Of a stretch of DNA of 64,000 nt, positions 1 to 64,000 are shown one piece after another (the first letter of the stretch is position 1; the number at the start of each line of letters is the position of its first letter). The notes under the pieces are model-generated. The model ran no database searches. It saw nothing but the letters and a program-made list of their open reading frames with translations, and was not told the origin of the DNA. Source of the DNA: Pontiella desulfatans (GTDB taxonomy: Bacteria > Verrucomicrobiota > Kiritimatiellia > Kiritimatiellales > Pontiellaceae); NCBI RefSeq assembly GCF_900890425.1, contig NZ_CAAHFG010000003.1, forward strand, positions 1-64,000. The letters run 5' to 3'. The position numbers and the translations under genes were made by a program.

Positions 1-72
1 TGCGCTTAACCCCGATTTTCGGACCACCGGCTTAAGTGGAACCTGCGTCCTCAACATGGTACAAAAGGACGC

Positions 73-357
73 ATGGAAATGGGAAGAAAACGAAGAACAT
101 TCACGGACAAGTTCAAGGCCAAGGTGGCGATTGAGGCCATCAAGGGCGTGAAGACATTGGCGGAGCTGGCATCGGAATATCAGGTCCATCCGAACCAGAT
201 TTCGGATTGGAAGAAGCAGTTGCTTTCGAATGCGCCGGATCTTTTTGCATCGGGGAAAAAGAAGCAGGCTCAAACGGAAGAAGAGCTTACGGCTCCACTT
301 TACGAAGAGATCGGGCGTCTGAAGATGGACGTGAAGTGGCTCGAAAAAAAGCTATGA
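73..357 (+). CDS. IS3-family transposase OrfA (HTH protein)
   Basis: A 94-residue protein of the IS3 OrfA type. It opens with the basic stretch MGRKRRTFTDKFK followed by a helix-turn-helix (roughly residues 15-45, including TLAELASEYQVHPNQISDWK) that would bind the IS ends. The C-terminal half is charged and could form the leucine-zipper-like helix used for multimerisation. Near its end the gene has a run of seven A residues (344-350) followed by G, a classic slippery site for -1 frameshifting into orfB, so a fused OrfAB transposase is expected as well as OrfA alone. Confidence 0.93.
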   Translation: MEMGRKRRTFTDKFKAKVAIEAIKGVKTLAELASEYQVHPNQISDWKKQLLSNAPDLFASGKKKQAQTEEELTAPLYEEIGRLKMDVKWLEKKL

Positions 358-1199
358 GCCTGCCGCTTTCAACGCGCCGCAGCTGGGTGGAGCCCGGCAC
401 CGATTATTCGGTTCGGCGGCAGTGTAGGCTCGCAGGCGTCCCCAGATCGGGCTTCTACTACGACCCCGCCCCGGAAACGCCGGAGAACCTGCTTCTGATG
501 CGTTTGATCGACGAGCAGTATCTCCGGCATCCGGAGTTCGGCTATCCACGCATGACGGACTGGTTGCGTGATCAAGACTATGATGTCAATCACAAGCGGG
601 TCGCCCGCCTCATGCAGCTGATGGGGATTCAGGCCATCACGCCCGGTCCGCACACGAGCAAGCCCGCCCCGAGGCACAAGATCTACCCTTATTTGCTGCG
701 CAATGTGGACATCGAACGGGTGAACCAGGTTTGGAGTACGGACATCACCTACATCCCGATGCGGCATGGATACATGTACCTGACCGCCGTAATCGACTGG
801 TACAGCCGCTATGTGCTCGCCTGGGAGCTCTCAAGCACCATGGAGAGCACGTTCTGCGTTGATGCGCTGGAGCGTGCGCTGACGCAGGGGAATCCGGAGA
901 TATTCAACACCGACCAAGGAAGCCAGTTCACCTCGAACGCCTTCACCGGTGTCCTGTTAAACGAGAACATCACCATCAGCATGGACGGGCGAGGCCGGGC
1001 GTTGGACAACGTATTCATCGAACGACTGTGGTGGTCGGTGAAGTATGAGAAAATCTATCCCGCATGCTATGCCGACGGGCATGCGTTGCATCGGGGCCTT
1101 GACAGCTATTTTAAATATTACAACCACGAGAGGAAGCACAGCGCTCTGGACAAACGCACCCCCGCCGAGGTATTCATGGAAGGAGCAGTCAGAACATGA
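354..1199 (+). CDS. IS3-family transposase OrfB (DDE integrase domain)
   Basis: 281 residues from the ATG at 354, whose ATGA overlaps the orfA stop. The frame is also open upstream to 207, which lets the -1 frameshift at the A7 run produce the OrfAB fusion. An N-terminal HTH_21-like region (HPEFGYPRMTDWL) precedes the rve integrase core. The three catalytic acidic residues are visible in WSTDITYIP, NTDQGSQFTS and DNVFIERLWW. It is full length with no internal stop, so this copy looks active. An identical protein is encoded at 37201-38046 on the minus strand. Confidence 0.93.
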   Translation: MSLPLSTRRSWVEPGTDYSVRRQCRLAGVPRSGFYYDPAPETPENLLLMRLIDEQYLRHPEFGYPRMTDWLRDQDYDVNHKRVARLMQLMGIQAITPGPHTSKPAPRHKIYPYLLRNVDIERVNQVWSTDITYIPMRHGYMYLTAVIDWYSRYVLAWELSSTMESTFCVDALERALTQGNPEIFNTDQGSQFTSNAFTGVLLNENITISMDGRGRALDNVFIERLWWSVKYEKIYPACYADGHALHRGLDSYFKYYNHERKHSALDKRTPAEVFMEGAVRT

Positions 1200-1394
1200 T
1201 CGCAAGTGATGCCGTCGCTGCGCTCCGCCCTCGGCCCTCCGGGCCGCCCCTTCGGGGACGGGCTCCGCTCCGCGACGGCATCATGGAAGGGCGGCTCGTT
1301 GGCCGCCAGAACACGGAACAGGGAACCGCAGGTTCCACCTTAAGTTCACCGATCCGTGGTTTAAGATTGGGGGTAGGCGCACATCGAGTTTCTC

Positions 1395-1970
1395 ATGAGT
1401 CGTGAAAATCAGGTTTCTTTTCAGGATCTATTTATTACGGCTGATAAAATCCTCGGTCGTATCGGTGAAATTCAAGAAACAGACGAATTCATGGAGCTTA
1501 AGTCCAGATATCAGGAATCCTGTCATCGGGGATTTGATTTTTCAGATGTAATTCGCGACGGAATGTTACTTGGGCTCACAGTGTCTAAGCGATGGGGATC
1601 TAGGTTTGATGATTATGAGATGCATCATGCAAGTGTTTTGGCACGGGCCTGGAGTAATATTTCTAGCATCGGAAATTTTCATACCTATACCTTTGAAGTT
1701 GTGAGCCAAATCATACTTGATTATATGAGCATGGACACTAGCTCTATGTGCCAAGAAATAATGGCACAGTCGAAAGAGGAAGTGTGCCGAACGGGCGGCT
1801 CGCATTTGGATTTTTTGTATGACGCTGTCATCGCCTCATTTATCAATGACCCGCAGGATCTCACCTTAGAGAAACTTGAGGAAGGTCGGTATTTTGAGCG
1901 AGCCGCGGAGCAAGCTAGGACCCGTTTCACCGAGATGTATCCGGAACTCACCTGCGAGCAGGCTGCATAG
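1395..1970 (+). CDS. Hypothetical protein, first gene of a mobile-element operon
   Basis: A 191-residue, mostly helical, acidic protein that I do not recognise. It begins only 13 bp after the right end of the IS3 copy, so the original promoter and possibly the true 5' end may have been lost; transcription could now come from the IS. It has no signal peptide or membrane segment. It is followed 11 bp later by 1982-3028 and then 3028-3990 in the same direction, forming a tight three-gene operon. Its base composition is more AT-rich than the sulfatase regions, in keeping with a transferred element. No function is proposed. Confidence 0.6.
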   Translation: MSRENQVSFQDLFITADKILGRIGEIQETDEFMELKSRYQESCHRGFDFSDVIRDGMLLGLTVSKRWGSRFDDYEMHHASVLARAWSNISSIGNFHTYTFEVVSQIILDYMSMDTSSMCQEIMAQSKEEVCRTGGSHLDFLYDAVIASFINDPQDLTLEKLEEGRYFERAAEQARTRFTEMYPELTCEQAA

Positions 1971-1981
1971 TCGGGGTTGAT

Positions 1982-3028
1982 TTGAAAAAGGTAATTCAAT
2001 TAATGGGGGCGGCTTTGCCGCCCTATTTCAACCCGCCGGTGGAGAGCCTTATTAAGTGGATCATAGATCTGCTTAAACGTGGCGAAATATTAATGATCGT
2101 CGCGTCGGAGTATGTCCCTGTTTCCGTTCGGGTGATTGGGGCGCAGTTAGCCGTGGATCTTTCATCACTTGGGTTGAAGGTTGAGTTTCTCAACTATGAC
2201 GCACCAAAAGTTCGTCAGGATATTTTCCGGGCGGAGGAAAGTGCCAAGGCGTTGCTTTCAGAGCAGGGGACGAAACATCCCCTAAGCTTCGGTTGCCAGC
2301 CTTTAGGTGAACTGCATGTGGTTGAGTATCTTCCCTTTTATGGTCTAACAGATACGGCGTCACATATCCGTGAGAATAGTAAGGGTGCTGATGTAATTAT
2401 TATCAATGCCCTGCCGAGAATGGTCGGGGATATCCATGTACGTAAGGAGTCTCTTAGCTGGGTTCGAAAGAAACTCGGCCTAGCAGCTCGGGCTTCTGAC
2501 GTTGCCATCATTCTGCTGAACCATACCCGGGAATCCCTATTGGAGAAGCCTCCTACGTTTCGGCCGGAAATAAATCACGCGAAGGGTATGAAACACGTTA
2601 CCCATACGGTAGATCATGCCCTGTTCATCGGAAACGGGGATAAGCGGGATACCGGAGACGCTACTGTATGCCCGACAGCCGGTGACGTTATGCAGTCCCG
2701 TGATTTTGTCACCAAATTAGTGGATGAATGCCTGATGATCGGCGGGGACGGGGGCGGGGATGAAAAAGTCTGCTGGATCGCGAATCCAAAATCCAATCAT
2801 CGAGAGTTGGCGTGGCTTGATGGGGCCAACGGCAGGTTCCGGAGTTTGGGAAGGCCGGGAGAGTTTTTTGACGTAGATATGGACCTTGGGAAATTTGTGC
2901 TGAGCGCAGAGGCTGAGTCGTTGGGGTTGCGGAGCGCCCCCGATGTCGCGGGGTATCTTCAGGCTGGATTTGCGCTCGGACAGGAGCCTGCTGTTCAGCC
3001 TGAACTTCCGGACGTGGAGGTGGTGTGA
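1982..3028 (+). CDS. RecA/RepA-fold-like protein with degenerate P-loop
   Basis: 348 residues if the TTG at 1982 is used; an ATG at 2003 is an alternative. I do not recognise it with confidence. The order of secondary-structure cues recalls DnaB/RepA-type ATPases: a hydrophobic strand and turn (ILMIVASEYVPVSVRVIG) where Walker A should be, a helix, then GLKVEFLNYD; a Walker-B-like ADVIIINALPR; and later VAIILLNHTRES, which resembles the sensor strand of RecA-fold helicases. The GK[ST] of Walker A is absent, so ATP hydrolysis is doubtful. It lies in a compact operon beside replication- and recombination-like genes, suggesting a DNA-metabolism role for the element. This is inference from shape, not a proven family. 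Confidence 0.5.
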   Translation: MKKVIQLMGAALPPYFNPPVESLIKWIIDLLKRGEILMIVASEYVPVSVRVIGAQLAVDLSSLGLKVEFLNYDAPKVRQDIFRAEESAKALLSEQGTKHPLSFGCQPLGELHVVEYLPFYGLTDTASHIRENSKGADVIIINALPRMVGDIHVRKESLSWVRKKLGLAARASDVAIILLNHTRESLLEKPPTFRPEINHAKGMKHVTHTVDHALFIGNGDKRDTGDATVCPTAGDVMQSRDFVTKLVDECLMIGGDGGGDEKVCWIANPKSNHRELAWLDGANGRFRSLGRPGEFFDVDMDLGKFVLSAEAESLGLRSAPDVAGYLQAGFALGQEPAVQPELPDVEVV

Positions 3029-3990
3029 TGAGTGGTGTACTTTTTTTCTCGGGAGCAAACTGCCTCCCGGTTGTCAGCAAAGCCGGGGATCAGGAGCAGC
3101 TGTTGCGTGCCGCCGGCCAACTGGTGAGTTCAATGACACCTCGGCAGGGTCTTGTTCTTGTCGCGTTATTCTGTCGTGGTTCGTCGGCAGATATTAAGTC
3201 AACATTGATTAGGTTGTGTCTGTTTTTCAGGGCTTATGGTCGCAGGGATATACTCGATTTACTTTCATCCGATCCGATAGCTAAAGCAGGTGAAGTCGTA
3301 TCGCTTGTCAGTGAGCATGAGATGCTGGATCTGTATAATAAGCTGACGGGCATCGAGCCTGATGCCGAAGAGCTGAAAGCCGAGACAAAGATGTTGGACT
3401 GCCTCTTGGAAGGCGATCCGTGCATGAAATTAATTACTCACTTCAAGGCCGATCTCGCCATCCGGTTAAAAGAGCTGTTTGTTGTTCATCGCACCCGTGT
3501 CGGTGATGCCGCGGCCATACGTGCCGATAACCGGTGTATGGTCTCTGCGCCGCAATACGATGATACGCGTTACAAACCCAGGCATTGGCAGTCTGTTGTC
3601 GAAGACTTTGCCCTGAATGGGATTTATCCGCCGGCCTTTCTCAAAGAATGGGGGCGGCTTTATCAAAGCGTGCCGTGGCCGGAGTCGTGCCGGAACTTGT
3701 TTGAAGGTTACGAGTCGCCCAGGGGCCGGGAGCCGGTTCGGCACCGGTCAGTTGACCGGATCCTGATCGAACTGTTGGAGGGGGAACTCAGATCGGCAGA
3801 CACCGCGAGGTTGGCACTCAACGCATCGGCGCTGAGTGTGCAGGGATTGTATATTCCGCGTTGCCTATGGGGTGAGCTGGCCTGGTCCTTACTCGACCGG
3901 TATAGGCGAACTACGGGGCTCATAAGCGATCTCAGATCGTTTGATGCCAGGATGAGTATGTCCATTCCCGAAGCCGAAGTCCTAGTTTAA
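3028..3990 (+). CDS. Hypothetical protein, third gene of the operon
   Basis: 320 residues from the ATG at 3028, which overlaps the preceding stop codon (TGATG), indicating translational coupling; a GTG at 3025 is an alternative start. It is cytoplasmic, with no signal peptide. The N-terminal part (SGVLFFSGANCLPVVSK) and a later PRQGLVLVALFCRG stretch are hydrophobic strands; the rest is helical and contains several Trp-Gly pairs. I do not recognise the family. Its stop codon overlaps the stop of the convergent gene at 3987-5078 by four bases, so no separate terminator lies between them. Confidence 0.6.
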   Translation: MSGVLFFSGANCLPVVSKAGDQEQLLRAAGQLVSSMTPRQGLVLVALFCRGSSADIKSTLIRLCLFFRAYGRRDILDLLSSDPIAKAGEVVSLVSEHEMLDLYNKLTGIEPDAEELKAETKMLDCLLEGDPCMKLITHFKADLAIRLKELFVVHRTRVGDAAAIRADNRCMVSAPQYDDTRYKPRHWQSVVEDFALNGIYPPAFLKEWGRLYQSVPWPESCRNLFEGYESPRGREPVRHRSVDRILIELLEGELRSADTARLALNASALSVQGLYIPRCLWGELAWSLLDRYRRTTGLISDLRSFDARMSMSIPEAEVLV

Positions 3991-5078
3991 AAACCGTGCC
4001 CGACCGCTCTATCGCGGCTTCCTGCCGCCAGGGTGGTCAGGGCATCCGCCACAAAGTGGGGGTCGTGGTAGAGCGACAGCATCCAGAACGGGAACTCCGC
4101 AAACGTTCTGAAGGCATCACACAGCCCCGCCTTGGTCGGAGGAAATTTTAGCCATGGGCCTTCCGACATGAAGGTTGTGGGGAAGTCGGAGGTTTTGGGG
4201 AATGCTTCCTCTGGTGACTGCAGCTTTTCCCCTCCCTCAGCAAGGGCGATAACAGTGGTGCGCCATACCAAGTTATATTTATCGTCGCTGTCTTTATCAT
4301 AGTTGGCTGTCCGAACCCTGTACGGCAGCGTTATTACATAATCTTTCAGCCAGCCCTTGTTCCTGCCCTTGCAGGCGCTCTTAACCGCCTTCTCATACAT
4401 AGCCGGATCACTGTTTACATCGAAGGTGCGTCGGTCGCACGGCGTGGAGAAGTGCGTCACACAGACCTGCATATCTTTCTTCAGTTCAGCGACGATCTCA
4501 GTGAACATGTAGTGGATTTTTTCGTAGCGGCACCACGGGCATAATCGGTACTGCCCACAGGAATACTGCTGGCTAAGGTTGTTGCCCACGCCCTGGTTCG
4601 GTGTGCAGAAAAACATACGTTTAAGAAGTCGGAGGCTTTGGATGAGTGTGTCATCAGGAATACGGCTTGCAGGAAGCTCCATGGCAACCTCATCGTCTTC
4701 GAAAGGGTAGGGTATCAAGGGGGTATGACTTCTGTCTTTGAGAAGATTATATAAGCTGGAGGCATTGGCCCGGTATCGTCGGGAAATATAGGCCACCCGA
4801 CGCGCTGCTTTGTAGATGTTGGATTTGGGGTCATTTGTTTTTATATCAACCATCTGGTGAACCCAGCTGTTTGTGTCCTTCAACTCGCTCTTGAAAGCAT
4901 CCAGCTTGCTCACATGACCGTAAACAGCGTCATGGATATACCGGTTGTGGAGGTACTCGGTTCCGTCCTTTCCCTTTCGGTTATCATAGATTACGCCGGT
5001 AATCTTCAGCGGGTTACTCGGTCCCCAGGCTTTAACAATATATTTTGGAACGCTGTGCAAAAAACTCCCCCCAATCAA
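3987..5078 (-). CDS. Putative replication-associated protein with CPxC zinc-knuckle motif
   Basis: About 363 residues. The start is uncertain: the longest frame uses a TTG at 5078 and no good ribosome site is visible. The most telling part is mid-protein, CGQYRLCPWCRYEK, followed by a helix and then a strand (MQVCVTHFSTP). Rolling-circle Rep proteins of small plasmids carry a comparable 'CG...LCPxC..RR' knuckle ahead of their HUH strand. I do not see a clear HUH pair or catalytic tyrosine, so the assignment is tentative. Immediately upstream (5085-5234) is a large nested hairpin flanked by direct repeats, the kind of structure expected at an origin. The gene converges on 3028-3990. Confidence 0.5.
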   Translation of the reverse strand: MIGGSFLHSVPKYIVKAWGPSNPLKITGVIYDNRKGKDGTEYLHNRYIHDAVYGHVSKLDAFKSELKDTNSWVHQMVDIKTNDPKSNIYKAARRVAYISRRYRANASSLYNLLKDRSHTPLIPYPFEDDEVAMELPASRIPDDTLIQSLRLLKRMFFCTPNQGVGNNLSQQYSCGQYRLCPWCRYEKIHYMFTEIVAELKKDMQVCVTHFSTPCDRRTFDVNSDPAMYEKAVKSACKGRNKGWLKDYVITLPYRVRTANYDKDSDDKYNLVWRTTVIALAEGGEKLQSPEEAFPKTSDFPTTFMSEGPWLKFPPTKAGLCDAFRTFAEFPFWMLSLYHDPHFVADALTTLAAGSRDRAVGHGF

Positions 5079-5276
5079 AAATGACGATAACTCGCATATA
5101 CCTTATCTAAAGATAAGCGGATTCCTTTTTCTTTTTTTACCCTCTGGTCGGCGCGAGCCGGAAGCGCAAAACCTCCAGGAGGGTAAAAAAAGAAAAAAGT
5201 AACCACATTGTATAATGGTATATGCGAGTTATCGGCAAAAGTGAAATCCATTTTATTTTGGAACACTGTACCAAAA
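5043..5276. repeat. Nested inverted repeat flanked by direct repeats; origin-like
   Basis: An outer perfect 18-bp inverted repeat (5085-5102 and 5217-5234, CGATAACTCGCATATACC and its complement) encloses an inner pair, about 5124-5144 and 5180-5200, in which CTTTTTTTACCCTC faces GAGGGTAAAAAAAG. The loop holds a GC-rich core. Outside this lies a direct repeat: TTTTGGAACGCTGT at 5043 and TTTTGGAACACTGT at 5256, the latter also part of an inverted repeat TTTTGG-N9-CCAAAA. The whole unit abuts the start of the Rep-like gene. It could be a replication origin, a MITE-like insertion or a strong transcription barrier. Confidence 0.7.
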
Positions 5277-5365
5277 TTTTGAAGCGCTGGAAGGATTTGT
5301 ATTTCCTCCGTCATCATGGGTGGGGCTCATAAATGGCCGGTATTTCGCCGTATAGACCGTGATAT

Positions 5366-5398
5366 AACCCTGAAAACCCTGAAAATCATGAAAAATGG
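5366..5398. repeat. Iteron-like short direct repeats
   Basis: Three consecutive units of the form CCTGAAAA, CCTGAAAA and CATGAAAA occur in AACCCTGAAAACCCTG and the bases after it. They lie in the AT-rich leader before the gene at 5528, upstream of a TAATAT-like -10 candidate near 5430. Such arrays can be regulator or initiator binding sites; there is no direct evidence for either. Confidence 0.4.
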
Positions 5399-5464
5399 TT
5401 AAAATGATCATAAAAGATGTAATAATATAGTAGAGAGGAGAAGGATTGGTTCCGTAACCCCTCT

Positions 5465-5500
5465 GACAGGCCCTTCAGCTGATGCTGTCGGGCCTTTTTC
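5465..5500 (+). terminator. Terminator or attenuator hairpin in the leader of 5528
   Basis: GACAGGCCC, a loop, then GGGCCTTTTTC forms a GC stem followed by a T run. It stands between a plausible promoter and the gene at 5528, so besides ending upstream transcription it could act as an attenuator. Only the hairpin is seen directly. Confidence 0.6.
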
Positions 5501-5527
5501 GTGTTAACACTAAATATGGAGATCACC

Positions 5528-5965
5528 ATGACTAAGATTACAGGAAGCTATTCTAAGAAGCTCCCGACAGAGGCACGGTTCAGTTCTGAATCTGTATTCT
5601 GCAGCATCGAAAAAGAGATCGGATCTGATGCTACGGCATCTGAGATCCAGCGGGCTATTGCCGAAACATTTGAATTGGTTCGTGATAGCGTCGAGTCAGA
5701 ACTAACCATTGGCCGGGGTGCCCAGCGACCACGTCGCCGGGAGGAACGCCCGCATGATCGTCGTGACCATGATAACGGCCGCGGTACCGATCAACGCTGT
5801 ACTAATCGCCAGGTTCAATTCATCCTTCGCTTAGGACAGGAACAGAACCTCGGCCTTCCTGAATTAAACCGCAAGGTTGCCGAACTCTACGAGGCCGGTA
5901 ACGTGTATGACCTCAGTAAGCGCGATGCAAGCGCCTTCGTTGATGTGTTGAAGGCCGCCGCTTAG
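5528..5965 (+). CDS. Phage/plasmid recombination-type small protein
   Basis: 145 residues from the ATG at 5528, chosen because GGAG lies 7 bases upstream; an in-frame start at 5501 has no such site. The N-terminal 60 residues are helical. A basic, low-complexity linker (RPRRREERPHDRRDHD) follows. The C-terminal 50 residues (NRQVQFILRLGQEQNLGLPE to KRDASAFVDVLK) match a short helical module that I know from the ends of phage and plasmid recombination and replication proteins, of the 'ASEKQLxxIxxLxxExGL...LSKxEASxLIDxLK' type. The next gene is a RecB-like nuclease, so the two may act together in DNA processing for the element. The exact function is inferred. Confidence 0.6.
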   Translation: MTKITGSYSKKLPTEARFSSESVFCSIEKEIGSDATASEIQRAIAETFELVRDSVESELTIGRGAQRPRRREERPHDRRDHDNGRGTDQRCTNRQVQFILRLGQEQNLGLPELNRKVAELYEAGNVYDLSKRDASAFVDVLKAAA

Positions 5966-5992
5966 CCCAGGTCACTACCAACCCCGAATCAA

Positions 5993-6025
5993 GCCCCGTC
6001 GTCCACTGTGGATGGCGGGGTTTTT
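5993..6025 (+). terminator. Rho-independent terminator
   Basis: CCCCG and CGGGG form the base of a hairpin with an inner TCCA/TGGA stem, followed by TTTTT. It lies between the gene at 5528 and the nuclease gene at 6053, so the two are probably separately transcribed or attenuated. Confidence 0.75.
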
Positions 6026-6052
6026 ATGTGTAACCCAAGGAGAAAATGAACC

Positions 6053-6516
6053 ATGACACAGTCATTAAGCCAACTGCGGCAGCGTCCGCACCTTTCGAAC
6101 AGTCAGATAAATCAAATTCTGAATTTATGTAGCTTGCAATTCTATTATGAGCGGGTTGCTAAGCTACCAAAGCCATTCGTATCTAACTCGCTAGTGTTCG
6201 GTACCTGTGTGCACAAGGTGTTGGAGCACTACTATCAGTGGATCCAGCGCGGTGAACAGCCTGATGTCGATTCTCATATCGAAATGTTCTCAGAACTCTG
6301 GAAAAAAGCTAACAACGAACAAAATATCAAGTTCGGTGCGAAGACTAGTTTCGAGTCACTGGCGGATACCGGCCGGAATGTGGTGAAGTGCTTTATCGAT
6401 AATGCCGATCCCAAGGAAAAGGTGTTGTCGGTATCGCAGGCGTTCTGTGTGCCGGTGCATGCCCCGGATGGATCCGTGGTAGAGCTCCCGCTCGTGGGTG
6501 AATTCGACTTGGTTGT
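6053..6516 (+). pseudogene. RecB-like PD-(D/E)XK nuclease, 3' end lost to IS21
   Basis: The N-terminal ~155 residues of a Cas4/RecB-type PD-(D/E)XK exonuclease. Visible are the opening LSNSQINQILNLCSLQFYYERV, the helix FGTCVHKVLEHYYQ typical of this superfamily, and GEFDLVV with the first catalytic acidic residue. The EXK half that should follow is missing because the IS21-family element begins here; the frame runs 16 bp into the IS and stops. The start at 6053 is preceded by AAGGAG. As it stands the product lacks its active site and should be inactive. The rest of the gene is not found on the other side of the IS. Confidence 0.8.
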
Positions 6517-6610
6517 TGTAAACGCCGGTTGAAAAGTGCACCGGGCGGCGGCCCAAAAGTGTAACACTTTTTCGTTAATTACCCCGCTTCCTTGCGGGTG
6601 TCAATTGCTC

Positions 6611-7393
6611 CTACGGTTTCTTTGTTTTCTGCCGCTGTCCCCGGCGGCGCAATGAGTCCTGCAACCTGAAGCTTTCACCATTGGCCTCGAGGATATGGAC
6701 CCGGTGGGTCAGGCGGTCGAGCAAGGCTCCGGTAAGCCGCTGGGAGCCCAGCACCTCCGTCCATGATTCGAAGGGCAGGTTCGTGGTCACCACGAGGCTG
6801 GTGCGTTCGTAGGCCCGGCTGACGACTTCGAAAAGCAGTTCAGCCCCCAGCTTGGAGAACGGAACGTAGCCGAGTTCATCGAGAACGAGCAGGTCGGAGC
6901 GCTCGAGTTGCTTGAAGAACCGGTCAAGCTGCCTTTCCTCCCGGCGTTCGAGCAACTGCGTGACCAGGGCGGTGACGCCGAAGAACCGCACCTTGAAGCC
7001 CATCTGGCAGGCGGCGAACGCCAAGGCGGTGGCGAGGTGGGTTTTTCCGGTTCCGCTGTTGCCGATCAGCAATACGTTCTCCCGCTCCTTGATAAACTCG
7101 CCGTGGGCAAGCTCCCGCACTAGCGGCTGGTTGATCGATGGCTGCTCCTCGAACCGGAAGCTATCGAGGGTTTTCACGACGGGGAAACGGGCGGACTTGA
7201 GCCGGCGTTCGGCGGCCCGTTGTTCCCGGTCATGAATCTCCTGTTCGATGAGCCGCAGCAGGTAGGTCGAGTAGTCGGCCCCTTCGGCCTGGCAGACCGA
7301 GGCCATCTTGCGGTGCTCCCGCAGGATACTCGGCAGCTTGAGCGTTTTGAGGTAGTGCTCCAGCAGTACGTGTGACGAGGTCTGTGCACTCAT
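6611..7393 (-). CDS. istB: IS21-family helper ATPase IstB
   Basis: 260 residues from the ATG at 7393, which overlaps the istA stop (ATGA). This is the AAA+ helper that assembles on target DNA and stimulates the IstA transposase. The Walker A is GNSGTGKTHLA, the Walker B is LLVLDELGY, and the sensor region LVVTTNLPFESWTEVLG follows, all as in IstB/DnaC-like proteins. The length is normal. The tail is basic (RRRGQRQKTKKP). A longer in-frame extension upstream overlaps istA and is not needed. Confidence 0.95.
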   Translation of the reverse strand: MSAQTSSHVLLEHYLKTLKLPSILREHRKMASVCQAEGADYSTYLLRLIEQEIHDREQRAAERRLKSARFPVVKTLDSFRFEEQPSINQPLVRELAHGEFIKERENVLLIGNSGTGKTHLATALAFAACQMGFKVRFFGVTALVTQLLERREERQLDRFFKQLERSDLLVLDELGYVPFSKLGAELLFEVVSRAYERTSLVVTTNLPFESWTEVLGSQRLTGALLDRLTHRVHILEANGESFRLQDSLRRRGQRQKTKKP

Positions 7394-8892
7394 GCGCCCA
7401 CCTCCTGTCCGAGCAGGCGATTGTAATCGGCCACATCTGCGCTGGCGACCTGCACGTGGCGTAGATGCTCGTGTCCATCCAGGTTGAACCGGGTGCATCG
7501 CCATTCCGGCCGGGGAATGAGGAACTGGGCAATGGCGTCTCGGGAGGAGGCCCCGCAACGCAGCCCCTGCTCAACGGCCCGGGCCAGTTCCTTGGGTGAA
7601 TGCTTTTCGAGCAGACGCAGCACCTTGATGTACTCCCGGGTTCCTTCGCCATCGAGATCGGCCTCCAGCCTGCTGCGCAGATCCCGAAAGCAGGATGGCA
7701 GTTTCCAGTCTTCCAATGGCCGGGCGTGGTCGAGCCCGCCGGGCTTGCGTTCGAGCAGTGCGAGATAGTGCACGGGGTTGAAATGGACGCCGGCCTTGCC
7801 CCACAACCGGGGATGTTCGGCGATGCATTCATCGCCCCGGCAGACCACAATCCGGTCGATATAGCCCTTGACCACCGTTTCGTAGTGGGCGTAGCGCACG
7901 GGCACCGAATAATCGTTGCCGTCGAAACGCACGAGCGACAAGGAGCTGGCGGTGCAGGTTCGCACCCGGCAGGACTCGAACGGCACGACCGGCAGATCAA
8001 TAAAACGGCCACGCTCATCGGCCAGCAACTGCCCCTTCGTTCCGTCCTTGCCCCGCAGTTTACGCCCAAGCTCCTCCCGGCAACGCTCTTCAAGCATGCG
8101 GTTGAGCTCATCAAAGCTACGAACCTCCGGCACCGGAACCATGAAGTTGGAACGAGTATAGCGCACCATCGATTCGACCACGCCCTTTTCGTTACCTCGG
8201 GCCACGTTGCAGAAGTGTTCCTTGAACAGATAGTGGCTCTGGAGCTGGAGGAACCCGTCGGTGAGCTTGCGTTGGTGGCGCTTCATCACCTTGGCCACCA
8301 TCACCCGCTCGTTGTCGTAGCTGATACGGCAGGGTACGCCATCGAAAAAGGTGAAGGCCCTCACATGCCCATCCCAGAAAACCTCCGTGCAGATCTTTTC
8401 GTAGGCCTGCACATAAACCGCATCCGAATACGGCAGGCTCATCACAAAAAATGCGACCTTCCGAAGCTGGCCGTTTATTTTAGCGAGGGCATAGCCGAAA
8501 TCCATCTGCGCCTCTCCGGGCCGATGGGCCAGCGGAATGTAGACATCCTTCAGACGCACCCGGGCGTTGCGCACGGCATCTTTCACCTGCGTATACCCGC
8601 CGGTGTATCCTTCCTCTTTCAGGCGATCAAAAATCCGCTTGGCCGTATGCCGTTGCTTTTTTGGCAACTCCCGGTCCTGCCGGAGAATCTCGTCGATCCG
8701 ACCGAGAAACGGCCCGATCATGGGCTTCGGCCTCGGCTGGGCCATCCGGTATCCCGGAGGCTTGGGGTGCGCCAGAATCTTCTCCAGCGTCTTGGTGTGA
8801 ATCCTGTACTCGGCCTTAACCTGTCGCTTGCTGACGCCTTCAACAAGCACCTTTCGTCTGATATCGGTCCACCATTGCATGTCTATGTACAC
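7390..8892 (-). CDS. istA: IS21-family transposase IstA
   Basis: 500 residues, full length. The N-terminus has the helix-turn-helix expected of IstA (EGVSKRQVKAEYRIHTKTL), followed by an rve integrase core whose first catalytic Asp is in MDFGYALAKINGQ, with later acidic residues in CRISYDNERVMV and NEKGVVESMVRYTR, and a Mu-transposase-like C-terminal region. It is intact and transcribed away from the HEAT-protein side towards istB, so the element looks competent to move. Confidence 0.94.
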   Translation of the reverse strand: MYIDMQWWTDIRRKVLVEGVSKRQVKAEYRIHTKTLEKILAHPKPPGYRMAQPRPKPMIGPFLGRIDEILRQDRELPKKQRHTAKRIFDRLKEEGYTGGYTQVKDAVRNARVRLKDVYIPLAHRPGEAQMDFGYALAKINGQLRKVAFFVMSLPYSDAVYVQAYEKICTEVFWDGHVRAFTFFDGVPCRISYDNERVMVAKVMKRHQRKLTDGFLQLQSHYLFKEHFCNVARGNEKGVVESMVRYTRSNFMVPVPEVRSFDELNRMLEERCREELGRKLRGKDGTKGQLLADERGRFIDLPVVPFESCRVRTCTASSLSLVRFDGNDYSVPVRYAHYETVVKGYIDRIVVCRGDECIAEHPRLWGKAGVHFNPVHYLALLERKPGGLDHARPLEDWKLPSCFRDLRSRLEADLDGEGTREYIKVLRLLEKHSPKELARAVEQGLRCGASSRDAIAQFLIPRPEWRCTRFNLDGHEHLRHVQVASADVADYNRLLGQEVGA

Positions 8893-9021
8893 TCCTTTAC
8901 CTCCCGGTTCCGAAACGGTTAGGCAACCACGTTGCCCGATCCGTCCGGAAATCCGGAAGTTTTAGTTGGAGTGTTACACTTTTAGACCGCCCCGCCGCCC
9001 GGTGCACTTTTCAACCGGCGT

Positions 9022-9669
9022 TTACAGGTTGGTTTCAAACAGCGCGGCGGTGAGTGTCGCCTCGCGCTTGCCGGTTTCCTGGCTGCGTTGTTTGGCCAGC
9101 GCTTTGATGCTTCCTTTCGTTCCGATTATAGAGAGCGCCTTTGCCGCTGCGGCGAAGATGTCCGGATCGTTGCTTTTCAGGTGGGGCGTGATCGACTTTT
9201 CCGCTTTTGCATCGCCGCGTTCACCGAGGGCCATAATCAGACCGGCGGTCCAGCGAGGATCGTTCGCGGTTTTCAGTTCAGCCAGTAAAGCCTTCCCGGC
9301 GTCCGGTGCGGGATTCACGGCCAGTGCCTTGCGGACTGCATCGCGCAGATGCGGGTCGGAACTTCGAAGCATTGGAACCAGTGTTGCGATGGATTCCTCG
9401 CCGCCGATGCGCTGAAGCGCGTGCGCCAGGGCGATTGCGGCAGGAGCCGCTATGCCTGTGTTGAGTTCGGCGCAAATGTCTTCGCATAGGGCTTTGCGTT
9501 CGGCTTCGGCGCCCGGGCGTCCGGCGGTGGAGCAGGCGGCCAGCAGGTCCAGGCGCGCCTGCGTCTGGATGTTTAGGTCGGCTGCGGTGAGTCGGGGGAG
9601 AATCTCCTGAATCGCGGCCTGAGAAGCGGATGCGAACAGGAGGGTGGTCAGTAATAATTTCTTGAGCAT
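9022..9669 (-). pseudogene. Secreted HEAT-repeat protein, 3' end truncated by IS21
   Basis: The remaining 215 residues start with a signal peptide (MLKKLLLTTLLFASASQA) and continue with alpha-helical HEAT-like repeats, e.g. RIGGEESIATLVPMLRSSDP and LKSNDPDIFAAAAKALSIIG. The stop codon lies inside the IS end, so the natural C-terminus is lost. In planctomycetes and their relatives such HEAT domains commonly accompany secreted dehydrogenases and hydrolases. It starts 17 bp after the oxidoreductase gene 9687-11003 and is probably cotranscribed with it. The start (ATG, complement of 9667-9669) fits the signal peptide. Confidence 0.75.
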
Positions 9670-9686
9670 AATAGAGGGGATCCTGT

Positions 9687-11003
9687 TTAGAGGGAGTAGG
9701 GGGCGCGGCGCGGACGGTCGAGCCATTTGGATGCCTGGGGGTCGCCGATAATCCGTTCGCGGACCGGATCCCATTGGAGGGTTCGGTTGAGCCGTTCCGA
9801 GATGGCGCTGAGATGGCAGATGGTTGCGGTGCGGTGCCCGATTTCCACATCGGCTATGGTGCGCTCTCGGGTGCGGATTGCGTTCAGGAAGTTGAGGTGG
9901 TGCCCGGTGGTTGCCGCCAGGCGCAGGTCGGTCGGGGACGGCGGGCGGTTTTTCAGATCGCCGGGTTCGGATACCAGAACGCCTTCGCGGCCTACGCCGA
10001 TTTTTCCTTTTTCGCCATGAAACTCGATCTGGGAGTTGAATTTCCGGTCGGGACCGTGGTAGTCGCGATAGATGGTCGGTCCGTTCTTGTATGTGTAGCC
10101 CTGACAGCCGGAGTCGTCGCAGCCCTGCGGGAAGAAAAATTCGGGTCCGGAATGATCCATGCCGAGCGCCCACTGGATAATGTCGTAGTGATGCGCGCCC
10201 CAGTCGCCGTTCTTGCGGGCGCCGTATTCCCAGTAGGAGCGCCAGCCGCCGCCAAAGCTTCCCAGCACGCGGTTCCGGTTGTACGGTTTCCATGGGGTCG
10301 GCCCCAGCCATCGGTCATAATCGAACCCTTCCGGAATGGCTTCCCCGGGCAGTTCGTTTCCGTCGGGGAAGCGTCCCAGGCTGGTGTAGACCGTATGCAC
10401 CTTTCCAATCCAGCCATTGCGGACCATTTCGGCGGCCTTGCCGAATGAATATTCCGAACGCTGCTGCGAACCCACCTGCAGCACGGCACCATAGCGACGG
10501 ACGGCATCGGAAAGAATGCGGCCTTCTTTGATGGTCAGGCTCATTGGTTTTTCAACATAGACATCCTTGCCGGAGCGGACGGCGTCGAGCGAAATCGGGA
10601 CATGCCAGTGGTCGGGGGTAACGACAAAGACGGCGTCGATATCAGAACGGTCCGTAATTCTTTCGTGTTCGTTGTAGGCAGCACACCCCTTGTAGGAACT
10701 GGAGGCGGCATGGGCGGCATAGGTTTCTTCGACCCAGGCTTTGGCCTTTTCGCGTTTTTTTCGGTCGACATCGCACACCGCGAGCACCTGAACGCCCGGG
10801 TGGCTGAGCACGCCTGCCATATGTGTGTTCATCATAAGCCCGTGGCCAATCATGCCCAGCGTGACCCGTTCGCTCGGGGGAATATGGCCGGAGAGCCCTA
10901 ACGCACTGGAGGGGATCACCATGGGAGTGCCGATTGCGGAAGTTCCGAGCATTGAAATCCGCAGCATCGTGCGGCGCGAGAGGGTGGTTTTCGGGGGTGA
11001 CAT
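9687..11003 (-). CDS. Tat-exported Gfo/Idh/MocA-family oxidoreductase
   Basis: 438 residues. The N-terminus has a twin-arginine signal (LSRRTMLRISMLG followed by a hydrophobic stretch). The Rossmann fold starts at VTLGMIGHGLMMNTHMAG; the family's VYVEKPMS (EKP) motif is present, followed by the C-terminal alpha/beta domain with GARKNGDWGAHHYDI. Family members oxidise or epimerise sugars or inositols with NAD(P), and the exported ones are abundant in PVC bacteria that degrade polysaccharides. Substrate unknown. It heads a minus-strand unit with the HEAT protein, and is divergent from the pectate-lyase-like gene across the first copy of the promoter-like module at 11083-11170. Confidence 0.9.
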   Translation of the reverse strand: MSPPKTTLSRRTMLRISMLGTSAIGTPMVIPSSALGLSGHIPPSERVTLGMIGHGLMMNTHMAGVLSHPGVQVLAVCDVDRKKREKAKAWVEETYAAHAASSSYKGCAAYNEHERITDRSDIDAVFVVTPDHWHVPISLDAVRSGKDVYVEKPMSLTIKEGRILSDAVRRYGAVLQVGSQQRSEYSFGKAAEMVRNGWIGKVHTVYTSLGRFPDGNELPGEAIPEGFDYDRWLGPTPWKPYNRNRVLGSFGGGWRSYWEYGARKNGDWGAHHYDIIQWALGMDHSGPEFFFPQGCDDSGCQGYTYKNGPTIYRDYHGPDRKFNSQIEFHGEKGKIGVGREGVLVSEPGDLKNRPPSPTDLRLAATTGHHLNFLNAIRTRERTIADVEIGHRTATICHLSAISERLNRTLQWDPVRERIIGDPQASKWLDRPRRAPYSL

Positions 11004-11082
11004 ACTAGTTCCTTGTTGAAATGGTTCGGTCGTGTTAATCGTGCACTGAAGATAAATGGATTTTAGATAAATACAAAATAAT

Positions 11083-11170
11083 AAGTTGAAAATGACACCG
11101 GTTGTGGAAGAATGTATATAAATTTAAACGGGATTAAAATGTTATTACGGTACACCGATTGAGCAGTTCG
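11083..11170 (+). promoter_or_regulatory. Promoter/operator-like module, copy 1 (two ACCGxTTG boxes)
   Basis: AAGTTGAAAATGACACCG is followed by GTTGTGG (box A, near 11083-11107); 57 bp further on comes a second box, TACACCGATTGAGC (11151-11164), then TTCGAGG and GAGTGAAATGAAAACGG. The same order, wording and spacing recur at 17204-17320 and 23643-23735. The ACCGGT core is palindromic, as LacI-type operators usually are. It lies between the divergent oxidoreductase and pectate-lyase-like genes and could control either. Confidence 0.55.
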
Positions 11171-11172
11171 AG

Positions 11173-11436
11173 GTGAGGACTTTGAGTGAAATGAAAACGG
11201 ATCAATATTTGAAAGATGGCTTCTTAACTGCTCCCGACCTCAGACTACGAACCCGACCCCGAAACGGTCGCGCTTTTGAAAAAAACTGGAGGAGCTGGTT
11301 AGGGCGGGCATCATCCTTGATAAGTACTATGACGCCAACCCGTCCTCCTTTTACAACATCATACAATAACGTTTGGATGGAGGCAGCCGGCCGTAATGGC
11401 TTTGGAATCAGCTTAGAAGGAACCTGGGTGATATAA
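11173..11436 (+). pseudogene. Remnant: start of a LacI-type mini-gene fused to unrelated debris
   Basis: The first codons (ATGAAAACGGATCAATA at about 11189) match the start region of the LacI mini-gene at 17311, and the sequence then diverges completely. What follows has short stretches readable in alternating frames (for example ILDKYYDANPSSFYNI and WMEAAGRNGFGISLEG), which suggests an old frameshifted fragment of another gene. No ribosome site precedes it and no intact domain is seen. Confidence 0.35.
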
Positions 11437-11474
11437 TCAGGAAACGGTTCAAAAACGAATATGAAAGTGATTTT

Positions 11475-12992
11475 ATGAAAATACATTGGATGATTATGGT
11501 GTCGATTATGGCGGTAGCAGGAGTCTGTTCGGCTTCCCTGGATTGCGCCAATGTGGTGGATTATGGTGCACGTGGCGATGGCAGGGCCGATGATACGCCT
11601 GCGGTGCAAAAAGCATTGGATGATGCCGTGAATAAAGGGGGGATTTGTTTTCTGCCGGCGGGGGCCTATCGCCTTGACGGCTCGTTGACGGTGCCCGCCG
11701 GCGTGACGTTGAAAGGATCCTATGACGGTATTCCGCATCCGATGCACCCTGTTGGGACGGTGTTGCATATGTATGGAGGCAAAGGAAATGTTGATGCAAC
11801 CCCGGCGATTGTGCTGGAGTTTAATGCATCGGTCAGGAATGTGATGATTCACTATCCCGAACAGCAGGCCCCGCCCGCGGTGGTTCCCTATCCGTGGACC
11901 ATTCAGATTCGGGGCGAGATGTGCCAGGTGGTCGATGTGGCAATGACCAATCCCTACCGCGCCATTGATGCCGGCACCTACGTTAACGAACTGCACTTCA
12001 TTCGCAATGTGTACGCATGTCCGCTGAATATCGGGATCTACATTGATCAGTGCTACGATGTCGGGCGTCTGGAAAATGTCCATTTTAATCCCAATCTCTG
12101 GAAGCGCATCGGGTTGGAGCCGAAGCTGCCGAAGCCGCCGGCTGACTTTCCCGGCGGGGAGGACGGCTACTGGAACAGCATTCTTCAGCCGTATCTGATG
12201 GAAAACCTGGTGGGCTTTAAGATTGGCCGGAGCGACTGGGAATATATCAGCAACTGTTTTGTAATTTTTGCCAAGCAGGGCTTTTTGTTCGATGATTTCG
12301 GGCATGGCGGCGGCAACGCGCTCGTTACGCAATCCGGATCAGATGTCGGGCCGGTGGCGGTTCAGGTCAATAAGGTGCAGCGGCACGCCGGTGTTCAGTT
12401 TTCCAATTGCCAGTTTATGTCGACCGTTAAAATCGGCCCGGAAAACAGCGGACCGGTGAAAATCTCCAACAGCGGTTTCTGGGTGGTCAAGGAAACCCTC
12501 GAGCAGGTGGTTAACGAAGGTTCCGGAACCGTGATCCTGAACGCATGCCATTTCAGCGATTGGGATATACCCGGTAAGGGGGTGCCTTGCATCCGCGCAA
12601 CCAATGGTCGAATGATCCTCAGTCAGTGCGAGTTTTCGCGGCCGCGGACCGGATTGATCGTGCCGCGTAAAAATGCGGTTTTACTGGAAGAGGATTTTAT
12701 TGCGGGCACGGTTACCGGTTGCCTGTTCCACAACGACTCCATCACCAACACCTCGGCGGGAAAGCTGGAGGAATTTGCCAACGTGTTCGAGCAGGTTGAT
12801 CGAACCGTTGATCTGGGCAGGCGCACGCTCAGGGAACTGTGCACCGAATATGAAGTGAGCGTTAAAGACGTGGTGGCTCTGCTGAAACAGCACGGAGTCG
12901 AGGCGTCCCCGGCTCTCACGTTCGGAGCCATTGCGGAAGGTGCCGGGTTGAGTGTCGCTGAACTGTTTGCTTTGGTTTCAAGCAACCTTTGA
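11475..12992 (+). CDS. Secreted pectate-lyase-like beta-helix protein
   Basis: 505 residues with a signal peptide (MKIHWMIMVSIMAVAGVCSA). Residues ~20-80 are a clear Pectate_lyase_3 start: VVDYGARGDGRADDTPAVQKAL, then FLPAGAYRLDGSLTVPAGVTLKG. The rest is a right-handed beta-helix. The C-terminal 60 residues (RTLRELCTEYEVSVKDVVAL onward) are helical and not part of the helix; their role is unknown. The family includes polygalacturonases, epimerases and phage tail lyases, so the precise reaction cannot be fixed. The neighbouring GH78 rhamnosidase suggests a rhamnose- or uronate-containing polymer. Confidence 0.82.
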   Translation: MKIHWMIMVSIMAVAGVCSASLDCANVVDYGARGDGRADDTPAVQKALDDAVNKGGICFLPAGAYRLDGSLTVPAGVTLKGSYDGIPHPMHPVGTVLHMYGGKGNVDATPAIVLEFNASVRNVMIHYPEQQAPPAVVPYPWTIQIRGEMCQVVDVAMTNPYRAIDAGTYVNELHFIRNVYACPLNIGIYIDQCYDVGRLENVHFNPNLWKRIGLEPKLPKPPADFPGGEDGYWNSILQPYLMENLVGFKIGRSDWEYISNCFVIFAKQGFLFDDFGHGGGNALVTQSGSDVGPVAVQVNKVQRHAGVQFSNCQFMSTVKIGPENSGPVKISNSGFWVVKETLEQVVNEGSGTVILNACHFSDWDIPGKGVPCIRATNGRMILSQCEFSRPRTGLIVPRKNAVLLEEDFIAGTVTGCLFHNDSITNTSAGKLEEFANVFEQVDRTVDLGRRTLRELCTEYEVSVKDVVALLKQHGVEASPALTFGAIAEGAGLSVAELFALVSSNL

Positions 12993-13016
12993 TGGCGTAT
13001 TGAAGCGGGGCGCAGA

Positions 13017-13169
13017 ATGATGGACCGCAGAATGATTTTGGCGACTGGAATATATAAGCGTTATTCTTCGAATCCTGAATATGTCGCTGTGCGCAAGCAG
13101 TTGGCCCAACGACTTGAAACGTATCTAACTTACCTGCCCGAAAGTGCCGGGGAAAAAGGAAACACATGA
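13017..13169 (+). pseudogene. Short ORF resembling a sulfatase C-terminus
   Basis: A 50-codon frame starting ATGATG and stopping within the start of the GH78 gene (ATGA-type overlap). Its product contains NPEYVAVRKQLAQRLETYLT, which closely resembles the end of many S1 sulfatases ('DPEYAxVxxxLxxxLxxxLxxTGDP'). No sulfatase body precedes it, so it is probably the tail of a deleted sulfatase gene; a genuine small coupled ORF is possible but less likely. Confidence 0.4.
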
Positions 13170-16012
13170 TTAAAATGAAATGGATTACTCTGATGGCCAT
13201 GCTGGCTGCAGTTCCGGCAATGGCCGGAACTGGCGCACATTCTCTGACGGTTGGTGAAGGATTTGTTAACCCGCTGGGGTTTTATGATTCCACGCCGATT
13301 TTTTCCTGGAAATTGCCGGACGGGGTGAAAAAGCAAACGGCCTATCGGATCGAAGTGCAAGATGACGCGGTCCTGTGGGACAGCGGCTGGGTGGAATCCG
13401 ATCAATCGGTATTCGTGCCCTACGGCGGTGAGCCACTGCGCTCGCGCCAGCGGCTCGAATGGCGCGTGAAGTTCCGCGATGAAAAAGGAACGGATTCGGG
13501 CTGGAGCAGAGACGCATCGTTTGAGCTGGGGTTGCTGACTTCCAAGGATTGGAACGCACAATGGATACGGCCGGTGGTTGAGGCGGAGCCTGATGCAGCG
13601 TTTGAATTGATCAAGGCGGTATACCGCTCGAAACAAAATTCGCGTCGCAACCAGGATGTGACCGAGTTGCTTCAGAAAGAAATCAGGAGCAACACACTAT
13701 CCTTCAACGTGAATAACCATACGCTTGGGGGCGATCCGGCATATGGGGAAGCCAAGGAGTTGGTGGTTACCTATAAAGTGGGCAGGAAAAAAAAGAAGGA
13801 CACGCTAAATGAAAATATGAGGGGGCGGTTTCCTTCGTCAACAACGACGGAAGAGCCGGTCGCCTATTTTAAACGCGAGTTTTCAGTATCCGAAAAAGTC
13901 GAGCGGGCGCGGTTATATGTCACGGCACGCGGCGTTTTTGAAATCGAGCTAAACGGCAAAAAGGTGGGCAACGACCATTTTTCCAATGGTTGGACGTCAT
14001 ACAACAACCGGCTCGATACGATGACCTATGATGTGACCGACACCCTTCAATCGGGAGGCAACGAGCTCAATGCGCTGCTGGGTACAGGCTGGTATGCGGG
14101 CAATATCGGGTTCCGCGGCCAGAAATGGAGTTACGGGATCCTGCCTGAATTGCTGCTCCAGCTGGAAATAACCTATACGAGCGGGCGTACCGAGATGGTT
14201 CTTTCGGATGAAACCTGGCAGGGTACGTTCGATGGCGCGATCCGGTCTTCCAGTATCTACAACGGCGAGGAGTATGATGCCCGCAAGGTGCCTGCGAACT
14301 GGCGCGCGGTTGCTGTCAATCCCGACCTCGGTTCCGCCCGCCTGGTGCCCAAGCCGTTTGCCCCCGTCCGGGCGACGGAAATGCTGGCTGTTCAGGAAAT
14401 AACCGAGCCGGAACCGGGACGTTTTGTTTTCGACCTCGGTCAAAACATGGTCGGTTGGGCGAAGGTTCATATTCCTGTTGTGAAGGATCAGACCACCACG
14501 CTCCGCTTTGCGGAAATGCTTAATCAGGACGGCACGATGTATACGGCGAATTATCGCGATGCCAAATCGACCGACTACTATACGGCTGCCGAGACCGGAA
14601 CCATCGAATGGGAACCGGTGTTTACCTTCCACGGATTCCGTTATGTCGAACTTTCCGGGTTGCCGAAAGGCGCAAAACCTTCAGCTGACTGGGTGACGGG
14701 GGTGGTGCTGCACTCTGATCTTCCAAGGATTGGAACATTCGAATCGTCGCACGAAAAGCTGAACCAGCTGCAGCGCAATATTACGTGGGGACAGCGCGGT
14801 AATTTTCTCGATATTCCGACCGACTGCCCGCAACGCGATGAGCGTCTCGGCTGGACGGGTGATGCTCAAGCCTTTGCGCCAACCGCCCTGTTTAATTATG
14901 ATTGCCACGCCTTCTGGAAAAGCTGGCTCGGTTCGATGCGCCACGATCAATTCGCCGATGGCCGGATTCCGCACGTAATTCCCGACGTGCTGATTCAAGG
15001 GGATAGCCCCGGCTGGATGGACGCGGCCACTATTATTCCATGGGAGGTCTACGTCCGCACCGGTGACATTGAGCTGCTGGCTGCTAATTTCGAGATGATG
15101 GAAAGGTTGGTCGGCTGGTATCGCGGCCAGTCGGTCGATGGGCTGTCGCCGAATATCAAAGGCTTTGGCGACTGGCTCCAGCCGTATTCTGAAAAGACCA
15201 AAGGCGACACACCCCATGCGCTGCTTGGCGCGGCGTTCTATGCGAAAAGTGTTCAGATTCTGGCCGATAGCGCGCGCGTTCTTAATCGGACGGCCGATGC
15301 CGAGAAATACGATGCTGAGGCGGGGACTGTTAAATCGGCTTTTGCCAAACACTATTTCGATGCCGACGGTAAGCTGCAAAATGCGCCCGAAACGCAGACA
15401 GCCTATCTGCTGGCGATTGAGTTTGATCTGATTCCTTCCGACTTGCAGGGCAAGGCGATGGAGCACCTGGTGCGATTGATTGGCGAGGCCGAAAACCATT
15501 TACGAACAGGCTTTTTGGGAACACCATATCTTGCGGGAGTTCTCGACCGCAAAGGGCACGCTGAGCTGGCGTTTGATCTCCTGTTCAAGGAAACCTATCC
15601 TTCCTGGTTCTATCCGATCAATCAGGGGGCAACCACCATGTGGGAACGTTGGAACAGCTATACGCTGGAAGACGGCTTTCATCCGGAAGGTATGAATTCT
15701 TTTAATCACTATGCCTATGGAGCCATCGGTCAGTGGTTGTATGAACGGGTCGCCGGTCTGGCTCCCGATCCGGCCCATCCCGGCTACAAGCATTTCTTTA
15801 TTCGGCCGCTCATAGCCCCCCAGCTCACCTATGCCGGGGCAGAACTCGAAACCGCTTACGGCAAGGCTTCCAGCGGATGGAAAAAAGAAAACGGTAAAAT
15901 AATCATGGAAGTCGAGGTTCCTCCCAATACGACGGCTACCATCGAGTTCCCGGATGGGCGCACGCCAGAAACCGTATTTTCGGGCAACTACCGGTTCGAG
16001 CTGGGGCTCTAG
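13166..16012 (+). CDS. GH78 alpha-L-rhamnosidase, secreted
   Basis: 948 residues with a signal peptide (KWITLMAMLAAVPAMA). The architecture follows bacterial GH78: an N-terminal fibronectin-like domain (residues ~25-115), the Bac_rhamnosid_N jelly roll (ERARLYVTARGVFEIELNGKKVG), a second beta-domain, then the (alpha/alpha)6 barrel. The catalytic-barrel signature TDCPQRDERLGWTGDAQAF lies near residues 552-570 with the predicted general acid in DERLGW; the later WERWNSY and the C-terminal beta-sandwich also fit. The extra ~85-residue insertion around 150-235, with KVGRKKKKD, is unusual. It releases terminal alpha-L-rhamnose. AAAAAGGA precedes the start. It probably follows the pectate-lyase-like gene in one transcript. 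Confidence 0.93.
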   Translation: MIKMKWITLMAMLAAVPAMAGTGAHSLTVGEGFVNPLGFYDSTPIFSWKLPDGVKKQTAYRIEVQDDAVLWDSGWVESDQSVFVPYGGEPLRSRQRLEWRVKFRDEKGTDSGWSRDASFELGLLTSKDWNAQWIRPVVEAEPDAAFELIKAVYRSKQNSRRNQDVTELLQKEIRSNTLSFNVNNHTLGGDPAYGEAKELVVTYKVGRKKKKDTLNENMRGRFPSSTTTEEPVAYFKREFSVSEKVERARLYVTARGVFEIELNGKKVGNDHFSNGWTSYNNRLDTMTYDVTDTLQSGGNELNALLGTGWYAGNIGFRGQKWSYGILPELLLQLEITYTSGRTEMVLSDETWQGTFDGAIRSSSIYNGEEYDARKVPANWRAVAVNPDLGSARLVPKPFAPVRATEMLAVQEITEPEPGRFVFDLGQNMVGWAKVHIPVVKDQTTTLRFAEMLNQDGTMYTANYRDAKSTDYYTAAETGTIEWEPVFTFHGFRYVELSGLPKGAKPSADWVTGVVLHSDLPRIGTFESSHEKLNQLQRNITWGQRGNFLDIPTDCPQRDERLGWTGDAQAFAPTALFNYDCHAFWKSWLGSMRHDQFADGRIPHVIPDVLIQGDSPGWMDAATIIPWEVYVRTGDIELLAANFEMMERLVGWYRGQSVDGLSPNIKGFGDWLQPYSEKTKGDTPHALLGAAFYAKSVQILADSARVLNRTADAEKYDAEAGTVKSAFAKHYFDADGKLQNAPETQTAYLLAIEFDLIPSDLQGKAMEHLVRLIGEAENHLRTGFLGTPYLAGVLDRKGHAELAFDLLFKETYPSWFYPINQGATTMWERWNSYTLEDGFHPEGMNSFNHYAYGAIGQWLYERVAGLAPDPAHPGYKHFFIRPLIAPQLTYAGAELETAYGKASSGWKKENGKIIMEVEVPPNTTATIEFPDGRTPETVFSGNYRFELGL

Positions 16013-16074
16013 AAGCGAGAGTGAAATAGGATGTCGACTGGCCGTCGTCGTCCGTGTGCAGTCTAGCCGCTGTA

Positions 16075-17163
16075 TCAATTTAATGAATTCTTAACCGTTG
16101 ATTCGCGGATGATCAGCTCGGCCGGGATTTCGCAGAAGCCGGGGGTGTAGGGTTGCTTGCCTTCCAGTACTTCGAGCAGTTTTTCGGTGGCTTTGTAGGC
16201 CATTTGGTGGAACGGGATTTTTACGGTGGAGAGCCGCGCGGCCTTTTCGCTGAACAGGTCGATGCCGTTGAATCCCATCAGCGCGACGTCCTCCGGAATC
16301 CGGAGGCCGCGCTGTTCCAGCGGATCCATGCACAGCATGGCCAGTTCGTCGGTCAGGCAGAGGATAGCATCGACTTGATCAATGGAGGCGCTGCTGCGTA
16401 TGAAGTCGGCGATCACCTTTTCATCGGCGCGGATGATGCGGGTGAAGTCCGGGTTGTCTTCGATTCCGGATGCATGAAGGGCATCGCGAACCCCGTTGAT
16501 GCGGTCCTGGATACAGATGGCGGAGAGGGAGGCCTCCGGCACCAGGAGCATGATTTTTTTGCGGCCGATGGAGAGCAGATGTTCGGCGGCCTGCCGGGCC
16601 ATTTTCCGGTTGTTGATGTCGATGCAGATGAGGGAGTCGTGGAGTTCCTCGATGTCGCCCATCAGTACCAGAGGAATATCCTTGGTGATGGTTTTGAAAA
16701 ACTCCTGATGCTTAAGGGAGGGGGTGCTGTAGATCATGCCGTCGAGCAGGTCCCGCTGGATTTCATTTTCGTCCAAGGGGTGGTCGGTATGTTCGTCGCG
16801 GTTGTGGAGCACTAGATCATACTTCTTAAACAGGGGGTGCTGGGAAATGGCGGAAAAGAGTATGCCGGTGATGCGGTGGTTGTTTGCGTTTTTCTTTTCC
16901 TGAGTGATGTCATCACTCGCGTACATTGGAACGGAAATGCCGACCAGGTGCGTGCGGCGGTCGTTGACGGCTCGGGCCAGACGGTTGGGGCGGTAGTTCA
17001 GTTGCCGGGCTGCCTGCTGCACTTTTTCGATGGTGGCGGTCGCAATCCGGAATTTCCCGGCATTGCCGTTGAGTACCCGTGCGACCGTAGAGCGGCTCAG
17101 TTCGCAGTGATCGGCAATGTCCTGAAGCGTGGTCCGGTGGGATGGTTCTGTGGTGTTAATCAT
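16075..17163 (-). CDS. LacI-family transcriptional regulator
   Basis: 362 residues from the ATG at 17163, chosen because the helix-turn-helix follows closely (TTLQDIADHCELSRSTVARV, residues ~12-31), then the hinge helix region NYRPNRLARAV. A periplasmic-binding-protein-like ligand domain of normal length follows (HLVGISVPMYAS to the LIIRESTV end). It presumably senses a sugar released by the neighbouring enzymes. It is divergent from the module at 17204 and from the large repeat protein, and convergent with GH78. Its own promoter would overlap the module's left box, so autoregulation is plausible. The mini LacI proteins at 17327 and 23746 share only its DNA-binding fold. Confidence 0.93.
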   Translation of the reverse strand: MINTTEPSHRTTLQDIADHCELSRSTVARVLNGNAGKFRIATATIEKVQQAARQLNYRPNRLARAVNDRRTHLVGISVPMYASDDITQEKKNANNHRITGILFSAISQHPLFKKYDLVLHNRDEHTDHPLDENEIQRDLLDGMIYSTPSLKHQEFFKTITKDIPLVLMGDIEELHDSLICIDINNRKMARQAAEHLLSIGRKKIMLLVPEASLSAICIQDRINGVRDALHASGIEDNPDFTRIIRADEKVIADFIRSSASIDQVDAILCLTDELAMLCMDPLEQRGLRIPEDVALMGFNGIDLFSEKAARLSTVKIPFHQMAYKATEKLLEVLEGKQPYTPGFCEIPAELIIRESTVKNSLN

Positions 17164-17203
17164 GATCTGAACATAGAGTTTTTTAAGATAAATGCAAAAT
17201 AAA

Positions 17204-17320
17204 AGTTGACAATGACACCGATTGCGCACATCTTGATTGCGAAATATGAGATGGCTTGCGTGTTTTAGTGTACCGATTGAGCTGTTCGAGGTAAGAGCTT
17301 TGAGTGAAATGAAAACGGAT
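17204..17320 (+). promoter_or_regulatory. Promoter/operator-like module, copy 2
   Basis: AAGTTGACAATGACACCG then ATTGCG (box A, near 17203-17226), followed 55 bp on by TGTACCGATTGAGC (17269-17282), TTCGAGG and GAGTGAAATGAAAACGGATC. TTGACA is a fair -35 candidate. It sits in the 460-bp gap between the lacI gene and the repeat protein and directly precedes the LacI mini-gene. Compare 11083 and 23643. Confidence 0.6.
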
Positions 17321-17326
17321 CAATAG

Positions 17327-17503
17327 TTGAACAGGCCGGTGACTCAGAAGGTCATAGCAAAACAATCCGGGGTATCTGCGTCGATGGTATCGCGCATTCT
17401 GTCGGGCCGGCTGGAGCAGGCGGTTGTCATTTCGGAGGAAAAAGAGTTTCGAGTCAGGCGCGTTGCGGAAGAGCTGGGCTACCGAGGGTCGTGTCAGAGC
17501 TAG
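17327..17503 (+). CDS. LacI-type DNA-binding domain mini-gene (no ligand domain)
   Basis: 58 codons reading NRPVTQKVIAKQSGVSASMV and on through SRILSGRLEQ to RRVAEELGYRG, then a stop. This is a LacI helix-turn-helix plus hinge helix with no ligand-binding domain. The upstream ATG (17311) is separated from the frame by an in-frame TAG after five codons, so it would need the TTG at 17327; it may therefore be a pseudogene. The copy at 23746 is intact, about 80% identical in protein, and both lie just after the same promoter-like module. Purifying similarity across a truncated domain suggests past or present function; a truncation remnant duplicated with its promoter is the alternative. Confidence 0.5.
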   Translation: MNRPVTQKVIAKQSGVSASMVSRILSGRLEQAVVISEEKEFRVRRVAEELGYRGSCQS

Positions 17504-17647
17504 CGAATGGTTCTTCGGCCCAGATAAACCGATTTTTTTGATCAAGGAAGAACATGTTTGCAGTATGTGCTGAGGTCTAGGTTTCAGGCTGTTGCGGAAG
17601 TGGTCTAGTTAAAACTAATGGACAAAATCAGAAAAAGGAGCATGGAT

Positions 17648-20347
17648 ATGAAAGCAAAGTTCATAATTGGATTAGGCCTCTTGTTAGGGGTGGTTGGTGT
17701 TGCACAGGCGGATACCGATTTTAATGGAGGAGCATTGGGCACAGCAGGTGACTGGTCCAATGGCCTGCCGGGATCCGGCAATCCAGGCACCGTTGATGTC
17801 AATGGAGCGTTGGGTAATGCGAGCCAGGATAACCAGCTCTTCAGTGGGGCAACGGTTACCGTCGGCAGCGGTGCAACTCTCAGCGGTGGGGTTGATTTTC
17901 CTGCTGCAGGTGGTAATCAATGGATTATCAACGACGCGACGGTGAATCTCACCGACGATTTCTTTTCGAAGAACAGCTCTTTTACCCTCAATGCGGGCAG
18001 TTCGGTTAATGCAGGGGATGATTTTAAGGCCCAGAGCGATGGCGGTAACATTACGATCAACGGAGGAACGCACACCGCCGGTGATGAATTCGGCTCTACA
18101 CCTTTTACGTCGACACTCGATTTTCTGGGTGGCAGCGTGGTTGCCGGTCGCTTCCAGTTCAATGCCGGAGCCATCACCATCGGCGGTACGGCTGTGGCAA
18201 CCGCTACGGGCACGACACTCGCTACAGATGTTGATGGAACGGTGAATGTTCTAAGCGACTGGAGCGGTTGGTTGACTGCAAACAGCTTTAGCGGTTCGAC
18301 ATGGAGAGATGCTGTGCTTGCAGGGACTTGGACCCTGGATGGTACACCCATCGATGGCACCCTCTTTGACGCAGAGTTTATTGTGTCTGTTGATGGGAAA
18401 ACATTATCGATTGAGGCGTTGCCGGAGCCGGATACCACCATTTTTACGAACACTGCAGGATATTTGGGCTCAACGGATAGTTGGTCCAGTGGCCTGCCGG
18501 GACCTGGAAATTCAGGCACCGTTGATGTCGATGGAACGTTGGGTAATGCGAGCCAGAATCAACAGCTCTTCAGTGGGGCAACGGTTACCGTCGGCAGCAA
18601 TGCAACCCTCAGCGGTGGGATTGATTTTCCTGCTGCGGGTGGTAATACCTGGATTTTCAACGACGCGACGGTGAATCTCTCCGACGATTTCTTTTCGAAG
18701 GACAGCTCTTTTACCCTCAACGCGGGCAGTTCGGTTAATGCAGGGGATGATTTTAAGGCCCAAAGTGATGGCGGAAACATTACGATCAACGGAGGAACGC
18801 ACACCGCCGGTGGTCAGTTCGGCTCTACAGCTTTCTCGTCGACGCTCGATTTTCTGGGTGGCAACGTCGTGGCCGGGAGCTTCATTTTCGATGTCGGACA
18901 AGTCACCATCGGCGGTACGGCTGTGGCAACCGATGCGGGCGCGACAACTTCTACAGATGTTGATGGAACGGTGAATGTTCTGAGCGACTGGAGCGGTTAC
19001 CTGACTGCATATAGCTTCACCGCTACGACATGGAGAGATGCTGCCCTTGCGGGGACATGGACCCTGGATGGCACACCCATCGATGGTGCCCTCTTTGACG
19101 CAAATTTTGTAGTGTCTGCTGGAGGAAAAACATTATCGCTTGTGGTATTGCCGGATCCCCCTGCGGTGGCCCCCGCCGGACTGTCGGCCGTCAGCAAACC
19201 CAGCTATATCGACCTCACGTGGAACACGAGTTCGGAGTCGAACGTTACCGGGTATTTGATTTATCGGGGCGAGTCGCCAGGCACGATCACTGATCTGCTG
19301 GTAGGAGTGGTCACCAACAACTACCAGGACTATGCGGTAGTACCCGGGGTCACTTATTACTATGCCGTGGCAGCCCATGACATCTACGGGCAGGAGTCAC
19401 CCGCCTCCACGGCATCGGCCCTGGCACAGTCCAAGGTAGGGCTGTTGGCCGAGGATCGGTTTGAATATGATGGCGACGGGTCGAGTTTGGTAGGTAAAAA
19501 TGGCGGAACCAATTGGGAGGGGCCATGGGTGTGGGGGGGTAATGCGTCGGCCCTCTTTTCGCAAAATGGCTTCGATTATCCCGGACTGGATACCGCAGGT
19601 GGATCCGTCGTCTATCCTGAATCTCATGCCGCCGCGCGATCGTGGGGCGGTAGCAACTTCACCACCGACGGGAAAGCGGTATGGTTCTCCTTCCTGGTTA
19701 ACATGGGCCCCGATGGTGACGGCGGACTGGGCGACGAACTGCGCGTAGCCACCTTTGTCGATACGCCGAATACCGGGGATCTGGGTGCAGTTGACGCCAC
19801 CCTTCTGACTGTCATGAATGACGGACAGGTTAAGATTCAGGGAATGGGGACGGACGAAGTTGCCGCCGGTGTGGTTGAAACCAACCAGACCTATCTCCTG
19901 GTGGGTCGTGTAACGTTTTCGGACACCCCCGGCAGCGATGTCTTCAATGTTTGGCTCAATCCGGAACCCTGGGTTGAGGATCCCGGCACGCCCTTGCTGT
20001 CCAAAACGGGCGACTACAACGCCAGCGGCGACTACTTCAGTTTCCGTTCCACCAGTGGAATGCAAGGTGCGATCGACGAGGTTCGAATCGGCGACACCTA
20101 TGCCGATGTAACGCCCAACGAGGAAATCCCTCCGGCAGTACTCACGATCAACATCGACGGCGTAGGTAACGTGGTCTTCGGCGCTTCCAACCTGACGACC
20201 TGGGCCACCAGCACCTTGCAGGAAAATGACGACCTGGTGTACGGAACATGGAGCACGCTGGGCACCGTCACCGGCGTGGCGCAAACCAATGTGGTCATTC
20301 CCGCCGAAGCGCCCAGAAACTTCTACCGGGTGATATCCAACCCCTAG
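17648..20347 (+). CDS. Large secreted repeat protein with FN3 and LamG-like domains
   Basis: 899 residues. The ATG at 17648 is chosen because GAAAAAGGAG lies 7 bases upstream. After the signal peptide (KAKFIIGLGLLLGVVGVAQA) come two tandem ~260-residue repeats, nearly identical over long stretches (17710-18430 and 18440-19150), rich in Gly/Ser/Thr/Asn with 'SFTLNAGSSVNAGDDFKAQ' in both: a beta-helix, autotransporter-like passenger. A fibronectin-III domain (~515-600) and a LamG-like sandwich follow, and the end (APRNFYRVISNP) resembles the tail of the secreted sulfatases. It is likely a surface or secreted glycan-binding protein. It follows the LacI mini-gene and precedes a terminator. Confidence 0.75.
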   Translation: MKAKFIIGLGLLLGVVGVAQADTDFNGGALGTAGDWSNGLPGSGNPGTVDVNGALGNASQDNQLFSGATVTVGSGATLSGGVDFPAAGGNQWIINDATVNLTDDFFSKNSSFTLNAGSSVNAGDDFKAQSDGGNITINGGTHTAGDEFGSTPFTSTLDFLGGSVVAGRFQFNAGAITIGGTAVATATGTTLATDVDGTVNVLSDWSGWLTANSFSGSTWRDAVLAGTWTLDGTPIDGTLFDAEFIVSVDGKTLSIEALPEPDTTIFTNTAGYLGSTDSWSSGLPGPGNSGTVDVDGTLGNASQNQQLFSGATVTVGSNATLSGGIDFPAAGGNTWIFNDATVNLSDDFFSKDSSFTLNAGSSVNAGDDFKAQSDGGNITINGGTHTAGGQFGSTAFSSTLDFLGGNVVAGSFIFDVGQVTIGGTAVATDAGATTSTDVDGTVNVLSDWSGYLTAYSFTATTWRDAALAGTWTLDGTPIDGALFDANFVVSAGGKTLSLVVLPDPPAVAPAGLSAVSKPSYIDLTWNTSSESNVTGYLIYRGESPGTITDLLVGVVTNNYQDYAVVPGVTYYYAVAAHDIYGQESPASTASALAQSKVGLLAEDRFEYDGDGSSLVGKNGGTNWEGPWVWGGNASALFSQNGFDYPGLDTAGGSVVYPESHAAARSWGGSNFTTDGKAVWFSFLVNMGPDGDGGLGDELRVATFVDTPNTGDLGAVDATLLTVMNDGQVKIQGMGTDEVAAGVVETNQTYLLVGRVTFSDTPGSDVFNVWLNPEPWVEDPGTPLLSKTGDYNASGDYFSFRSTSGMQGAIDEVRIGDTYADVTPNEEIPPAVLTINIDGVGNVVFGASNLTTWATSTLQENDDLVYGTWSTLGTVTGVAQTNVVIPAEAPRNFYRVISNP

Positions 20348-20377
20348 CCGAACGAATGGATATACAGAGTGGGACAG

Positions 20378-20431
20378 AGCATGGGCTTGAAGCCCATGCT
20401 GCGCTGAACGGGCTGGGCTTCCAGCCCGTTT
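20378..20431 (+). terminator. Double hairpin terminator
   Basis: AGCATGGGCTTGAAGCCCATGCT is a perfect hairpin (20378-20400); AACGGGCTGG-GCTT-CCAGCCCGTTTTT (20407-20431) is a second with a T run. Together they separate the repeat protein from the sulfatase at 20505. Confidence 0.85.
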
Positions 20432-20504
20432 TTACTGCGTCCCATATGGATTGAGTGCACTCTATATACCCTGTTAATACAGCGAACCGCAGAGAAGGTA
20501 AGCA

Positions 20505-23462
20505 ATGAAAATAAGATGGAAAACAATGATAGTCATGGCGCTGGGTGTGGCGTTGGCGATACCGGCCTTTGGGGCTGAGGATGCCGGAACCAATCCGCTT
20601 TCGCCGGCTGCCTCTTCGACAACGGGTTGGTCGGCAGGCAACCGCCCCAACGTCATCGTGATTATTTCCGATGACCAGGGCTGGGCGGACATTGGCTATA
20701 ATAATCCGCTCAGTGTCTATACGCCGAATCTTGATTCGCTGGCGGCAGGCGGCGCCCGGTTCAGCAACCACTATGTTATGTCGCAGTGTTCCCCGACGCG
20801 GGTTGCGCTGATGACCGGGCAGTATCCCTCGCGCCACGGAATTCAGGCACAGCAGGCAAACAACGAGCAATGCTTTGCCCACGGAGCTCTTACCATCTCC
20901 AGCCTGCTCAAGGAGATCGGGTATGAGACCTACATGGCCGGAAAGTGGCACCTTGGTTCCCATCCGGAATGGGGGCCGTTACATCACGGCTTCGACCATG
21001 CCTACGGCTCGTTCGCGGGGGCGGTAGGCATGTACAACCATCGCTACCACGTCGCCGACGATGAATGGGCCATCACCTGGCATCGAGACCACGAAATCAT
21101 CCCTGGCTACGAGAACGGGACGCACGCCACCGATTTGGTTGCCCGCGAAGCGGTTCGTGTGATCCAGCAAAAGCACGACAAGCCCTTTTTCCTTTATCTG
21201 CCGTTCCACGCTCCACATACCCCGCTCGACGAACGCGGTCCGTTTGTCGACACCCCGACGCAGCTGGATCCCGCCGACAGCACGCGCTGGCTGAACGAGG
21301 ACAACATTCCGTGGTTCAACGATCCCCAGGGAAAAATCCAGTCCGAGCCCGATCCGGAAAAAAGGCTCCTCCTTGCGGCGGTCCACCATTTGGACCATGC
21401 CATCGGCCAGGTTGTGCAGGCGCTCGAAGAGACAGGACAGCGTGAGAACACCATTATCTTCTTCTCGTCTGACAACGGCCCGCAGGTCAACTGGGCCGGC
21501 AACGCCTATCCGGATGATTTAAAACTGACCGACTTCAACCAACCCGACACCCTGCGCGGCTACAAGGGGGATACCTATGAGGGAGGGATATTGGTGCCCG
21601 GTCTGATCAATTGGCCCTCGCAGATCGTTCCATGTGTGGTGGACGAGCCGGTGCACATCGTGGACTGGATGCCGACATTGGCGGCCATGGTTGACTACAC
21701 CCCTGCGGAGGATCCAAAATGGGACGGCATGGATATTTCCCCGTTGATCCACCAAGCCGATTCGCTCGGTTCACGCCCTCTCTACTGGCTCTGGAGAAAT
21801 GCGTTGCCAACAAACGACTGCCGCTGGGCAATGCGCCAGGGCGATTGGAAAATCGTCCGCTATGGCAACGAGCCTACCCATGCAAGTGACTGGGCGCTCT
21901 ATAATCTGGCGACCGATCCGCAGGAGACCACTGATGTGGCATCGAGCAATAGCGCCAAGGTCGCCGAGCTGCATGCCCTGTTCCTGATCGAGCGGGCTTA
22001 CGACATTCCGAACCGCATGATCAGTCCCCGACTTGTCGTTCCGGAAACCGCCAGCGGCCCGTTCGGCGCCACCCTCGATTTTTCGGAGAGCGTTACCGGG
22101 CTGGATCTTGGGGATCTCGTTGTTTCCAACGGCACGGTTTCGGGATTGTCGGGCAGTGGTACGCTCTATTCGTTCACGGTCACCCCGACGCTCTCCAGCA
22201 ATGGTGTTGTTTCGGTCTACCTGCCGGCTGGCGGTGCGACGGCTTTATCGGGGCTGACCAATGTACCCAGCCATGTCGCAGTGGTGAAATTCGATTCGTC
22301 CATGCCCGGCGCTTTCGGCCCTCTGGGGCGTGGCGTCGGCGGCATTGAAACCGCTGCCGGTGACGGCTTCATCATGTATAGTAAAGAATCGATCCACACG
22401 CGCTTCTCGGCCAGTCCGCCTAATCGTTACCAGGCTGACCACTTCGTGGCGGTCCGCAACAATGGCGGAACGTGGGAATATGACAATAACAGTTCCTATG
22501 TGGCTTTCACCCCTGTCACATCCGACCTGCTTGTGGCTGCGGTGGATTTCAGTGCCGACACGGTGACGATGCTCTCCGGTGTCAGCAACGTTGTCAATGG
22601 CATTGCTTACGGCTATCAGTCAGGCGACCTGATTGTCATCCCCGGAATGTGGAACGGCGGTCCCAATTCCGGCGAGTATGATTTGGGCGGCAGCTACATC
22701 GTGCTCCATGGCGGCGCTGTGATCGGTGAGATGCCTTCGGATCCATCGGCCTGTCTCTTTGCGCCATGGGCGACCTCTGCCGAGTCCTTCACGGTCGGCA
22801 TAGAGTTTAGCGAAGACGTAACGGGGCTGACGCTCGGTGATTTTTCAGTTTCCAACTCCAGTCTCGCCGTCTTGTCAGGCACCAATAGGTCGTATGAACT
22901 GGAGATCACCCCCGCGTCGTACGGGGTTGTGCGCGTTGATCTGCACACCAATGCCGTCAACGAAGGCACGGTTCCGGTGGTCGGCACAATAACCCATTGG
23001 AACGACTATTATGTGTGGGCCAATGCGCTTCAGGCTGAGCCATCAAATCCCTTGATCCGCGACCCGAACGGCGACTGGGATATGGATGGCCAAAACAACA
23101 TCTGCGAATATTACTACGGCGGCGATCCGACTGTGGCGAACGCTCCTTTGGTAGCAACACTGATCGTGCAGAATCCGGTCGGCCCGATAGTCGATGTGGC
23201 ATTCCCCATCCGCGATTCAGCTGCATCGAGGGTTGGGCTGCAATACAGCGACGACCTCGACCGCTGGTTCGCGCCCGGGCAGGATTTGTCGGGCGTCTCC
23301 AATCCGCCGCCTGCCATCGTATCCGCCGCGAAAGGAACCCTCAATATCGTGACCGATGCCGTGTGGGGCGATGTCTCCATGTACTCCTATACCGTCGCAC
23401 CCGCCGCGGGAGAAATCAGCGAAGCTCGTGCTCTTTTTTTCCGCGTGGGCGGGATTCCATGA
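20505..23462 (+). CDS. Secreted S1-family sulfatase with C-terminal Ig-like modules
   Basis: 985 residues. The signal peptide ends near AFGA; a short linker leads to the sulfatase core, which starts NVIVIISDDQGWADIGY with the metal-binding Asp pair. CSPTR at residue 95 is the CxPxR site whose Cys is converted to formylglycine; MAGKWHLGS and FFSSDNGPQVNW follow with the usual catalytic Lys/His and Asp-Asn pair. After about residue 500 come two Ig-like units ('FSESVTGLDLGDLVVSNGTV' and 'FSEDVTGLTLGDFSVSNSSL'), and a C-terminal DMDGQNNICEYYYGGDPT module with a sandwich. It hydrolyses sulfate esters on a glycan; substrate unknown. Sulfatase maturation enzyme is not in the window. Confidence 0.93.
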   Translation: MKIRWKTMIVMALGVALAIPAFGAEDAGTNPLSPAASSTTGWSAGNRPNVIVIISDDQGWADIGYNNPLSVYTPNLDSLAAGGARFSNHYVMSQCSPTRVALMTGQYPSRHGIQAQQANNEQCFAHGALTISSLLKEIGYETYMAGKWHLGSHPEWGPLHHGFDHAYGSFAGAVGMYNHRYHVADDEWAITWHRDHEIIPGYENGTHATDLVAREAVRVIQQKHDKPFFLYLPFHAPHTPLDERGPFVDTPTQLDPADSTRWLNEDNIPWFNDPQGKIQSEPDPEKRLLLAAVHHLDHAIGQVVQALEETGQRENTIIFFSSDNGPQVNWAGNAYPDDLKLTDFNQPDTLRGYKGDTYEGGILVPGLINWPSQIVPCVVDEPVHIVDWMPTLAAMVDYTPAEDPKWDGMDISPLIHQADSLGSRPLYWLWRNALPTNDCRWAMRQGDWKIVRYGNEPTHASDWALYNLATDPQETTDVASSNSAKVAELHALFLIERAYDIPNRMISPRLVVPETASGPFGATLDFSESVTGLDLGDLVVSNGTVSGLSGSGTLYSFTVTPTLSSNGVVSVYLPAGGATALSGLTNVPSHVAVVKFDSSMPGAFGPLGRGVGGIETAAGDGFIMYSKESIHTRFSASPPNRYQADHFVAVRNNGGTWEYDNNSSYVAFTPVTSDLLVAAVDFSADTVTMLSGVSNVVNGIAYGYQSGDLIVIPGMWNGGPNSGEYDLGGSYIVLHGGAVIGEMPSDPSACLFAPWATSAESFTVGIEFSEDVTGLTLGDFSVSNSSLAVLSGTNRSYELEITPASYGVVRVDLHTNAVNEGTVPVVGTITHWNDYYVWANALQAEPSNPLIRDPNGDWDMDGQNNICEYYYGGDPTVANAPLVATLIVQNPVGPIVDVAFPIRDSAASRVGLQYSDDLDRWFAPGQDLSGVSNPPPAIVSAAKGTLNIVTDAVWGDVSMYSYTVAPAAGEISEARALFFRVGGIP

Positions 23463-23472
23463 GCGGGTGTAG

Positions 23473-23643
23473 TGGATCAGCCGTTGCCGGATTGGCGCAG
23501 GCATCCTTGGCCTACCCTATGGCCTGAACCAAAGTACCAATCTGATGGGCGAGTGGGATTATGTCGGCGAAACCTTTGAAACGGGTTCCGCCGAAATTGA
23601 CCCGCATGATTTAAACATGGATTTTTCAGGTGAGGGAAATTAA
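23473..23643 (+). pseudogene. Tail remnant of a secreted protein
   Basis: An open frame without a start, reading GLPYGLNQSTNLMGEWDYVG and ending ...DFSGEGN. It resembles the terminal sandwich of the neighbouring secreted proteins ('YxLExTTNLxxGxWxxxG'). It begins within 11 bp of the sulfatase stop, so it is likely debris from a deleted paralogue. Confidence 0.4.
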
Positions 23644-23735
23644 AAGTTGACAATGACACCGGTTGTGCGAATCTTAAAAAAATAAAATCATAGATATTCC
23701 ATTGATATGAATGCACTGGTTGAGCTTTAGAGGTT
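23643..23735 (+). promoter_or_regulatory. Promoter/operator-like module, copy 3
   Basis: AAAAGTTGACAATGACACCG then GTTGTGCG (23643-23669), followed about 56 bp on by TGCACTGGTTGAGC (23711-23724), AGAGG and GAGTGAAGATG. It precedes the intact LacI mini-gene. The first 18 bases match copy 2 exactly. Confidence 0.6.
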
Positions 23736-23745
23736 TTGAGTGAAG

Positions 23746-23934
23746 ATGCGGAATGAGAACGGTTTAAACCGGCCGGTGACTCAGAAGGTTATTGCAGAGC
23801 ATTCCGGGGGTTCTGCGTCGCTTGTATCCCGAATCCTGTCAGGCAGGCTGGAGAAGGCGATTGTCGTCTCCGCGGAAAAAGAGTTTCGAGTCCGGCGTGT
23901 TGCGGAAGAGCTGGGCTGTCGAGGGTTGATTTAG
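23746..23934 (+). CDS. LacI-type DNA-binding domain mini-gene, intact copy
   Basis: 62 residues from the ATG at 23746 (a GTG at 23740 is also possible). RPVTQKVIAEHSGGSASLVS is a LacI helix-turn-helix and SRILSGRLEKA with RRVAEELGCRG is the hinge; the protein then stops, so it has no effector domain and could only bind DNA constitutively, perhaps as a competitor of full-length LacI proteins. Codon-by-codon similarity to 17327-17503 and the conserved promoter module upstream argue for duplication of a unit. Whether it is expressed is unknown. Confidence 0.5.
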   Translation: MRNENGLNRPVTQKVIAEHSGGSASLVSRILSGRLEKAIVVSAEKEFRVRRVAEELGCRGLI

Positions 23935-24190
23935 AATTCGCGATGGCATCGGGGAATATGGAGCCCGGCGTCATCAGTTGTAACAAAAACAGGGGTTCTG
24001 TAAAATTTTCGATGAAAGAGCCGATGGCAGAGAAGCAAGGTGAGATGGGTCCCCTTACTGGGCCGAAAGAAGGCTTTTGATGGGGATGGTTTCTGTGTCG
24101 GCGATGATTTGATTGTTGTTTTTTAGCCCTGATGAGGGCGGCGACGCACAGCGGGGCTGTGGGTAGCTGAGGCGAAAGCCTCGTGTTCTT
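23935..24190. other. Intergenic, no gene seen
   Basis: 256 bp between the LacI mini-gene and the transposon. It contains a small GNRA hairpin (GAGGC-GAAA-GCCTC near 24170) and a CTGATGAG string that recalls a hammerhead core, but the required stems do not form. No ORF or clear promoter is visible. Confidence 0.4.
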
Positions 24191-25766
24191 TGACATCCGA
24201 GTTTTGATTGTTCATGCGGCTTGCCGGAGGAGCTCGACCCACATGTCGGGGTAGAGCCTCTTGCCTTTGAGGCAGGCGATCGCGACGGGCGGATGCCCGC
24301 CGAGGCTGCCGTGCGGGCGCATGAAGTTGTAGTAGGCGACGAAGAGCGTGGTGAGTGCCGTGGCTCCGTCGAAGCTCTTGAAGCCGGCGCGGGGTCGCGT
24401 GTGGTATTTATAGGTGCGGTTGAGCCGCTCGATGAGCTGCTTGTAGACGCGGTAGGTCTCGCTTTCGGGATCGAGGTTCTTGAGTCCGATGACGGTACGT
24501 TTATTCAGGACTGCTTCGCCTCCGGCCACCACGGCGGCGGTGTTGTAGGCGACGGTGGCGCTGTCGTAGGACGGCAGGCCGTCGGTGACGAGTTCGAAGG
24601 CTTCGGCCCGGGGCGCGTCCGGCGGGCCGCACATGCTTTGGATGAGTCCGAGCGCCGGTTCGGCCCCACGGGTTTGGGAGAGGTTTTAGCCGCAGATGGC
24701 CCGCCGCGTTTCGGTGATGACGAGCCAGGTGTAGCGGGTTTGCCCGCCGCTCTTGATGTAGGTTTCGTCCGCCGCGCAGGTTCCTTCGGGAACGGGACTG
24801 TTTTCATCGGTGAAGTCGGCGAGCTGGCAGGCTGCGGCCTTGATGTAGTTGACGACGGTCTGGTGCGAGATGCGGATCCCGAAGACGCGTTCGAGCGCCT
24901 GGGCGGTGAGCCTTGCGCTGAGTCCGAGGCTGATGGAGAAGGTGAGGCAGAGTCCGAGGGTATGCAGGCTGTGGTGGATGCGGTTGAGATCGACCGGGGC
25001 GTCTTCGGGGCGTTTGAGCGGAAGGTCTTGCGAGGCGAAGTGGTATTCGCGGAAGAGGTAGCGCAGCTTGAACTGGCTGGTGTTTCCGGCTTTGCGCATG
25101 GCGTGCTCTTCGGGCGTGAGCTGGGCGAGGTTCCGTACGTAGACGGGGCAGTGGTCGTTCGGGCACTTGAAGGCGGTGCACAGGCCATCCTCCTTCCATC
25201 GAAAGAGTGCATAGCCGCAATGCGGGCACCAGTAGCGCGCCTTGCTTTCGCGCCGGGGCTTGTCGGTTGGCGAAGTCCTTTTGCAGATCTTGCACTGAAC
25301 CTGCGACCCAAGCTTTCCGTTGTTGAGGTAGAGATAGCGCACGGGGGCATGGCAGTGCCGGCATCGGCATTTTTCAGGCGGCATGGGCGAACCCGTCCGA
25401 CGCGCTACCTTGGCGATTGTTTTTCCCGTGGCGCGCAAATGGTCGGCCTGAAGCTCCTCCCAGTCCTTTTGCGGTGCGTGCGGCAGCAATGGTTCGCATA
25501 GCGGCGGTTGAGGATCGACCCGGAACTGGCGATAGTGCGGAGGCCGCACTTCCTGCGGCTTGAGTTCGATATCCTGCCTTGAACCGTTGAGTACTTCGAG
25601 CAGCACCGGCACCACCGAAGCCAGATCGTTGTAGGTAAGCTTGCGACATACCCAGCGAAGCAGTTTCCTTAGATCATTTTTCATGGGGTCTTCCCTGTTT
25701 TTTTTGCGTGCGGCAAAAGGGCTTGGAACGACCCCATCTTATCCAATCAAAACTCGGGATAAAACA
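24191..25766 (-). mobile_element. Insertion sequence with broken DDE transposase, family unassigned
   Basis: Bounded by inverted repeats: CCGAGTTTTGATTG at the left (about 24197-24210) and its complement CAATCAAAACTCGG at the right (25744-25757); exact outer limits are uncertain by several bases and no clear target duplication is seen. One long reading frame on the minus strand fills it. Confidence 0.75.
24212..25684 (-). pseudogene. DDE transposase with zinc fingers, split by an in-frame TAA
   Basis: One 490-codon frame interrupted by a single TAA at 24686-24688. The N-terminal part has two zinc-ribbon pairs (CRCRHCHAP...CKIC and YWCPHCGYA...CPNDHC), a helix-turn-helix (RISHQTVVNYIK) and the first catalytic Asp in CAADETYIK. 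After the stop the frame continues with FELVTDGLPSYDSA (second Asp) and IERLNRTYKYHTR (Glu). The residue at the stop is probably a Tyr in the parent (ICG-Y-NLS), so one base change explains it. The product would lack two of three catalytic residues. The family is unassigned by me; the DDE spacing is rve-like. Confidence 0.8.
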
Positions 25767-25872
25767 GGGGAGAAGACGCCGAAGGCATCAACCCCCAATC
25801 AAGAGAAGTAGTTTAGAGATGAAAACGAAGAGAAAACTGACCAGAAACAAAACAGGAAAAAGGAGAATGAAA

Positions 25873-26613
25873 ATGAAAAAAATGAAGTATGTGTTAATGA
25901 CAGCCAGCGTGATGCTGGTCGGTGCAGCAAGTGCCGATCTGCTCGGCGCCTGGATTGACGGGTCTGTGGATTACGCTGGGCCGCAGGCGCCATCCGTGGC
26001 TCCTGCCGTTTCGGGCGTTACCGCCTCAAGCATGACCCAGAGCGGATTAGGAGCTTGGGATGTTCGAGACGTCGGCTTTGGTAATGCTGTTCTGCCGTCG
26101 GGCCCGACATACGACCCCGGCAGCTCTTCCTGGTGGTTTTTAATACGCGCCACCGGTATCGATAATACACACAACAATGACGAATACCTAGCCTTCGACC
26201 TCACGGCCGACGCTGGCAAGCAGCTCGACATGGACACCCTCTCTTTCGACGCCACGATTGTACGGAATGCGGCCGGCGACATCACGACCACGTTCGGCAT
26301 CTATATTTCGACCGATGGTGGAGCCAACTACACCCTGCTCGATAGTTCCGAGAGCATGTCGCACATCGTTGGCACTGATCCCCTCGCTACAGCCCTTGCG
26401 CCGGAGACCTTTAGCTACGATATCAGCAGCTACACCGGTGTCGAAGATTTCCGGGTTCATATTGATGTTGCCGACAATTCCAGCTCGGACAAGAAAGGTA
26501 CTTACGTGCAGGGCATCCAGCTCAACGGATCCGTTATTCCTGAGCCGGCTACCATCGGTCTCTTAGGGATGTCCGCCGCCGGCTTGATACTTATCCGCAG
26601 GATAATGATGTAG
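25873..26613 (+). CDS. PEP-CTERM surface protein
   Basis: 246 residues. The ATG at 25873 is chosen since AAAAAGGAG lies 8 bases upstream; ATGs at 25867 and 25882 are alternatives. A signal peptide (YVLMTASVMLVGAASA) is followed by a beta-sandwich rich in Asp/Ser/Thr, and the C-terminus carries the sorting signal: IPEPATIGLLGMSAAGLILI followed by RRIMM, i.e. PEP motif, hydrophobic helix and basic tail. Such proteins are processed by an exosortase (not in this window) and are often exported with exopolysaccharide. The ligand is unknown. It starts about 105 bp beyond the IS end and is followed by a terminator. Confidence 0.88.
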   Translation: MKKMKYVLMTASVMLVGAASADLLGAWIDGSVDYAGPQAPSVAPAVSGVTASSMTQSGLGAWDVRDVGFGNAVLPSGPTYDPGSSSWWFLIRATGIDNTHNNDEYLAFDLTADAGKQLDMDTLSFDATIVRNAAGDITTTFGIYISTDGGANYTLLDSSESMSHIVGTDPLATALAPETFSYDISSYTGVEDFRVHIDVADNSSSDKKGTYVQGIQLNGSVIPEPATIGLLGMSAAGLILIRRIMM

Positions 26614-26637
26614 GCAGTCGGAGTTTGAACGACTTAG

Positions 26638-26666
26638 GGCTCCGGGGCGATGCTCCGGAGCCTTTT
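26638..26666 (+). terminator. Rho-independent terminator
   Basis: GGCTCCGG, a 9-base loop and CCGGAGCC followed by TTTT, 24 bp after the PEP-CTERM gene. Confidence 0.88.
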
Positions 26667-26930
26667 GCATCGCAATCCACGCCGCAGTAGATTTATGAAC
26701 CACGAAATATGTAGCTCGGCAAAGCCGCAACCAAAAGAAAGTTGACAGGCCGATGGATAACAAAACGATTTTTTAACATCCATGCATGAAAATGCCGGAT
26801 AGTAGTGCAAGAGGACGCTTGTGTTGTGTTGATCATTCTTGTCCTTTGGCGTTTATTGGCGGTTCTGTCAGTTCTATTTCCAGGGGTAACAGAGCAATAG
26901 GGATTTTGAGAACGATTTGAATGGGATATT
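26667..26930. other. Leader of the GH3 gene
   Basis: 264 bp with no ORF. AAAGTTGACA at 26738-26747 repeats the start of the LacI-module box A and offers a -35 hexamer, but the ACACCG part is missing. A homopolymer ATTTTTTAA follows near 26769. Nothing else is recognised. Confidence 0.35.
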
Positions 26931-29714
26931 ATGACAACTAAACTGACTACACACATTGCAACAATTTTCCTGTCGGCATCTGCCTCTATGGCCGCTGAAC
27001 TGTATCATGCGGACTGGATTGATTTTAATAAGAACGGCCGCAAGGATGTCTATGAGGATTCAAAAGCGGACATCGATGCCCGCATTGACGACCTGCTCTC
27101 GCAGATGACGATGGATGAAAAGACGGGGCAGATGGTGACCTTGTACGGTTGGGGCCGTGTATTGAAAGATGAATACCCCTCCGAGGCATGGAAGCAGGCA
27201 TCCTGGAAGGACGGCGTTGCGAACATTGATGAGCAGGGTAATTTTCCGCACGGCGGCAAACATACCGATCCCGCGGGTCATGTTGAATTTATCCGGAGGC
27301 ATCAGCGCTGGTTTGTTGAGGAAACGCGGCTGGGTATTCCCGTGGATTTTTCGAATGAGGGCATCCGGGGACTGTGCCATAACTACTGCACCAGTTTTCC
27401 AAATCAGCTTGGACGCGGTGCGACTTTTAACCGCCAGCTAGAGTACGAGATTGGTAAAGTGACGGCGCTGGAGGCGAAGGCGCTGGGCTACAGCAATGTG
27501 TACTCACCCATTCTGGATGTGCTGCAGGACCCGCGCTGGGGGCGATGTCGTGAGGTCTATGGAGAAAGTCCGTATCTGGTGGGTGAGCTTGGTTTGCAGC
27601 ATGTGAAAGGGCTGCAGGACCAAAAAATAGTGTCTACACCGAAACATTTCGCCGTTTATTCGGCACCTTATGGTGGTAAGGATAACGTACGCGGCGATTG
27701 CCTGATTCCGTTCCGCTCCATGCATGAGATTCATTTGGAACCCTTCCGCAAAGCCTTTATGGAGGGGAACGCTCTCGGGGTGATGAGCACGTATGCCAGT
27801 TATGATGGTGAAGCAGTCGCGGGTAGTGACTATTTTCTTACCGATTTGCTACGCGATACCTATGGATTTAAGGGCTATGTCGTGAGTGACAGTGGTGCCA
27901 TTTGGTTTCAGCACGTCCACCATGCGACTACAGAGAATGCCAAACAATCGATTGTCCGTTCTGTGAATGCAGGCAACAATGTGCGAACCAATTTTCAACA
28001 GCCTGAAAAGTTTTTAAATCCATTGAGAGAGGCGATTGAAGAGGGGTTGATCAGCGTGGAAACGATTGATGAGATGGTTCGTGATGTGCTCTATGTGAAG
28101 TTCTGGATGGGACTTTTTGACAATCCCTATATCGGGCTCGATGATGCGCCTGAGCGGATTCGCACAGATAAGGCTCGCCTCCTTGCCTTACAGGCTGCAC
28201 GCGAGTCTGTGGTGCTTATGCGTAACACGGATTCCCTTTTGCCGCTGGAGTCCAGTAAATATAAACGAATTCTGGTCTGTGGCCCCTCCGCGGATGATGC
28301 CAGTTTGATGCAGGAGCATTATGGACCTCACCGTTCAGAAATCGTGACGCCTCTTCAGGGCATTCGGGACGCCTTTGCCGGCAGTTCTCAGGTCGATTAC
28401 ATTCGCGGTTGCGATTTTTTCGGAGAGCAGTTCCCCGATTCGGATATCTTGAGAAATTATAAGCCCTCCGCAAAAGAGCTTGCTGAGATCGATAAAGCCG
28501 TCGCGAAAGCGCGCAAGAGTGATCTGATTATTGTCTGTATGGGGGATTCCCGGAAAACCGTCGGGGAGAGTGTCAGCCGCTCGGCTCTGACTCTCCCGCG
28601 CCTTCAGGAGGTCTTCCTTCAGAAGCTGGTGGAAACGGGCAGGCCAGTCGTACTGGTTTTGTTGAATGGGCGACCTGTTGTCTTGAATAATGCGCAGGAT
28701 GGGATCCCCGCGATTTTAAGTACCTTCTTTGCTGGCGAGGCGGCGGGCACTGCTTTAGCAGATTGTTTATCGGGGAAATACAACCCTGGCGGTCGCCTCC
28801 CTTATACTACGCCAAGAACCGTCGGGCAGCTTCCGCTGGCGATTCCCTACCGTCAGTTCTCCTGGATTGGTGGTGGAAATGCCTATGTCGATAACCCGCT
28901 GTTTCATTTTGGATATGGTCTGAGCTACACGACCTTTGAATACGATGATCTGGAGATTTTTGTCGAAGGACAGGGCGATGCTGCCAAAATTTCTGTTTCA
29001 TTCAGCGTCAAAAACAGCGGAGATCGTGCGGGCGACGTCGTTCCCCAGCTTTATGTCAGGGATGTGGTCGCGTCGGTTTCGCCCTTTAAAAAACAGTTGA
29101 GAGGGTTCGAGCGTGTTCATCTGAAAGCTGGTGAAGCGAAACAGGTCACCCTGGTGCTGGATGCGGGCCGCGATTTGAAAATGATGAATCTGGATAACCA
29201 GTGGGTGGTTGAACCCGGCCTCTTCGAGTTCATTATTGCAGACTCCTATAACGAGGACGACATCCGGCTGGGCGAGGTGATTGTCCTGAATGATAACGGC
29301 AACTGGGACTCCTCATCCGTTCAATCGCTGGACATTGTCGAGCTGGTCGGCCAACCCCGTTTCCAACCGGGGCATCCGCCGGAAAATGTGTTGGACAGCG
29401 ATCATAAATCTCGCTGGGCCACGAACGAAAAAGATCCCGCATTGACGTTCCTGTGCCGCGAAGAATTCAATCAGATCGGCTTCATCTGGTATAACGGTGC
29501 AGGAAGAACCTATCCATTCGAGGTGCTGGTCAGCGATGATCAGAAAACCTGGACGGAAATCTATCGCGGAATCGGTGGAAAAACCCGGTTTGCCGACCTG
29601 CATGATCTGCCGCTAATCACAAACAAATATATTCGTGTTCAGTTCCATGGGAACAGCGAAAATGAATTCACCAGTATGCATAAAGTGATATTTACAAATA
29701 AAATGCAGCTTTGA
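26931..29714 (+). CDS. Secreted GH3 beta-glycosidase with C-terminal discoidin (CBM32-like) domain
   Basis: 927 residues; signal peptide TTHIATIFLSASASMAAE. An EF-hand-like patch (DFNKNGRKDVYED) precedes the GH3 barrel (IDDLLSQMTMDEKTGQMV). The nucleophile Asp is in YVVSDSGAIWFQ near residue 320. The alpha/beta-sandwich domain (VLMRNTDSLLPLE, PAILSTFFAGEAAGTALAD) and a fibronectin-III-like domain (GDRAGDVVPQLYVRD) follow. Residues ~800-927 are a discoidin/F5-8C-type domain (PENVLDSDHKSRWATNEKDP) likely to bind carbohydrate. It cleaves terminal beta-linked glucose, xylose or related sugars; the exact substrate is not deducible. Confidence 0.93.
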   Translation: MTTKLTTHIATIFLSASASMAAELYHADWIDFNKNGRKDVYEDSKADIDARIDDLLSQMTMDEKTGQMVTLYGWGRVLKDEYPSEAWKQASWKDGVANIDEQGNFPHGGKHTDPAGHVEFIRRHQRWFVEETRLGIPVDFSNEGIRGLCHNYCTSFPNQLGRGATFNRQLEYEIGKVTALEAKALGYSNVYSPILDVLQDPRWGRCREVYGESPYLVGELGLQHVKGLQDQKIVSTPKHFAVYSAPYGGKDNVRGDCLIPFRSMHEIHLEPFRKAFMEGNALGVMSTYASYDGEAVAGSDYFLTDLLRDTYGFKGYVVSDSGAIWFQHVHHATTENAKQSIVRSVNAGNNVRTNFQQPEKFLNPLREAIEEGLISVETIDEMVRDVLYVKFWMGLFDNPYIGLDDAPERIRTDKARLLALQAARESVVLMRNTDSLLPLESSKYKRILVCGPSADDASLMQEHYGPHRSEIVTPLQGIRDAFAGSSQVDYIRGCDFFGEQFPDSDILRNYKPSAKELAEIDKAVAKARKSDLIIVCMGDSRKTVGESVSRSALTLPRLQEVFLQKLVETGRPVVLVLLNGRPVVLNNAQDGIPAILSTFFAGEAAGTALADCLSGKYNPGGRLPYTTPRTVGQLPLAIPYRQFSWIGGGNAYVDNPLFHFGYGLSYTTFEYDDLEIFVEGQGDAAKISVSFSVKNSGDRAGDVVPQLYVRDVVASVSPFKKQLRGFERVHLKAGEAKQVTLVLDAGRDLKMMNLDNQWVVEPGLFEFIIADSYNEDDIRLGEVIVLNDNGNWDSSSVQSLDIVELVGQPRFQPGHPPENVLDSDHKSRWATNEKDPALTFLCREEFNQIGFIWYNGAGRTYPFEVLVSDDQKTWTEIYRGIGGKTRFADLHDLPLITNKYIRVQFHGNSENEFTSMHKVIFTNKMQL

Positions 29715-29738
29715 GCCAGCGACGCCGGCTGAGGAAAC

Positions 29739-29785
29739 GGCATGTTGTTCCGGCTTTAGGCGGTTGTGCAACAACATGCCTTTTT
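29739..29785 (+). terminator. Rho-independent terminator
   Basis: GGCATGTTGTT and AACAACATGCC form an 11-bp stem with a 20-base loop, followed by TTTTT, between the GH3 and esterase genes. Confidence 0.9.
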
Positions 29786-29826
29786 AAAGATTATTTAGTC
29801 AGGGCTTGATGGAGATGAGAAGAGAT

Positions 29827-31866
29827 ATGATGAAGATACAGGAAAGAACAGGATTTGACCTGGCAGCGCTGAAAAGCCTGCTTATCTACTCAGGCATGCT
29901 GTGGACGTCGAGTGTGCAGGCCGCGCTCATCGCCACGGATTCGTTTGCAACGCAGGCCGGGGGAGCCCCGTCTTACTACGACACGGCCATTAATGGCGGG
30001 TCTATCGATAACGGAAGCGCACAGAACCCCTCCGTCGGGGTTAGCGGCTTTACAGGTGCATGGGATGCGATTGGCTACAAGACGGGCGCCGTTCAGGCGC
30101 AAAACGGCGTCAGCCTGACGCACGCCATGTCTGCCGGCAGCGCAATGAATGGATCAATCCGGGGATACTCGGTTCAGGGAGGGAGGGCCGATCTCAGCCG
30201 CCGCGTCAGTCGCGCATTGACTTCTGCCCCGACGTCCGACGGCACATATTACATGAGCATACTGTTACGGAAAACGGCGTCGTCAACAACGGGGACGTTA
30301 TGGGCCGGGCTGGGGCCGTCGGAAAGGTACGATGTGTTCATCACCGGTTCCACCTCCACCTTTATCGGCCTCAATGCGGGCGCTATTTCATTTTATTCCA
30401 ACGGCACCATCACAGAGCTCCTTGCTTCGGGCAATGTGAATGCGGAGGAAACCTATCTGGCGCTGCTGCAGTTCGACTACAGCTCGGCGGGTGCCGATTC
30501 GGTAACCGTGACCCTCTATGACAGCGCATCGGTTCAACAGGCCACCCGAACCTTCAACAACCTGACCCTGAACATGTCCTATCTTCATCTCGCGATCTGC
30601 CCCTACTACAGTCCGGAGGAGGCGATTGATGAGTTCCGCTTCGGTACCGCGCTCAGCGATGTGGTGGCGACCGGCACCGACGTGGTGGCCCATGATGACC
30701 TGTATGAACTTCCGGCTGGTGAAATTACCATTACGAATGCACCGTCTGTCCTGAGCAACGATCTCCTGGCAGACTCTGCCGTTCTGGTCACCAATGTGAC
30801 CGACGGCACGCTTTCATTTAACGCTGACGGCACCTTTGATTACACGGCTCCCGGAGTGGCAACTAATTCGTTCTGGTACAGCGCGGTCAATGCGACGAGT
30901 ACCAGCACGCCGGCAAAGGTCACTCTGATTACCACACCTCCGCTGCCCCAAATCCCGACCGATCCGAAAAAACTTCATGTCTATCTTCTGATCGGTCAGT
31001 CGAATATGGCCGGGCGTGCTCCCTACACCAGTGAAGAGGAGGGGATAATCGACGGAACGTTCCTGTTAAACGGATCGGACATCTGGGAACCCGCCGAAAT
31101 TCCGCTCAATCAGTATTCAACCATCCGGAAAGAACTTAGCCTGCAGAAACTGAATCCCGGATACACGTTTGCCCAGACGATGGCTGCCAGCAACAGCGCC
31201 GTCTCGATCGGGCTGGTCGTTAATGCCAGAGGAGGAACATCGATCGATCTATGGGCTAAAGGCGGCACCTATTATAACGAAGCCATTCGGCGCGCGCAGA
31301 TCGCGCAGACCAATGCAACACTCAAAGGAATTCTCTGGCATCAGGGTGAGGCCGATCGGGATATCCCCACGGGATATATCAACAAGCTGACCAACCTGGT
31401 TTTCAACCTGAGAAACGATCTGGGCAAACCGAATCTTCCTTTTGTTGCAGGAGAAATACATGAAAGTGTAAGCCTCCAAATCAATAGTCAGATCAATCAG
31501 CTGCCCGGGCTGGTTCCTTTCTCGGGCGTTGCCGGCTCTGCGGGACTTTCCCTCATTGATGATTTTCACTTTGATAATGCAAGCCAGAAGCTGCTGGGCC
31601 GGCGATATGCCGCTGAGATGCAACGGATTCAGACCCAACTGAACAGTCCGCCCGCATTCTCGGGGTCCATAGAGCATGGCTCCGACTCTATTACCTGGGG
31701 CCTGACCAACCTTATACCTGGTGCTATGGTAGATATACTGCAGTCACCTCGCCTCTCCCCTGTAAACTGGAGCACTGCCGCCACATTCATTGCAACGGCC
31801 CCGAGCACGAACTGGGTCGGTTCTGCCGTGGAACCGCAGAGCTTCTATACGGCGGAATGGAGATAG
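29827..31866 (+). CDS. Secreted SGNH/SASA-type carbohydrate acetylesterase, multimodular
   Basis: 679 residues from the ATG at 29827 (GAGAAGAG upstream; in-frame starts at 29806-29815 are possible). After a signal peptide (LIYSGMLWTSSVQA) comes a LamG-like sandwich (~30-285), then a cadherin-like Ig unit (VLSNDLLADSAVLVTNVTDG), and the catalytic SASA domain from about residue 375. VYLLIGQSNMAGRA carries the nucleophilic Ser, ILWHQGEADRD the HQGE block, and DDFHFDNASQ the Asp-His pair. The family (sialate O-acetylesterase/CE6-like) removes acetyl groups from glycans, which would expose the polymer to the glycosidases nearby. The C-terminal ~60 residues form the recurring 'VDILQSPRLSPVNWSTA' sandwich. 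Confidence 0.88.
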   Translation: MMKIQERTGFDLAALKSLLIYSGMLWTSSVQAALIATDSFATQAGGAPSYYDTAINGGSIDNGSAQNPSVGVSGFTGAWDAIGYKTGAVQAQNGVSLTHAMSAGSAMNGSIRGYSVQGGRADLSRRVSRALTSAPTSDGTYYMSILLRKTASSTTGTLWAGLGPSERYDVFITGSTSTFIGLNAGAISFYSNGTITELLASGNVNAEETYLALLQFDYSSAGADSVTVTLYDSASVQQATRTFNNLTLNMSYLHLAICPYYSPEEAIDEFRFGTALSDVVATGTDVVAHDDLYELPAGEITITNAPSVLSNDLLADSAVLVTNVTDGTLSFNADGTFDYTAPGVATNSFWYSAVNATSTSTPAKVTLITTPPLPQIPTDPKKLHVYLLIGQSNMAGRAPYTSEEEGIIDGTFLLNGSDIWEPAEIPLNQYSTIRKELSLQKLNPGYTFAQTMAASNSAVSIGLVVNARGGTSIDLWAKGGTYYNEAIRRAQIAQTNATLKGILWHQGEADRDIPTGYINKLTNLVFNLRNDLGKPNLPFVAGEIHESVSLQINSQINQLPGLVPFSGVAGSAGLSLIDDFHFDNASQKLLGRRYAAEMQRIQTQLNSPPAFSGSIEHGSDSITWGLTNLIPGAMVDILQSPRLSPVNWSTAATFIATAPSTNWVGSAVEPQSFYTAEWR

Positions 31867-31966
31867 TTAAGGAGTGCCGGTCGGAATGATTCCAATATTT
31901 GCTGGAGCGCGCCGCAGCAGTGCTCCCACCAGGGGCGTTGTTTTTCGAATTGAAACAGGTGATTGA

Positions 31967-33838
31967 ATGAAAAGAATATTGATTATTTGCGGTTTGATGG
32001 CTGTATCCGGGCTTTGTTGGGCCAAGCCAATGAATGTGGTGTTTATTCTGGCGGATGACCTCGGCTGGGCCGATACGACGTTGTACGGGCATACCAGTTT
32101 GTATGAGACGCCGAACCTGGAGCGGCTGGCAAAGCGGGGGATGACCTTTACCCGCGCCTATTCGGCCAGCCCGCTCTGTTCGCCGACGCGCGCCGGTATC
32201 CTGACCGGGCAGACGCCTGCCCGAATCGGCTTTACCGCTCCGGCGGGACATGTGCCGGCGGTTGAACTGCATGCTTCGGTAAAAAAATCAGATGCGCCGG
32301 GAAATAAAGCCGTGGAGCCGTCTTCGGTGACCCGGCTGGACACGGCGCTTCCAACCCTTGGAAAGCTGATTCAGGCTGACGGATACAAAACGGGACATTT
32401 TGGGAAATGGCATGTGGGATTGGAGCCCTACAGCCCGCTGGAGCATGGCTTTGATGTGGATGTTCCGCATTGGCACGGTCCCGGTCCGGCCGGCAGTTTT
32501 GTTGCTCCGTGGGCCTATCCGGATTTCAAAGCGAATTATCCCAAAGAGCACATCGAAGACCGCATGGCGGAGGAGGCGGTGGCCTGGATGAACGCCTTGC
32601 CGAAAAACAAACCGTTCTTCATGAACTACTGGCAGTTTTCGGTGCATGCTCCGTTTGATGCAAAACAGGAGCTGATCGAAGAATACCGCAAGAAGATCGA
32701 TCCCGACGATCCGCAGCGTTCGCCGACCTATGCGGCGATGGTGCATTCCTGCGACGATGCCGTCGGTTCACTGCTCGACGCGGTGGACCAGGCGGGCATG
32801 GCCGACGAGACGATCATTATTTTCATCTCAGACAACGGCGGCAACATGTACGACGGGATCGACGGGACGACTCCGACGAGCAATGCGCCGCTGCGCGGTG
32901 GTAAGGGCAGTCCGTTCGAGGGCGGCATCCGCGTTCCCTGTGTGGTGGTTTGGCCCGGTGTGACGCCCCCCGGAAGCCGCAGCGATGAGATCATCCAGAC
33001 CACGGATTTTTATCCGACGCTGTTGAACGGGCTGGGTATTTCCATGCCGGAAAACCATGCCGTTGATGGAATTGACATTACCCCGGCACTGCGGGGCGGA
33101 GCATTGAAACGCGATGCTATCTACACCTATTTCCCGCACTCGCCACAGGCGGTGCCGGACTGGCTGCCGCCCTCTATGGCCATCCATTCCGGCGACTGGA
33201 AACTGCTGCGTCTGTTCCATCATGGAGAAAACGGGACGCATGATTATCTGCTGTATAATTTGAAGGACGACATCGGAGAGAAAAACAATCTGGCGGCGGC
33301 TTTCCCTGAAAAGGTGCAGCAGCTGGATGGGATGATTGAGGACTACATACAGCGTGCCGATGTTGTTGTTCCTGTGGCGAATCCGGCCTTCAATCCAAAC
33401 TATTATATTCCCGAAAATATCGGCGTGCCGATACAGCACCAGAAAGTGATTGGGGTGATTGATGGCTGGAAGGCATCGGGAACGTGCATGATCCATCAGG
33501 AAAACGGAGCCCTGGTTGTTGAGAGTACGGGAGAAGATCCATACTTCGAGCTGGAGAAAATGGATAAGGTCACCGGCGGCTCATGGGTGGTTCGGCTGCG
33601 GATGAAGTCAAACGCTGCAGGAACGGCCTGTCTGTATTACAATACACCGGCCCCGGGGCGGACGGTGAATTTCCCGGTACAGCACGATGGGAAGTGGCAC
33701 GAATATGAGGTGAAGATTCCTGCCGCAACCCTGAGTGGCCTGCGGATTGATCCGTCGCGCGGTCCGGGAACGATGGAGATTGACTGGATCCGGCTGGAGC
33801 AGGCCGGGCAGGTGGTACAGAAATGGAATTTTGAATAA
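31967..33838 (+). CDS. Secreted S1-family sulfatase with C-terminal carbohydrate-binding-like domain
   Basis: 623 residues with signal peptide ([16 protein letters not shown]). The core begins [24 protein letters not shown] (Cys 71) is the formylglycine site; FGKWHVGL and FISDNGGNM supply later active-site residues. The sulfatase ends near residue 470; the last ~130 residues ([20 protein letters not shown] onward) form a beta-sandwich similar to carbohydrate-binding modules that often trail such enzymes. The GH99-like gene starts 18 bp downstream, so the two are likely one transcript. The glycan target is not known. Confidence 0.93.
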
Positions 33839-33856
33839 CGGAAGGACCTGAAATAA

Positions 33857-35452
33857 ATGAAGCTTAAAATTTTATTATTGGCGGCGCTGTTGGCGTCAGT
33901 TGGCACCTTGGCGTCATCCTTTCCGGCGACGGATTCGCTGGGCCGCAAGCTGCCGACTTCTGAGGAGGTCGGTGCGCCGAGGGAAGACCGCTTTGTGGCG
34001 ATGTTTTATTTTATGTGGCATTACCAGCATTTGAATGAACAAGGCGATGTGTATGACATTTCCAACATCCTGGCGGAGCATCCGGAGGCGATAAACAACG
34101 CAAACCATCCGGCCTGGGGGCCGCTGCATCACTACCACCATTTTGCCGAGCCGCTGTTCGGCTATTATCGCTCGACCGATGAATGGGTCTTCCGCAAGCA
34201 TGCTGAAATGCTGGCCGATGCCGGGGTGGACGCCATTATCTTTGATACCAGCAACGGCCCAACCTACAAGGAGAGTTACGAAGCCCTGTTCCGTGCGTTC
34301 GATGCTGCGCAAAAGGATGGTGTGAAGGTGCCGAAGATTGCGTTTCTCTGCCGCTTTATGCCGGAGCCGGAACAGGTGAGAGCGCTGTATGAAGACATCT
34401 ATAAGCCGGGGCGCTATGAAAACCTCTGGTTCTACTGGAAGGGCAAGCCGCTGATTATGGCCTATCCGGAAGAAACCGGCGAGCTGCAGGACTTCTTTAC
34501 TTTCCGCGCTCCAAAGGCGAGTTATTTCGATGCCCCGTCGCACCCAAACCATTGGGCCTGGCTGGAAAAATATCCTCTGCACACGTTTGGAGGAACAAAG
34601 CGACAGCCCGAGCAGATGGCTGTCGGTGTGGCGCAGAATGCGCTGACGAATGAAATCACGGCGCTGAGCGACCCGCATTCCATGGGGCGCAGTTATCACG
34701 GAGGGAAACAGGATGAACGACCGGATGCCTGGAAATACGGTTTGAACTTTCAGGAACAGTGGGATCTTGCGCTGGAAAAGGACCCGGAGCTGATCTTTAT
34801 CACCGGTTGGAACGAGTGGATTGCCATGCGGCTTGAAAAATTCCACAACTATGAAGCGCCGGTGGTATTCGTCGATCTGTTTGACTTGGAGGGCAGCCGC
34901 GACATTGAGCCGATGAAGGGTGGCTACGGCGATCTCTATTATTATCAGCTGATTTCCAATGTCCGGAAATTCAAAGGCATGGATGCCCCGAATACTTCGG
35001 GCACCTACACCGACTATCGTGGCGACACCATGCACCGCGATCATCCGGGGTGGGGCGATGAGTTGCATTATGTGAATAAGCAGGGCCGCAACGACATCAT
35101 CAAGGCAACGGTTACGCATGATTCAGAATTTGTTCGCTTCAGCGTTGAAACCGTCGCGCCTTTAACAAAACCGGAAGGCGACTCCTGGATGCTACTGCTG
35201 ATTGATGCCGACCGCGATAAAGCCACCGGTTGGGAAGGCTACGACCTGACGGTCGATCCCCAAAATTCCAACCATTGGAAAGTCGACGGCAACAGACTCG
35301 AACTCGCCATTGAGCGGGAAAAAATTGGCGATTCCCTCGACTTTGAATTCAAATGGGTCGACAACCTCAACCGCCCCGGCGACATCATGGATTTCTACAC
35401 CTGCGGCGATGCCGCCCCCGGCGGGCGTTTCAACTTTCGCTATGCGGAATGA
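33857..35452 (+). CDS. Secreted GH99/GH71-like glycoside hydrolase-type protein
   Basis: 531 residues; signal peptide MKLKILLLAALLASVGTLAS. The body is a TIM-barrel-type enzyme: VAMFYFMWHYQ, DAGVDAIIFDTSN, AFLCRFMPEPEQV, and the late IFITGWNEWIAMR, a Trp-Asn-Glu-Trp block shared by GH99, GH71 and related endo-acting families. The last ~110 residues (IIKATVTHDSEFVRFSVETV to GGRFNFRYA) form a CBM9-like sandwich. No specific reaction can be assigned. It is closely downstream of a sulfatase, suggesting that desulfation and backbone or side-chain cleavage are coordinated. A GGAAGGA ribosome site precedes the ATG. Confidence 0.75.
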   Translation: MKLKILLLAALLASVGTLASSFPATDSLGRKLPTSEEVGAPREDRFVAMFYFMWHYQHLNEQGDVYDISNILAEHPEAINNANHPAWGPLHHYHHFAEPLFGYYRSTDEWVFRKHAEMLADAGVDAIIFDTSNGPTYKESYEALFRAFDAAQKDGVKVPKIAFLCRFMPEPEQVRALYEDIYKPGRYENLWFYWKGKPLIMAYPEETGELQDFFTFRAPKASYFDAPSHPNHWAWLEKYPLHTFGGTKRQPEQMAVGVAQNALTNEITALSDPHSMGRSYHGGKQDERPDAWKYGLNFQEQWDLALEKDPELIFITGWNEWIAMRLEKFHNYEAPVVFVDLFDLEGSRDIEPMKGGYGDLYYYQLISNVRKFKGMDAPNTSGTYTDYRGDTMHRDHPGWGDELHYVNKQGRNDIIKATVTHDSEFVRFSVETVAPLTKPEGDSWMLLLIDADRDKATGWEGYDLTVDPQNSNHWKVDGNRLELAIEREKIGDSLDFEFKWVDNLNRPGDIMDFYTCGDAAPGGRFNFRYAE

Positions 35453-35531
35453 TGGCAACTCGCTACTGAAATTTAAGAGTTGTTAAATAATAAATAAGCA
35501 AAAAATAGAATGATGAAAAACCTTGGTGCAC

Positions 35532-35720
35532 CCCCCGAAAACTAATCCGCAGCGATAGTGCCTGAAAACATTGACCTAAATCGGAGGGTTGGGCTGAAAA
35601 GATCTCCGTTTGGTGTAGGTGTGTATTTCAATCGAACCAGGTCCCCCGAGAACTAATCCACAGCAAAGATGCCTGCATACATTGAGTAGAGGGTTGGGTT
35701 GAATAGATATCCGTTTGGTG
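35532..35720. repeat. Two diverged direct repeats of ~80 bp
   Basis: Copy 1 (35532-35615) and copy 2 (35643-35720) share CCCCCGAxAACTAATCC, then CAGC, GATGCCTG, ACATTGA, GAGGGTTGGG and TCCGTTTGGTG in the same order. They lie at the boundary between the carbohydrate cluster and the mobile segment, with no gene between. They could be IS or MITE ends. Confidence 0.6.
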
Positions 35721-35754
35721 CTCGAACCATTTCATGTTGACCATTTGTATGCAT

Positions 35755-36135
35755 CTAGTTAATCGGAGGCTGCTGTTCACTCGGCAAGCCAGTGCTGGCG
35801 CCATCAATCGATTTCATGATGTCTGCGAATATAGACTTCTCATCCGGCTTCCGTTTCGTAGGATCATCCCATCCATTAAGATTCGTAAGCTGTCGTGCTG
35901 CTGAGAGCCGCTGCCGGATCGGAATAGCCGGATCCTGAATCATACGTGAAAGCCAAAGGGTGACATCATCGCGGGACATATCTTTCTTGAGCGCTTCTTC
36001 ATCAATGTCACGCGGCTTCCATTCACATCGAGTGAGCATCAGTCTTACATGTGGCCTTCGTTCGATTTCCAATGCACGCACACCTGCTGAGTCATGGGAA
36101 TACCCGGCAAGACGGGCACAGGCTATGTGTGCGGG
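35755..36135 (-). pseudogene. Phage terminase small subunit-like, 5' truncated
   Basis: The frame is open from a stop at 36138 and has no ATG; the first plausible start is a GTG at 36081. The upstream codons read ACARLAGYSHDSAGVRALEIE then RRPHVRLML: in phage terminase small subunits the pattern 'AAxxAGYSxxSAxxxASxLLRxPxV' is characteristic, so the coding region has lost its N-terminus. The rest (SRDDVTLWLSRMIQDP, RLSAARQLTNLNGW) also fits that family. No large subunit is nearby. It is a prophage relic. Confidence 0.55.
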
Positions 36136-36327
36136 TTAACTTTTCAAGGCAAGCTTGAACTTGTTCCGTTAATTCCAACTTCACCGGGCGTATCACCGTC
36201 GATAACTACGAGGTTGTTGGTGGTCTGCTGAATGTGCGATAACCTGTTTGTAGTCAAGTGATAATAACTTTATATTAACTGGGATAAACAGTGTTTTTTA
36301 AGCTGCGGTTTGTTATAATTCATCATT

Positions 36328-36912
36328 ATGAGACCGAAACTTAAAATCACCTCCAGTACCTACTCCCGTGAAGACCTTCTTGATCATATCGACGATGCTC
36401 ATTTCCAGAAAAACTGGAAAGTTAAGCGCCGGTATCAGGTCATCCTTTTTGCCTTATCAGGAAAGTACACAACCGATGAAATCGCAGAGCTTGTCGGGTG
36501 TAGCCGGGCCAGTGTGACGAACTGGGTGAAGCGTTGGCGCGAAGGTGGTCCCTTTGCGCTGGGTAGCAATCGGTACAAGCCTACTCGCGCTCCAGCACTT
36601 ACCGAGGAAATGGTAGTCGATTTAGTCGAGCATCTGACAGCCGGTCTGATAAGCGGGGGTAAAGGACATGAAAGCATACAGGTCTGGCTGAAGGAAAGGT
36701 ATGACCTGGACCTGGCGATTACGGCGGTGGACTACTGGTATTCAAAAATCTGGGATCGGTTCTGTAAGGGGGAGTTGCAAGACTGCGATGCTTCTCCAAA
36801 AAATCCCCTCGAGGTCGACCTCGGGAATCGGCAGAGGTTGGAGGATCGGGAAAAGAAGAGAACAGAGCGGGATAGAAGGCGTAGGCAGCTAGGTCTAGTA
36901 GCTTGTGCTTAA
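36328..36912 (+). CDS. Helix-turn-helix protein related to IS630-type transposase N-termini
   Basis: 194 residues. TTDEIAELVGCSRASVTNWV and KRWREGG (residues ~50-78) form a homeodomain-like HTH; a second winged-helix-like part follows (SIQVWLKERYDLDLAITAVD). These are the N-terminal DNA-binding units of IS630/Tc1-type transposases, but no DDE domain follows: the protein ends in a very basic tail (REKKRTERDRRRRQLG). It may be a stand-alone regulator or a truncated transposase. No inverted repeats are seen around it. Confidence 0.6.
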   Translation: MRPKLKITSSTYSREDLLDHIDDAHFQKNWKVKRRYQVILFALSGKYTTDEIAELVGCSRASVTNWVKRWREGGPFALGSNRYKPTRAPALTEEMVVDLVEHLTAGLISGGKGHESIQVWLKERYDLDLAITAVDYWYSKIWDRFCKGELQDCDASPKNPLEVDLGNRQRLEDREKKRTERDRRRRQLGLVACA

Positions 36913-37200
36913 GTTTTCTTCCTTTGTGGTCACAAATGACATCCCTGTGTTTTGATGACGGACCAAGATGTTCGGTCTGACAATAGGTTTAGGGTATCCG
37001 GCTTGTATATTCAGTGGGTGCGCCTACCCCCAATCTTAAACCACGGATCGGTGAACTTAAGGTGGAACCTGCGGTTCCCTGTTCCGTGTTCTGGCGGCCA
37101 ACGAGCCGCCCTTCCATGATGCCGTCGCGGAGCGGAGCCCGTCCCCGAAGGGGCGGCCCGGAGGGCCGAGGGCGGAGCGCAGCGACGGCATCACTTGCGA

Positions 37201-38046
37201 TCATGTTCTGACTGCTCCTTCCATGAATACCTCGGCGGGGGTGCGTTTGTCCAGAGCGCTGTGCTTCCTCTCGTGGTTGTAATATTTAAAATAGCTGTCA
37301 AGGCCCCGATGCAACGCATGCCCGTCGGCATAGCATGCGGGATAGATTTTCTCATACTTCACCGACCACCACAGTCGTTCGATGAATACGTTGTCCAACG
37401 CCCGGCCTCGCCCGTCCATGCTGATGGTGATGTTCTCGTTTAACAGGACACCGGTGAAGGCGTTCGAGGTGAACTGGCTTCCTTGGTCGGTGTTGAATAT
37501 CTCCGGATTCCCCTGCGTCAGCGCACGCTCCAGCGCATCAACGCAGAACGTGCTCTCCATGGTGCTTGAGAGCTCCCAGGCGAGCACATAGCGGCTGTAC
37601 CAGTCGATTACGGCGGTCAGGTACATGTATCCATGCCGCATCGGGATGTAGGTGATGTCCGTACTCCAAACCTGGTTCACCCGTTCGATGTCCACATTGC
37701 GCAGCAAATAAGGGTAGATCTTGTGCCTCGGGGCGGGCTTGCTCGTGTGCGGACCGGGCGTGATGGCCTGAATCCCCATCAGCTGCATGAGGCGGGCGAC
37801 CCGCTTGTGATTGACATCATAGTCTTGATCACGCAACCAGTCCGTCATGCGTGGATAGCCGAACTCCGGATGCCGGAGATACTGCTCGTCGATCAAACGC
37901 ATCAGAAGCAGGTTCTCCGGCGTTTCCGGGGCGGGGTCGTAGTAGAAGCCCGATCTGGGGACGCCTGCGAGCCTACACTGCCGCCGAACCGAATAATCGG
38001 TGCCGGGCTCCACCCAGCTGCGGCGCGTTGAAAGCGGCAGGCTCAT
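37201..38046 (-). CDS. IS3-family transposase OrfB, copy B
   Basis: 281 residues, identical to the OrfB of copy A, with the same three catalytic acidic positions (WSTDITYIP, NTDQGSQF, NVFIERLWW). Its ATG overlaps the orfA stop. The frame continues upstream over the A7 slippery site for the OrfAB fusion. Confidence 0.93.
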   Translation of the reverse strand: MSLPLSTRRSWVEPGTDYSVRRQCRLAGVPRSGFYYDPAPETPENLLLMRLIDEQYLRHPEFGYPRMTDWLRDQDYDVNHKRVARLMQLMGIQAITPGPHTSKPAPRHKIYPYLLRNVDIERVNQVWSTDITYIPMRHGYMYLTAVIDWYSRYVLAWELSSTMESTFCVDALERALTQGNPEIFNTDQGSQFTSNAFTGVLLNENITISMDGRGRALDNVFIERLWWSVKYEKIYPACYADGHALHRGLDSYFKYYNHERKHSALDKRTPAEVFMEGAVRT

Positions 38047-38327
38047 AGCTTTTTTTCGAGCCACTTCACGTCCATCTTCAGACGCCCGATCTCTTCGTAA
38101 AGTGGAGCCGTAAGCTCTTCTTCCGTTTGAGCCTGCTTCTTTTTCCCCGATGCAAAAAGATCCGGCGCATTCGAAAGCAACTGCTTCTTCCAATCCGAAA
38201 TCTGGTTCGGATGGACCTGATATTCCGATGCCAGCTCCGCCAATGTCTTCACGCCCTTGATGGCCTCAATCGCCACCTTGGCCTTGAACTTGTCCGTGAA
38301 TGTTCTTCGTTTTCTTCCCATTTCCAT
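38043..38327 (-). CDS. IS3-family transposase OrfA, copy B
   Basis: 94 residues, identical to copy A. Basic N-terminus, helix-turn-helix, and a run of seven A (T on the plus strand, 38050-38056) near the end for -1 frameshifting. Confidence 0.93.
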   Translation of the reverse strand: MEMGRKRRTFTDKFKAKVAIEAIKGVKTLAELASEYQVHPNQISDWKKQLLSNAPDLFASGKKKQAQTEEELTAPLYEEIGRLKMDVKWLEKKL

Positions 38328-38493
38328 GCGTCCTTTTGTACCATGTTGAGGACGCAGGTTCCACTTAAGCCGGTGGTCCGAAAATCGGGGTTAAGCGCAG
38401 GGGACCAACTGAAACTGATAGTGTTTGCAATGAAAATTCTAAAAGGACATATAGTCAGCATTAAATTAATTAGTGTGGAAATTATGTCTTTAA

Positions 38494-38965
38494 ATGAAGG
38501 CAGGCATCAGGCAGATATTTGAGGCGCATGGCGGCAGTTGCGCATGCATGCAGCGCTTGCGGCGGGCATAAGCCGGCCGCAGCTCTATTCCCTGCGGGAC
38601 CGCGGGGATATTGAGCTGGTATCACGTGGTGTCTACCGGTTATCTGATCTCCCGGCACTGGGCAACCCCGATTTGGTAACTGTGTCCCTGCGCTGCCCCG
38701 AGGCGGTGGTCTGCCTGGTTTCTGCGCTCTCATTTCATGAAATCACCGGGCAGATTCCATACGAGGTTTCTGTGGCGGTACCGCGCAACACGAGCCTGCT
38801 CAGGCTCGATTATCCGCCGCTTGATGCCCGCTGGTTTGCCGGAGCTGCTTATGATTCCGGAATCGAAACGCATGTTGTCGATGGCGTCCGGGTTCAAGTC
38901 TACTCCCCGGAATAGACGCTGGCCGATTGTTTCAGGTTTCAGAGCAAGCTGGGAACCGAGGAAGT
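38494..38965 (+). pseudogene. AbiEi-type antitoxin, broken by a frameshift and a nonsense codon
   Basis: The natural start is the ATG at 38494 (KAGIRQIFEAHGG). Around 38530 one base is missing, so the frame shifts and the body continues from an internal ATG at 38538: RMHAALAAGISRPQLYSLRD, RGDIELVSRGVYRLSDL, then the AbiEi core with SALSFHEITGQIP. At 38913-38915 a TAG replaces a Lys codon (YSPE-stop-TLADCFRFQSKLGTEE); the reading frame continues in the normal family sequence after it. The usual C-terminal dimer domain is absent because the Fic gene's control region follows. The AbiEii toxin partner is not present. Confidence 0.8.
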
Positions 38966-39038
38966 GAGCCGAATAACAGTATTAATCGGCTCATTATATT
39001 CTTTCTTTGTGAGCCGATAAAGTGCCATAAACGGCTCA
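38965..39038 (+). promoter_or_regulatory. Two matched operator-like palindromes upstream of fic
   Basis: TGAGCCG, 15 bases, CGGCTCA occurs twice with the same spacer length: 38965-38993 and 39010-39038. Arm identity is perfect in both. The centres are 45 bp apart and the second palindrome ends on the A of the Fic ATG, so a bound protein would block transcription and translation initiation. AT-rich promoter-like DNA (TTATATTCTTTC) lies between them. Confidence 0.75.
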
Positions 39039-40141
39039 TGAAATATATCTGGCAACAGGATAATTGGCCTGAATTCCAATACGATTTGACAGGAATTCAG
39101 GAGAAAATGATCCGTTTTACCGAAAAAACGGGCCGGGTTGACGGTTTGTTGTCCGCCCTTCCTGAATCACTCCGGATGGATGCCGTCATTGAGTTGATGG
39201 TTGCCGAGGCTGTAAAAAGTTCTGAGATCGAGGGCGAAATGCTTAGTCGTCCTGACGTGATGTCCTCGATTAAGAATAATCTCGGTATACCTTCGAGGCC
39301 CAGGCATGTGAGTGACTCCCGAGCAAGGGGAATTGCGGAGTTGATGGTTTGTGTCAGGGATGATTTCGCCCGTGCTCTTAGCCGAAATATGCTGTTCACA
39401 TGGCACTCGATGCTCATGAAAGGCAACGCTTATGTAAAGTCGGGAGCATGGCGCTCGCATTCAGAGCCCATGTTGATTGTATCGGGTACAGTCGGCAGCG
39501 AGCAGGTTCACTACGAAGCCCCGCCATCGCCGCAGGTTCCTGGGGAAATGAAACGCTTTGTAGAATGGTTTAATGCTACGGCACCGAGGGCGCAGGATGA
39601 AATTTGTTATGCACCCGTTCGTTCTGCCCTGGCCCATCTCTACTTCGAGTCCATTCATCCGTTTGAGGACGGTAATGGGCGCATCGGCCGGGCCCTTTCC
39701 GAAAAGGTGTTATCCCAGGGATTAGGCAGACCCGTGGTTATGAGCCTGTCGCGTTCCATCGATGAGGACCGGCAGGGTTATTATGATACCTTAAAACAGG
39801 CTCAACAGGCCGGTAGGATAACGGAGTGGATCGAGTGGTTTGTGAACATGCTGATGAATGCTCAAACGCAGGCGGAGACCGAAATTGAATTCACCCTGAA
39901 GAAAACCAGGTTGTTTGACCGAGTTGAAGGTGAGCTCAACGCTCGGCAGTTGAAGGCTGTTCGCCGTATGCTCGCTCAGGGGGCTGCTGGGTTCGAGGGC
40001 GGTATGACGGCAAAAAAATACATGGCGATTACGAAAGCAACCAAGCCCACAGCTACCCGCGATCTGCAGGATCTTGTTGCCAAAACAGTGTTAATTCCTG
40101 AGGGAAGCGGGCGCAGTACGCATTACCAGGTAAATATCTGA
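39038..40141 (+). CDS. Fic-domain protein (class II-like, N-terminal inhibitory motif)
   Basis: 367 residues from the ATG at 39038; a longer frame upstream would run through the operator repeats and is not favoured. The Fic core has HPFEDGNGRIGR (residues 207-218), the complete HxFx(D/E)GNGRxxR loop for AMP transfer. An inhibitory motif SSEIEG (S61...E65-G66) lies N-terminal to the core, as in class II Fic proteins. A helical linker and a C-terminal winged-helix-like region (FEGGMTAKKYMAITKATKPT) follow; in related Fic proteins this C-terminal part binds DNA, which fits the operators at the start. Target protein unknown. Confidence 0.92.
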   Translation: MKYIWQQDNWPEFQYDLTGIQEKMIRFTEKTGRVDGLLSALPESLRMDAVIELMVAEAVKSSEIEGEMLSRPDVMSSIKNNLGIPSRPRHVSDSRARGIAELMVCVRDDFARALSRNMLFTWHSMLMKGNAYVKSGAWRSHSEPMLIVSGTVGSEQVHYEAPPSPQVPGEMKRFVEWFNATAPRAQDEICYAPVRSALAHLYFESIHPFEDGNGRIGRALSEKVLSQGLGRPVVMSLSRSIDEDRQGYYDTLKQAQQAGRITEWIEWFVNMLMNAQTQAETEIEFTLKKTRLFDRVEGELNARQLKAVRRMLAQGAAGFEGGMTAKKYMAITKATKPTATRDLQDLVAKTVLIPEGSGRSTHYQVNI

Positions 40142-40144
40142 AGA

Positions 40145-41452
40145 CTATACCGCTTTCGTCATAGGAATGATCTTGGCCTCTTTTGCGGGTGCGATCTTGA
40201 AATACTCCCTGGCTTGATTCTTTCGGTTTTTCGCTAAGCCGCGGTAATGCTTAAACAGCATCTTGGTATCAGTGTGTCCCAACTCCTGAATCGTGTCGTC
40301 CATGGAGTTCAGTGCAAGATAGTAAGTCGCGAAAGAGTGCCTAGCTCCATCCTGGATGTATTTAACATCGAGATCCTTGAATATGGCGCGTCTCCAACTG
40401 CGAAGCACAGTATCGGAATAGGGGAAGACCAGTGCGTCGTCATCACCTCGGTATGGAATTAACCATTTCTTTAGATTGGCTGAGATATGAACAATGCGGG
40501 CCGTCGAGGTTTTTGAGGTGTCCGCATTTACATGGATCTCATCCAACTGTAGATCGATATCCTTCCATCTCAGTCGAGTGATTTCGTTGGGGCGTATACC
40601 CGCAAAGAAGGCTAGAGCCATATATGGAATCAGGGTTGTCTTATCGGGCACGACCATTTTCCCTTCGAGCTTCACTTTTCTAATGCGCACCTTCTTGCCG
40701 TTTCCGTCTGTGCCAGGCTCGGTAATGAATGCAGTGCAGGCCCCAAAAATAGTCTTTACGTCCTTCGTGCTGTAAATTTCGGGGGTGTGAGTTACTTTCT
40801 TAATCTTTCTAGTGCGCAGAACCGGGTTTGCGGTGATCTTGCCTTGATCCAGGCACCAGTTAAAGAAGCCGCTGATATAGCGACGGTGATTATCTCGGCT
40901 GGTAGCTCCGAAATTTTGATTATCAAGCCATGTGTCGATATCAGTTGCGCTAATGGTGTCAATGGCTAGATGTCCCTCTGAACCTCCATATTTGCTAAGG
41001 TGCTGGACACACTCTTTATAGGATCTCTCTCGGAGTTCACCGATATTCTTACGCTGCTCTTGGGCTTCGAGGTACTGCCGTAAAAGCTCTCCAGTTCCAT
41101 TGGTGTGATCGACGACCTGATTGTGCTTTGCATAGAAGTTGGCCGCCTGTTTCAGGTTGATCCCATAGGGTCCCAGGATCTCTAGGGCGGTGACAGCATC
41201 GTTTCGTTGTTTGTCGGTAAATCCAAGAATCTTAACGCCGTGGTTCTTTTTTTCGTTGCTCTTTTCAAAAGCACATTTTCGGGCTGCCTTGAGCGTTTCA
41301 AAAGACAGGCGGATGTGTTTGCCGGTGGAGCGGCCAAGGTCGACTTGGTATCTTTTTCCGGCTTTGGAGGTCAGTTGTCTAATGCGATAGCCGGCATGGA
41401 GTTCAAAACCGTCGTCTTTAATGTTGGGCTTGTTGTTGTTGTTGTTGTTCAT
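40145..41452 (-). CDS. Tyrosine-type integrase of an integrative element
   Basis: 435 residues. An N-terminal arm-binding and SAM-like domain (AIDTISATDIDTWLDNQNFG) is followed by the catalytic domain: FFAGIRPNEITRLRWKDIDL carries the first Arg, DGARHSFATYY the second conserved box, and LGHTDTKMLFKHYRGL the His and the nucleophilic Tyr. The family's usual first His of HxxR seems replaced, which is tolerated in some integrases. It ends 3 bp after fic, convergently, and its 5' side faces the tRNA-Arg fragment at 41589-41640, the expected layout for integrase next to its attachment site. Confidence 0.9.
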   Translation of the reverse strand: MNNNNNNKPNIKDDGFELHAGYRIRQLTSKAGKRYQVDLGRSTGKHIRLSFETLKAARKCAFEKSNEKKNHGVKILGFTDKQRNDAVTALEILGPYGINLKQAANFYAKHNQVVDHTNGTGELLRQYLEAQEQRKNIGELRERSYKECVQHLSKYGGSEGHLAIDTISATDIDTWLDNQNFGATSRDNHRRYISGFFNWCLDQGKITANPVLRTRKIKKVTHTPEIYSTKDVKTIFGACTAFITEPGTDGNGKKVRIRKVKLEGKMVVPDKTTLIPYMALAFFAGIRPNEITRLRWKDIDLQLDEIHVNADTSKTSTARIVHISANLKKWLIPYRGDDDALVFPYSDTVLRSWRRAIFKDLDVKYIQDGARHSFATYYLALNSMDDTIQELGHTDTKMLFKHYRGLAKNRKNQAREYFKIAPAKEAKIIPMTKAV

Positions 41453-41588
41453 GATAAGGACTCCTGAAAAGTCCGACTACCGTACAGGGGTATCAGGTGG
41501 TAATCAAGGTTGGTTGCATAATGGTTGCATTATTGGCTATTGGTAAATCTGTAAGTAACGTATTTAGAACAGTGTTCCAAAAGTACGA

Positions 41589-41640
41589 ATGCTGACTACG
41601 AATCAGGAGGTTTCAGGTTCGACTCCTGATGGCTGCGCCA
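41589..41640 (+). other. 3' fragment of tRNA-Arg(ACG); probable attachment site
   Basis: CTGA-CTACGAA-TCAG is an anticodon arm with anticodon ACG, followed by a T arm (TCAGG-TTCGACT-CCTGA), an acceptor strand and CCA. The 5' half of a tRNA (acceptor GCAGCCA-like strand, D arm) is not present upstream. Integrases of this type commonly use tRNA 3' ends, and one is encoded 137 bp away, so this is most likely one end (att) of the integrated element. The second copy is not in the window. Confidence 0.75.
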
Positions 41641-41647
41641 CTTTTTT

Positions 41648-41678
41648 GGCCGTATTTCCTAGTGAATACGGCCTTTTA
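41648..41678 (+). terminator. Rho-independent terminator
   Basis: GGCCGTATT, an 8-base loop and AATACGGCC, then TTTTA, directly after the tRNA fragment; probably the original terminator of the tRNA gene. Confidence 0.85.
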
Positions 41679-42160
41679 TTGTTTTTTGGCACATTTCCCA
41701 AAGGCGTGATAGCGCATGATAAATGGGGATAAAGAAAGCCAATTTGCCAAACATTTGACAAACATTTTTCTGGCAGTGGCTTCTAATGACGGTGGGGGAT
41801 GGATCTGAAGCGAGCTTGTGAAGCGAGACTGTTGCCTGCAGGCAGCCCTTGTGGTGGATTCCACGAATCCATCAATACCACTTTTCCCATGCTCTGGAAT
41901 TCTGCTGATCTTGCTGCTTAGGTTTAGTGACAGTTTAGGAGCACCCCCTAAATCTGCCCACCACCATTTCCATTTTCTATATCCCGGCCGATTCCCCTCC
42001 GTCAACCCGGAAGCCCCGTGTAACTCTATGAAGAGTCTGTCTGTCGTGGGGCATGTGTAAGTTGTCCGTATTCAATTGGTTATCTAGAGCAAGAGGCGTT
42101 TCCCCCACGACCCCCACGAAGGGTTGGTGAAATTGAATTTTTCACACACATAGTTCAAAG
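41679..42160. other. Intergenic, no convincing gene
   Basis: About 480 bp with no reading frame resembling a protein. CATTTGACAAACATTTTTCT near 41752 is a local repeat of ACATTTG. The stretch ends at the 8-bp target duplication of the IS1595 element. Confidence 0.5.
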
Positions 42161-43252
42161 CATGCCTATCCGATTGACACAGGTTGGTGTTTTTGGCACA
42201 CCCTAACGCATGTCGAATTACCCTCGAACCCTGTTGGAGTTTCAACATCGCTTTCCTGATGAGTCATCCTGCTTGCACCATCTGGAGCATGTCAGGTGGC
42301 CAGCGGGTTTCGAATGCCCGTCCTGTGGAAACGTCGGTGACCCTTGGCGACTTCGAGCCAGACCCCGCGTGCTGGAATGTAGGCAATGCGGGAATCAGGC
42401 CAGCCTCACAGCAGGAACAATTATGCACCGAACACAACTCCCCCTGACGATTTGGTTTTGGGCTGCCTACCTGGTGACGACGCAGACCCCGGGTATGAGT
42501 GCTCTGCAATTCCAGCGGCAGCTCGGTATCAAACGTTACGAAACTGCGTTTCTGATTCTGCACAAGTTGCGCATGGCTATGGTTCGGCCAGAGCGAGACC
42601 GAATTGGTTCCAAGTGGCCCGTTGAGGTGGATGAGACGTTCGTCGGTGGCACAACCCAAGGGGAGGGCCGGGGACGGCATCACAAAACACTTGTTGTTGG
42701 TATGGTGGAAGTTATGCCTCGCAAGAAGGCTCTGGGGCCTGATCCGAACCTGCCATCAGGGCAGCGTCCACAGCATCAGGGAGGACATGGACGGAGTTTT
42801 ATTGCGGGAAGGTTGCGGCTTCAGGTTGTTCCCAACCGAAAGCAGGAAACGCTGGAGCCGATCCTTGTGACCAACGTCCAGAAGAAAGCCGAAGTACGAA
42901 CCGACGGATGGACGGGCTATGACAACTTGCATGGATTGGGGTACAAACACATCGCCGTGCCCATCAGAGGGGATCAGGCCAAAACGGACCAGCATCTTCC
43001 GATGATTCACATTGTATTCGGAAATCTTGATGCCTGGCTTCTGGGAACACACCACGGCGTGAGTTCGGCGCACTTGCAGGGCTATCTCAACGAATTCGTA
43101 TTCCGGTTCAATCGCCGATTCTGGCCCATGGTAGGCTTCGAGAGTGTGCTGAAAATTGCGGTCCAGGTGGAGTCTCCGACTGTGCAAAACTTTTATAAAG
43201 CCGCAAGGGAATCGAAAGATTCGACCTAGCCTGTGTTAATCGGATAGGCAGG
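42161..43252 (+). mobile_element. IS1595-family insertion sequence
   Basis: 1092 bp. Terminal inverted repeats are CATGCCTATCCGATT and CCTGCCTATCCGATT (one mismatch), and GTTCAAAG flanks both sides (42153-42160 and 43253-43260), the 8-bp target duplication typical of the family. It inserted less than 100 bp upstream of the sensor kinase start. Confidence 0.93.
42210..43229 (+). CDS. IS1595-family (ISXO2-like) transposase
   Basis: 339 residues. An N-terminal zinc ribbon (FECPSCGNVGD ... LECRQCGNQ) is followed by the ISXO2-like DDE domain: VEVDETFVGGTTQ carries the first Asp, VRTDGWTGYDNL the second, and the final catalytic residue region is HIVFGNLDAWLLGTHHG-LQGYLNEFVFRFNRR, where the family has an Asn/Glu-type third residue. 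It is full length and intact with both ends present, so the element may be mobile. Confidence 0.93.
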   Translation: MSNYPRTLLEFQHRFPDESSCLHHLEHVRWPAGFECPSCGNVGDPWRLRARPRVLECRQCGNQASLTAGTIMHRTQLPLTIWFWAAYLVTTQTPGMSALQFQRQLGIKRYETAFLILHKLRMAMVRPERDRIGSKWPVEVDETFVGGTTQGEGRGRHHKTLVVGMVEVMPRKKALGPDPNLPSGQRPQHQGGHGRSFIAGRLRLQVVPNRKQETLEPILVTNVQKKAEVRTDGWTGYDNLHGLGYKHIAVPIRGDQAKTDQHLPMIHIVFGNLDAWLLGTHHGVSSAHLQGYLNEFVFRFNRRFWPMVGFESVLKIAVQVESPTVQNFYKAARESKDST

Positions 43253-43344
43253 GTTCAAAGGTATGGTAACCCAAATGTTGTTTGCAGCGAGGGCTAGGTA
43301 AAACGTTCGTGCAATGGTTTGCGTTGCTATGCTATGCGTTTTGT

Positions 43345-46300
43345 ATGACGTGGAAGATTCTAGTTTTAGGCCTATGGTTTCCGTTGTGCTGTTTAGCGGT
43401 TGAGCCTTACACGCCGTCCATTGCCGATCCGCTACTGGAGCCTTGGCGGTGGCGGGAGATGGAGGAACTGGCCGATCTGGACATCCTTTCCATAGACGAG
43501 GCGGCGGATGGCTCGATTTGGTTCGGTTGCATTGGCGGGTTGGCGCGGTATGACGGCCGGCAGATCGAGCGCATTCCTTTTGATGATGGGCTGTTGTCGG
43601 GCATCGCGCATGATCCGAACCGAGCGCCTTGGGGAAAAAGCGTGCTATGCATGCGGGACGGCGGACTGGTTGCTGTGGTCGAGAACGGGCTGGTGCTAAG
43701 GACGGACGGTGCGTGGAAGGTGATTCAGCGGGATGCGGGTCATTCCATTTTCGGCAGCCGGTTGGTGCAGTCCGAGGATGGCGCGGTATGGCTGCTGATG
43801 CCCGGCGCGCTTTGGCGGTTCAGCGAAGATTTAACGAAGCGGCAGGTCGTACTTCGTGCTGAGGGATCGCAAACCCTGGCTTCTTTTTGCCATGACTTGA
43901 GCGGCGATGTGTGGGTGCTACGAACGAAGTCTTCGGAACGCCCGGAGCTGATCCATATTCCGCTTCGGAATGGACGGGTGAGGGAAGAGCAGGATTGGCG
44001 AACCTATCGGTTGGATATGAAGAAAATCTCAAGTGAACCACGTATCTGCGCCGATATGTCCGGGAAGATCTGGTGTGTCGATAGCCGGCTGGATGGGGTC
44101 TTTCTGTTTGACCCCTCCACGGGATCGGGGGAAATGACGAACCTGTCCGACTTCGGGTATAATTTTGTAATGAGGGATCGGAGCGGGGGTATCTGGGCGG
44201 CGGGCGCGGGGACGCTCAAGGCGCTGCATCGTCCTGGAGATCCGATGTATTCCGCAACTCAACTTGGGCTTCCCAATATTTTCCTGTCGCTATTCGAGAC
44301 CGCGAATGGAAAGGCGTGGGTACTTGAACGTGGGGGGAACGTGCATACGCTGGATATGGGGAGGGACCAGTGGCTGACCTACGAGGGATTGCATTTCGAG
44401 TGCGAAACGGACGACGGTCGGCAATGGTATTTAACGAAGAATCATCATGTGGTGTCGTATGATCCGGCCTCCGATCGTTGGCTCGAATATAATATACAGG
44501 ATGGACTGATCGATTTCCCGCGTTCATTGCACGCATCCAGCCACGGTTTGGTCTGGGCGGTCGGCAACCACAATCAGCGCGCGGCCTTTAGCGTCTATAA
44601 TGGATCGGGCTGGACTCGGCACGAATTGCGTGATTTCGCAAAGCTGATCTGGGCGGGTGGCGCATTCGAGGCCAAAGACGGTACGGTTTGGCTCGGATGC
44701 ATGGGCGACAAAATTAATGCACCGGGGGCAGGCGGCGCACTTCAATACGAGGTGCTCGACGGCGGAGCCGTCCAGCTTTTGGAACGGTATGCCCCCCCTC
44801 AATTCCCTTACGCCATCCACCGGTTCGCCCAAACGGATGACGGCCTTCTATGGATCGGATCGCCAACCATCTATACGTTTGACATCGCGACTGGGGAAAG
44901 ACGGATCGTCTCAGAGCTTCCCGGCATGTTCACCCATGACCTTGTGGTGGATGGAGCACGAAGCCTATGGGCGGCCAACGGATTGTCCGGTGTCTACCGC
45001 AAGGAAAGGGATGGATGGCGGAATTTTTCCGCAGAGGAGGGGTTGGCGGGAAGGCTGGTTGTGGATCTGCTGCCGATGCACGATGGAACGTTGCTCGCCG
45101 CGTCCGATGGCGGTATCAGCCGGTTCGACGGAAGGAGCTGGGCGGGGGCGGTGTTTTCGGCCGACTTCGGTATGTCGAACCGGGGAGGAAGCATGCGCGA
45201 ATCGAACGATGGCGCCATGTGGTTTAATTTCAACAAAAAGGATATACGGTCGCTGCGGATGAACGTCAATCTGGCAGGGAAGGATCCATTCCGTACGGTT
45301 CGTTACAGGCCTGACCAACTCGCACCGGACACTTTCATTGTCGACCATCTAGATCGAATCGACTCCGCCGGGAACCTCCATGTTTCCTGGTCAGGGAAAG
45401 ATGCGTGGCTGAATACGCCTTCGGAGAAGTTGCAGTTTTCATGGCGGCTGAACGGGGGAGAATGGTCGTCGTTCTCCGGTGAAGCCGACCATTCGTTTGT
45501 CGGGTTGGGGCGCGGAAGGCATACCTTGGAAGTCCGCGCCCGGGATCGTGATTTCAATATAGACCCGACCCCGGCGCTGAGTCGGTTCACGGTGGTTCCG
45601 GCGGTGTGGCAACGCCCTTGGTTCATTGCCATGGTGCTGCTGATAGGTGGCGGGACGGTGGCGTTCATCTGGATGCTGATTTATTTCCACGAGAAACGGT
45701 TGAAGGATCGTGCGTTGCATCTGGAGGAAATCGATCAGATGAAAACCGGGTTCTTCACCAATATTTCGCACGAGCTGAACACGCCTCTCGGATTGATCAA
45801 GGAACCGCTGGGGCGGCTGCTGAAAAAAGAGACCGATCCGCGCAAGGAAACGCTGCTCGATATGGCGATGCGCAACGCCGACCGCATTGAAAACCTGGTT
45901 TCGCAGATCCTGGATTTCCGCAAGCTCGAACGGGGAATAATCCATATTGAGGTTGTGGAAGGGGACGCGGCCGGGCATGTGCGGGAGAGCATCGAACTCC
46001 TGCAGCCACTCGCAAAAAGGAACCAGATTTCCTGCAGGATTGTTTGCGAGAACGCCAGCCAAGGATGGTTCGATCCGGATAAGCTCAGGAAGATGGCCTC
46101 CAATCTGGTGGGCAACGCCCTCAAGTATACTCCGGCGGGCGGAAACGTTGTGGTGGAACTGAAAACGATTGAGGATGCCGACCGTGGACGTATGCTTTCC
46201 CTGATCGTCGAGGACACGGGCCCCGGTGTCGATCCCGAGCACTTGTCACGCATCTTTGACCGCTTTTACCGCATTCCTGAAAAGTCGATCGTGGACGGTT

Positions 46301-46467
46301 CTGGAATCGGCCTGAACCTCACCAAGGAGCTGGTCGATCTGTGGGGCGGGGAGATTCATGCCGAGAGCCCCATCCATTCGTCACCGGATGGTCCCGGAAC
46401 CCGCTTTACGGTGCTGCTGCCCATGGAACTGCCTCATATTTCCAATCTCGGAGAGCAACATGAGTGA
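43345..46467 (+). CDS. Reg_prop/Y_Y_Y sensor histidine kinase
   Basis: 1040 residues from the ATG at 43345, giving a signal-anchor start (ILVLGLWFPLCCLAV). Residues ~25-650 are a beta-propeller of two-component-regulator-propeller repeats ('DGSIWFGCIGGLARYDG', 'DGTVWLGCMGD', 'DGLLWIGSPTIY'), then a Y_Y_Y domain (HTLEVRARDRDFNID), one membrane segment (PWFIAMVLLIGGGTVAFIWM), HisKA with SHELNTPL (His near 809) and HATPase (NLVGNALKYTP, VEDTGPGVD, GSGIGLNLT). This is the sensor part of an HTCS-type system, but its regulator is a separate protein. It would sense a glycan fragment in the periplasm. The gene overlaps the next by 8 bp. Confidence 0.93.
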   Translation: MTWKILVLGLWFPLCCLAVEPYTPSIADPLLEPWRWREMEELADLDILSIDEAADGSIWFGCIGGLARYDGRQIERIPFDDGLLSGIAHDPNRAPWGKSVLCMRDGGLVAVVENGLVLRTDGAWKVIQRDAGHSIFGSRLVQSEDGAVWLLMPGALWRFSEDLTKRQVVLRAEGSQTLASFCHDLSGDVWVLRTKSSERPELIHIPLRNGRVREEQDWRTYRLDMKKISSEPRICADMSGKIWCVDSRLDGVFLFDPSTGSGEMTNLSDFGYNFVMRDRSGGIWAAGAGTLKALHRPGDPMYSATQLGLPNIFLSLFETANGKAWVLERGGNVHTLDMGRDQWLTYEGLHFECETDDGRQWYLTKNHHVVSYDPASDRWLEYNIQDGLIDFPRSLHASSHGLVWAVGNHNQRAAFSVYNGSGWTRHELRDFAKLIWAGGAFEAKDGTVWLGCMGDKINAPGAGGALQYEVLDGGAVQLLERYAPPQFPYAIHRFAQTDDGLLWIGSPTIYTFDIATGERRIVSELPGMFTHDLVVDGARSLWAANGLSGVYRKERDGWRNFSAEEGLAGRLVVDLLPMHDGTLLAASDGGISRFDGRSWAGAVFSADFGMSNRGGSMRESNDGAMWFNFNKKDIRSLRMNVNLAGKDPFRTVRYRPDQLAPDTFIVDHLDRIDSAGNLHVSWSGKDAWLNTPSEKLQFSWRLNGGEWSSFSGEADHSFVGLGRGRHTLEVRARDRDFNIDPTPALSRFTVVPAVWQRPWFIAMVLLIGGGTVAFIWMLIYFHEKRLKDRALHLEEIDQMKTGFFTNISHELNTPLGLIKEPLGRLLKKETDPRKETLLDMAMRNADRIENLVSQILDFRKLERGIIHIEVVEGDAAGHVRESIELLQPLAKRNQISCRIVCENASQGWFDPDKLRKMASNLVGNALKYTPAGGNVVVELKTIEDADRGRMLSLIVEDTGPGVDPEHLSRIFDRFYRIPEKSIVDGSGIGLNLTKELVDLWGGEIHAESPIHSSPDGPGTRFTVLLPMELPHISNLGEQHE

Positions 46468-47293
46468 ACGAAATGATGAATCGAACAGCGGGTTCGATCA
46501 TTCGGAAGAACTTCCGGTCATCCTGTTGGTTGAGGATGAAGCGGACTACCGTCTTCTGGTCGCTTCCGATCTAGAGGAAGACTATCAGGTGGTGGAGGCG
46601 TCGAATGGTAAGGAGGGGCTGGAAAAAGCCCTGGAGGCCATACCCGACCTGGTCGTGACCGATCTCATGATGCCGGTCATGGATGGGATTGAACTCTGCC
46701 GTCGCTTGAAGTCCGGGGTGGAAACCGCCCATATCCCGGTGGTGATGCTGACGGCCAAGACGGCGGTGGAGAGTCAGGTAGAGGGCTTGCAGACGGGCGC
46801 CGACGACTATGTGACCAAACCGTTCAATATGCTGCTGCTCCGGGCGCGCATAAACAACCTGCTGGAGACGCGCCGCCTTTTGCGCAGGCATTTCGCCCAC
46901 GAGTTTGCGCATTCCACAGGGGAAGATCCAATCTCGGAAATGCTGGAGATTCCGGAACTTCGCAGCGGCTTGGACCGCGCGTTTTGGGAAAACCTGTGCC
47001 GTATCCTTAAGGCCAGTTGTGCCGATCCCGGTTTTAATACGGATTCGTTGGCTTCCGAACTCAACATGAGCCAGCGGTCGATGCAGCGCAAAATCAAGGC
47101 TTTGGTGGATCTGACGCCCGTTCAGATGATTGCGGAATACCGCCTAAAAAAGGCGGAGACCTTGTTGAAGGATCCCCAGATGCATGTGACCGATATCGCT
47201 TTCGATGTGGGGTTCAGCGACCTCAGCAATTTCTATCGAATCTTCAAGAAAAAGCACGGCATGACCCCCTCCCAGTACCGCGACGCTAAATAG
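46460..47293 (+). CDS. Response regulator, REC plus AraC-type DNA-binding domain (copy 1)
   Basis: 277 residues from the ATG at 46460, inside the kinase's last codons, so translationally coupled. The receiver domain (VILLVEDEADYRLL, phospho-acceptor Asp 68 in VVTDLMMPVMDG, and the conserved Thr/Lys in VVMLTAKT and YVTKPFN) is followed by a linker and an AraC HTH pair: DSLASELNMSQRSMQRKIK and VTDIAFDVGFSDLSNFYRIF. It is the probable direct partner of the kinase. Its AraC domain is expected to bind two direct half-sites about 21 bp apart, which matches the motif repeated five times downstream. Confidence 0.94.
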   Translation: MSERNDESNSGFDHSEELPVILLVEDEADYRLLVASDLEEDYQVVEASNGKEGLEKALEAIPDLVVTDLMMPVMDGIELCRRLKSGVETAHIPVVMLTAKTAVESQVEGLQTGADDYVTKPFNMLLLRARINNLLETRRLLRRHFAHEFAHSTGEDPISEMLEIPELRSGLDRAFWENLCRILKASCADPGFNTDSLASELNMSQRSMQRKIKALVDLTPVQMIAEYRLKKAETLLKDPQMHVTDIAFDVGFSDLSNFYRIFKKKHGMTPSQYRDAK

Positions 47294-47344
47294 GCTGGCG
47301 TCCCGTTCATTCCTTGAACCCTGTTGCGATCCGCCAATTCTGTT

Positions 47345-47409
47345 TGGCGGAAATCACCACTGTTTTGGCGGAAAAACCCAAGCCAGGATTTCCCATGGTA
47401 TGGGAAAAC
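47345..47409 (+). promoter_or_regulatory. Tandem TGGCGGAAA promoter motif, copy 1
   Basis: TGGCGGAAA at 47345 and 47366 (21 bp apart), the intervening bases including CCAC, then CCAAGCC, and TATGGGAAAAC at 47399. The second repeat is 150 bp before the start of the second response regulator. A unique feature of this copy is CCGCCAA just upstream (47334), which makes an inverted repeat with the first half-site. Confidence 0.8.
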
Positions 47410-47515
47410 ATTTGTCGACAGGGCTTCGTAGCCGGGGACTCCCATATTCCTGAAAAAGCGTTATGAAAAACAAGAAGACCTGCTGCTGGACGTGGATGAA
47501 TGCGTGGAAATAACC

Positions 47516-48352
47516 ATGAATAAACGAAAGGATGAATCGAACATGCGCCCCGATCATTCGGAAGATGTTCCGGTCATCCTGTTGGTTGAGGATGAAGCCG
47601 ACTACCGCCTGCTGATCGCTTCCGACCTCGAAGAGGACTACCAGTTAGTGGAGGCCGCGAATGGGAAGGAGGGGCTGGAAAAAGCCCTGGAGACCATACC
47701 CGACTTGGTCGTGACCGATCTCATGATGCCGGTCATGGACGGGATTGAGCTCTGCCGTCGCTTGAAGGCCGGGGTGGAAACCGCCCATATCCCGGTGGTG
47801 ATGCTGACGGCCAAGACGGCGGTGGAGAGCCAGGTGGAGGGCTTGCAGACGGGAGCCGACGACTATGTGACCAAGCCGTTCAATATGCTGCTGCTCCGGA
47901 CGCGCATCAGCAACCTGCTGGAGACGCGCCGGCTTTTGCGTAGGCATGTCGCCCGCGAGTTCGCATGGTCTACAGAGGACGATCCCGGCTCCAATACGCT
48001 GGATATGCCGGAACTGCACAGCGACTTGGATCGTGCGTTTTGGGAAAACCTGACCCGCAAACTCAAGGCCAATTACGCCGATCCCGGGTTTAATCCGGAT
48101 TCGTTGGCTTCCGAACTCAACATGAGCCCGCGGTCGCTGCAGCGCAAAATCAAGGCCTTGGTGGATCTGACGCCCGTTCAGTTGATTGCGGAATACCGCC
48201 TGAAAAAGGCGGAGACCTTTTTGAAAGATCCCGAGGTGCATGTGACCGATGTTGCTTTCGAAGTGGGGTTTGGCGATCTCAGCCATTTCTATCGAATCTT
48301 CAAGAAAAAGCACGGCATGAATCCCTCCGGGTATCGCGGGGAAAAGGTGTAG
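47516..48352 (+). CDS. Response regulator, REC plus AraC-type DNA-binding domain (copy 2)
   Basis: 278 residues. The ATG at 47516 is chosen because NKRKDESN then aligns with SERNDESN of copy 1; an ATG at 47492 adds 8 residues. Nearly the same protein as copy 1 (receiver domain differing at few positions, Asp 68 conserved; AraC domain DSLASELNMSPRSLQRKIK and VTDVAFEVGFGDLSHFYRIF). The differences lie mainly in the linker. It has its own promoter-like motif, so it may be autoregulated while copy 1 is coupled to the kinase. This is a tandem gene duplication; no second kinase is present. Confidence 0.94.
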   Translation: MNKRKDESNMRPDHSEDVPVILLVEDEADYRLLIASDLEEDYQLVEAANGKEGLEKALETIPDLVVTDLMMPVMDGIELCRRLKAGVETAHIPVVMLTAKTAVESQVEGLQTGADDYVTKPFNMLLLRTRISNLLETRRLLRRHVAREFAWSTEDDPGSNTLDMPELHSDLDRAFWENLTRKLKANYADPGFNPDSLASELNMSPRSLQRKIKALVDLTPVQLIAEYRLKKAETFLKDPEVHVTDVAFEVGFGDLSHFYRIFKKKHGMNPSGYRGEKV

Positions 48353-48389
48353 ATGCAAAAAAACGCTTATTTCAGGAGTATCTGCTGTT

Positions 48390-48453
48390 TGGCGGAAATC
48401 GCCACTATTTTGGCGGAAAAAACCAAGCCAGATCTTCCTTGATATGGGAAAAC
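48390..48453 (+). promoter_or_regulatory. Tandem TGGCGGAAA promoter motif, copy 2
   Basis: TGGCGGAAA at 48390 and 48411, CCACT between, CCAAGCC after the second, and TATGGGAAAAC at 48443. The second half-site is 152 bp before the gene at 48563. Confidence 0.85.
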
Positions 48454-48562
48454 GTTTCATCCTTTTGGAAAGGGATGTGCGTTCGCGCAGGTTTCTGATT
48501 GGGTGCCGGAAATGGATTCTCGGGGAGTTCATTCGGCTGAAAAAATGAACAGGAGGAAGATG

Positions 48563-50710
48563 ATGAAAATGAGAGGCATAGCATTATTCGCAGTCCTATT
48601 GGGCATGGCGCTCGGGACGCAGGCAGCCCCACCGATCGGCGAGACCATCTGGCTGAAAAACATCAACACAAGTTCATACGTGGTGATAGGCGACGACGAG
48701 GGTACGGCTATACTGGTCGCCAAGGATTCCTCTAATATTGTCAGTGCACTGAGCTTCGTGGTGGAGGATGCCGGGTCAGGCAACGTCCTTCTCAAGGTGG
48801 AGAGCACCGGCAATTACGTGCTGGCGTCTGACGATAGAAAAACCACGCTGGTGCCTAGCGGAACCGATACCAACAATACAATGACGCATTTTACATGGGT
48901 GGAAGATGCCGGAACTATTTCCTTGATCAGCGTTGGGGATGCAGACGGGAAGCCGATCGTGGGTCTGACCGGCGCTGCTGAAAAATTAGCGGCCAATTTA
49001 GCTGCGGCCGATGAAACGTCTGCGTTTACATACGGTGTTGTGGCTGACGGACTTCAGCCTCCTCTGGGGCTGGGCGCTGTAGCCACCGCTTCGCAGGTTA
49101 GACTGGATTGGAACGAGGATCTCTCGGGAGAGCTCGACTTCTACACTGTATACCGCTCGACCAGCACGCCGGTGACCCCCAGCGATACGGTGGTCGGCAG
49201 TCCGACCACCAATACGCTTACGGACCTGACCGTGGTCAATGGCACCACCTACTACTATGCCGTTTCGGCAACCGATACCAGTTCGGTTGAAACAGATTTG
49301 AGCGACGAGGTGTCGGCCACGCCGCCGACCGGAACCGCAGTGCCGCAAAACCCCAGTGCGTTGGGTGTTCCTGCGGGCGTTTTGCTGGACTGGGCTGACG
49401 ACCAGACCGGCCATCTGGACACCTATACCGTCTATCGTTCGACCAGTCCCGGTGTGACGACCGGCAGTCCGGTACTCACCAATGTGGCCACAAGTGTCTT
49501 CGTCGATACAGATGTAGTTGTCGGAACCCCCTATTATTATGCAGTGACGGCTTTTGGGACCACCAGCGTGCCGCAGGAGAGCGCCTTGAGCACCGAAGTT
49601 TCCGCAACCCCCTTGGCGGCCATAACCAGCACAGTACTGTACCAGCATATCGATGCCTCCGTGGCCGACAGCGTACAGACCAATAGCGGGGGTGTGGTAG
49701 CAACTGTGGTCGACCAATCGACGTTCGGCAACGATGCCGTGGATGGCGATGGCAGATCCGTTCTGTGGCCCAGCACCAACCTGTTCGCTTCCGGGCTTGC
49801 CGGATTCGACATGGGCGATGACTATCGAACACTCGACCTGTTCGACGCCAGCGGGCAGACAAACTTTCTTGATTTCACGAGCGCGGCCTCGGGCAGCGAT
49901 GGGTTCGCCATCCTGGTGGCATTCAAGACGCGTGATTTGGGTCTAAAAATCAATCCGGTGATCAGTGGTGGGCCTCTCACGATGCAGTACTTCAATACGG
50001 GCGAAATGAAGGTCTTGCTGGGTTCGGCCGAAATTACGCAACCCGGGCTGTTCGTGGAGGCGGGAGACACCATCGTCTATGCGTTGAACTATAATGCATT
50101 GACCGGAGAAACGACCTTCTGGGATTCCAAGAATGATCTTGAAAGTTCGACCACAGCGGATGTCTATGGCAATTTTGCAGGCTCCGGTCCGATGCGGTTG
50201 GCTGGAACCTTAAACGACAGCCGGATTTTTGACGGACTCATCGGTGAGGTGAAAATCTTCAGTACCAAGCTTCCCATTGATGAATTCCTGGCGGAACGCA
50301 ATGCACTGGTACAGAAATGGGCCGTAGCGGATTCCTCCGGCTTCGATGTGTGGGCCGGCAACTGGGGGGTCGACCTTGGATCGGCAACCGACGACTGGGA
50401 CAACGACGGCATCAATAATCTGGCCGAATATGCCTTTGCGGGTAATCCGACCAACGGTTCCGACGACACCTATACCGATCTGATCACTGACGGTGGATTG
50501 GTATACATCCACCCGCAGCCCAAGGACGACACCGAGCTGAACTATGAAGTTCAGACCCGGGATGCCCTGCAGTACGGCTCCTGGACGAATGAAGGCTACA
50601 CCTCGGTGAGCGGTACCTACGTGCCGGCGGAAGGGGACTACAACTATGTTTCCAACTCCGTTCCAACCACGGCTCCGGTGAAGATGATCCGCGCCAGCGC
50701 GGAATATTAA
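48563..50710 (+). CDS. Secreted multimodular protein: beta-trefoil-like, FN3 and LamG-like domains
   Basis: 715 residues from the ATG at 48563 (AGGAGG 6 bases upstream; the ATG at 48560 is an alternative). After the signal peptide (IALFAVLLGMALGTQA) comes a ~140-residue domain (APPIGETIWLKNINTSSYVV onward) shared with the sulfatase at 50809. Two fibronectin-III domains (e.g. LDWNEDLSGELDFYTVYRST) and a LamG-like sandwich follow. The end holds WDNDGINNLAEYAFAGNPTN and a small terminal sandwich. There is no catalytic signature. It is probably a secreted or surface glycan-binding protein, and is the first gene after copy 2 of the promoter motif. Confidence 0.8.
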   Translation: MKMRGIALFAVLLGMALGTQAAPPIGETIWLKNINTSSYVVIGDDEGTAILVAKDSSNIVSALSFVVEDAGSGNVLLKVESTGNYVLASDDRKTTLVPSGTDTNNTMTHFTWVEDAGTISLISVGDADGKPIVGLTGAAEKLAANLAAADETSAFTYGVVADGLQPPLGLGAVATASQVRLDWNEDLSGELDFYTVYRSTSTPVTPSDTVVGSPTTNTLTDLTVVNGTTYYYAVSATDTSSVETDLSDEVSATPPTGTAVPQNPSALGVPAGVLLDWADDQTGHLDTYTVYRSTSPGVTTGSPVLTNVATSVFVDTDVVVGTPYYYAVTAFGTTSVPQESALSTEVSATPLAAITSTVLYQHIDASVADSVQTNSGGVVATVVDQSTFGNDAVDGDGRSVLWPSTNLFASGLAGFDMGDDYRTLDLFDASGQTNFLDFTSAASGSDGFAILVAFKTRDLGLKINPVISGGPLTMQYFNTGEMKVLLGSAEITQPGLFVEAGDTIVYALNYNALTGETTFWDSKNDLESSTTADVYGNFAGSGPMRLAGTLNDSRIFDGLIGEVKIFSTKLPIDEFLAERNALVQKWAVADSSGFDVWAGNWGVDLGSATDDWDNDGINNLAEYAFAGNPTNGSDDTYTDLITDGGLVYIHPQPKDDTELNYEVQTRDALQYGSWTNEGYTSVSGTYVPAEGDYNYVSNSVPTTAPVKMIRASAEY

Positions 50711-50730
50711 CCAATCCGGACTGACCATAT

Positions 50731-50772
50731 TGCCGGGGATTGACTTGAAATGTCTTTCCCCGGCATTTTTTT
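50731..50772 (+). terminator. Rho-independent terminator
   Basis: TGCCGGGGA and TCCCCGGCA with a 17-base loop, then a run of seven T, between the LamG-like gene and the sulfatase at 50809. Incomplete termination would allow the promoter at 48390 to feed the sulfatase, which has no motif of its own. Confidence 0.9.
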
Positions 50773-50808
50773 ACAACCAAAGGCCACCCTCAAATGGAGA
50801 ACAGCAGA

Positions 50809-53800
50809 ATGAAAAAAACAGTACTCTTGTCACTGAACGTTCTTGGAGCCGTTTGGGCCTGGGCGTCTGCTCCCGTCGGGGAAACGGTTTGGCTATACCA
50901 TATTGATAATGCTTCCTACATAACCGCCGACGCGGAAAACGACTATGCGGTTACCGCGCTGGGGACTTCTGCCATCGGCGATGCCCAGCAGTTTGTCATT
51001 GAAGATGTCGATGGCACCAACATTGCGCTCAAGGCGTTTATCAACGGCAAATATGTTCAGCCCCGAACCGCCGACAAAGACAAACTCTATGCCGAAGCAA
51101 CCTACACCACCAATTCATTGACCCACTTCCTTTGGTCTGACCTGCCTAGTGGCAAGGTGCGCTTGACGTGCGTTGGCGATACGGACGAAAATGCGAATGT
51201 CAGCCCTGGCGGAGCTTCTGAAATTCTGCGGTCGAACACCGCGGAAACCGGCTCCGAGACCGAGTTTTCCTGGGGGATCGTAGATGGCTTGTTGCCCATC
51301 GACAGTCTGGTCTATTCCGTCAATGACGAATCGGTGACCTTGGATTGGGATGACGATACCTCGGGGACTCTCGATTTCTACCGGGTCTACCGTTCCTCCG
51401 AAAGCGGAACCAATTTTGTGGCGATCGCCACCAACGTGGCCGAAAGCACGTATGCGGATGTCGGCATGCCCGGCGGCATCACCTACTACTATGTCGTGAC
51501 GAGAGTCGATTTCAGCGGTGTGGAGTCGGGATTCAGCAACGAAATCGCGGCGGTGCCGAACGAGGTGGTACGGTTGCAGCATCTGGACGCCGTCAACGCG
51601 GCAAGTGTGCTGACTTCAAGCGGCGTGGTGACCCAATGGATCGACCAGACCATCGGCGGCAACCATGCGGTTCCAGGGATTGGAAACACGCTTTATCCGA
51701 GCGTAAGCCTTTCCGAATCCGGTCTTCCGGGGGTGGACATGCAGTCGGGACGCAACAGCCTCGAACTCTTTTCAGCGGGCGCATCGGACGTATGGCTCGA
51801 CCAGTCGGGCGGCTCCAACGGATTCTGCGTTTTGGTCGCCCTCAAGTGCGATTCGGTTTTGGCAGGCGGAAATGATGTGCTCGGCAACTCGGGATTCGGC
51901 CTGGGCTTCAGCGGAGCAGGGGATCCGCAGGCCTGGCTCGGCGGGCAGGCGGTCACGTCTTCGAGTCCTTGGAACGTCGAAGGCGGCGATACGCTGGTGC
52001 TGGCATTCAACTACGATGACGCAACGGGGGCGTACGATTTCTGGGAATCGAAAAGCGGCACATCCACCACGGGCACCTTGGCGGCTGCCGATTTTTCAAC
52101 GGCGGAGCCGGTGTCGCTCGGCAGCGCCGCATCAGCCGCCCGCTACCTCGACGGCATGGTGGGCGAGGTGAAGGTGTTCGGCTCACGCCTGAACCCGACC
52201 CACTTCAAGCGGCAACGGAATCGCCTGATGGGAAAATGGTTCAACCGGCCGAACATCGTGCTGATTTATGTGGACGATTGGGCGTGGAATGGTACGCCCA
52301 TACGGATGGATGACCGCATGCGGAACTCGGGCATGCCTTCCATCATGGAAATGCCGAACCTGGAATCGATGGCGCAAAACGGCATGGTGTTCCGCAACGC
52401 CTACGGTTCGCCGCAATGCACCCCGGCGCGCGCCTCGATCCAGACCGGCCAGTCGAACCCGCGTAATGGTATAACCGTATACATGGGCAATTCCGGATAT
52501 TATGACGACGATTCCACTACGGAAGGGGAGAAATACTACAATTTTCCGGTGATCGCGAATGGTTCGAGCCGTACCTTCAGCCCGGCAGCCGTGACGATTC
52601 CCGAAGCGCTTGCACCGTTGGGCTATGCTTGCGCCCATATCGGTAAGTGGCATATACGGGATGGTAGTCCCGGCGATGAGGGATATGCCAGACATGACGG
52701 GCCGACTTCGAATGACGAGGGGAACAACTATGATGACACGACCGGTCTGGCCGGGTTGGAAGATCCAAAGCTGATGACGCAGATCACCGACGACGGCATC
52801 GCCTTCATGGAGGAGCAGGTGGCTGCCGGGCAACCTTTCTACCTGCAGCTTTCCCACTATGCCATGCATGGAGGATGGGAATGTAGCCCCGAGTCACGGG
52901 CGCGCTACCAGAACCATCCGGATATCGTGGCTTATAACGGCGGAGAAAAGAATCCGGAGAAGATTAACCACACTAAAGATCCTGCGGTCTTCCTGGGCAT
53001 GGCCTACGAACTGGATCTGAAGATCGGTGAAGTGCGGCAGAAACTCGTGGATCTGGGAATCGCCGACAATACCTATGTCATCATGATGGGTGACAACGGC
53101 TACCGCCACGACTTCTTCGATGAGCTCTCCGGCCTTTCCCAGCCGCTTCACATGCAAAAGTGGTGGTTGTGGCAGGGGGGCATCCGCGTGCCCATGGTGG
53201 CGGAGGGTCCCGGAATCCCGGCGGGTTCGTTCACGGCGGCCAACGTTGCGAACTATGATTTCCTGCCGACCTTCGTTGATTGGGCGGGCGGCGATCCGGC
53301 CCGTGTGCCGGATCTCGACGGCATCAGCCTCGCCGGACTGATGGAGGGAGAAGCGCCCGGCGGGGATTTTCTCGACCGTTCGCTCTATTTCCACTTTCCG
53401 CACTATCGCAACACCATGCCGCATTCGGTGATGGTGAAGGGGCAGGAGGCCGTGGTTTATTTCTATGAAACCCCGGTGCGGTTTCCCGCGTGGGAGCCGA
53501 TCATGTATTTCGATATCGGAAACGACCCGGGGCAGTACCACAACATCTATCCGGAAAATCCGGCGCGCGCCGGCGCGCTCTATGCCGATATGACCAACTA
53601 CTTCGCTTCGGTGGGTGCCCGCATACCGCTGGTTCCCAATACAAACTATGTCGAATCGGTCTACATGAACGTCAGCGAATATGACAAGCGGGTTGCCGGG
53701 GGGCCGTTTATCGGTACCCGTACGGCGGAAAGCGATGAGTCGGGCCCAACCACGTTCTCGGAATATTGGATGGATTCCTGGGGCGTGGACATTGGCTCAT

Positions 53801-54129
53801 CGACCAACGATTTTGATGGCGACGGAACGCTCAACCTGGCGGAATATGCCTTAGGCGGAAATCCGACCAATGCGCTGGATCCGGGCGCTATTCCGACCTT
53901 CACCCGGTCTGAAGGTGGCTTTAACTACACCCACATGCGCCGCAACGACGACTCGGGACTGCTTTACACCATCGAGTCCACCACCAACCTGGTTTCCGGG
54001 GTCTGGACGAATGCCGGTTATACCGTGGATGGAATTCATGCGACTGCCGGCACGTTCGACTCCATCACCAACGCCATTCCGGTTTCCGATGACGATACAT
54101 TCATCCGGTTGAGGATCGATCAGCAATAA
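50809..54129 (+). CDS. Secreted multimodular S1-family sulfatase
   Basis: 1106 residues; the ATG at 50809 gives a signal peptide (KKTVLLSLNVLGAVWAWASA). Order: the same N-terminal beta-trefoil-like domain as 48563 (APVGETVWLYHIDNASYITA), a fibronectin-III domain (LDWDDDTSGTLDFYRVYRSS), a LamG-like sandwich, then the sulfatase core from about residue 480 (NIVLIYVDDWAWNG). Formylglycine motif CTPAR with Cys near 537, HIGKWHIRD and MMGDNGYRHDF follow. The C-terminus has FDGDGTLNLAEYALGGNPTN and a terminal sandwich with TTNLVSGVWTNAGY. An enzyme fused to binding domains points to action on insoluble or cell-wall-bound sulfated glycan. Confidence 0.92.
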   Translation: MKKTVLLSLNVLGAVWAWASAPVGETVWLYHIDNASYITADAENDYAVTALGTSAIGDAQQFVIEDVDGTNIALKAFINGKYVQPRTADKDKLYAEATYTTNSLTHFLWSDLPSGKVRLTCVGDTDENANVSPGGASEILRSNTAETGSETEFSWGIVDGLLPIDSLVYSVNDESVTLDWDDDTSGTLDFYRVYRSSESGTNFVAIATNVAESTYADVGMPGGITYYYVVTRVDFSGVESGFSNEIAAVPNEVVRLQHLDAVNAASVLTSSGVVTQWIDQTIGGNHAVPGIGNTLYPSVSLSESGLPGVDMQSGRNSLELFSAGASDVWLDQSGGSNGFCVLVALKCDSVLAGGNDVLGNSGFGLGFSGAGDPQAWLGGQAVTSSSPWNVEGGDTLVLAFNYDDATGAYDFWESKSGTSTTGTLAAADFSTAEPVSLGSAASAARYLDGMVGEVKVFGSRLNPTHFKRQRNRLMGKWFNRPNIVLIYVDDWAWNGTPIRMDDRMRNSGMPSIMEMPNLESMAQNGMVFRNAYGSPQCTPARASIQTGQSNPRNGITVYMGNSGYYDDDSTTEGEKYYNFPVIANGSSRTFSPAAVTIPEALAPLGYACAHIGKWHIRDGSPGDEGYARHDGPTSNDEGNNYDDTTGLAGLEDPKLMTQITDDGIAFMEEQVAAGQPFYLQLSHYAMHGGWECSPESRARYQNHPDIVAYNGGEKNPEKINHTKDPAVFLGMAYELDLKIGEVRQKLVDLGIADNTYVIMMGDNGYRHDFFDELSGLSQPLHMQKWWLWQGGIRVPMVAEGPGIPAGSFTAANVANYDFLPTFVDWAGGDPARVPDLDGISLAGLMEGEAPGGDFLDRSLYFHFPHYRNTMPHSVMVKGQEAVVYFYETPVRFPAWEPIMYFDIGNDPGQYHNIYPENPARAGALYADMTNYFASVGARIPLVPNTNYVESVYMNVSEYDKRVAGGPFIGTRTAESDESGPTTFSEYWMDSWGVDIGSSTNDFDGDGTLNLAEYALGGNPTNALDPGAIPTFTRSEGGFNYTHMRRNDDSGLLYTIESTTNLVSGVWTNAGYTVDGIHATAGTFDSITNAIPVSDDDTFIRLRIDQQ

Positions 54130-54161
54130 GCAGATCCATATAGAAGTAGAAGCACGAAGGA

Positions 54162-54225
54162 TGGCGGAAATCTCCACTGTTTTGGCGGAAAATACCAAGC
54201 GGCATTTTTTCGAATATGAGAATCT
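54162..54225 (+). promoter_or_regulatory. Tandem TGGCGGAAA promoter motif, copy 3
   Basis: TGGCGGAAA at 54162 and 54183, CCACT between, CCAAGC after, and TATGAGAATC at 54215. The second half-site is 154 bp before the sulfatase start at 54337. Confidence 0.82.
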
Positions 54226-54336
54226 ATTTCAGTTAATGGCTCAACGTATGTGGATTGAGATGCTTAGGGAAGTGGGTGGAATGTCCCGCCAGCACGTCCG
54301 AACACACGAATGGAAATGTAAAGGGCTGAGGAATAT

Positions 54337-57183
54337 ATGGTGAAAAGAATACACACTATAAGCGCCATGTTGGCATGGCTTCTGGCGGCGGTCGCGACCC
54401 CGCTTTGCGCGGAAGTTTTGATCGATCTGCAGACGATCAGCCCGGTCAACAGTCGCTCCGCGACCTTTTCGAATCTGGGCGGTTCCGTGGCCAGCAGCGA
54501 CTCCCAGTTGGTTCCTTCAGGCACCCTTTCCGCTTCCGGAAGTCTGGTTGCCGGCGAAACCTTTGGTGTTACGATTTCGGGCGTAAGCGACTGGAGCTAT
54601 GCCGCTGCGACTGGCGCTGGCAGCGTGAACACCTATTTGAGTGGACTGACCCCCGCAAACATTGTCGGGCCCAACGATAAAGGCTGGGGGCTCGCCGGGG
54701 GCGCAAATGAGGGATTTCTCGCCGGTGCGGGCGAGGCGTTGGTTGTGACCTTCAACCTCAGCGGGTTGACCACGGCACCTTCGTCGGATTTTCGGTTGAA
54801 GGGGATTGTTTTGGGCAGGATCGGCGATACGGACGCTTATAATTACATGGTCATCGATGCGTCCGGGAATGTGGTTACCGCATCGGCCTCCGGCCGGACC
54901 AGTGAAAACCTTTTTCTGGATATCGTCCTTCATGATGGCGACTCGTTGGTGATCGGCCACGAAGCCGATAGTTTCAGGGTGGATGGTTTTATGGTCGATG
55001 TGCCCGCGCCGCCTGTTTCGCCGCCAACGGATGTGATCGCCATCGGGGGCGATGCGCGTATCGACCTGTCATGGACAGCGGCGGCGGGGGCGGTCCTGGG
55101 CTACGAGATTGACCGCTCAACGACTTCAGGCAGCGGGTTCTCCACCCTGACGAATGTTGCAACGCCGGCATTCACCGATCTTGGGGTGACCAACGGCCAA
55201 ACCTACTACTATCTGGTTTCTGCGGTCTATGCGGAAACCAATGTGGCGGCAGCGGAAGTGTCCGCCCAGCCCATCCAGGCCGCTCCCGCGAACAGCCCCA
55301 ATATCATTTTCTTCATTGTCGACGACCAGGTCAAAGACGAGGTCGCCTGCTATGGCGGCGAGGTGCTGACCCCGCATCTTGACCGACTCGCGGCGGAAGG
55401 GATGCGGATGGATGCTGCGCATGCCGTGTCCTGCGTGTGTACCCCCTCGCGCTACGCCATGTTCACCGGGCGTTATCCGGGAAATTCAACCTGGCCTGCC
55501 TATCTGGAAGCCTACCCGACGAACCGGCACGGCTCTCCCGAATTCAACGTGGGGCTGGAGGACGACAACATGAATGTCGGCAACGCGCTTCGGTTGGCAG
55601 GCTATGTGACAGGGCATGTCGGCAAGCTGCACGTCGGTGCCGATCATGGCACCGGTCTCAGTCCGGACGATGATCCCGAGGATCCAGCCGTGATTGCTCA
55701 ATGGCAAGCCCACGAGCTTTCGACCCGGCAGTGGGTCATGGAGCGCGGCTTTTCCTGGGCGAAGCATGTTTACTCGGGAAATATCGAGGATCCCTACAAT
55801 AAGCATAATCCCGATTGGACCTTGGAGGCAGCGCTCGAATTCATCGACCTGAACCAGGACCGGCCGTTCTATCTGCACTATTGCACCACCATGATGCATG
55901 GCGGGCCGAACAACTGGACCGACGCATTGGATTATCCGCTGTATTCCGGTGCCGGCCTGCTGGCCGAGCCACCCAACGTGCCGATCGTGCGCAGCAATAT
56001 CACGGCGCAGGTCGATGCGGCGGGATTGGATCCAGACACCTATGGCTTCACCTGGATGGACGCCACCGTCGGCGCCATGCTCGATAAGCTCGACGCATTG
56101 GGCATTGCCAGCAATACACTGTTTGTCTTCATCACCGATCACGGCACGGATGGCAAATTTTCGCTGCTCGACCACAACGGCACCAGCGTTCCCTGCATCA
56201 TTCGCTGGCCGGATGTGGTTCCGGCGGGGTCTGTTTGCTCCAATCTGGTTCAGAACACCGATATGGTGCCGACCTTTTTCGATGTGGCCGGAGCCACGGT
56301 GCCCGAAGGGTACCGGATCGATGGAACCAGCATTGCACCCATCCTTTCCGATCCGTCGACCAACGTACACGAACATCTCTTTTTCGAATTGGGCTACGGC
56401 CGGGCCGTCCGCACGGACAAATGGAAATATATTGCCATCCGGCACAGCACCAACAGTTTTGCAGATGTCGAGTTGGCCAATCTGCTGAACATGCCGCAAA
56501 AGCTGGCCTATATAGGCAACACGAAGAGAGTTTCGAGCCATCTGGAACTCCGTCCTGACTGTTACGACCTGGACCAGCTCTACGACCTGGAAAACGATCC
56601 GCTCGAACTGACCAACCTCGCCTATAACGTGGCCTATGAGGGGCAGCTGAATATGATGAAGGCCATCCTGACCCCCTACCTCGAAGCGCAGGGGCGTCCG
56701 TTCGGGGAATTTGTTCCCGGCGAGGACTCGGTGCCGATCGATCAGGTTCAGCCCTATGTTGACCAGCTGGAGCTGGTCAGTCCGACCGACGACAATGATT
56801 TTGAATATGTTTACTCCATTAACGGAACGCCCTATTGGTGGCTCTATGAACAGGGACTGACCAACGATGCCTACGAAGCCGAAGATCTGCTCGACACCGA
56901 TGGCGACGGACTCGTCGCGTGGGAGGAATACATTGCCGGAACCATCCCGACGCAAGCCGGATCAGGATTGACCGTCGAAGCGGACGTCCAGCCTTTGGGA
57001 GCCGGTTTTATTGTCCGCTGGCCCAGCGTCGCAGGACGCATCTACACCGTAGAGCAATCAACCAATTTGTTGAGCGGTTTCCAACCTTTGGAAACCCGCG
57101 TTGCAACCCCGCCGGAAAACGCCTACACCGGCGCGGTGCAGCAAGCCGGCGCCTACTACCGCGTCCAGGCTGAAATGGAATGA
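54337..57183 (+). CDS. Secreted S1-family sulfatase with N-terminal sandwich and FN3 domains
   Basis: 948 residues, signal peptide to about residue 25 (AWLLAAVATPLCAE). Residues ~26-225 form a beta-sandwich, ~230-315 a fibronectin-III domain (YEIDRSTTSGSGFSTLTNVA), and the sulfatase core starts at NIIFFIVDDQVKDEVACYGG. The formylglycine site is CTPSR (Cys near 368, within CVCTPSRYAMFTG). TDHGTDGKFSLLDHNGTSVP is the substrate-subsite block. It ends with TDGDGLVAWEEYIAGTIPT and a terminal sandwich. The core is a close paralogue of the single-domain sulfatase at 59152. GTG or upstream starts are not needed: ATG 54337 is followed directly by the signal peptide. Confidence 0.92.
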   Translation: MVKRIHTISAMLAWLLAAVATPLCAEVLIDLQTISPVNSRSATFSNLGGSVASSDSQLVPSGTLSASGSLVAGETFGVTISGVSDWSYAAATGAGSVNTYLSGLTPANIVGPNDKGWGLAGGANEGFLAGAGEALVVTFNLSGLTTAPSSDFRLKGIVLGRIGDTDAYNYMVIDASGNVVTASASGRTSENLFLDIVLHDGDSLVIGHEADSFRVDGFMVDVPAPPVSPPTDVIAIGGDARIDLSWTAAAGAVLGYEIDRSTTSGSGFSTLTNVATPAFTDLGVTNGQTYYYLVSAVYAETNVAAAEVSAQPIQAAPANSPNIIFFIVDDQVKDEVACYGGEVLTPHLDRLAAEGMRMDAAHAVSCVCTPSRYAMFTGRYPGNSTWPAYLEAYPTNRHGSPEFNVGLEDDNMNVGNALRLAGYVTGHVGKLHVGADHGTGLSPDDDPEDPAVIAQWQAHELSTRQWVMERGFSWAKHVYSGNIEDPYNKHNPDWTLEAALEFIDLNQDRPFYLHYCTTMMHGGPNNWTDALDYPLYSGAGLLAEPPNVPIVRSNITAQVDAAGLDPDTYGFTWMDATVGAMLDKLDALGIASNTLFVFITDHGTDGKFSLLDHNGTSVPCIIRWPDVVPAGSVCSNLVQNTDMVPTFFDVAGATVPEGYRIDGTSIAPILSDPSTNVHEHLFFELGYGRAVRTDKWKYIAIRHSTNSFADVELANLLNMPQKLAYIGNTKRVSSHLELRPDCYDLDQLYDLENDPLELTNLAYNVAYEGQLNMMKAILTPYLEAQGRPFGEFVPGEDSVPIDQVQPYVDQLELVSPTDDNDFEYVYSINGTPYWWLYEQGLTNDAYEAEDLLDTDGDGLVAWEEYIAGTIPTQAGSGLTVEADVQPLGAGFIVRWPSVAGRIYTVEQSTNLLSGFQPLETRVATPPENAYTGAVQQAGAYYRVQAEME

Positions 57184-57219
57184 GCTGAAGCATCAGAATA
57201 AATTCGTAAGGTCGGGGGT

Positions 57220-57283
57220 TGGCGGAAATCACCACAGTTTTGGCGAAAAATCCCAAGCCATGATTGGGGGGCTTTGGGAAACT
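57220..57283 (+). promoter_or_regulatory. Tandem TGGCGGAAA promoter motif, copy 4
   Basis: TGGCGGAAA at 57220 and the variant TGGCGAAAA at 57241, CCAC between, CCAAGCC after, and TTTGGGAAAC at 57273. The second half-site is 139 bp before the small zinc-ribbon gene at 57380 and would drive the sulfatase operon behind it. Confidence 0.75.
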
Positions 57284-57379
57284 TATTTCTTATGTAGGGA
57301 ATGATGACGAGTAGATGGTTTGCGGATAATCGCTGTCTGCACTCCGAGCATTGGAAAACGAATCCGGGGAAGGATTGAG

Positions 57380-57616
57380 ATGAAAAAGCTACCCCCGAGT
57401 AGACAGCAAGTGGCCCGCCAACGGCAGAAGTATGAAGAGACGCCTCGGCTTAAAATCTGCGAAAACTGCGAACACTACCGCAGTACGTTTGTTGAAACGG
57501 AATGGGGCGGATACGAAGAAAAACTCAGGCGCTGCACACTCGGTGGGTTTGCTGTTAAACGAAAAAGTTCGTGCGCCGCGCACGAGTTCCGCTCTCTATG
57601 TGCACAGGGTGGATGA
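57380..57616 (+). CDS. Small cysteine-rich (zinc-ribbon-like) protein
   Basis: 78 residues from the ATG at 57380 (GAAGGA upstream). The basic N-terminus (KKLPPSRQQVARQRQK) is followed by CENCEHYRSTF, then RRCTLGG and SCAAHEF: four cysteines spaced C-x2-C...C...C with a nearby His, a likely structural metal site. There is no signal peptide, so it stays in the cytoplasm. It is the first gene after promoter motif copy 4 and 21 bp upstream of a sulfatase. I do not recognise a named family. It could be involved in handling or maturation of the sulfatases, but that is conjecture from position only. Confidence 0.6.
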   Translation: MKKLPPSRQQVARQRQKYEETPRLKICENCEHYRSTFVETEWGGYEEKLRRCTLGGFAVKRKSSCAAHEFRSLCAQGG

Positions 57617-57637
57617 TTCAATCCTTTTAAGAGAAGA

Positions 57638-59044
57638 ATGATGAAGAAATACATAATGAAGACAACCTCGCTCATGCTGGGCGGGTTGCTAATGGCTGGC
57701 GCCGCATCGGCAAAACCCCTGAATGTGCTGTTTATCACGATCGACGATTTGCGGCCGGAAATCGGCTGTTACGGCAACGACGAGGTCAAAACGCCGAACA
57801 TGGACCGGCTCGCGAACATGGGCGTGAAATTCAATAAAGCCTACTGTCAATATCCGGTCTGCAATCCGAGCCGGGCTTCCTTTCTGAGCGGTAAGCGTCC
57901 GGATGAACTGGACATTGTTTCCAACACGATTCCGCTGCGTGAAAAGTGGCCGGATCTGGTGCAGCTTCCGCAGCTGTTCCGCGAGAATGGTTATTTCACT
58001 TCGGGTATGGGAAAGCTGTTACACAAAGGGCTCGATGAAAACGATAAGCCAACCTTCTTCCGCGACGACGTTTCCTTCGAGCATCAGTTCAGGGCGATCG
58101 GGACCACTCCAAAGATTGGAAAAAAAGGCGAAGGCCGCAAGCTGGGCGACGGCTCCATTGTCTGGGCGCGCTGGGTGGCTGCTGAGGGCGGTGATGAAGC
58201 TCAGGCCGATGGTATGATCGCGGCCGAAGCGGTACGTGTTTTAGAGGAAAATCACGACAAACCCTTCTTTATCGGTGTCGGCCTGCATAAGCCCCACGAT
58301 CCGTTCATTGCACCGAAGGAATACTTTGAAGATTACCCGCTGGACGAAGTGAAGCTGGTGAATGAGCCGGAAGACCGTACGCCATTGGAGAAGCATTCGC
58401 TGTCCAACAAAGATTTCTTTTCCCATTTCACGGAGCAGGACCAGAAAGAGTTCAAGCGTGCCTATCATGCCTGTACTACCTTTGTTGATGCACAGGTCGG
58501 TAAGATTTTTGAAGTCATGGACCGGCATCAGCTGTGGGACAACACCATTGTCCTGTTGATGGGCGATCACGGGTATCACCTCGGAGAGCGCGGCTGGTGG
58601 AACAAGGTTACGGTTTTTGAGCGGGGTGCGCGCGGTCCGTTGATGATGTGGGTGCCCGGAATGTCGTCTATGGGTGCGGAGACGGACTCGGTGGTTGAGT
58701 TTGTCGATATTTATCCGACCCTGGTGGATCTGTGCGGGCTGGAAGCTCGACACGAACTTTCCGGTAAAACCATGCGCCCGGTGCTGCAGAATCCTTCCAA
58801 AGATTGGAAAAAAGCGGCGTATACCCAGGTCACCCGCGGCAGTAAAATGATGGGCTACAGCGTGCGCGACGGGCGCTACCGCTACATCCAGTGGGGCGTT
58901 GACGGCGAGAGTGGAACCGAGCTTTACGACCACGAAAAGGATGATGGTGAATACTACAACCTGGCTGATAACCCGGAATATAAACAGGTTCAGAAGAAGA
59001 TGGCTAGATTGTTGAAAGCCGGCTACCCCAACCTAGGTAAATAA
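57638..59044 (+). CDS. Secreted S1-family sulfatase, iduronate-2-sulfatase-like
   Basis: 468 residues; signal peptide TTSLMLGGLLMAGAASA. The core starts NVLFITIDDLRPEIGCYGND; the DDLRPE form and CNPSR (Cys 75) with KAYCQYPVCNPSRASFLSG are characteristic of the iduronate-2-sulfatase-like subgroup. GLHKPHDPFIAPKEYF and LMGDHGYHLGERGWWNK complete the pattern. It is a compact enzyme without extra modules. ATG 57638 or 57641 are equally possible. It follows the zinc-ribbon gene in one operon. Subgroup members desulfate 2-O-sulfated uronic acid or related sugars, which would fit an ulvan-like substrate; this is inference. Confidence 0.93.
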   Translation: MMKKYIMKTTSLMLGGLLMAGAASAKPLNVLFITIDDLRPEIGCYGNDEVKTPNMDRLANMGVKFNKAYCQYPVCNPSRASFLSGKRPDELDIVSNTIPLREKWPDLVQLPQLFRENGYFTSGMGKLLHKGLDENDKPTFFRDDVSFEHQFRAIGTTPKIGKKGEGRKLGDGSIVWARWVAAEGGDEAQADGMIAAEAVRVLEENHDKPFFIGVGLHKPHDPFIAPKEYFEDYPLDEVKLVNEPEDRTPLEKHSLSNKDFFSHFTEQDQKEFKRAYHACTTFVDAQVGKIFEVMDRHQLWDNTIVLLMGDHGYHLGERGWWNKVTVFERGARGPLMMWVPGMSSMGAETDSVVEFVDIYPTLVDLCGLEARHELSGKTMRPVLQNPSKDWKKAAYTQVTRGSKMMGYSVRDGRYRYIQWGVDGESGTELYDHEKDDGEYYNLADNPEYKQVQKKMARLLKAGYPNLGK

Positions 59045-59052
59045 AAAATGTA

Positions 59053-59125
59053 AACGCAAAGGCGCCAAGAGCGCAGAGTTCCGCAGAGCTCTGCGCACCT
59101 TTGAGTCCTCTGCAACTTGGCGTTG
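59053..59125. repeat. Palindromic intergenic element
   Basis: GCGCAGAG and CTCTGCGC (59071-59078, 59089-59096) form a perfect stem, nested in AACGC...GGCGCCAAG on one side and CTTGGCGTT on the other. It sits between two sulfatase genes of one direction and could be a REP-type element, a processing site or a weak terminator without a T run. Confidence 0.55.
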
Positions 59126-59151
59126 AAAAAATAAATGCGAAGCCATAGAAA

Positions 59152-60792
59152 ATGAAAAAGAACCTGATCCTCCTATTTGTTTTGGCCCTGAACGTGCAAG
59201 CGGCGCAGAAGCCCAACATCATCGTCTTCCTGACCGACGATCAGGACAAGGAATCCATTGGTGCATACGGTGCCGAGGCCTGGACGCCGAATCTCGACCG
59301 CATGGCGGAAGAGGGGATGCTGTTTCACAACGCGTATGTAACGAGCACGGTCTGCACGCCGTCACGTTACAGCTATCTGACCGGGCGCTATGCCAGCCGC
59401 TCCACCCATGAGACGTTTCTGCATGCCTGTCCGGAAGGAGCACAGGCCGATCCGGTTTTTAATGTAGGACTTGAGCCGGATAATCTGAACGTCGGCGCCA
59501 TGATGAAGGCTGCGGGCTACCGGACGGGCTATGTCGGTAAGTTTCATGCCAGCGGCATTGAAGGGCTCAATAAGCCGGAAGACTATGCGGCTTTCGGCAT
59601 GGAGTTTTTGTCGAAAAAGGCTGAGGAATCGCCGGAGACGACTGAAATCTTCCGCAAGAACGAGCTGGCCGCCCGCAAACTGCTGACCGACCGCGGCTTC
59701 GATTGGGCCAAAAATATTTATCTGGGCAATATGGTAAAGCCCTATACCGATCACAACCTGGAATGGACGATTGATGCCGCGCTGGAATTTATTGAAGAGA
59801 GCAAAGACGAGCCGTTCTATCTCCACTTCTGCACCACGCTCGTCCACGGTCCGGATGCTGAGTGGTATCGGTCCATGCAGAACCCGTTGTTTTCCGGTGA
59901 AGGAGAGCTCGATGCGCCTATTGAACCGGAGGGCATGCTGAGCCGCAGCAAAATTCTGGCCGAGCTGGAAAAACGCGGGCTGAATCCTGAAGAGGGGCAC
60001 GCCGGCTATTCGTGGGTCGATGCCGGCGTCGGTGCGATTCTGACTAAACTTAAAAAACTCGGGCTGGATGACAATACGCTCATCTTTTTCACGGCGGATC
60101 ACGGCTCGAACATGAAGGGTTCGCTGTGGGATCTGGACGGTACCTGTGTTCCGTTTATCGCCCGCTGGCCGAAGGGAATCAAAGCCGGTTCGAATAACCG
60201 GGATCTGATCCAGAGCATCGATATCGTGGCTACGGCCTACGACCTGGCGGAAGCCAAACTGCCGGCGGCGTATCCGCTGGATGGACACAGCCTGGCGCCG
60301 CTGTTCGGCGGAAAATCGCCCGCAGGGTGGCGCGACCACCTCTATATCGAGCTTGGAAATGCCCGGGCAATTCGGACGCAAGATTTCAAATATATCTCGA
60401 TCCGCTATCCCGAGGAAAAAGTGGAGCGGATTCAGCAGATGCCCAAAGAGCGTGCGCTTGCGCAGCTCAGTCCGCTCGGACGGTTGGGTATCGGTGTGCG
60501 CGGCGCGGCGAATCCGAATTTCTGGTATGAGGATGGCCTGTACCGGATGGATAAGGATCCGAAGGAACTCAATAATCTCGCGGTTGATCCGGAGTATGCT
60601 TCGAAACTGGCTGCGATGCAGAAACTGTTGACGGCTGAACTGGAATCGATCGGTCGCCCTTATGGAGAGCTGGTGCCCGGCGGCAATGCCGTGCCGCCCG
60701 GTCAGGTGGATGAACAATTGGAGCTGGCCCGGCAATGTAGGTTTGTAGGTAAGAAAATCATTTTCCCCGAAGATGTGTCGGGGAGCAAATAG
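59152..60792 (+). CDS. Secreted S1-family sulfatase
   Basis: 546 residues; signal peptide KNLILLFVLALNVQA. NIIVFLTDDQDKESIGAYG opens the core; CTPSR at Cys 68 is the formylglycine site (VCTPSRYSYLTGRY). FNVGLEPDNLNVGAMMKAAG and FTADHGSNMKGSLWDLDGTC match the core of the larger sulfatase at 54337, so the two belong to one subfamily. No accessory domains. It lies in the middle of the run 57380-62352. Confidence 0.93.
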   Translation: MKKNLILLFVLALNVQAAQKPNIIVFLTDDQDKESIGAYGAEAWTPNLDRMAEEGMLFHNAYVTSTVCTPSRYSYLTGRYASRSTHETFLHACPEGAQADPVFNVGLEPDNLNVGAMMKAAGYRTGYVGKFHASGIEGLNKPEDYAAFGMEFLSKKAEESPETTEIFRKNELAARKLLTDRGFDWAKNIYLGNMVKPYTDHNLEWTIDAALEFIEESKDEPFYLHFCTTLVHGPDAEWYRSMQNPLFSGEGELDAPIEPEGMLSRSKILAELEKRGLNPEEGHAGYSWVDAGVGAILTKLKKLGLDDNTLIFFTADHGSNMKGSLWDLDGTCVPFIARWPKGIKAGSNNRDLIQSIDIVATAYDLAEAKLPAAYPLDGHSLAPLFGGKSPAGWRDHLYIELGNARAIRTQDFKYISIRYPEEKVERIQQMPKERALAQLSPLGRLGIGVRGAANPNFWYEDGLYRMDKDPKELNNLAVDPEYASKLAAMQKLLTAELESIGRPYGELVPGGNAVPPGQVDEQLELARQCRFVGKKIIFPEDVSGSK

Positions 60793-60822
60793 ACGTTTAG
60801 AGAATACGTAAGGATTAAGCAT

Positions 60823-62352
60823 ATGAGAAAAATTTGTATTGGTTTATTTTGTGTGATGTTTTCGGGGTTGGCTGTTGCGAAAACACCGCCCAACATTGTG
60901 GTGATTCTATCTGACGACCAGGGCTATGCTGATGTCAGTTACAGCCCGTTCAGCCCGAAGGAAGTCAGCACGCCGAATATTGATAAGCTGGCGGCGTCGG
61001 GTGTGGTCTGTACAGACGGCTATGCCTCCGGCTATGTCTGCTCGCCGACCCGTGCCGGCGTGATGACCGGGCGCTATCAGCAGCGCTTCGGCATCTATAC
61101 CGCCGGGCAGGGCGGCACCGGTATGCCGTTGGATGAAACCTGGATGCCAATGCATCTGAAGCCGGCCGGCTATACCTCCGGCGCATTCGGCAAGTGGCAC
61201 CTCGGTATTACCATGGACTATCACCCGAACAACCGGGGGTTTGACTATTTCTATGGGTTCATGGGGCGCGGCGCACATGACTATTGGGAGCACAGTCCGG
61301 ATGCGGATATGAAATTCGGCGGCCCGATCTTCCGCAATCAGGAAATTCTTCAGAATGAAGAGGGCTATATGACGTCGCTCATCACGAAAGAAGCCGTCGA
61401 TTTCATCAAGCGAGAAAAGGACAATCCGTTTTTTGCCTATGTGGCCTACAACGCGGTGCACGCTCCACCGCAGGCTCCGGAAGAAGATATCAAGCGTTAT
61501 GACACCGGCAGCGAAACCCGCGATATTCTCATGGCCATGTTGCATCACCTTGACCTTGGCGTCGGCGAAATCGTCCAGGCGCTCAAGGATGCGGGCGTCT
61601 ATGAGAATACGATTATTTTCTATCTCAGCGACAATGGTGGAGCCAGTGCGGTGGAAGCAAACAATGCACCGCTGCGCGGTATGAAGCAGCACATAACGGA
61701 AGGCGGAATCCGCGTGCCGTTTATTGTGTCATGGCCCGGAAAACTGAAAGCCGACTCCTGGTGCAATGTGCCGGTCTGGTCAACAGATATCCTTCCGACC
61801 TCACTGGCCCTTGCCGGTATTGACCCGCTGCCGGGAACCAAGCCGCTGGACGGCAAAGACATCATGCCCGCATTGAAGGGGAATGTGGATCAGATTCACG
61901 ACGCGCTCTACTGGTGCTCCGGCAGCGAAGGCAAATGGGCCGTGCGCCAGGGCGACTGGAAATACCTGTTCGATAAAGGCGAGACCGGGCTCTACAACCT
62001 GGACGATGATATCTCCGAAGAAAATAACCTCAAAGACGCTCATCCTGAAAAATTCCAGGCATTGGAAAAGTTGTACAATGACTGGTTTGAGCAGATGGGC
62101 GAGCCCGCCAAAGGCACCAAGCATTACGAGAAAAAGGCTTCGAATAAAAAGGCAAAGAAATCCGCCAAGGATGCCGCCGAGCCCAAGCCCGCTGCCAAGC
62201 CGAAGAAGGATGGTGATCTGGGCTACGGGTTCAAGAAAGACGGCACGCCCCGCAAGCTTCCGCCGGTAACCGGAACACCGGAAGAAAAGAAAGCCAAGCG
62301 CGAAAAAATGCGCGCTGAACAAAATGCGAAGCAGCAGGAATCCGCGGAATGA
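60823..62352 (+). CDS. Secreted S1-family sulfatase with lysine-rich tail
   Basis: 509 residues; signal peptide ICIGLFCVMFSGLAVA. NIVVILSDDQGYADVSYSPF starts the core; CSPTR at Cys 73; FGKWHLGITMD and FYLSDNGGASAVEANNAPLR are the later active-site blocks, typical of endo/exo-sulfatases of the arylsulfatase A-like type. The final ~75 residues are very basic and low in complexity (KKASNKKAKKSAKDA, KPAAKPKK, EEKKAKREKMRAEQN), not part of the fold; they may bind the anionic sulfated polymer or the cell envelope. It begins 30 bp after the preceding sulfatase and overlaps the next small frame (ATGA). Confidence 0.93.
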   Translation: MRKICIGLFCVMFSGLAVAKTPPNIVVILSDDQGYADVSYSPFSPKEVSTPNIDKLAASGVVCTDGYASGYVCSPTRAGVMTGRYQQRFGIYTAGQGGTGMPLDETWMPMHLKPAGYTSGAFGKWHLGITMDYHPNNRGFDYFYGFMGRGAHDYWEHSPDADMKFGGPIFRNQEILQNEEGYMTSLITKEAVDFIKREKDNPFFAYVAYNAVHAPPQAPEEDIKRYDTGSETRDILMAMLHHLDLGVGEIVQALKDAGVYENTIIFYLSDNGGASAVEANNAPLRGMKQHITEGGIRVPFIVSWPGKLKADSWCNVPVWSTDILPTSLALAGIDPLPGTKPLDGKDIMPALKGNVDQIHDALYWCSGSEGKWAVRQGDWKYLFDKGETGLYNLDDDISEENNLKDAHPEKFQALEKLYNDWFEQMGEPAKGTKHYEKKASNKKAKKSAKDAAEPKPAAKPKKDGDLGYGFKKDGTPRKLPPVTGTPEEKKAKREKMRAEQNAKQQESAE

Positions 62353-62450
62353 GAGCGTTGATCGTTATCATGCTCGCAGCGATGGTTTGTTTCAATGCCG
62401 AGGCTGCGAAGAAAACACAGAAAATAAAAGGAACCTATGAAATCATTTAA
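62349..62450 (+). CDS. 33-residue ORF with signal peptide
   Basis: The ATG overlaps the sulfatase stop (ATGA). The product RALIVIMLAAMVCFNAEAAK is a complete signal peptide plus 14 residues, ending inside the start of the GH43 remnant. It could be the beginning of a deleted secreted protein or a coupling peptide. Too short for family assignment. Confidence 0.4.
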   Translation: MRALIVIMLAAMVCFNAEAAKKTQKIKGTYEII

Positions 62451-62826
62451 AAAGACCTTACTCATCACAACATTACTCATTTCCGGAATCAATGGTTTTG
62501 CGGCTCAGGAGCGCGCGCAGAATCCGATCGTAACACACATGTTTACCGCCGACCCTACGGCCCGTGTATGGGACGACGGTCGGTTGTACGTCTATCCTTC
62601 AACCGATGCATACCCGGCCATTGGCTGCTCTTTAATGGACGGCTACCATGTATTATCCACCGATGATATGGTGACCTGGACCGATCATGGCGAAATCCTG
62701 CACTCGCGGGATGTGGAATGGGGACGGGAAGAGGGTGGCTTTATGTGGGCCCCCGATTGTATGTATCGAAACGGAAAATAGTATTATTTCCCACATCCCA
62801 GTGCAACAGACCGTAAGACATCATGG
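62437..62826 (+). pseudogene. GH43-type glycosidase fragment with nonsense codon
   Basis: A signal peptide (FKKTLLITTLLISGINGFA) and then the first GH43 blade: NPIVTHMFTADPTARVWDDG with the catalytic-base Asp region, RLYVYPSTDA, and WTDHGEILHSRD, EGGFMWAPDCMYRNGK. TAG at 62779-62781 follows; the next codons (YYFPHPSATDRKTSWK) still continue the family, so the stop is a point mutation, and the similarity ends near 62826. At least two-thirds of the enzyme is missing. The ancestral enzyme would have cut alpha-arabinosyl or beta-xylosyl linkages. Confidence 0.8.
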
Positions 62827-62971
62827 AAAAGGGCTCCTTCGTAGTTCCATCGTAGCGAGGTACGAGCGGAGATGGTCTGTTTTCGAGAATCAGGAACGCC
62901 TTTACCCTGACTCAGACGCAATTCCGTGAAGAGCCTCAAATAAAACACCTGTTTCGAGAAAATCCGCTGTT

Positions 62972-63035
62972 TGGCGGAAAAAACCACTATTTTGGCGGAA
63001 TAAACCAAGCCGGATCTTTCAGTGTATGAGAAAAC
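62972..63035 (+). promoter_or_regulatory. Tandem TGGCGGAAA promoter motif, copy 5
   Basis: TGGCGGAAA at 62972 and TGGCGGAAT at 62993, CCACT between, CCAAGCC after, and TATGAGAAAAC at 63025. The second half-site is 122 bp before the PEP-CTERM gene at 63115. Confidence 0.83.
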
Positions 63036-63114
63036 GTTTATTCCATTGGGGAGCTTCGTCTTTGAAGGGGCACCCGTTTGGTTGAAAAAAAAACCATATG
63101 AAAAGGAGAAAAAA

Positions 63115-63912
63115 ATGAAGAAGGTTTGCATTGGTTTGGCAATGGCGATGGCCGCAACGATGGCTTTAGGGGCCAGAATTGATACGACCGGTGACGGGAG
63201 CTGGACGAATACGCCGGTGGTCTGGTCGGGTGGTGTCCCGGGAGCAGCCGATACGGCGCGGGTTGGTCACGACGTAACGCTCAATACCGATTCTGTGATT
63301 GTAGATAAATTGACAGTTGGGCGTGGAACTGTTGGCGTTCTGACGATATCCAGCGGTGGAAACCTCATTGCCAGCAACGGTGTTACTATTGCCGACACCG
63401 CTGACGGAACGCTTATTTTGAATGGCGGTCAAATGAGCGTTATTAATGGTGGTTTGACCCTTGGCGCTGACACAGAAGTTGGAACCTTAACATTGAATAC
63501 TGGCTCTATTGATGCCAATACCTTGGCCATAGGTACTGATAGAAACGCACCGAGCACAGTGAACCTGTTCGGGGGGACTTTTACTGTGAATAATGCTGCT
63601 GGGTTGGGCATCAAAAATGGTGGTAGTGTGTTGAACATCCAAAACGATGCGCAGTTAATCCTCGCTGGGGATGCGTTGGCCGCTATAGACGGCTTTGCGC
63701 TCACTAAAATTTTGTGGGCTGACGGCTCGGGGATGGCCGGCATTGGTGACAGCACCTGGGATAATGGCAGTGGATCCTATCTCCACGCTGAATTCGATGG
63801 AACGAACACCACGGTCTGGACAAACGAAACCATTCCGGAACCGGCGACGCTGGGGCTGGTTATGATGACGGCTACCGGTTTGTTGGTGATTCGCCGCAGA
63901 TTTATGCTCTAA
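63115..63912 (+). CDS. PEP-CTERM surface protein with autotransporter-like beta-repeat body
   Basis: 265 residues from the ATG at 63115 (AAAAGGAG 8 bases upstream). A signal peptide (KVCIGLAMAMAATMALGA) leads to a DTTGDGSWTNTPVVWSGGVP unit and beta-strand repeats typical of passenger proteins (GTLILNGGQMSVINGGLTLG, VNLFGGTFTVNNAAGLGI). The C-terminus is IPEPATLGLVMMTATGLLVI then RRRF: PEP motif, hydrophobic stretch, basic tail, recognised by an exosortase. Its promoter carries the motif of the two-component regulon, so a surface protein is coexpressed with the sulfatases. The WSGG start unit resembles the repeats of the protein at 17648. Confidence 0.88.
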   Translation: MKKVCIGLAMAMAATMALGARIDTTGDGSWTNTPVVWSGGVPGAADTARVGHDVTLNTDSVIVDKLTVGRGTVGVLTISSGGNLIASNGVTIADTADGTLILNGGQMSVINGGLTLGADTEVGTLTLNTGSIDANTLAIGTDRNAPSTVNLFGGTFTVNNAAGLGIKNGGSVLNIQNDAQLILAGDALAAIDGFALTKILWADGSGMAGIGDSTWDNGSGSYLHAEFDGTNTTVWTNETIPEPATLGLVMMTATGLLVIRRRFML

Positions 63913-63968
63913 CGGGACGGGAGAAACGAACAGGAAATGGAATATTTTCCTGTTTTAGAACTCTTCGA

Positions 63969-64000
63969 GCGCAACCTGATTTTTGTTAATCAGGTTGCGT
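63969..64000 (+). terminator. Hairpin terminator at the window edge
   Basis: CGCAACCTGAT and ATCAGGTTGCG form an 11-bp stem with loop TTTTGTTA; the sequence ends one base later, so a T run cannot be seen. Confidence 0.75.

Follow-up and report, generated by a model that had tools for sequence, protein, structure and literature searches.

The Rep_1 family (PF01446) includes the initiators of pC194 and pUB110 (PMC5714925). RepL, the protein encoded beside the hairpin described here, resembles these initiators in having a C..CP.C Cys knuckle ahead of the first core strand, in the match of one paralogue to the family (E 5.9e-5) and in the order of secondary-structure elements in its model. It differs from them in that its H-x-H and catalytic Tyr are not conserved, its match lies below the gathering score, and it is carried on chromosomal elements rather than on small plasmids. 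SV40 T antigen and papillomavirus E1 have origin-binding domains with a related fold and paired inverted sites. T antigen and E1 are without endonuclease activity and AAV Rep has it (PMC4944284); the comparison also draws on published work on pMV158 RepB and AAV Rep (PMC3375335). By analogy, the mode of action proposed for RepL, that of an origin-binding domain without nicking, would resemble that of T antigen and E1; RepL is, however, bacterial and without a fused SF3 helicase, and its binding is a proposal.

Dispersed palindromes associated with an HUH-type gene are known from REP/RAYT (REPIN) systems, in which REPs are reported usually to exceed 100 per genome (PMC2817692). The present locus is similar in that its palindromes are concentrated in genomes with an HUH-like gene, some of them adjoining that gene. 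The dyads described below, however, amount to 11-16 copies, none lies near RepL in the genome G033, and RepL lacks the H-x-H and Tyr of a Y1 HUH transposase. The carrier of the locus is comparable with tRNA-targeted integrative elements, since PF00589 integrases lie beside tRNA genes; the likeness extends to gene order through genes that appear to be RadC- and ArdC-like. Unlike in such elements, no attR was found within about 58 kb beyond the RepL region of the fuller copy on contig C1. Limited term searches of open-licence PMC papers returned no earlier description of this system, which does not establish its absence from print.

A nested hairpin in an integrative-element remnant

The window, that is, the whole stretch of DNA analysed, comprises the first 64 kb of contig C3 in the 8.66-Mb genome of Pontiella desulfatans (G000, 6 contigs). 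Its relevant features are the following:

73-1199 (+): IS3-type insertion sequence genes (OrfA HTH_Tnp_1, 73-357; OrfB rve, 207-1199), left edge of the remnant
1385-6532 (+): integrative-element remnant, 5.1 kb, homologous to G000:C1
1982-3028 (+): ORF fused from two paralogous genes by a deletion at ~2650
3025-3990 (+): partner gene, 321 aa, tail-to-tail with RepL
3987-5060 (-): RepL, HUH-Rep-like, 363 aa, four-Cys knuckle (C..C..CPWC)
5043-5063: dyad 1, TTTTGGAACGCTGTGCAAAAA, near-palindrome overlapping the RepL start
5082-5102 and 5217-5237: arms of the outer stem, 21 nt, 95% complementary, 18-bp perfect core
5085-5102 (-): box arm A, GGTATATGCGAGTTATCG, containing the conserved GAGTTATCG
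5102-5117 (-): small hairpin A, CTTATCTTTAGATAAG, occupying the same position as the 12-bp hairpins upstream of RepL at other loci
5119-5144 and 5179-5204: left and right arms of the inner stem, 26 nt, 88% complementary
5217-5234 (+): box arm B, same as arm A, inverted orientation
5256-5276: dyad 2, TTTTGGAACACTGTACCAAAA, near-palindrome
5366-5394 (+): weak 9-bp tandem repeat, 3.2 copies, 90% matches, score 44
5501-5965 (+): 154-aa gene, kept in related elements
6053-6532 (+): truncated PD-(D/E)XK exonuclease gene, 159 aa compared with 280 aa in the C1 copy
6533-8930 (-): IS21-type element cutting the exonuclease gene (IstB ~6611-7393, transposase 7390-8892; outer boundary approximate)

The two stems form a nested hairpin of 156 nt (5082-5237) between the RepL gene (3987-5060, minus strand) and the 154-aa gene (5501-5965). 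The 18-bp core GGTATATGCGAGTTATCG is identical in both outer arms; the short stretches between the core and the inner stem differ. Both arm pairs are the most complementary among the 11 inverted repeats listed for the 64-kb window (at least 18 nt, arms within 200 nt). The plus strand of the region folds as DNA at -50.8 kcal/mol, compared with -21.3 ± 3.3 in 200 shuffles (z -9.0), the minus strand folds as RNA with z -8.6, and none of the shuffles folds as well as the hairpin region. Arm complementarity and folding thus confirm the large nested hairpin of the preliminary description, whose 18-bp perfect outer repeat is present in both arms and whose inner pair, given there as about 20 bp, was recovered as 26 nt with 88% complementarity. 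Whole-genome matches at E <= 0.001 are confined to two element copies, in the window and on contig C1, so that the hairpin does not recur as a MITE; the flanking palindromes do recur, as dispersed repeats. When positions 1-9500 were searched with Rfam, the hairpin region matched just two families, both below threshold (Phe_leader, E 0.83; MS2, E 0.17), and these matches were set aside as chance. At the gathering threshold, Rfam returned tRNAs only across eight loci.

The second hairpin copy, located at 3.748 Mb on contig C1, is 100% identical over 261 bp, and the RepL protein is likewise 100% identical. The window and C1 copies agree at 100% over 1385-2651 and at 99.4% over 2650-6518, with 25 differences between 6191 and 6509 and 0 over 2650-6190. 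The window copy lacks, at 2650, about 1.5 kb that is present on C1, and the N-terminal half of C1's DnaB/AAA_25-like ATPase is lost there. The C1 copy starts with a tyrosine integrase (PF00589) adjoining a tRNA gene, the integrase being missing from the window remnant, and continues with the DnaB_C/AAA_25-like ATPase, RepL, the 154-aa gene and the PD-(D/E)XK exonuclease. Judged from their sequence, it presumably also carries RadC-, ArdC- and recombinase-trio-like genes; the labels RadC, ArdC, RIT and HerA/TraD are tentative throughout. Since the window copy is bounded by IS3 and IS21 elements, has an exonuclease of 159 instead of 280 aa and has lost the N-terminal half of the ATPase, it is a decayed remnant, less complete than the C1 copy. 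The earlier suggestion of an element caught in the chromosome is borne out by this second copy with its integrase beside a tRNA gene. A PF00589 integrase and a tRNA gene lie within ~200 bp of each other in the C1 copy, in G016 C125 (slightly below the Pfam cut-off) and in G033. No 15-nt repeat of the tRNA/integrase junction that could mark attL and attR was found in 100 kb of C1, reaching ~58 kb beyond the RepL region.

Related elements on contig C5 share all or part of the block of 154-aa, exonuclease, RadC and ArdC genes. In one of them (L083 and L052, G000:C5 91301-107400), sub-threshold PriCT_2/VapE-like matches were observed in the gene that replaces the DnaB-like ATPase and RepL. A three-recombinase (RIT-like) insertion is present near the junction of ArdC and a 103-aa gene in L046, L049, L052 and the C1 copy (L007), and the RIT-like insertions of these related elements show 99-100% protein identity. 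PADLOC returned nothing for RepL or its partner and a weak match of the DnaB-like ATPase to mad8. The 321-aa partner may be related to the partners (205-250 aa) found at other RepL loci, with which it aligns weakly (hhalign probability 8, P 0.004). Additionally, a terminator-like hairpin followed by TTTTTCGTGT lies just before the 154/174-aa gene in the window (5460-5510) and in G033 (L026 ~1725-1760); recognised by eye and missed by the terminator scan, it is a possible attenuator.

The RepL family and its seemingly lost catalytic residues

RepL probably starts at a TTG at 5060, after GGGGGGAG, within the listed open reading frame, which begins at 5078. Searches recovered homologues from 3 of 146 relatives; a four-row profile detected them in 4 of the 345 genomes of the class and a six-row profile in 4 of the 387 of the phylum, the query genomes being counted in each case. 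The eight loci comprise seven distinct sequences: two loci in G000, three in G016, one each in G033 and G018, and a frameshifted remnant in G125. RepL represents a small family in Kiritimatiellae. No relatives were detected at E 0.01 in 72,556 plasmid and 50,697 phage records, and nothing convincing was returned from IMG/VR, PDB sequences, PHROGs or NCBIfam. Four Cys are invariant in all six members aligned without a break, and the Rep_1-type knuckle C..CP.C before motif 1 is present in the family. The G033 protein is ~25% identical to that of the window. Two G016 copies are 53% identical, with dN 0.41 against a nearly saturated dS of 2.2, from which the protein appears to be constrained. In G125 (L027, C90, 833-1380), the frameshifted remnant is fused to a sulfatase-like reading frame.

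The window RepL has no Pfam match at E <= 1. The G016 C141 paralogue, the one member of the six-row set that does, matches PF01446 Rep_1 with E 5.9e-5 and 23.1 bits, compared with a gathering score of 33.2. When aligned by hhalign with a set of seven plasmid Reps, C141 reached a probability of 88, the six-row profile, which includes C141, 68, and the four-row profile without it 25. An AlphaFold2 model of a G016 RepL (pLDDT 72.9, pTM 0.75) was compared with known structures by VIA-align, in which HUH initiators fill the six top rows; their Z scores of 5.4-7.0 stay under 8, the tool's threshold for caution. The top row is SIRV1 ORF119 (2x3g), an HUH Rep (Z 7.0, 113 aligned of 116), and further rows include pMV158 RepB (Z 5.4-5.7) and circovirus Rep (5.4); the best non-HUH row is a permuted ribosomal S6 with Z 5.1. 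Of 579 viral-library matches, 3 had E <= 0.001 (best 2e-5, no names attached), and a Foldseek search against the PDB returned nothing at E <= 0.001. A first AlphaFold model, with the window RepL as query, was not used alone, as its pLDDT was 44 and 2x3g (Z 7.3) tied with ribosomal S6-like folds. The structure-based search for an HUH fold that had been suggested at the outset therefore gave a partial answer: on the model, the fold is supported but not proven.

Examination of the catalytic positions indicates that RepL seems to have lost its DNA-cutting residues. H-x-H is absent from the expected motif-2 strand in six of seven members, the seventh being the frameshifted G125 remnant, and is absent anywhere in the sequence in five of seven. 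In G018 it occurs only within the Cys/His knuckle. In the alignment with plasmid Reps, C141 has a serine and a valine at the positions of the two HUH histidines. A Tyr in the motif-3 helix is present in two of four members of the A5 alignment, both from G016, and is missing in the window RepL and G033; no catalytic motif-3 tyrosine is conserved across the family. An HWH close to the motif-2 strand in the G125 remnant hints at a trace of a once active HUH and hence at an ancestor that may have been active. The preliminary reading of the CPxC protein as a Rep finds support in the HUH-like model and in a remote sequence relationship to rolling-circle Reps, but not in the catalytic residues, which are unconserved.

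A conserved hairpin-and-box unit and dispersed palindromes

Upstream of RepL, a unit is found in which no more than 12 nt separate a 7-12 bp hairpin from a GA[G/C]TTA[T/G]CG box downstream of it. It precedes RepL at five of the eight loci (window, C1, G016 C125, G016 C133 and G033), which are all the RepL genes with a free upstream intergenic region. The unit is absent at C141, G018 and G125; in C141 and G018 the upstream gene overlaps or adjoins the RepL start. In 1.09 Mb, representing both strands of 34 sources, some of them overlapping, a hairpin precedes 6 of 14 GA[GC]TTA[TG]CG sites compared with 107 of 20,000 random positions, a count that is partly circular because the box was derived from those very loci. 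The sixth hairpin-and-box site lies in G016 C33, without RepL. A MAFFT alignment of the small hairpins was structurally inconsistent. The large nested hairpin is absent in relatives, which have only the small unit in common. The wide region 5' of RepL in these relatives is modestly structured (lowest z -5.7 in C125, -4.0 in G033 and -3.1 in C133; 60 shuffles each), which indicates that the giant hairpin is specific to the window/C1 element. The window has two such units facing in opposite directions, and the large hairpin is this inverted pair. The box is kept in G033, which has no dyads near RepL.

A related arrangement was observed in G016:C137 (L061 7100-7860): the small hairpin there is the exact junction between two RepL-upstream halves placed head-to-head, and no RepL gene is present. 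These chimera halves are RepL-distal, 93% identical to C33 and 76% to C125; in the window, two RepL-proximal halves are joined head-to-head. From the C137 fusion and the doubled window unit, it seems that the RepL family has undergone inverted joining centred on a hairpin on at least two occasions. It is quite improbable, but conceivable, that RepL and its tail-to-tail partner form a two-gene module which, by means of a relocated active site, cleaves and rejoins DNA at the small hairpin, with C137 and the window as two complementary palindromic products of one reaction.

The hairpin is flanked by TTTTGGAACGCTGTGCAAAAA and TTTTGGAACACTGTACCAAAA, which belong to a 28-nt direct repeat with 82% identity. 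The direct repeats reported earlier are present, but the first TTTTGGAAC repeat overlaps the probable RepL start codon and is therefore not upstream of the gene. Likewise, a tandem repeat does exist at 5366, where iteron-like repeats had been described, but it is weak (3.2 copies, score 44). The dyad TTTGGAACNNNGTTCCAAA, allowing at most 1 mismatch, has 11 sites in this genome, 16 in G016, one each in G018, G005 and G003, and none in the remaining 23 of the 28 genomes of the genus; the reversed pattern, used as a control, has 0 sites. Most dyad sites fall between genes, often as pairs separated by 44-234 bp, and several lie directly after stop codons; some fall in related elements. RepL-family genes are present in G000, G016 and G018, and searches covering the dyad-bearing G005 and G003 found none in these two. 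The TTTTGGAAC repeats are dispersed palindromes of mainly two genomes, not origin iterons. As 23 of 28 genomes have no dyad, the idea of a host-wide palindrome of the genus was rejected, and a role as promoter operator is unsupported because several dyads sit right after stop codons.

Elsewhere in the window, at 40145-41700, a second tyrosine integrase (PF00589, E 1.7e-12) is accompanied by a dyad at 41563-41581 beside a possible tRNA 3' fragment; this identity was assigned by eye, and ARAGORN called no tRNA in the window. The same arrangement with a homologous gene occurs near 299542 on G000:C4.

Proposed role of RepL and alternative explanations

The reading that is tentatively favoured, as a possible one, is that RepL is a nuclease-less HUH-like protein that would bind an origin or operator at the hairpin/box region of an integrated element. 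Since RepL seems to have lost its DNA-cutting residues, the hairpin is probably a RepL binding site and not a working nick-type origin. RepL may have descended from a Rep_1-like rolling-circle initiator with an HUH fold, losing its nuclease residues and keeping a DNA-binding role. Its likely site would be the short hairpin with GA[G/C]TTA[T/G]CG directly 5' of its own gene, and the inverted pairing of this unit in the present element would have given rise to the 156-nt nested hairpin. The hairpin region would then act as a cis-acting RepL site within the part of a tRNA-integrated element that serves replication and recombination. RepL could bind the paired boxes and help to open or extrude the palindrome, acting as a non-nicking origin-binding factor, as a repressor of its own gene, or as both. 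In proposing this, we infer binding, melting and a replication role for RepL. Replication-type genes are found nearby, namely the DnaB_C/AAA_25 ATPase in the C1 copy and the PriCT_2/VapE-like matches in the corresponding region of the C5 element. The helicase gene does not adjoin RepL in G016 or G033, so helicase loading is not a conserved feature.

A functional rolling-circle or transfer origin nicked by RepL would account for the remote Rep_1 similarity, a family to which the pC194 and pUB110 Reps belong (PMC5714925), as well as for the HUH-like model and the hairpin adjoining the gene. It is nevertheless very unlikely, given that H-x-H occurs nowhere in five of seven members and otherwise only in the knuckle of one and as HWH near the strand of one broken remnant, that the motif-3 helix has no invariant Tyr, and that RepL relatives are absent from the 72,556 plasmid and 50,697 phage records searched at E 0.01. 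The origin initially proposed is thus probably wrong as a functional rolling-circle origin, with H-x-H missing from the motif-2 strand in six of seven members, no conserved motif-3 Tyr and a big hairpin that relatives lack. In the window copy, the exonuclease gene cut by IS21 and the DnaB-like helicase gene without its N-terminal half also speak against a functional origin of this kind.

A purely regulatory role has more in its favour, yet it is still somewhat unlikely. Here, hairpin and box would be an operator, or a transcribed leader or attenuator, of RepL and the divergent 154-aa/exonuclease operon, with no part in replication. This would fit the unit's position ahead of the RepL start wherever the two occur together (five loci), the location of the hairpin region between divergent genes and its strong fold as RNA (z -8.6). 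On the other hand, no sigma-70-type promoter above chance and no terminator were found, such promoters being possibly inapplicable here, the Rfam matches were two and below threshold (E 0.17 and 0.83), and the box pair is symmetric while RepL lies on one side only. Finally, the dyads could constitute a REP/MITE-like palindrome family, with the hairpin as an inert inverted duplication between two of them. The dyad counts given above (11 and 16 sites in two genomes, one each in three others, none in 23 of 28, none for the reversed control), the mostly intergenic and often paired sites (44-234 bp apart) and the similar inverted fusion at a small hairpin without RepL in G016 C137 are consistent with this possibility. 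It remains unlikely, however, as the hairpin is confined to two element copies and the box is conserved in G033, where no dyads lie near RepL.

If the favoured reading of RepL as a non-nicking binding protein is right, it would represent a bacterial rolling-circle initiator without nuclease, retained as an origin or operator binder in parallel to T antigen and E1. The finding also offers a way into one set of integrative elements from the Kiritimatiellae, which have received little study.
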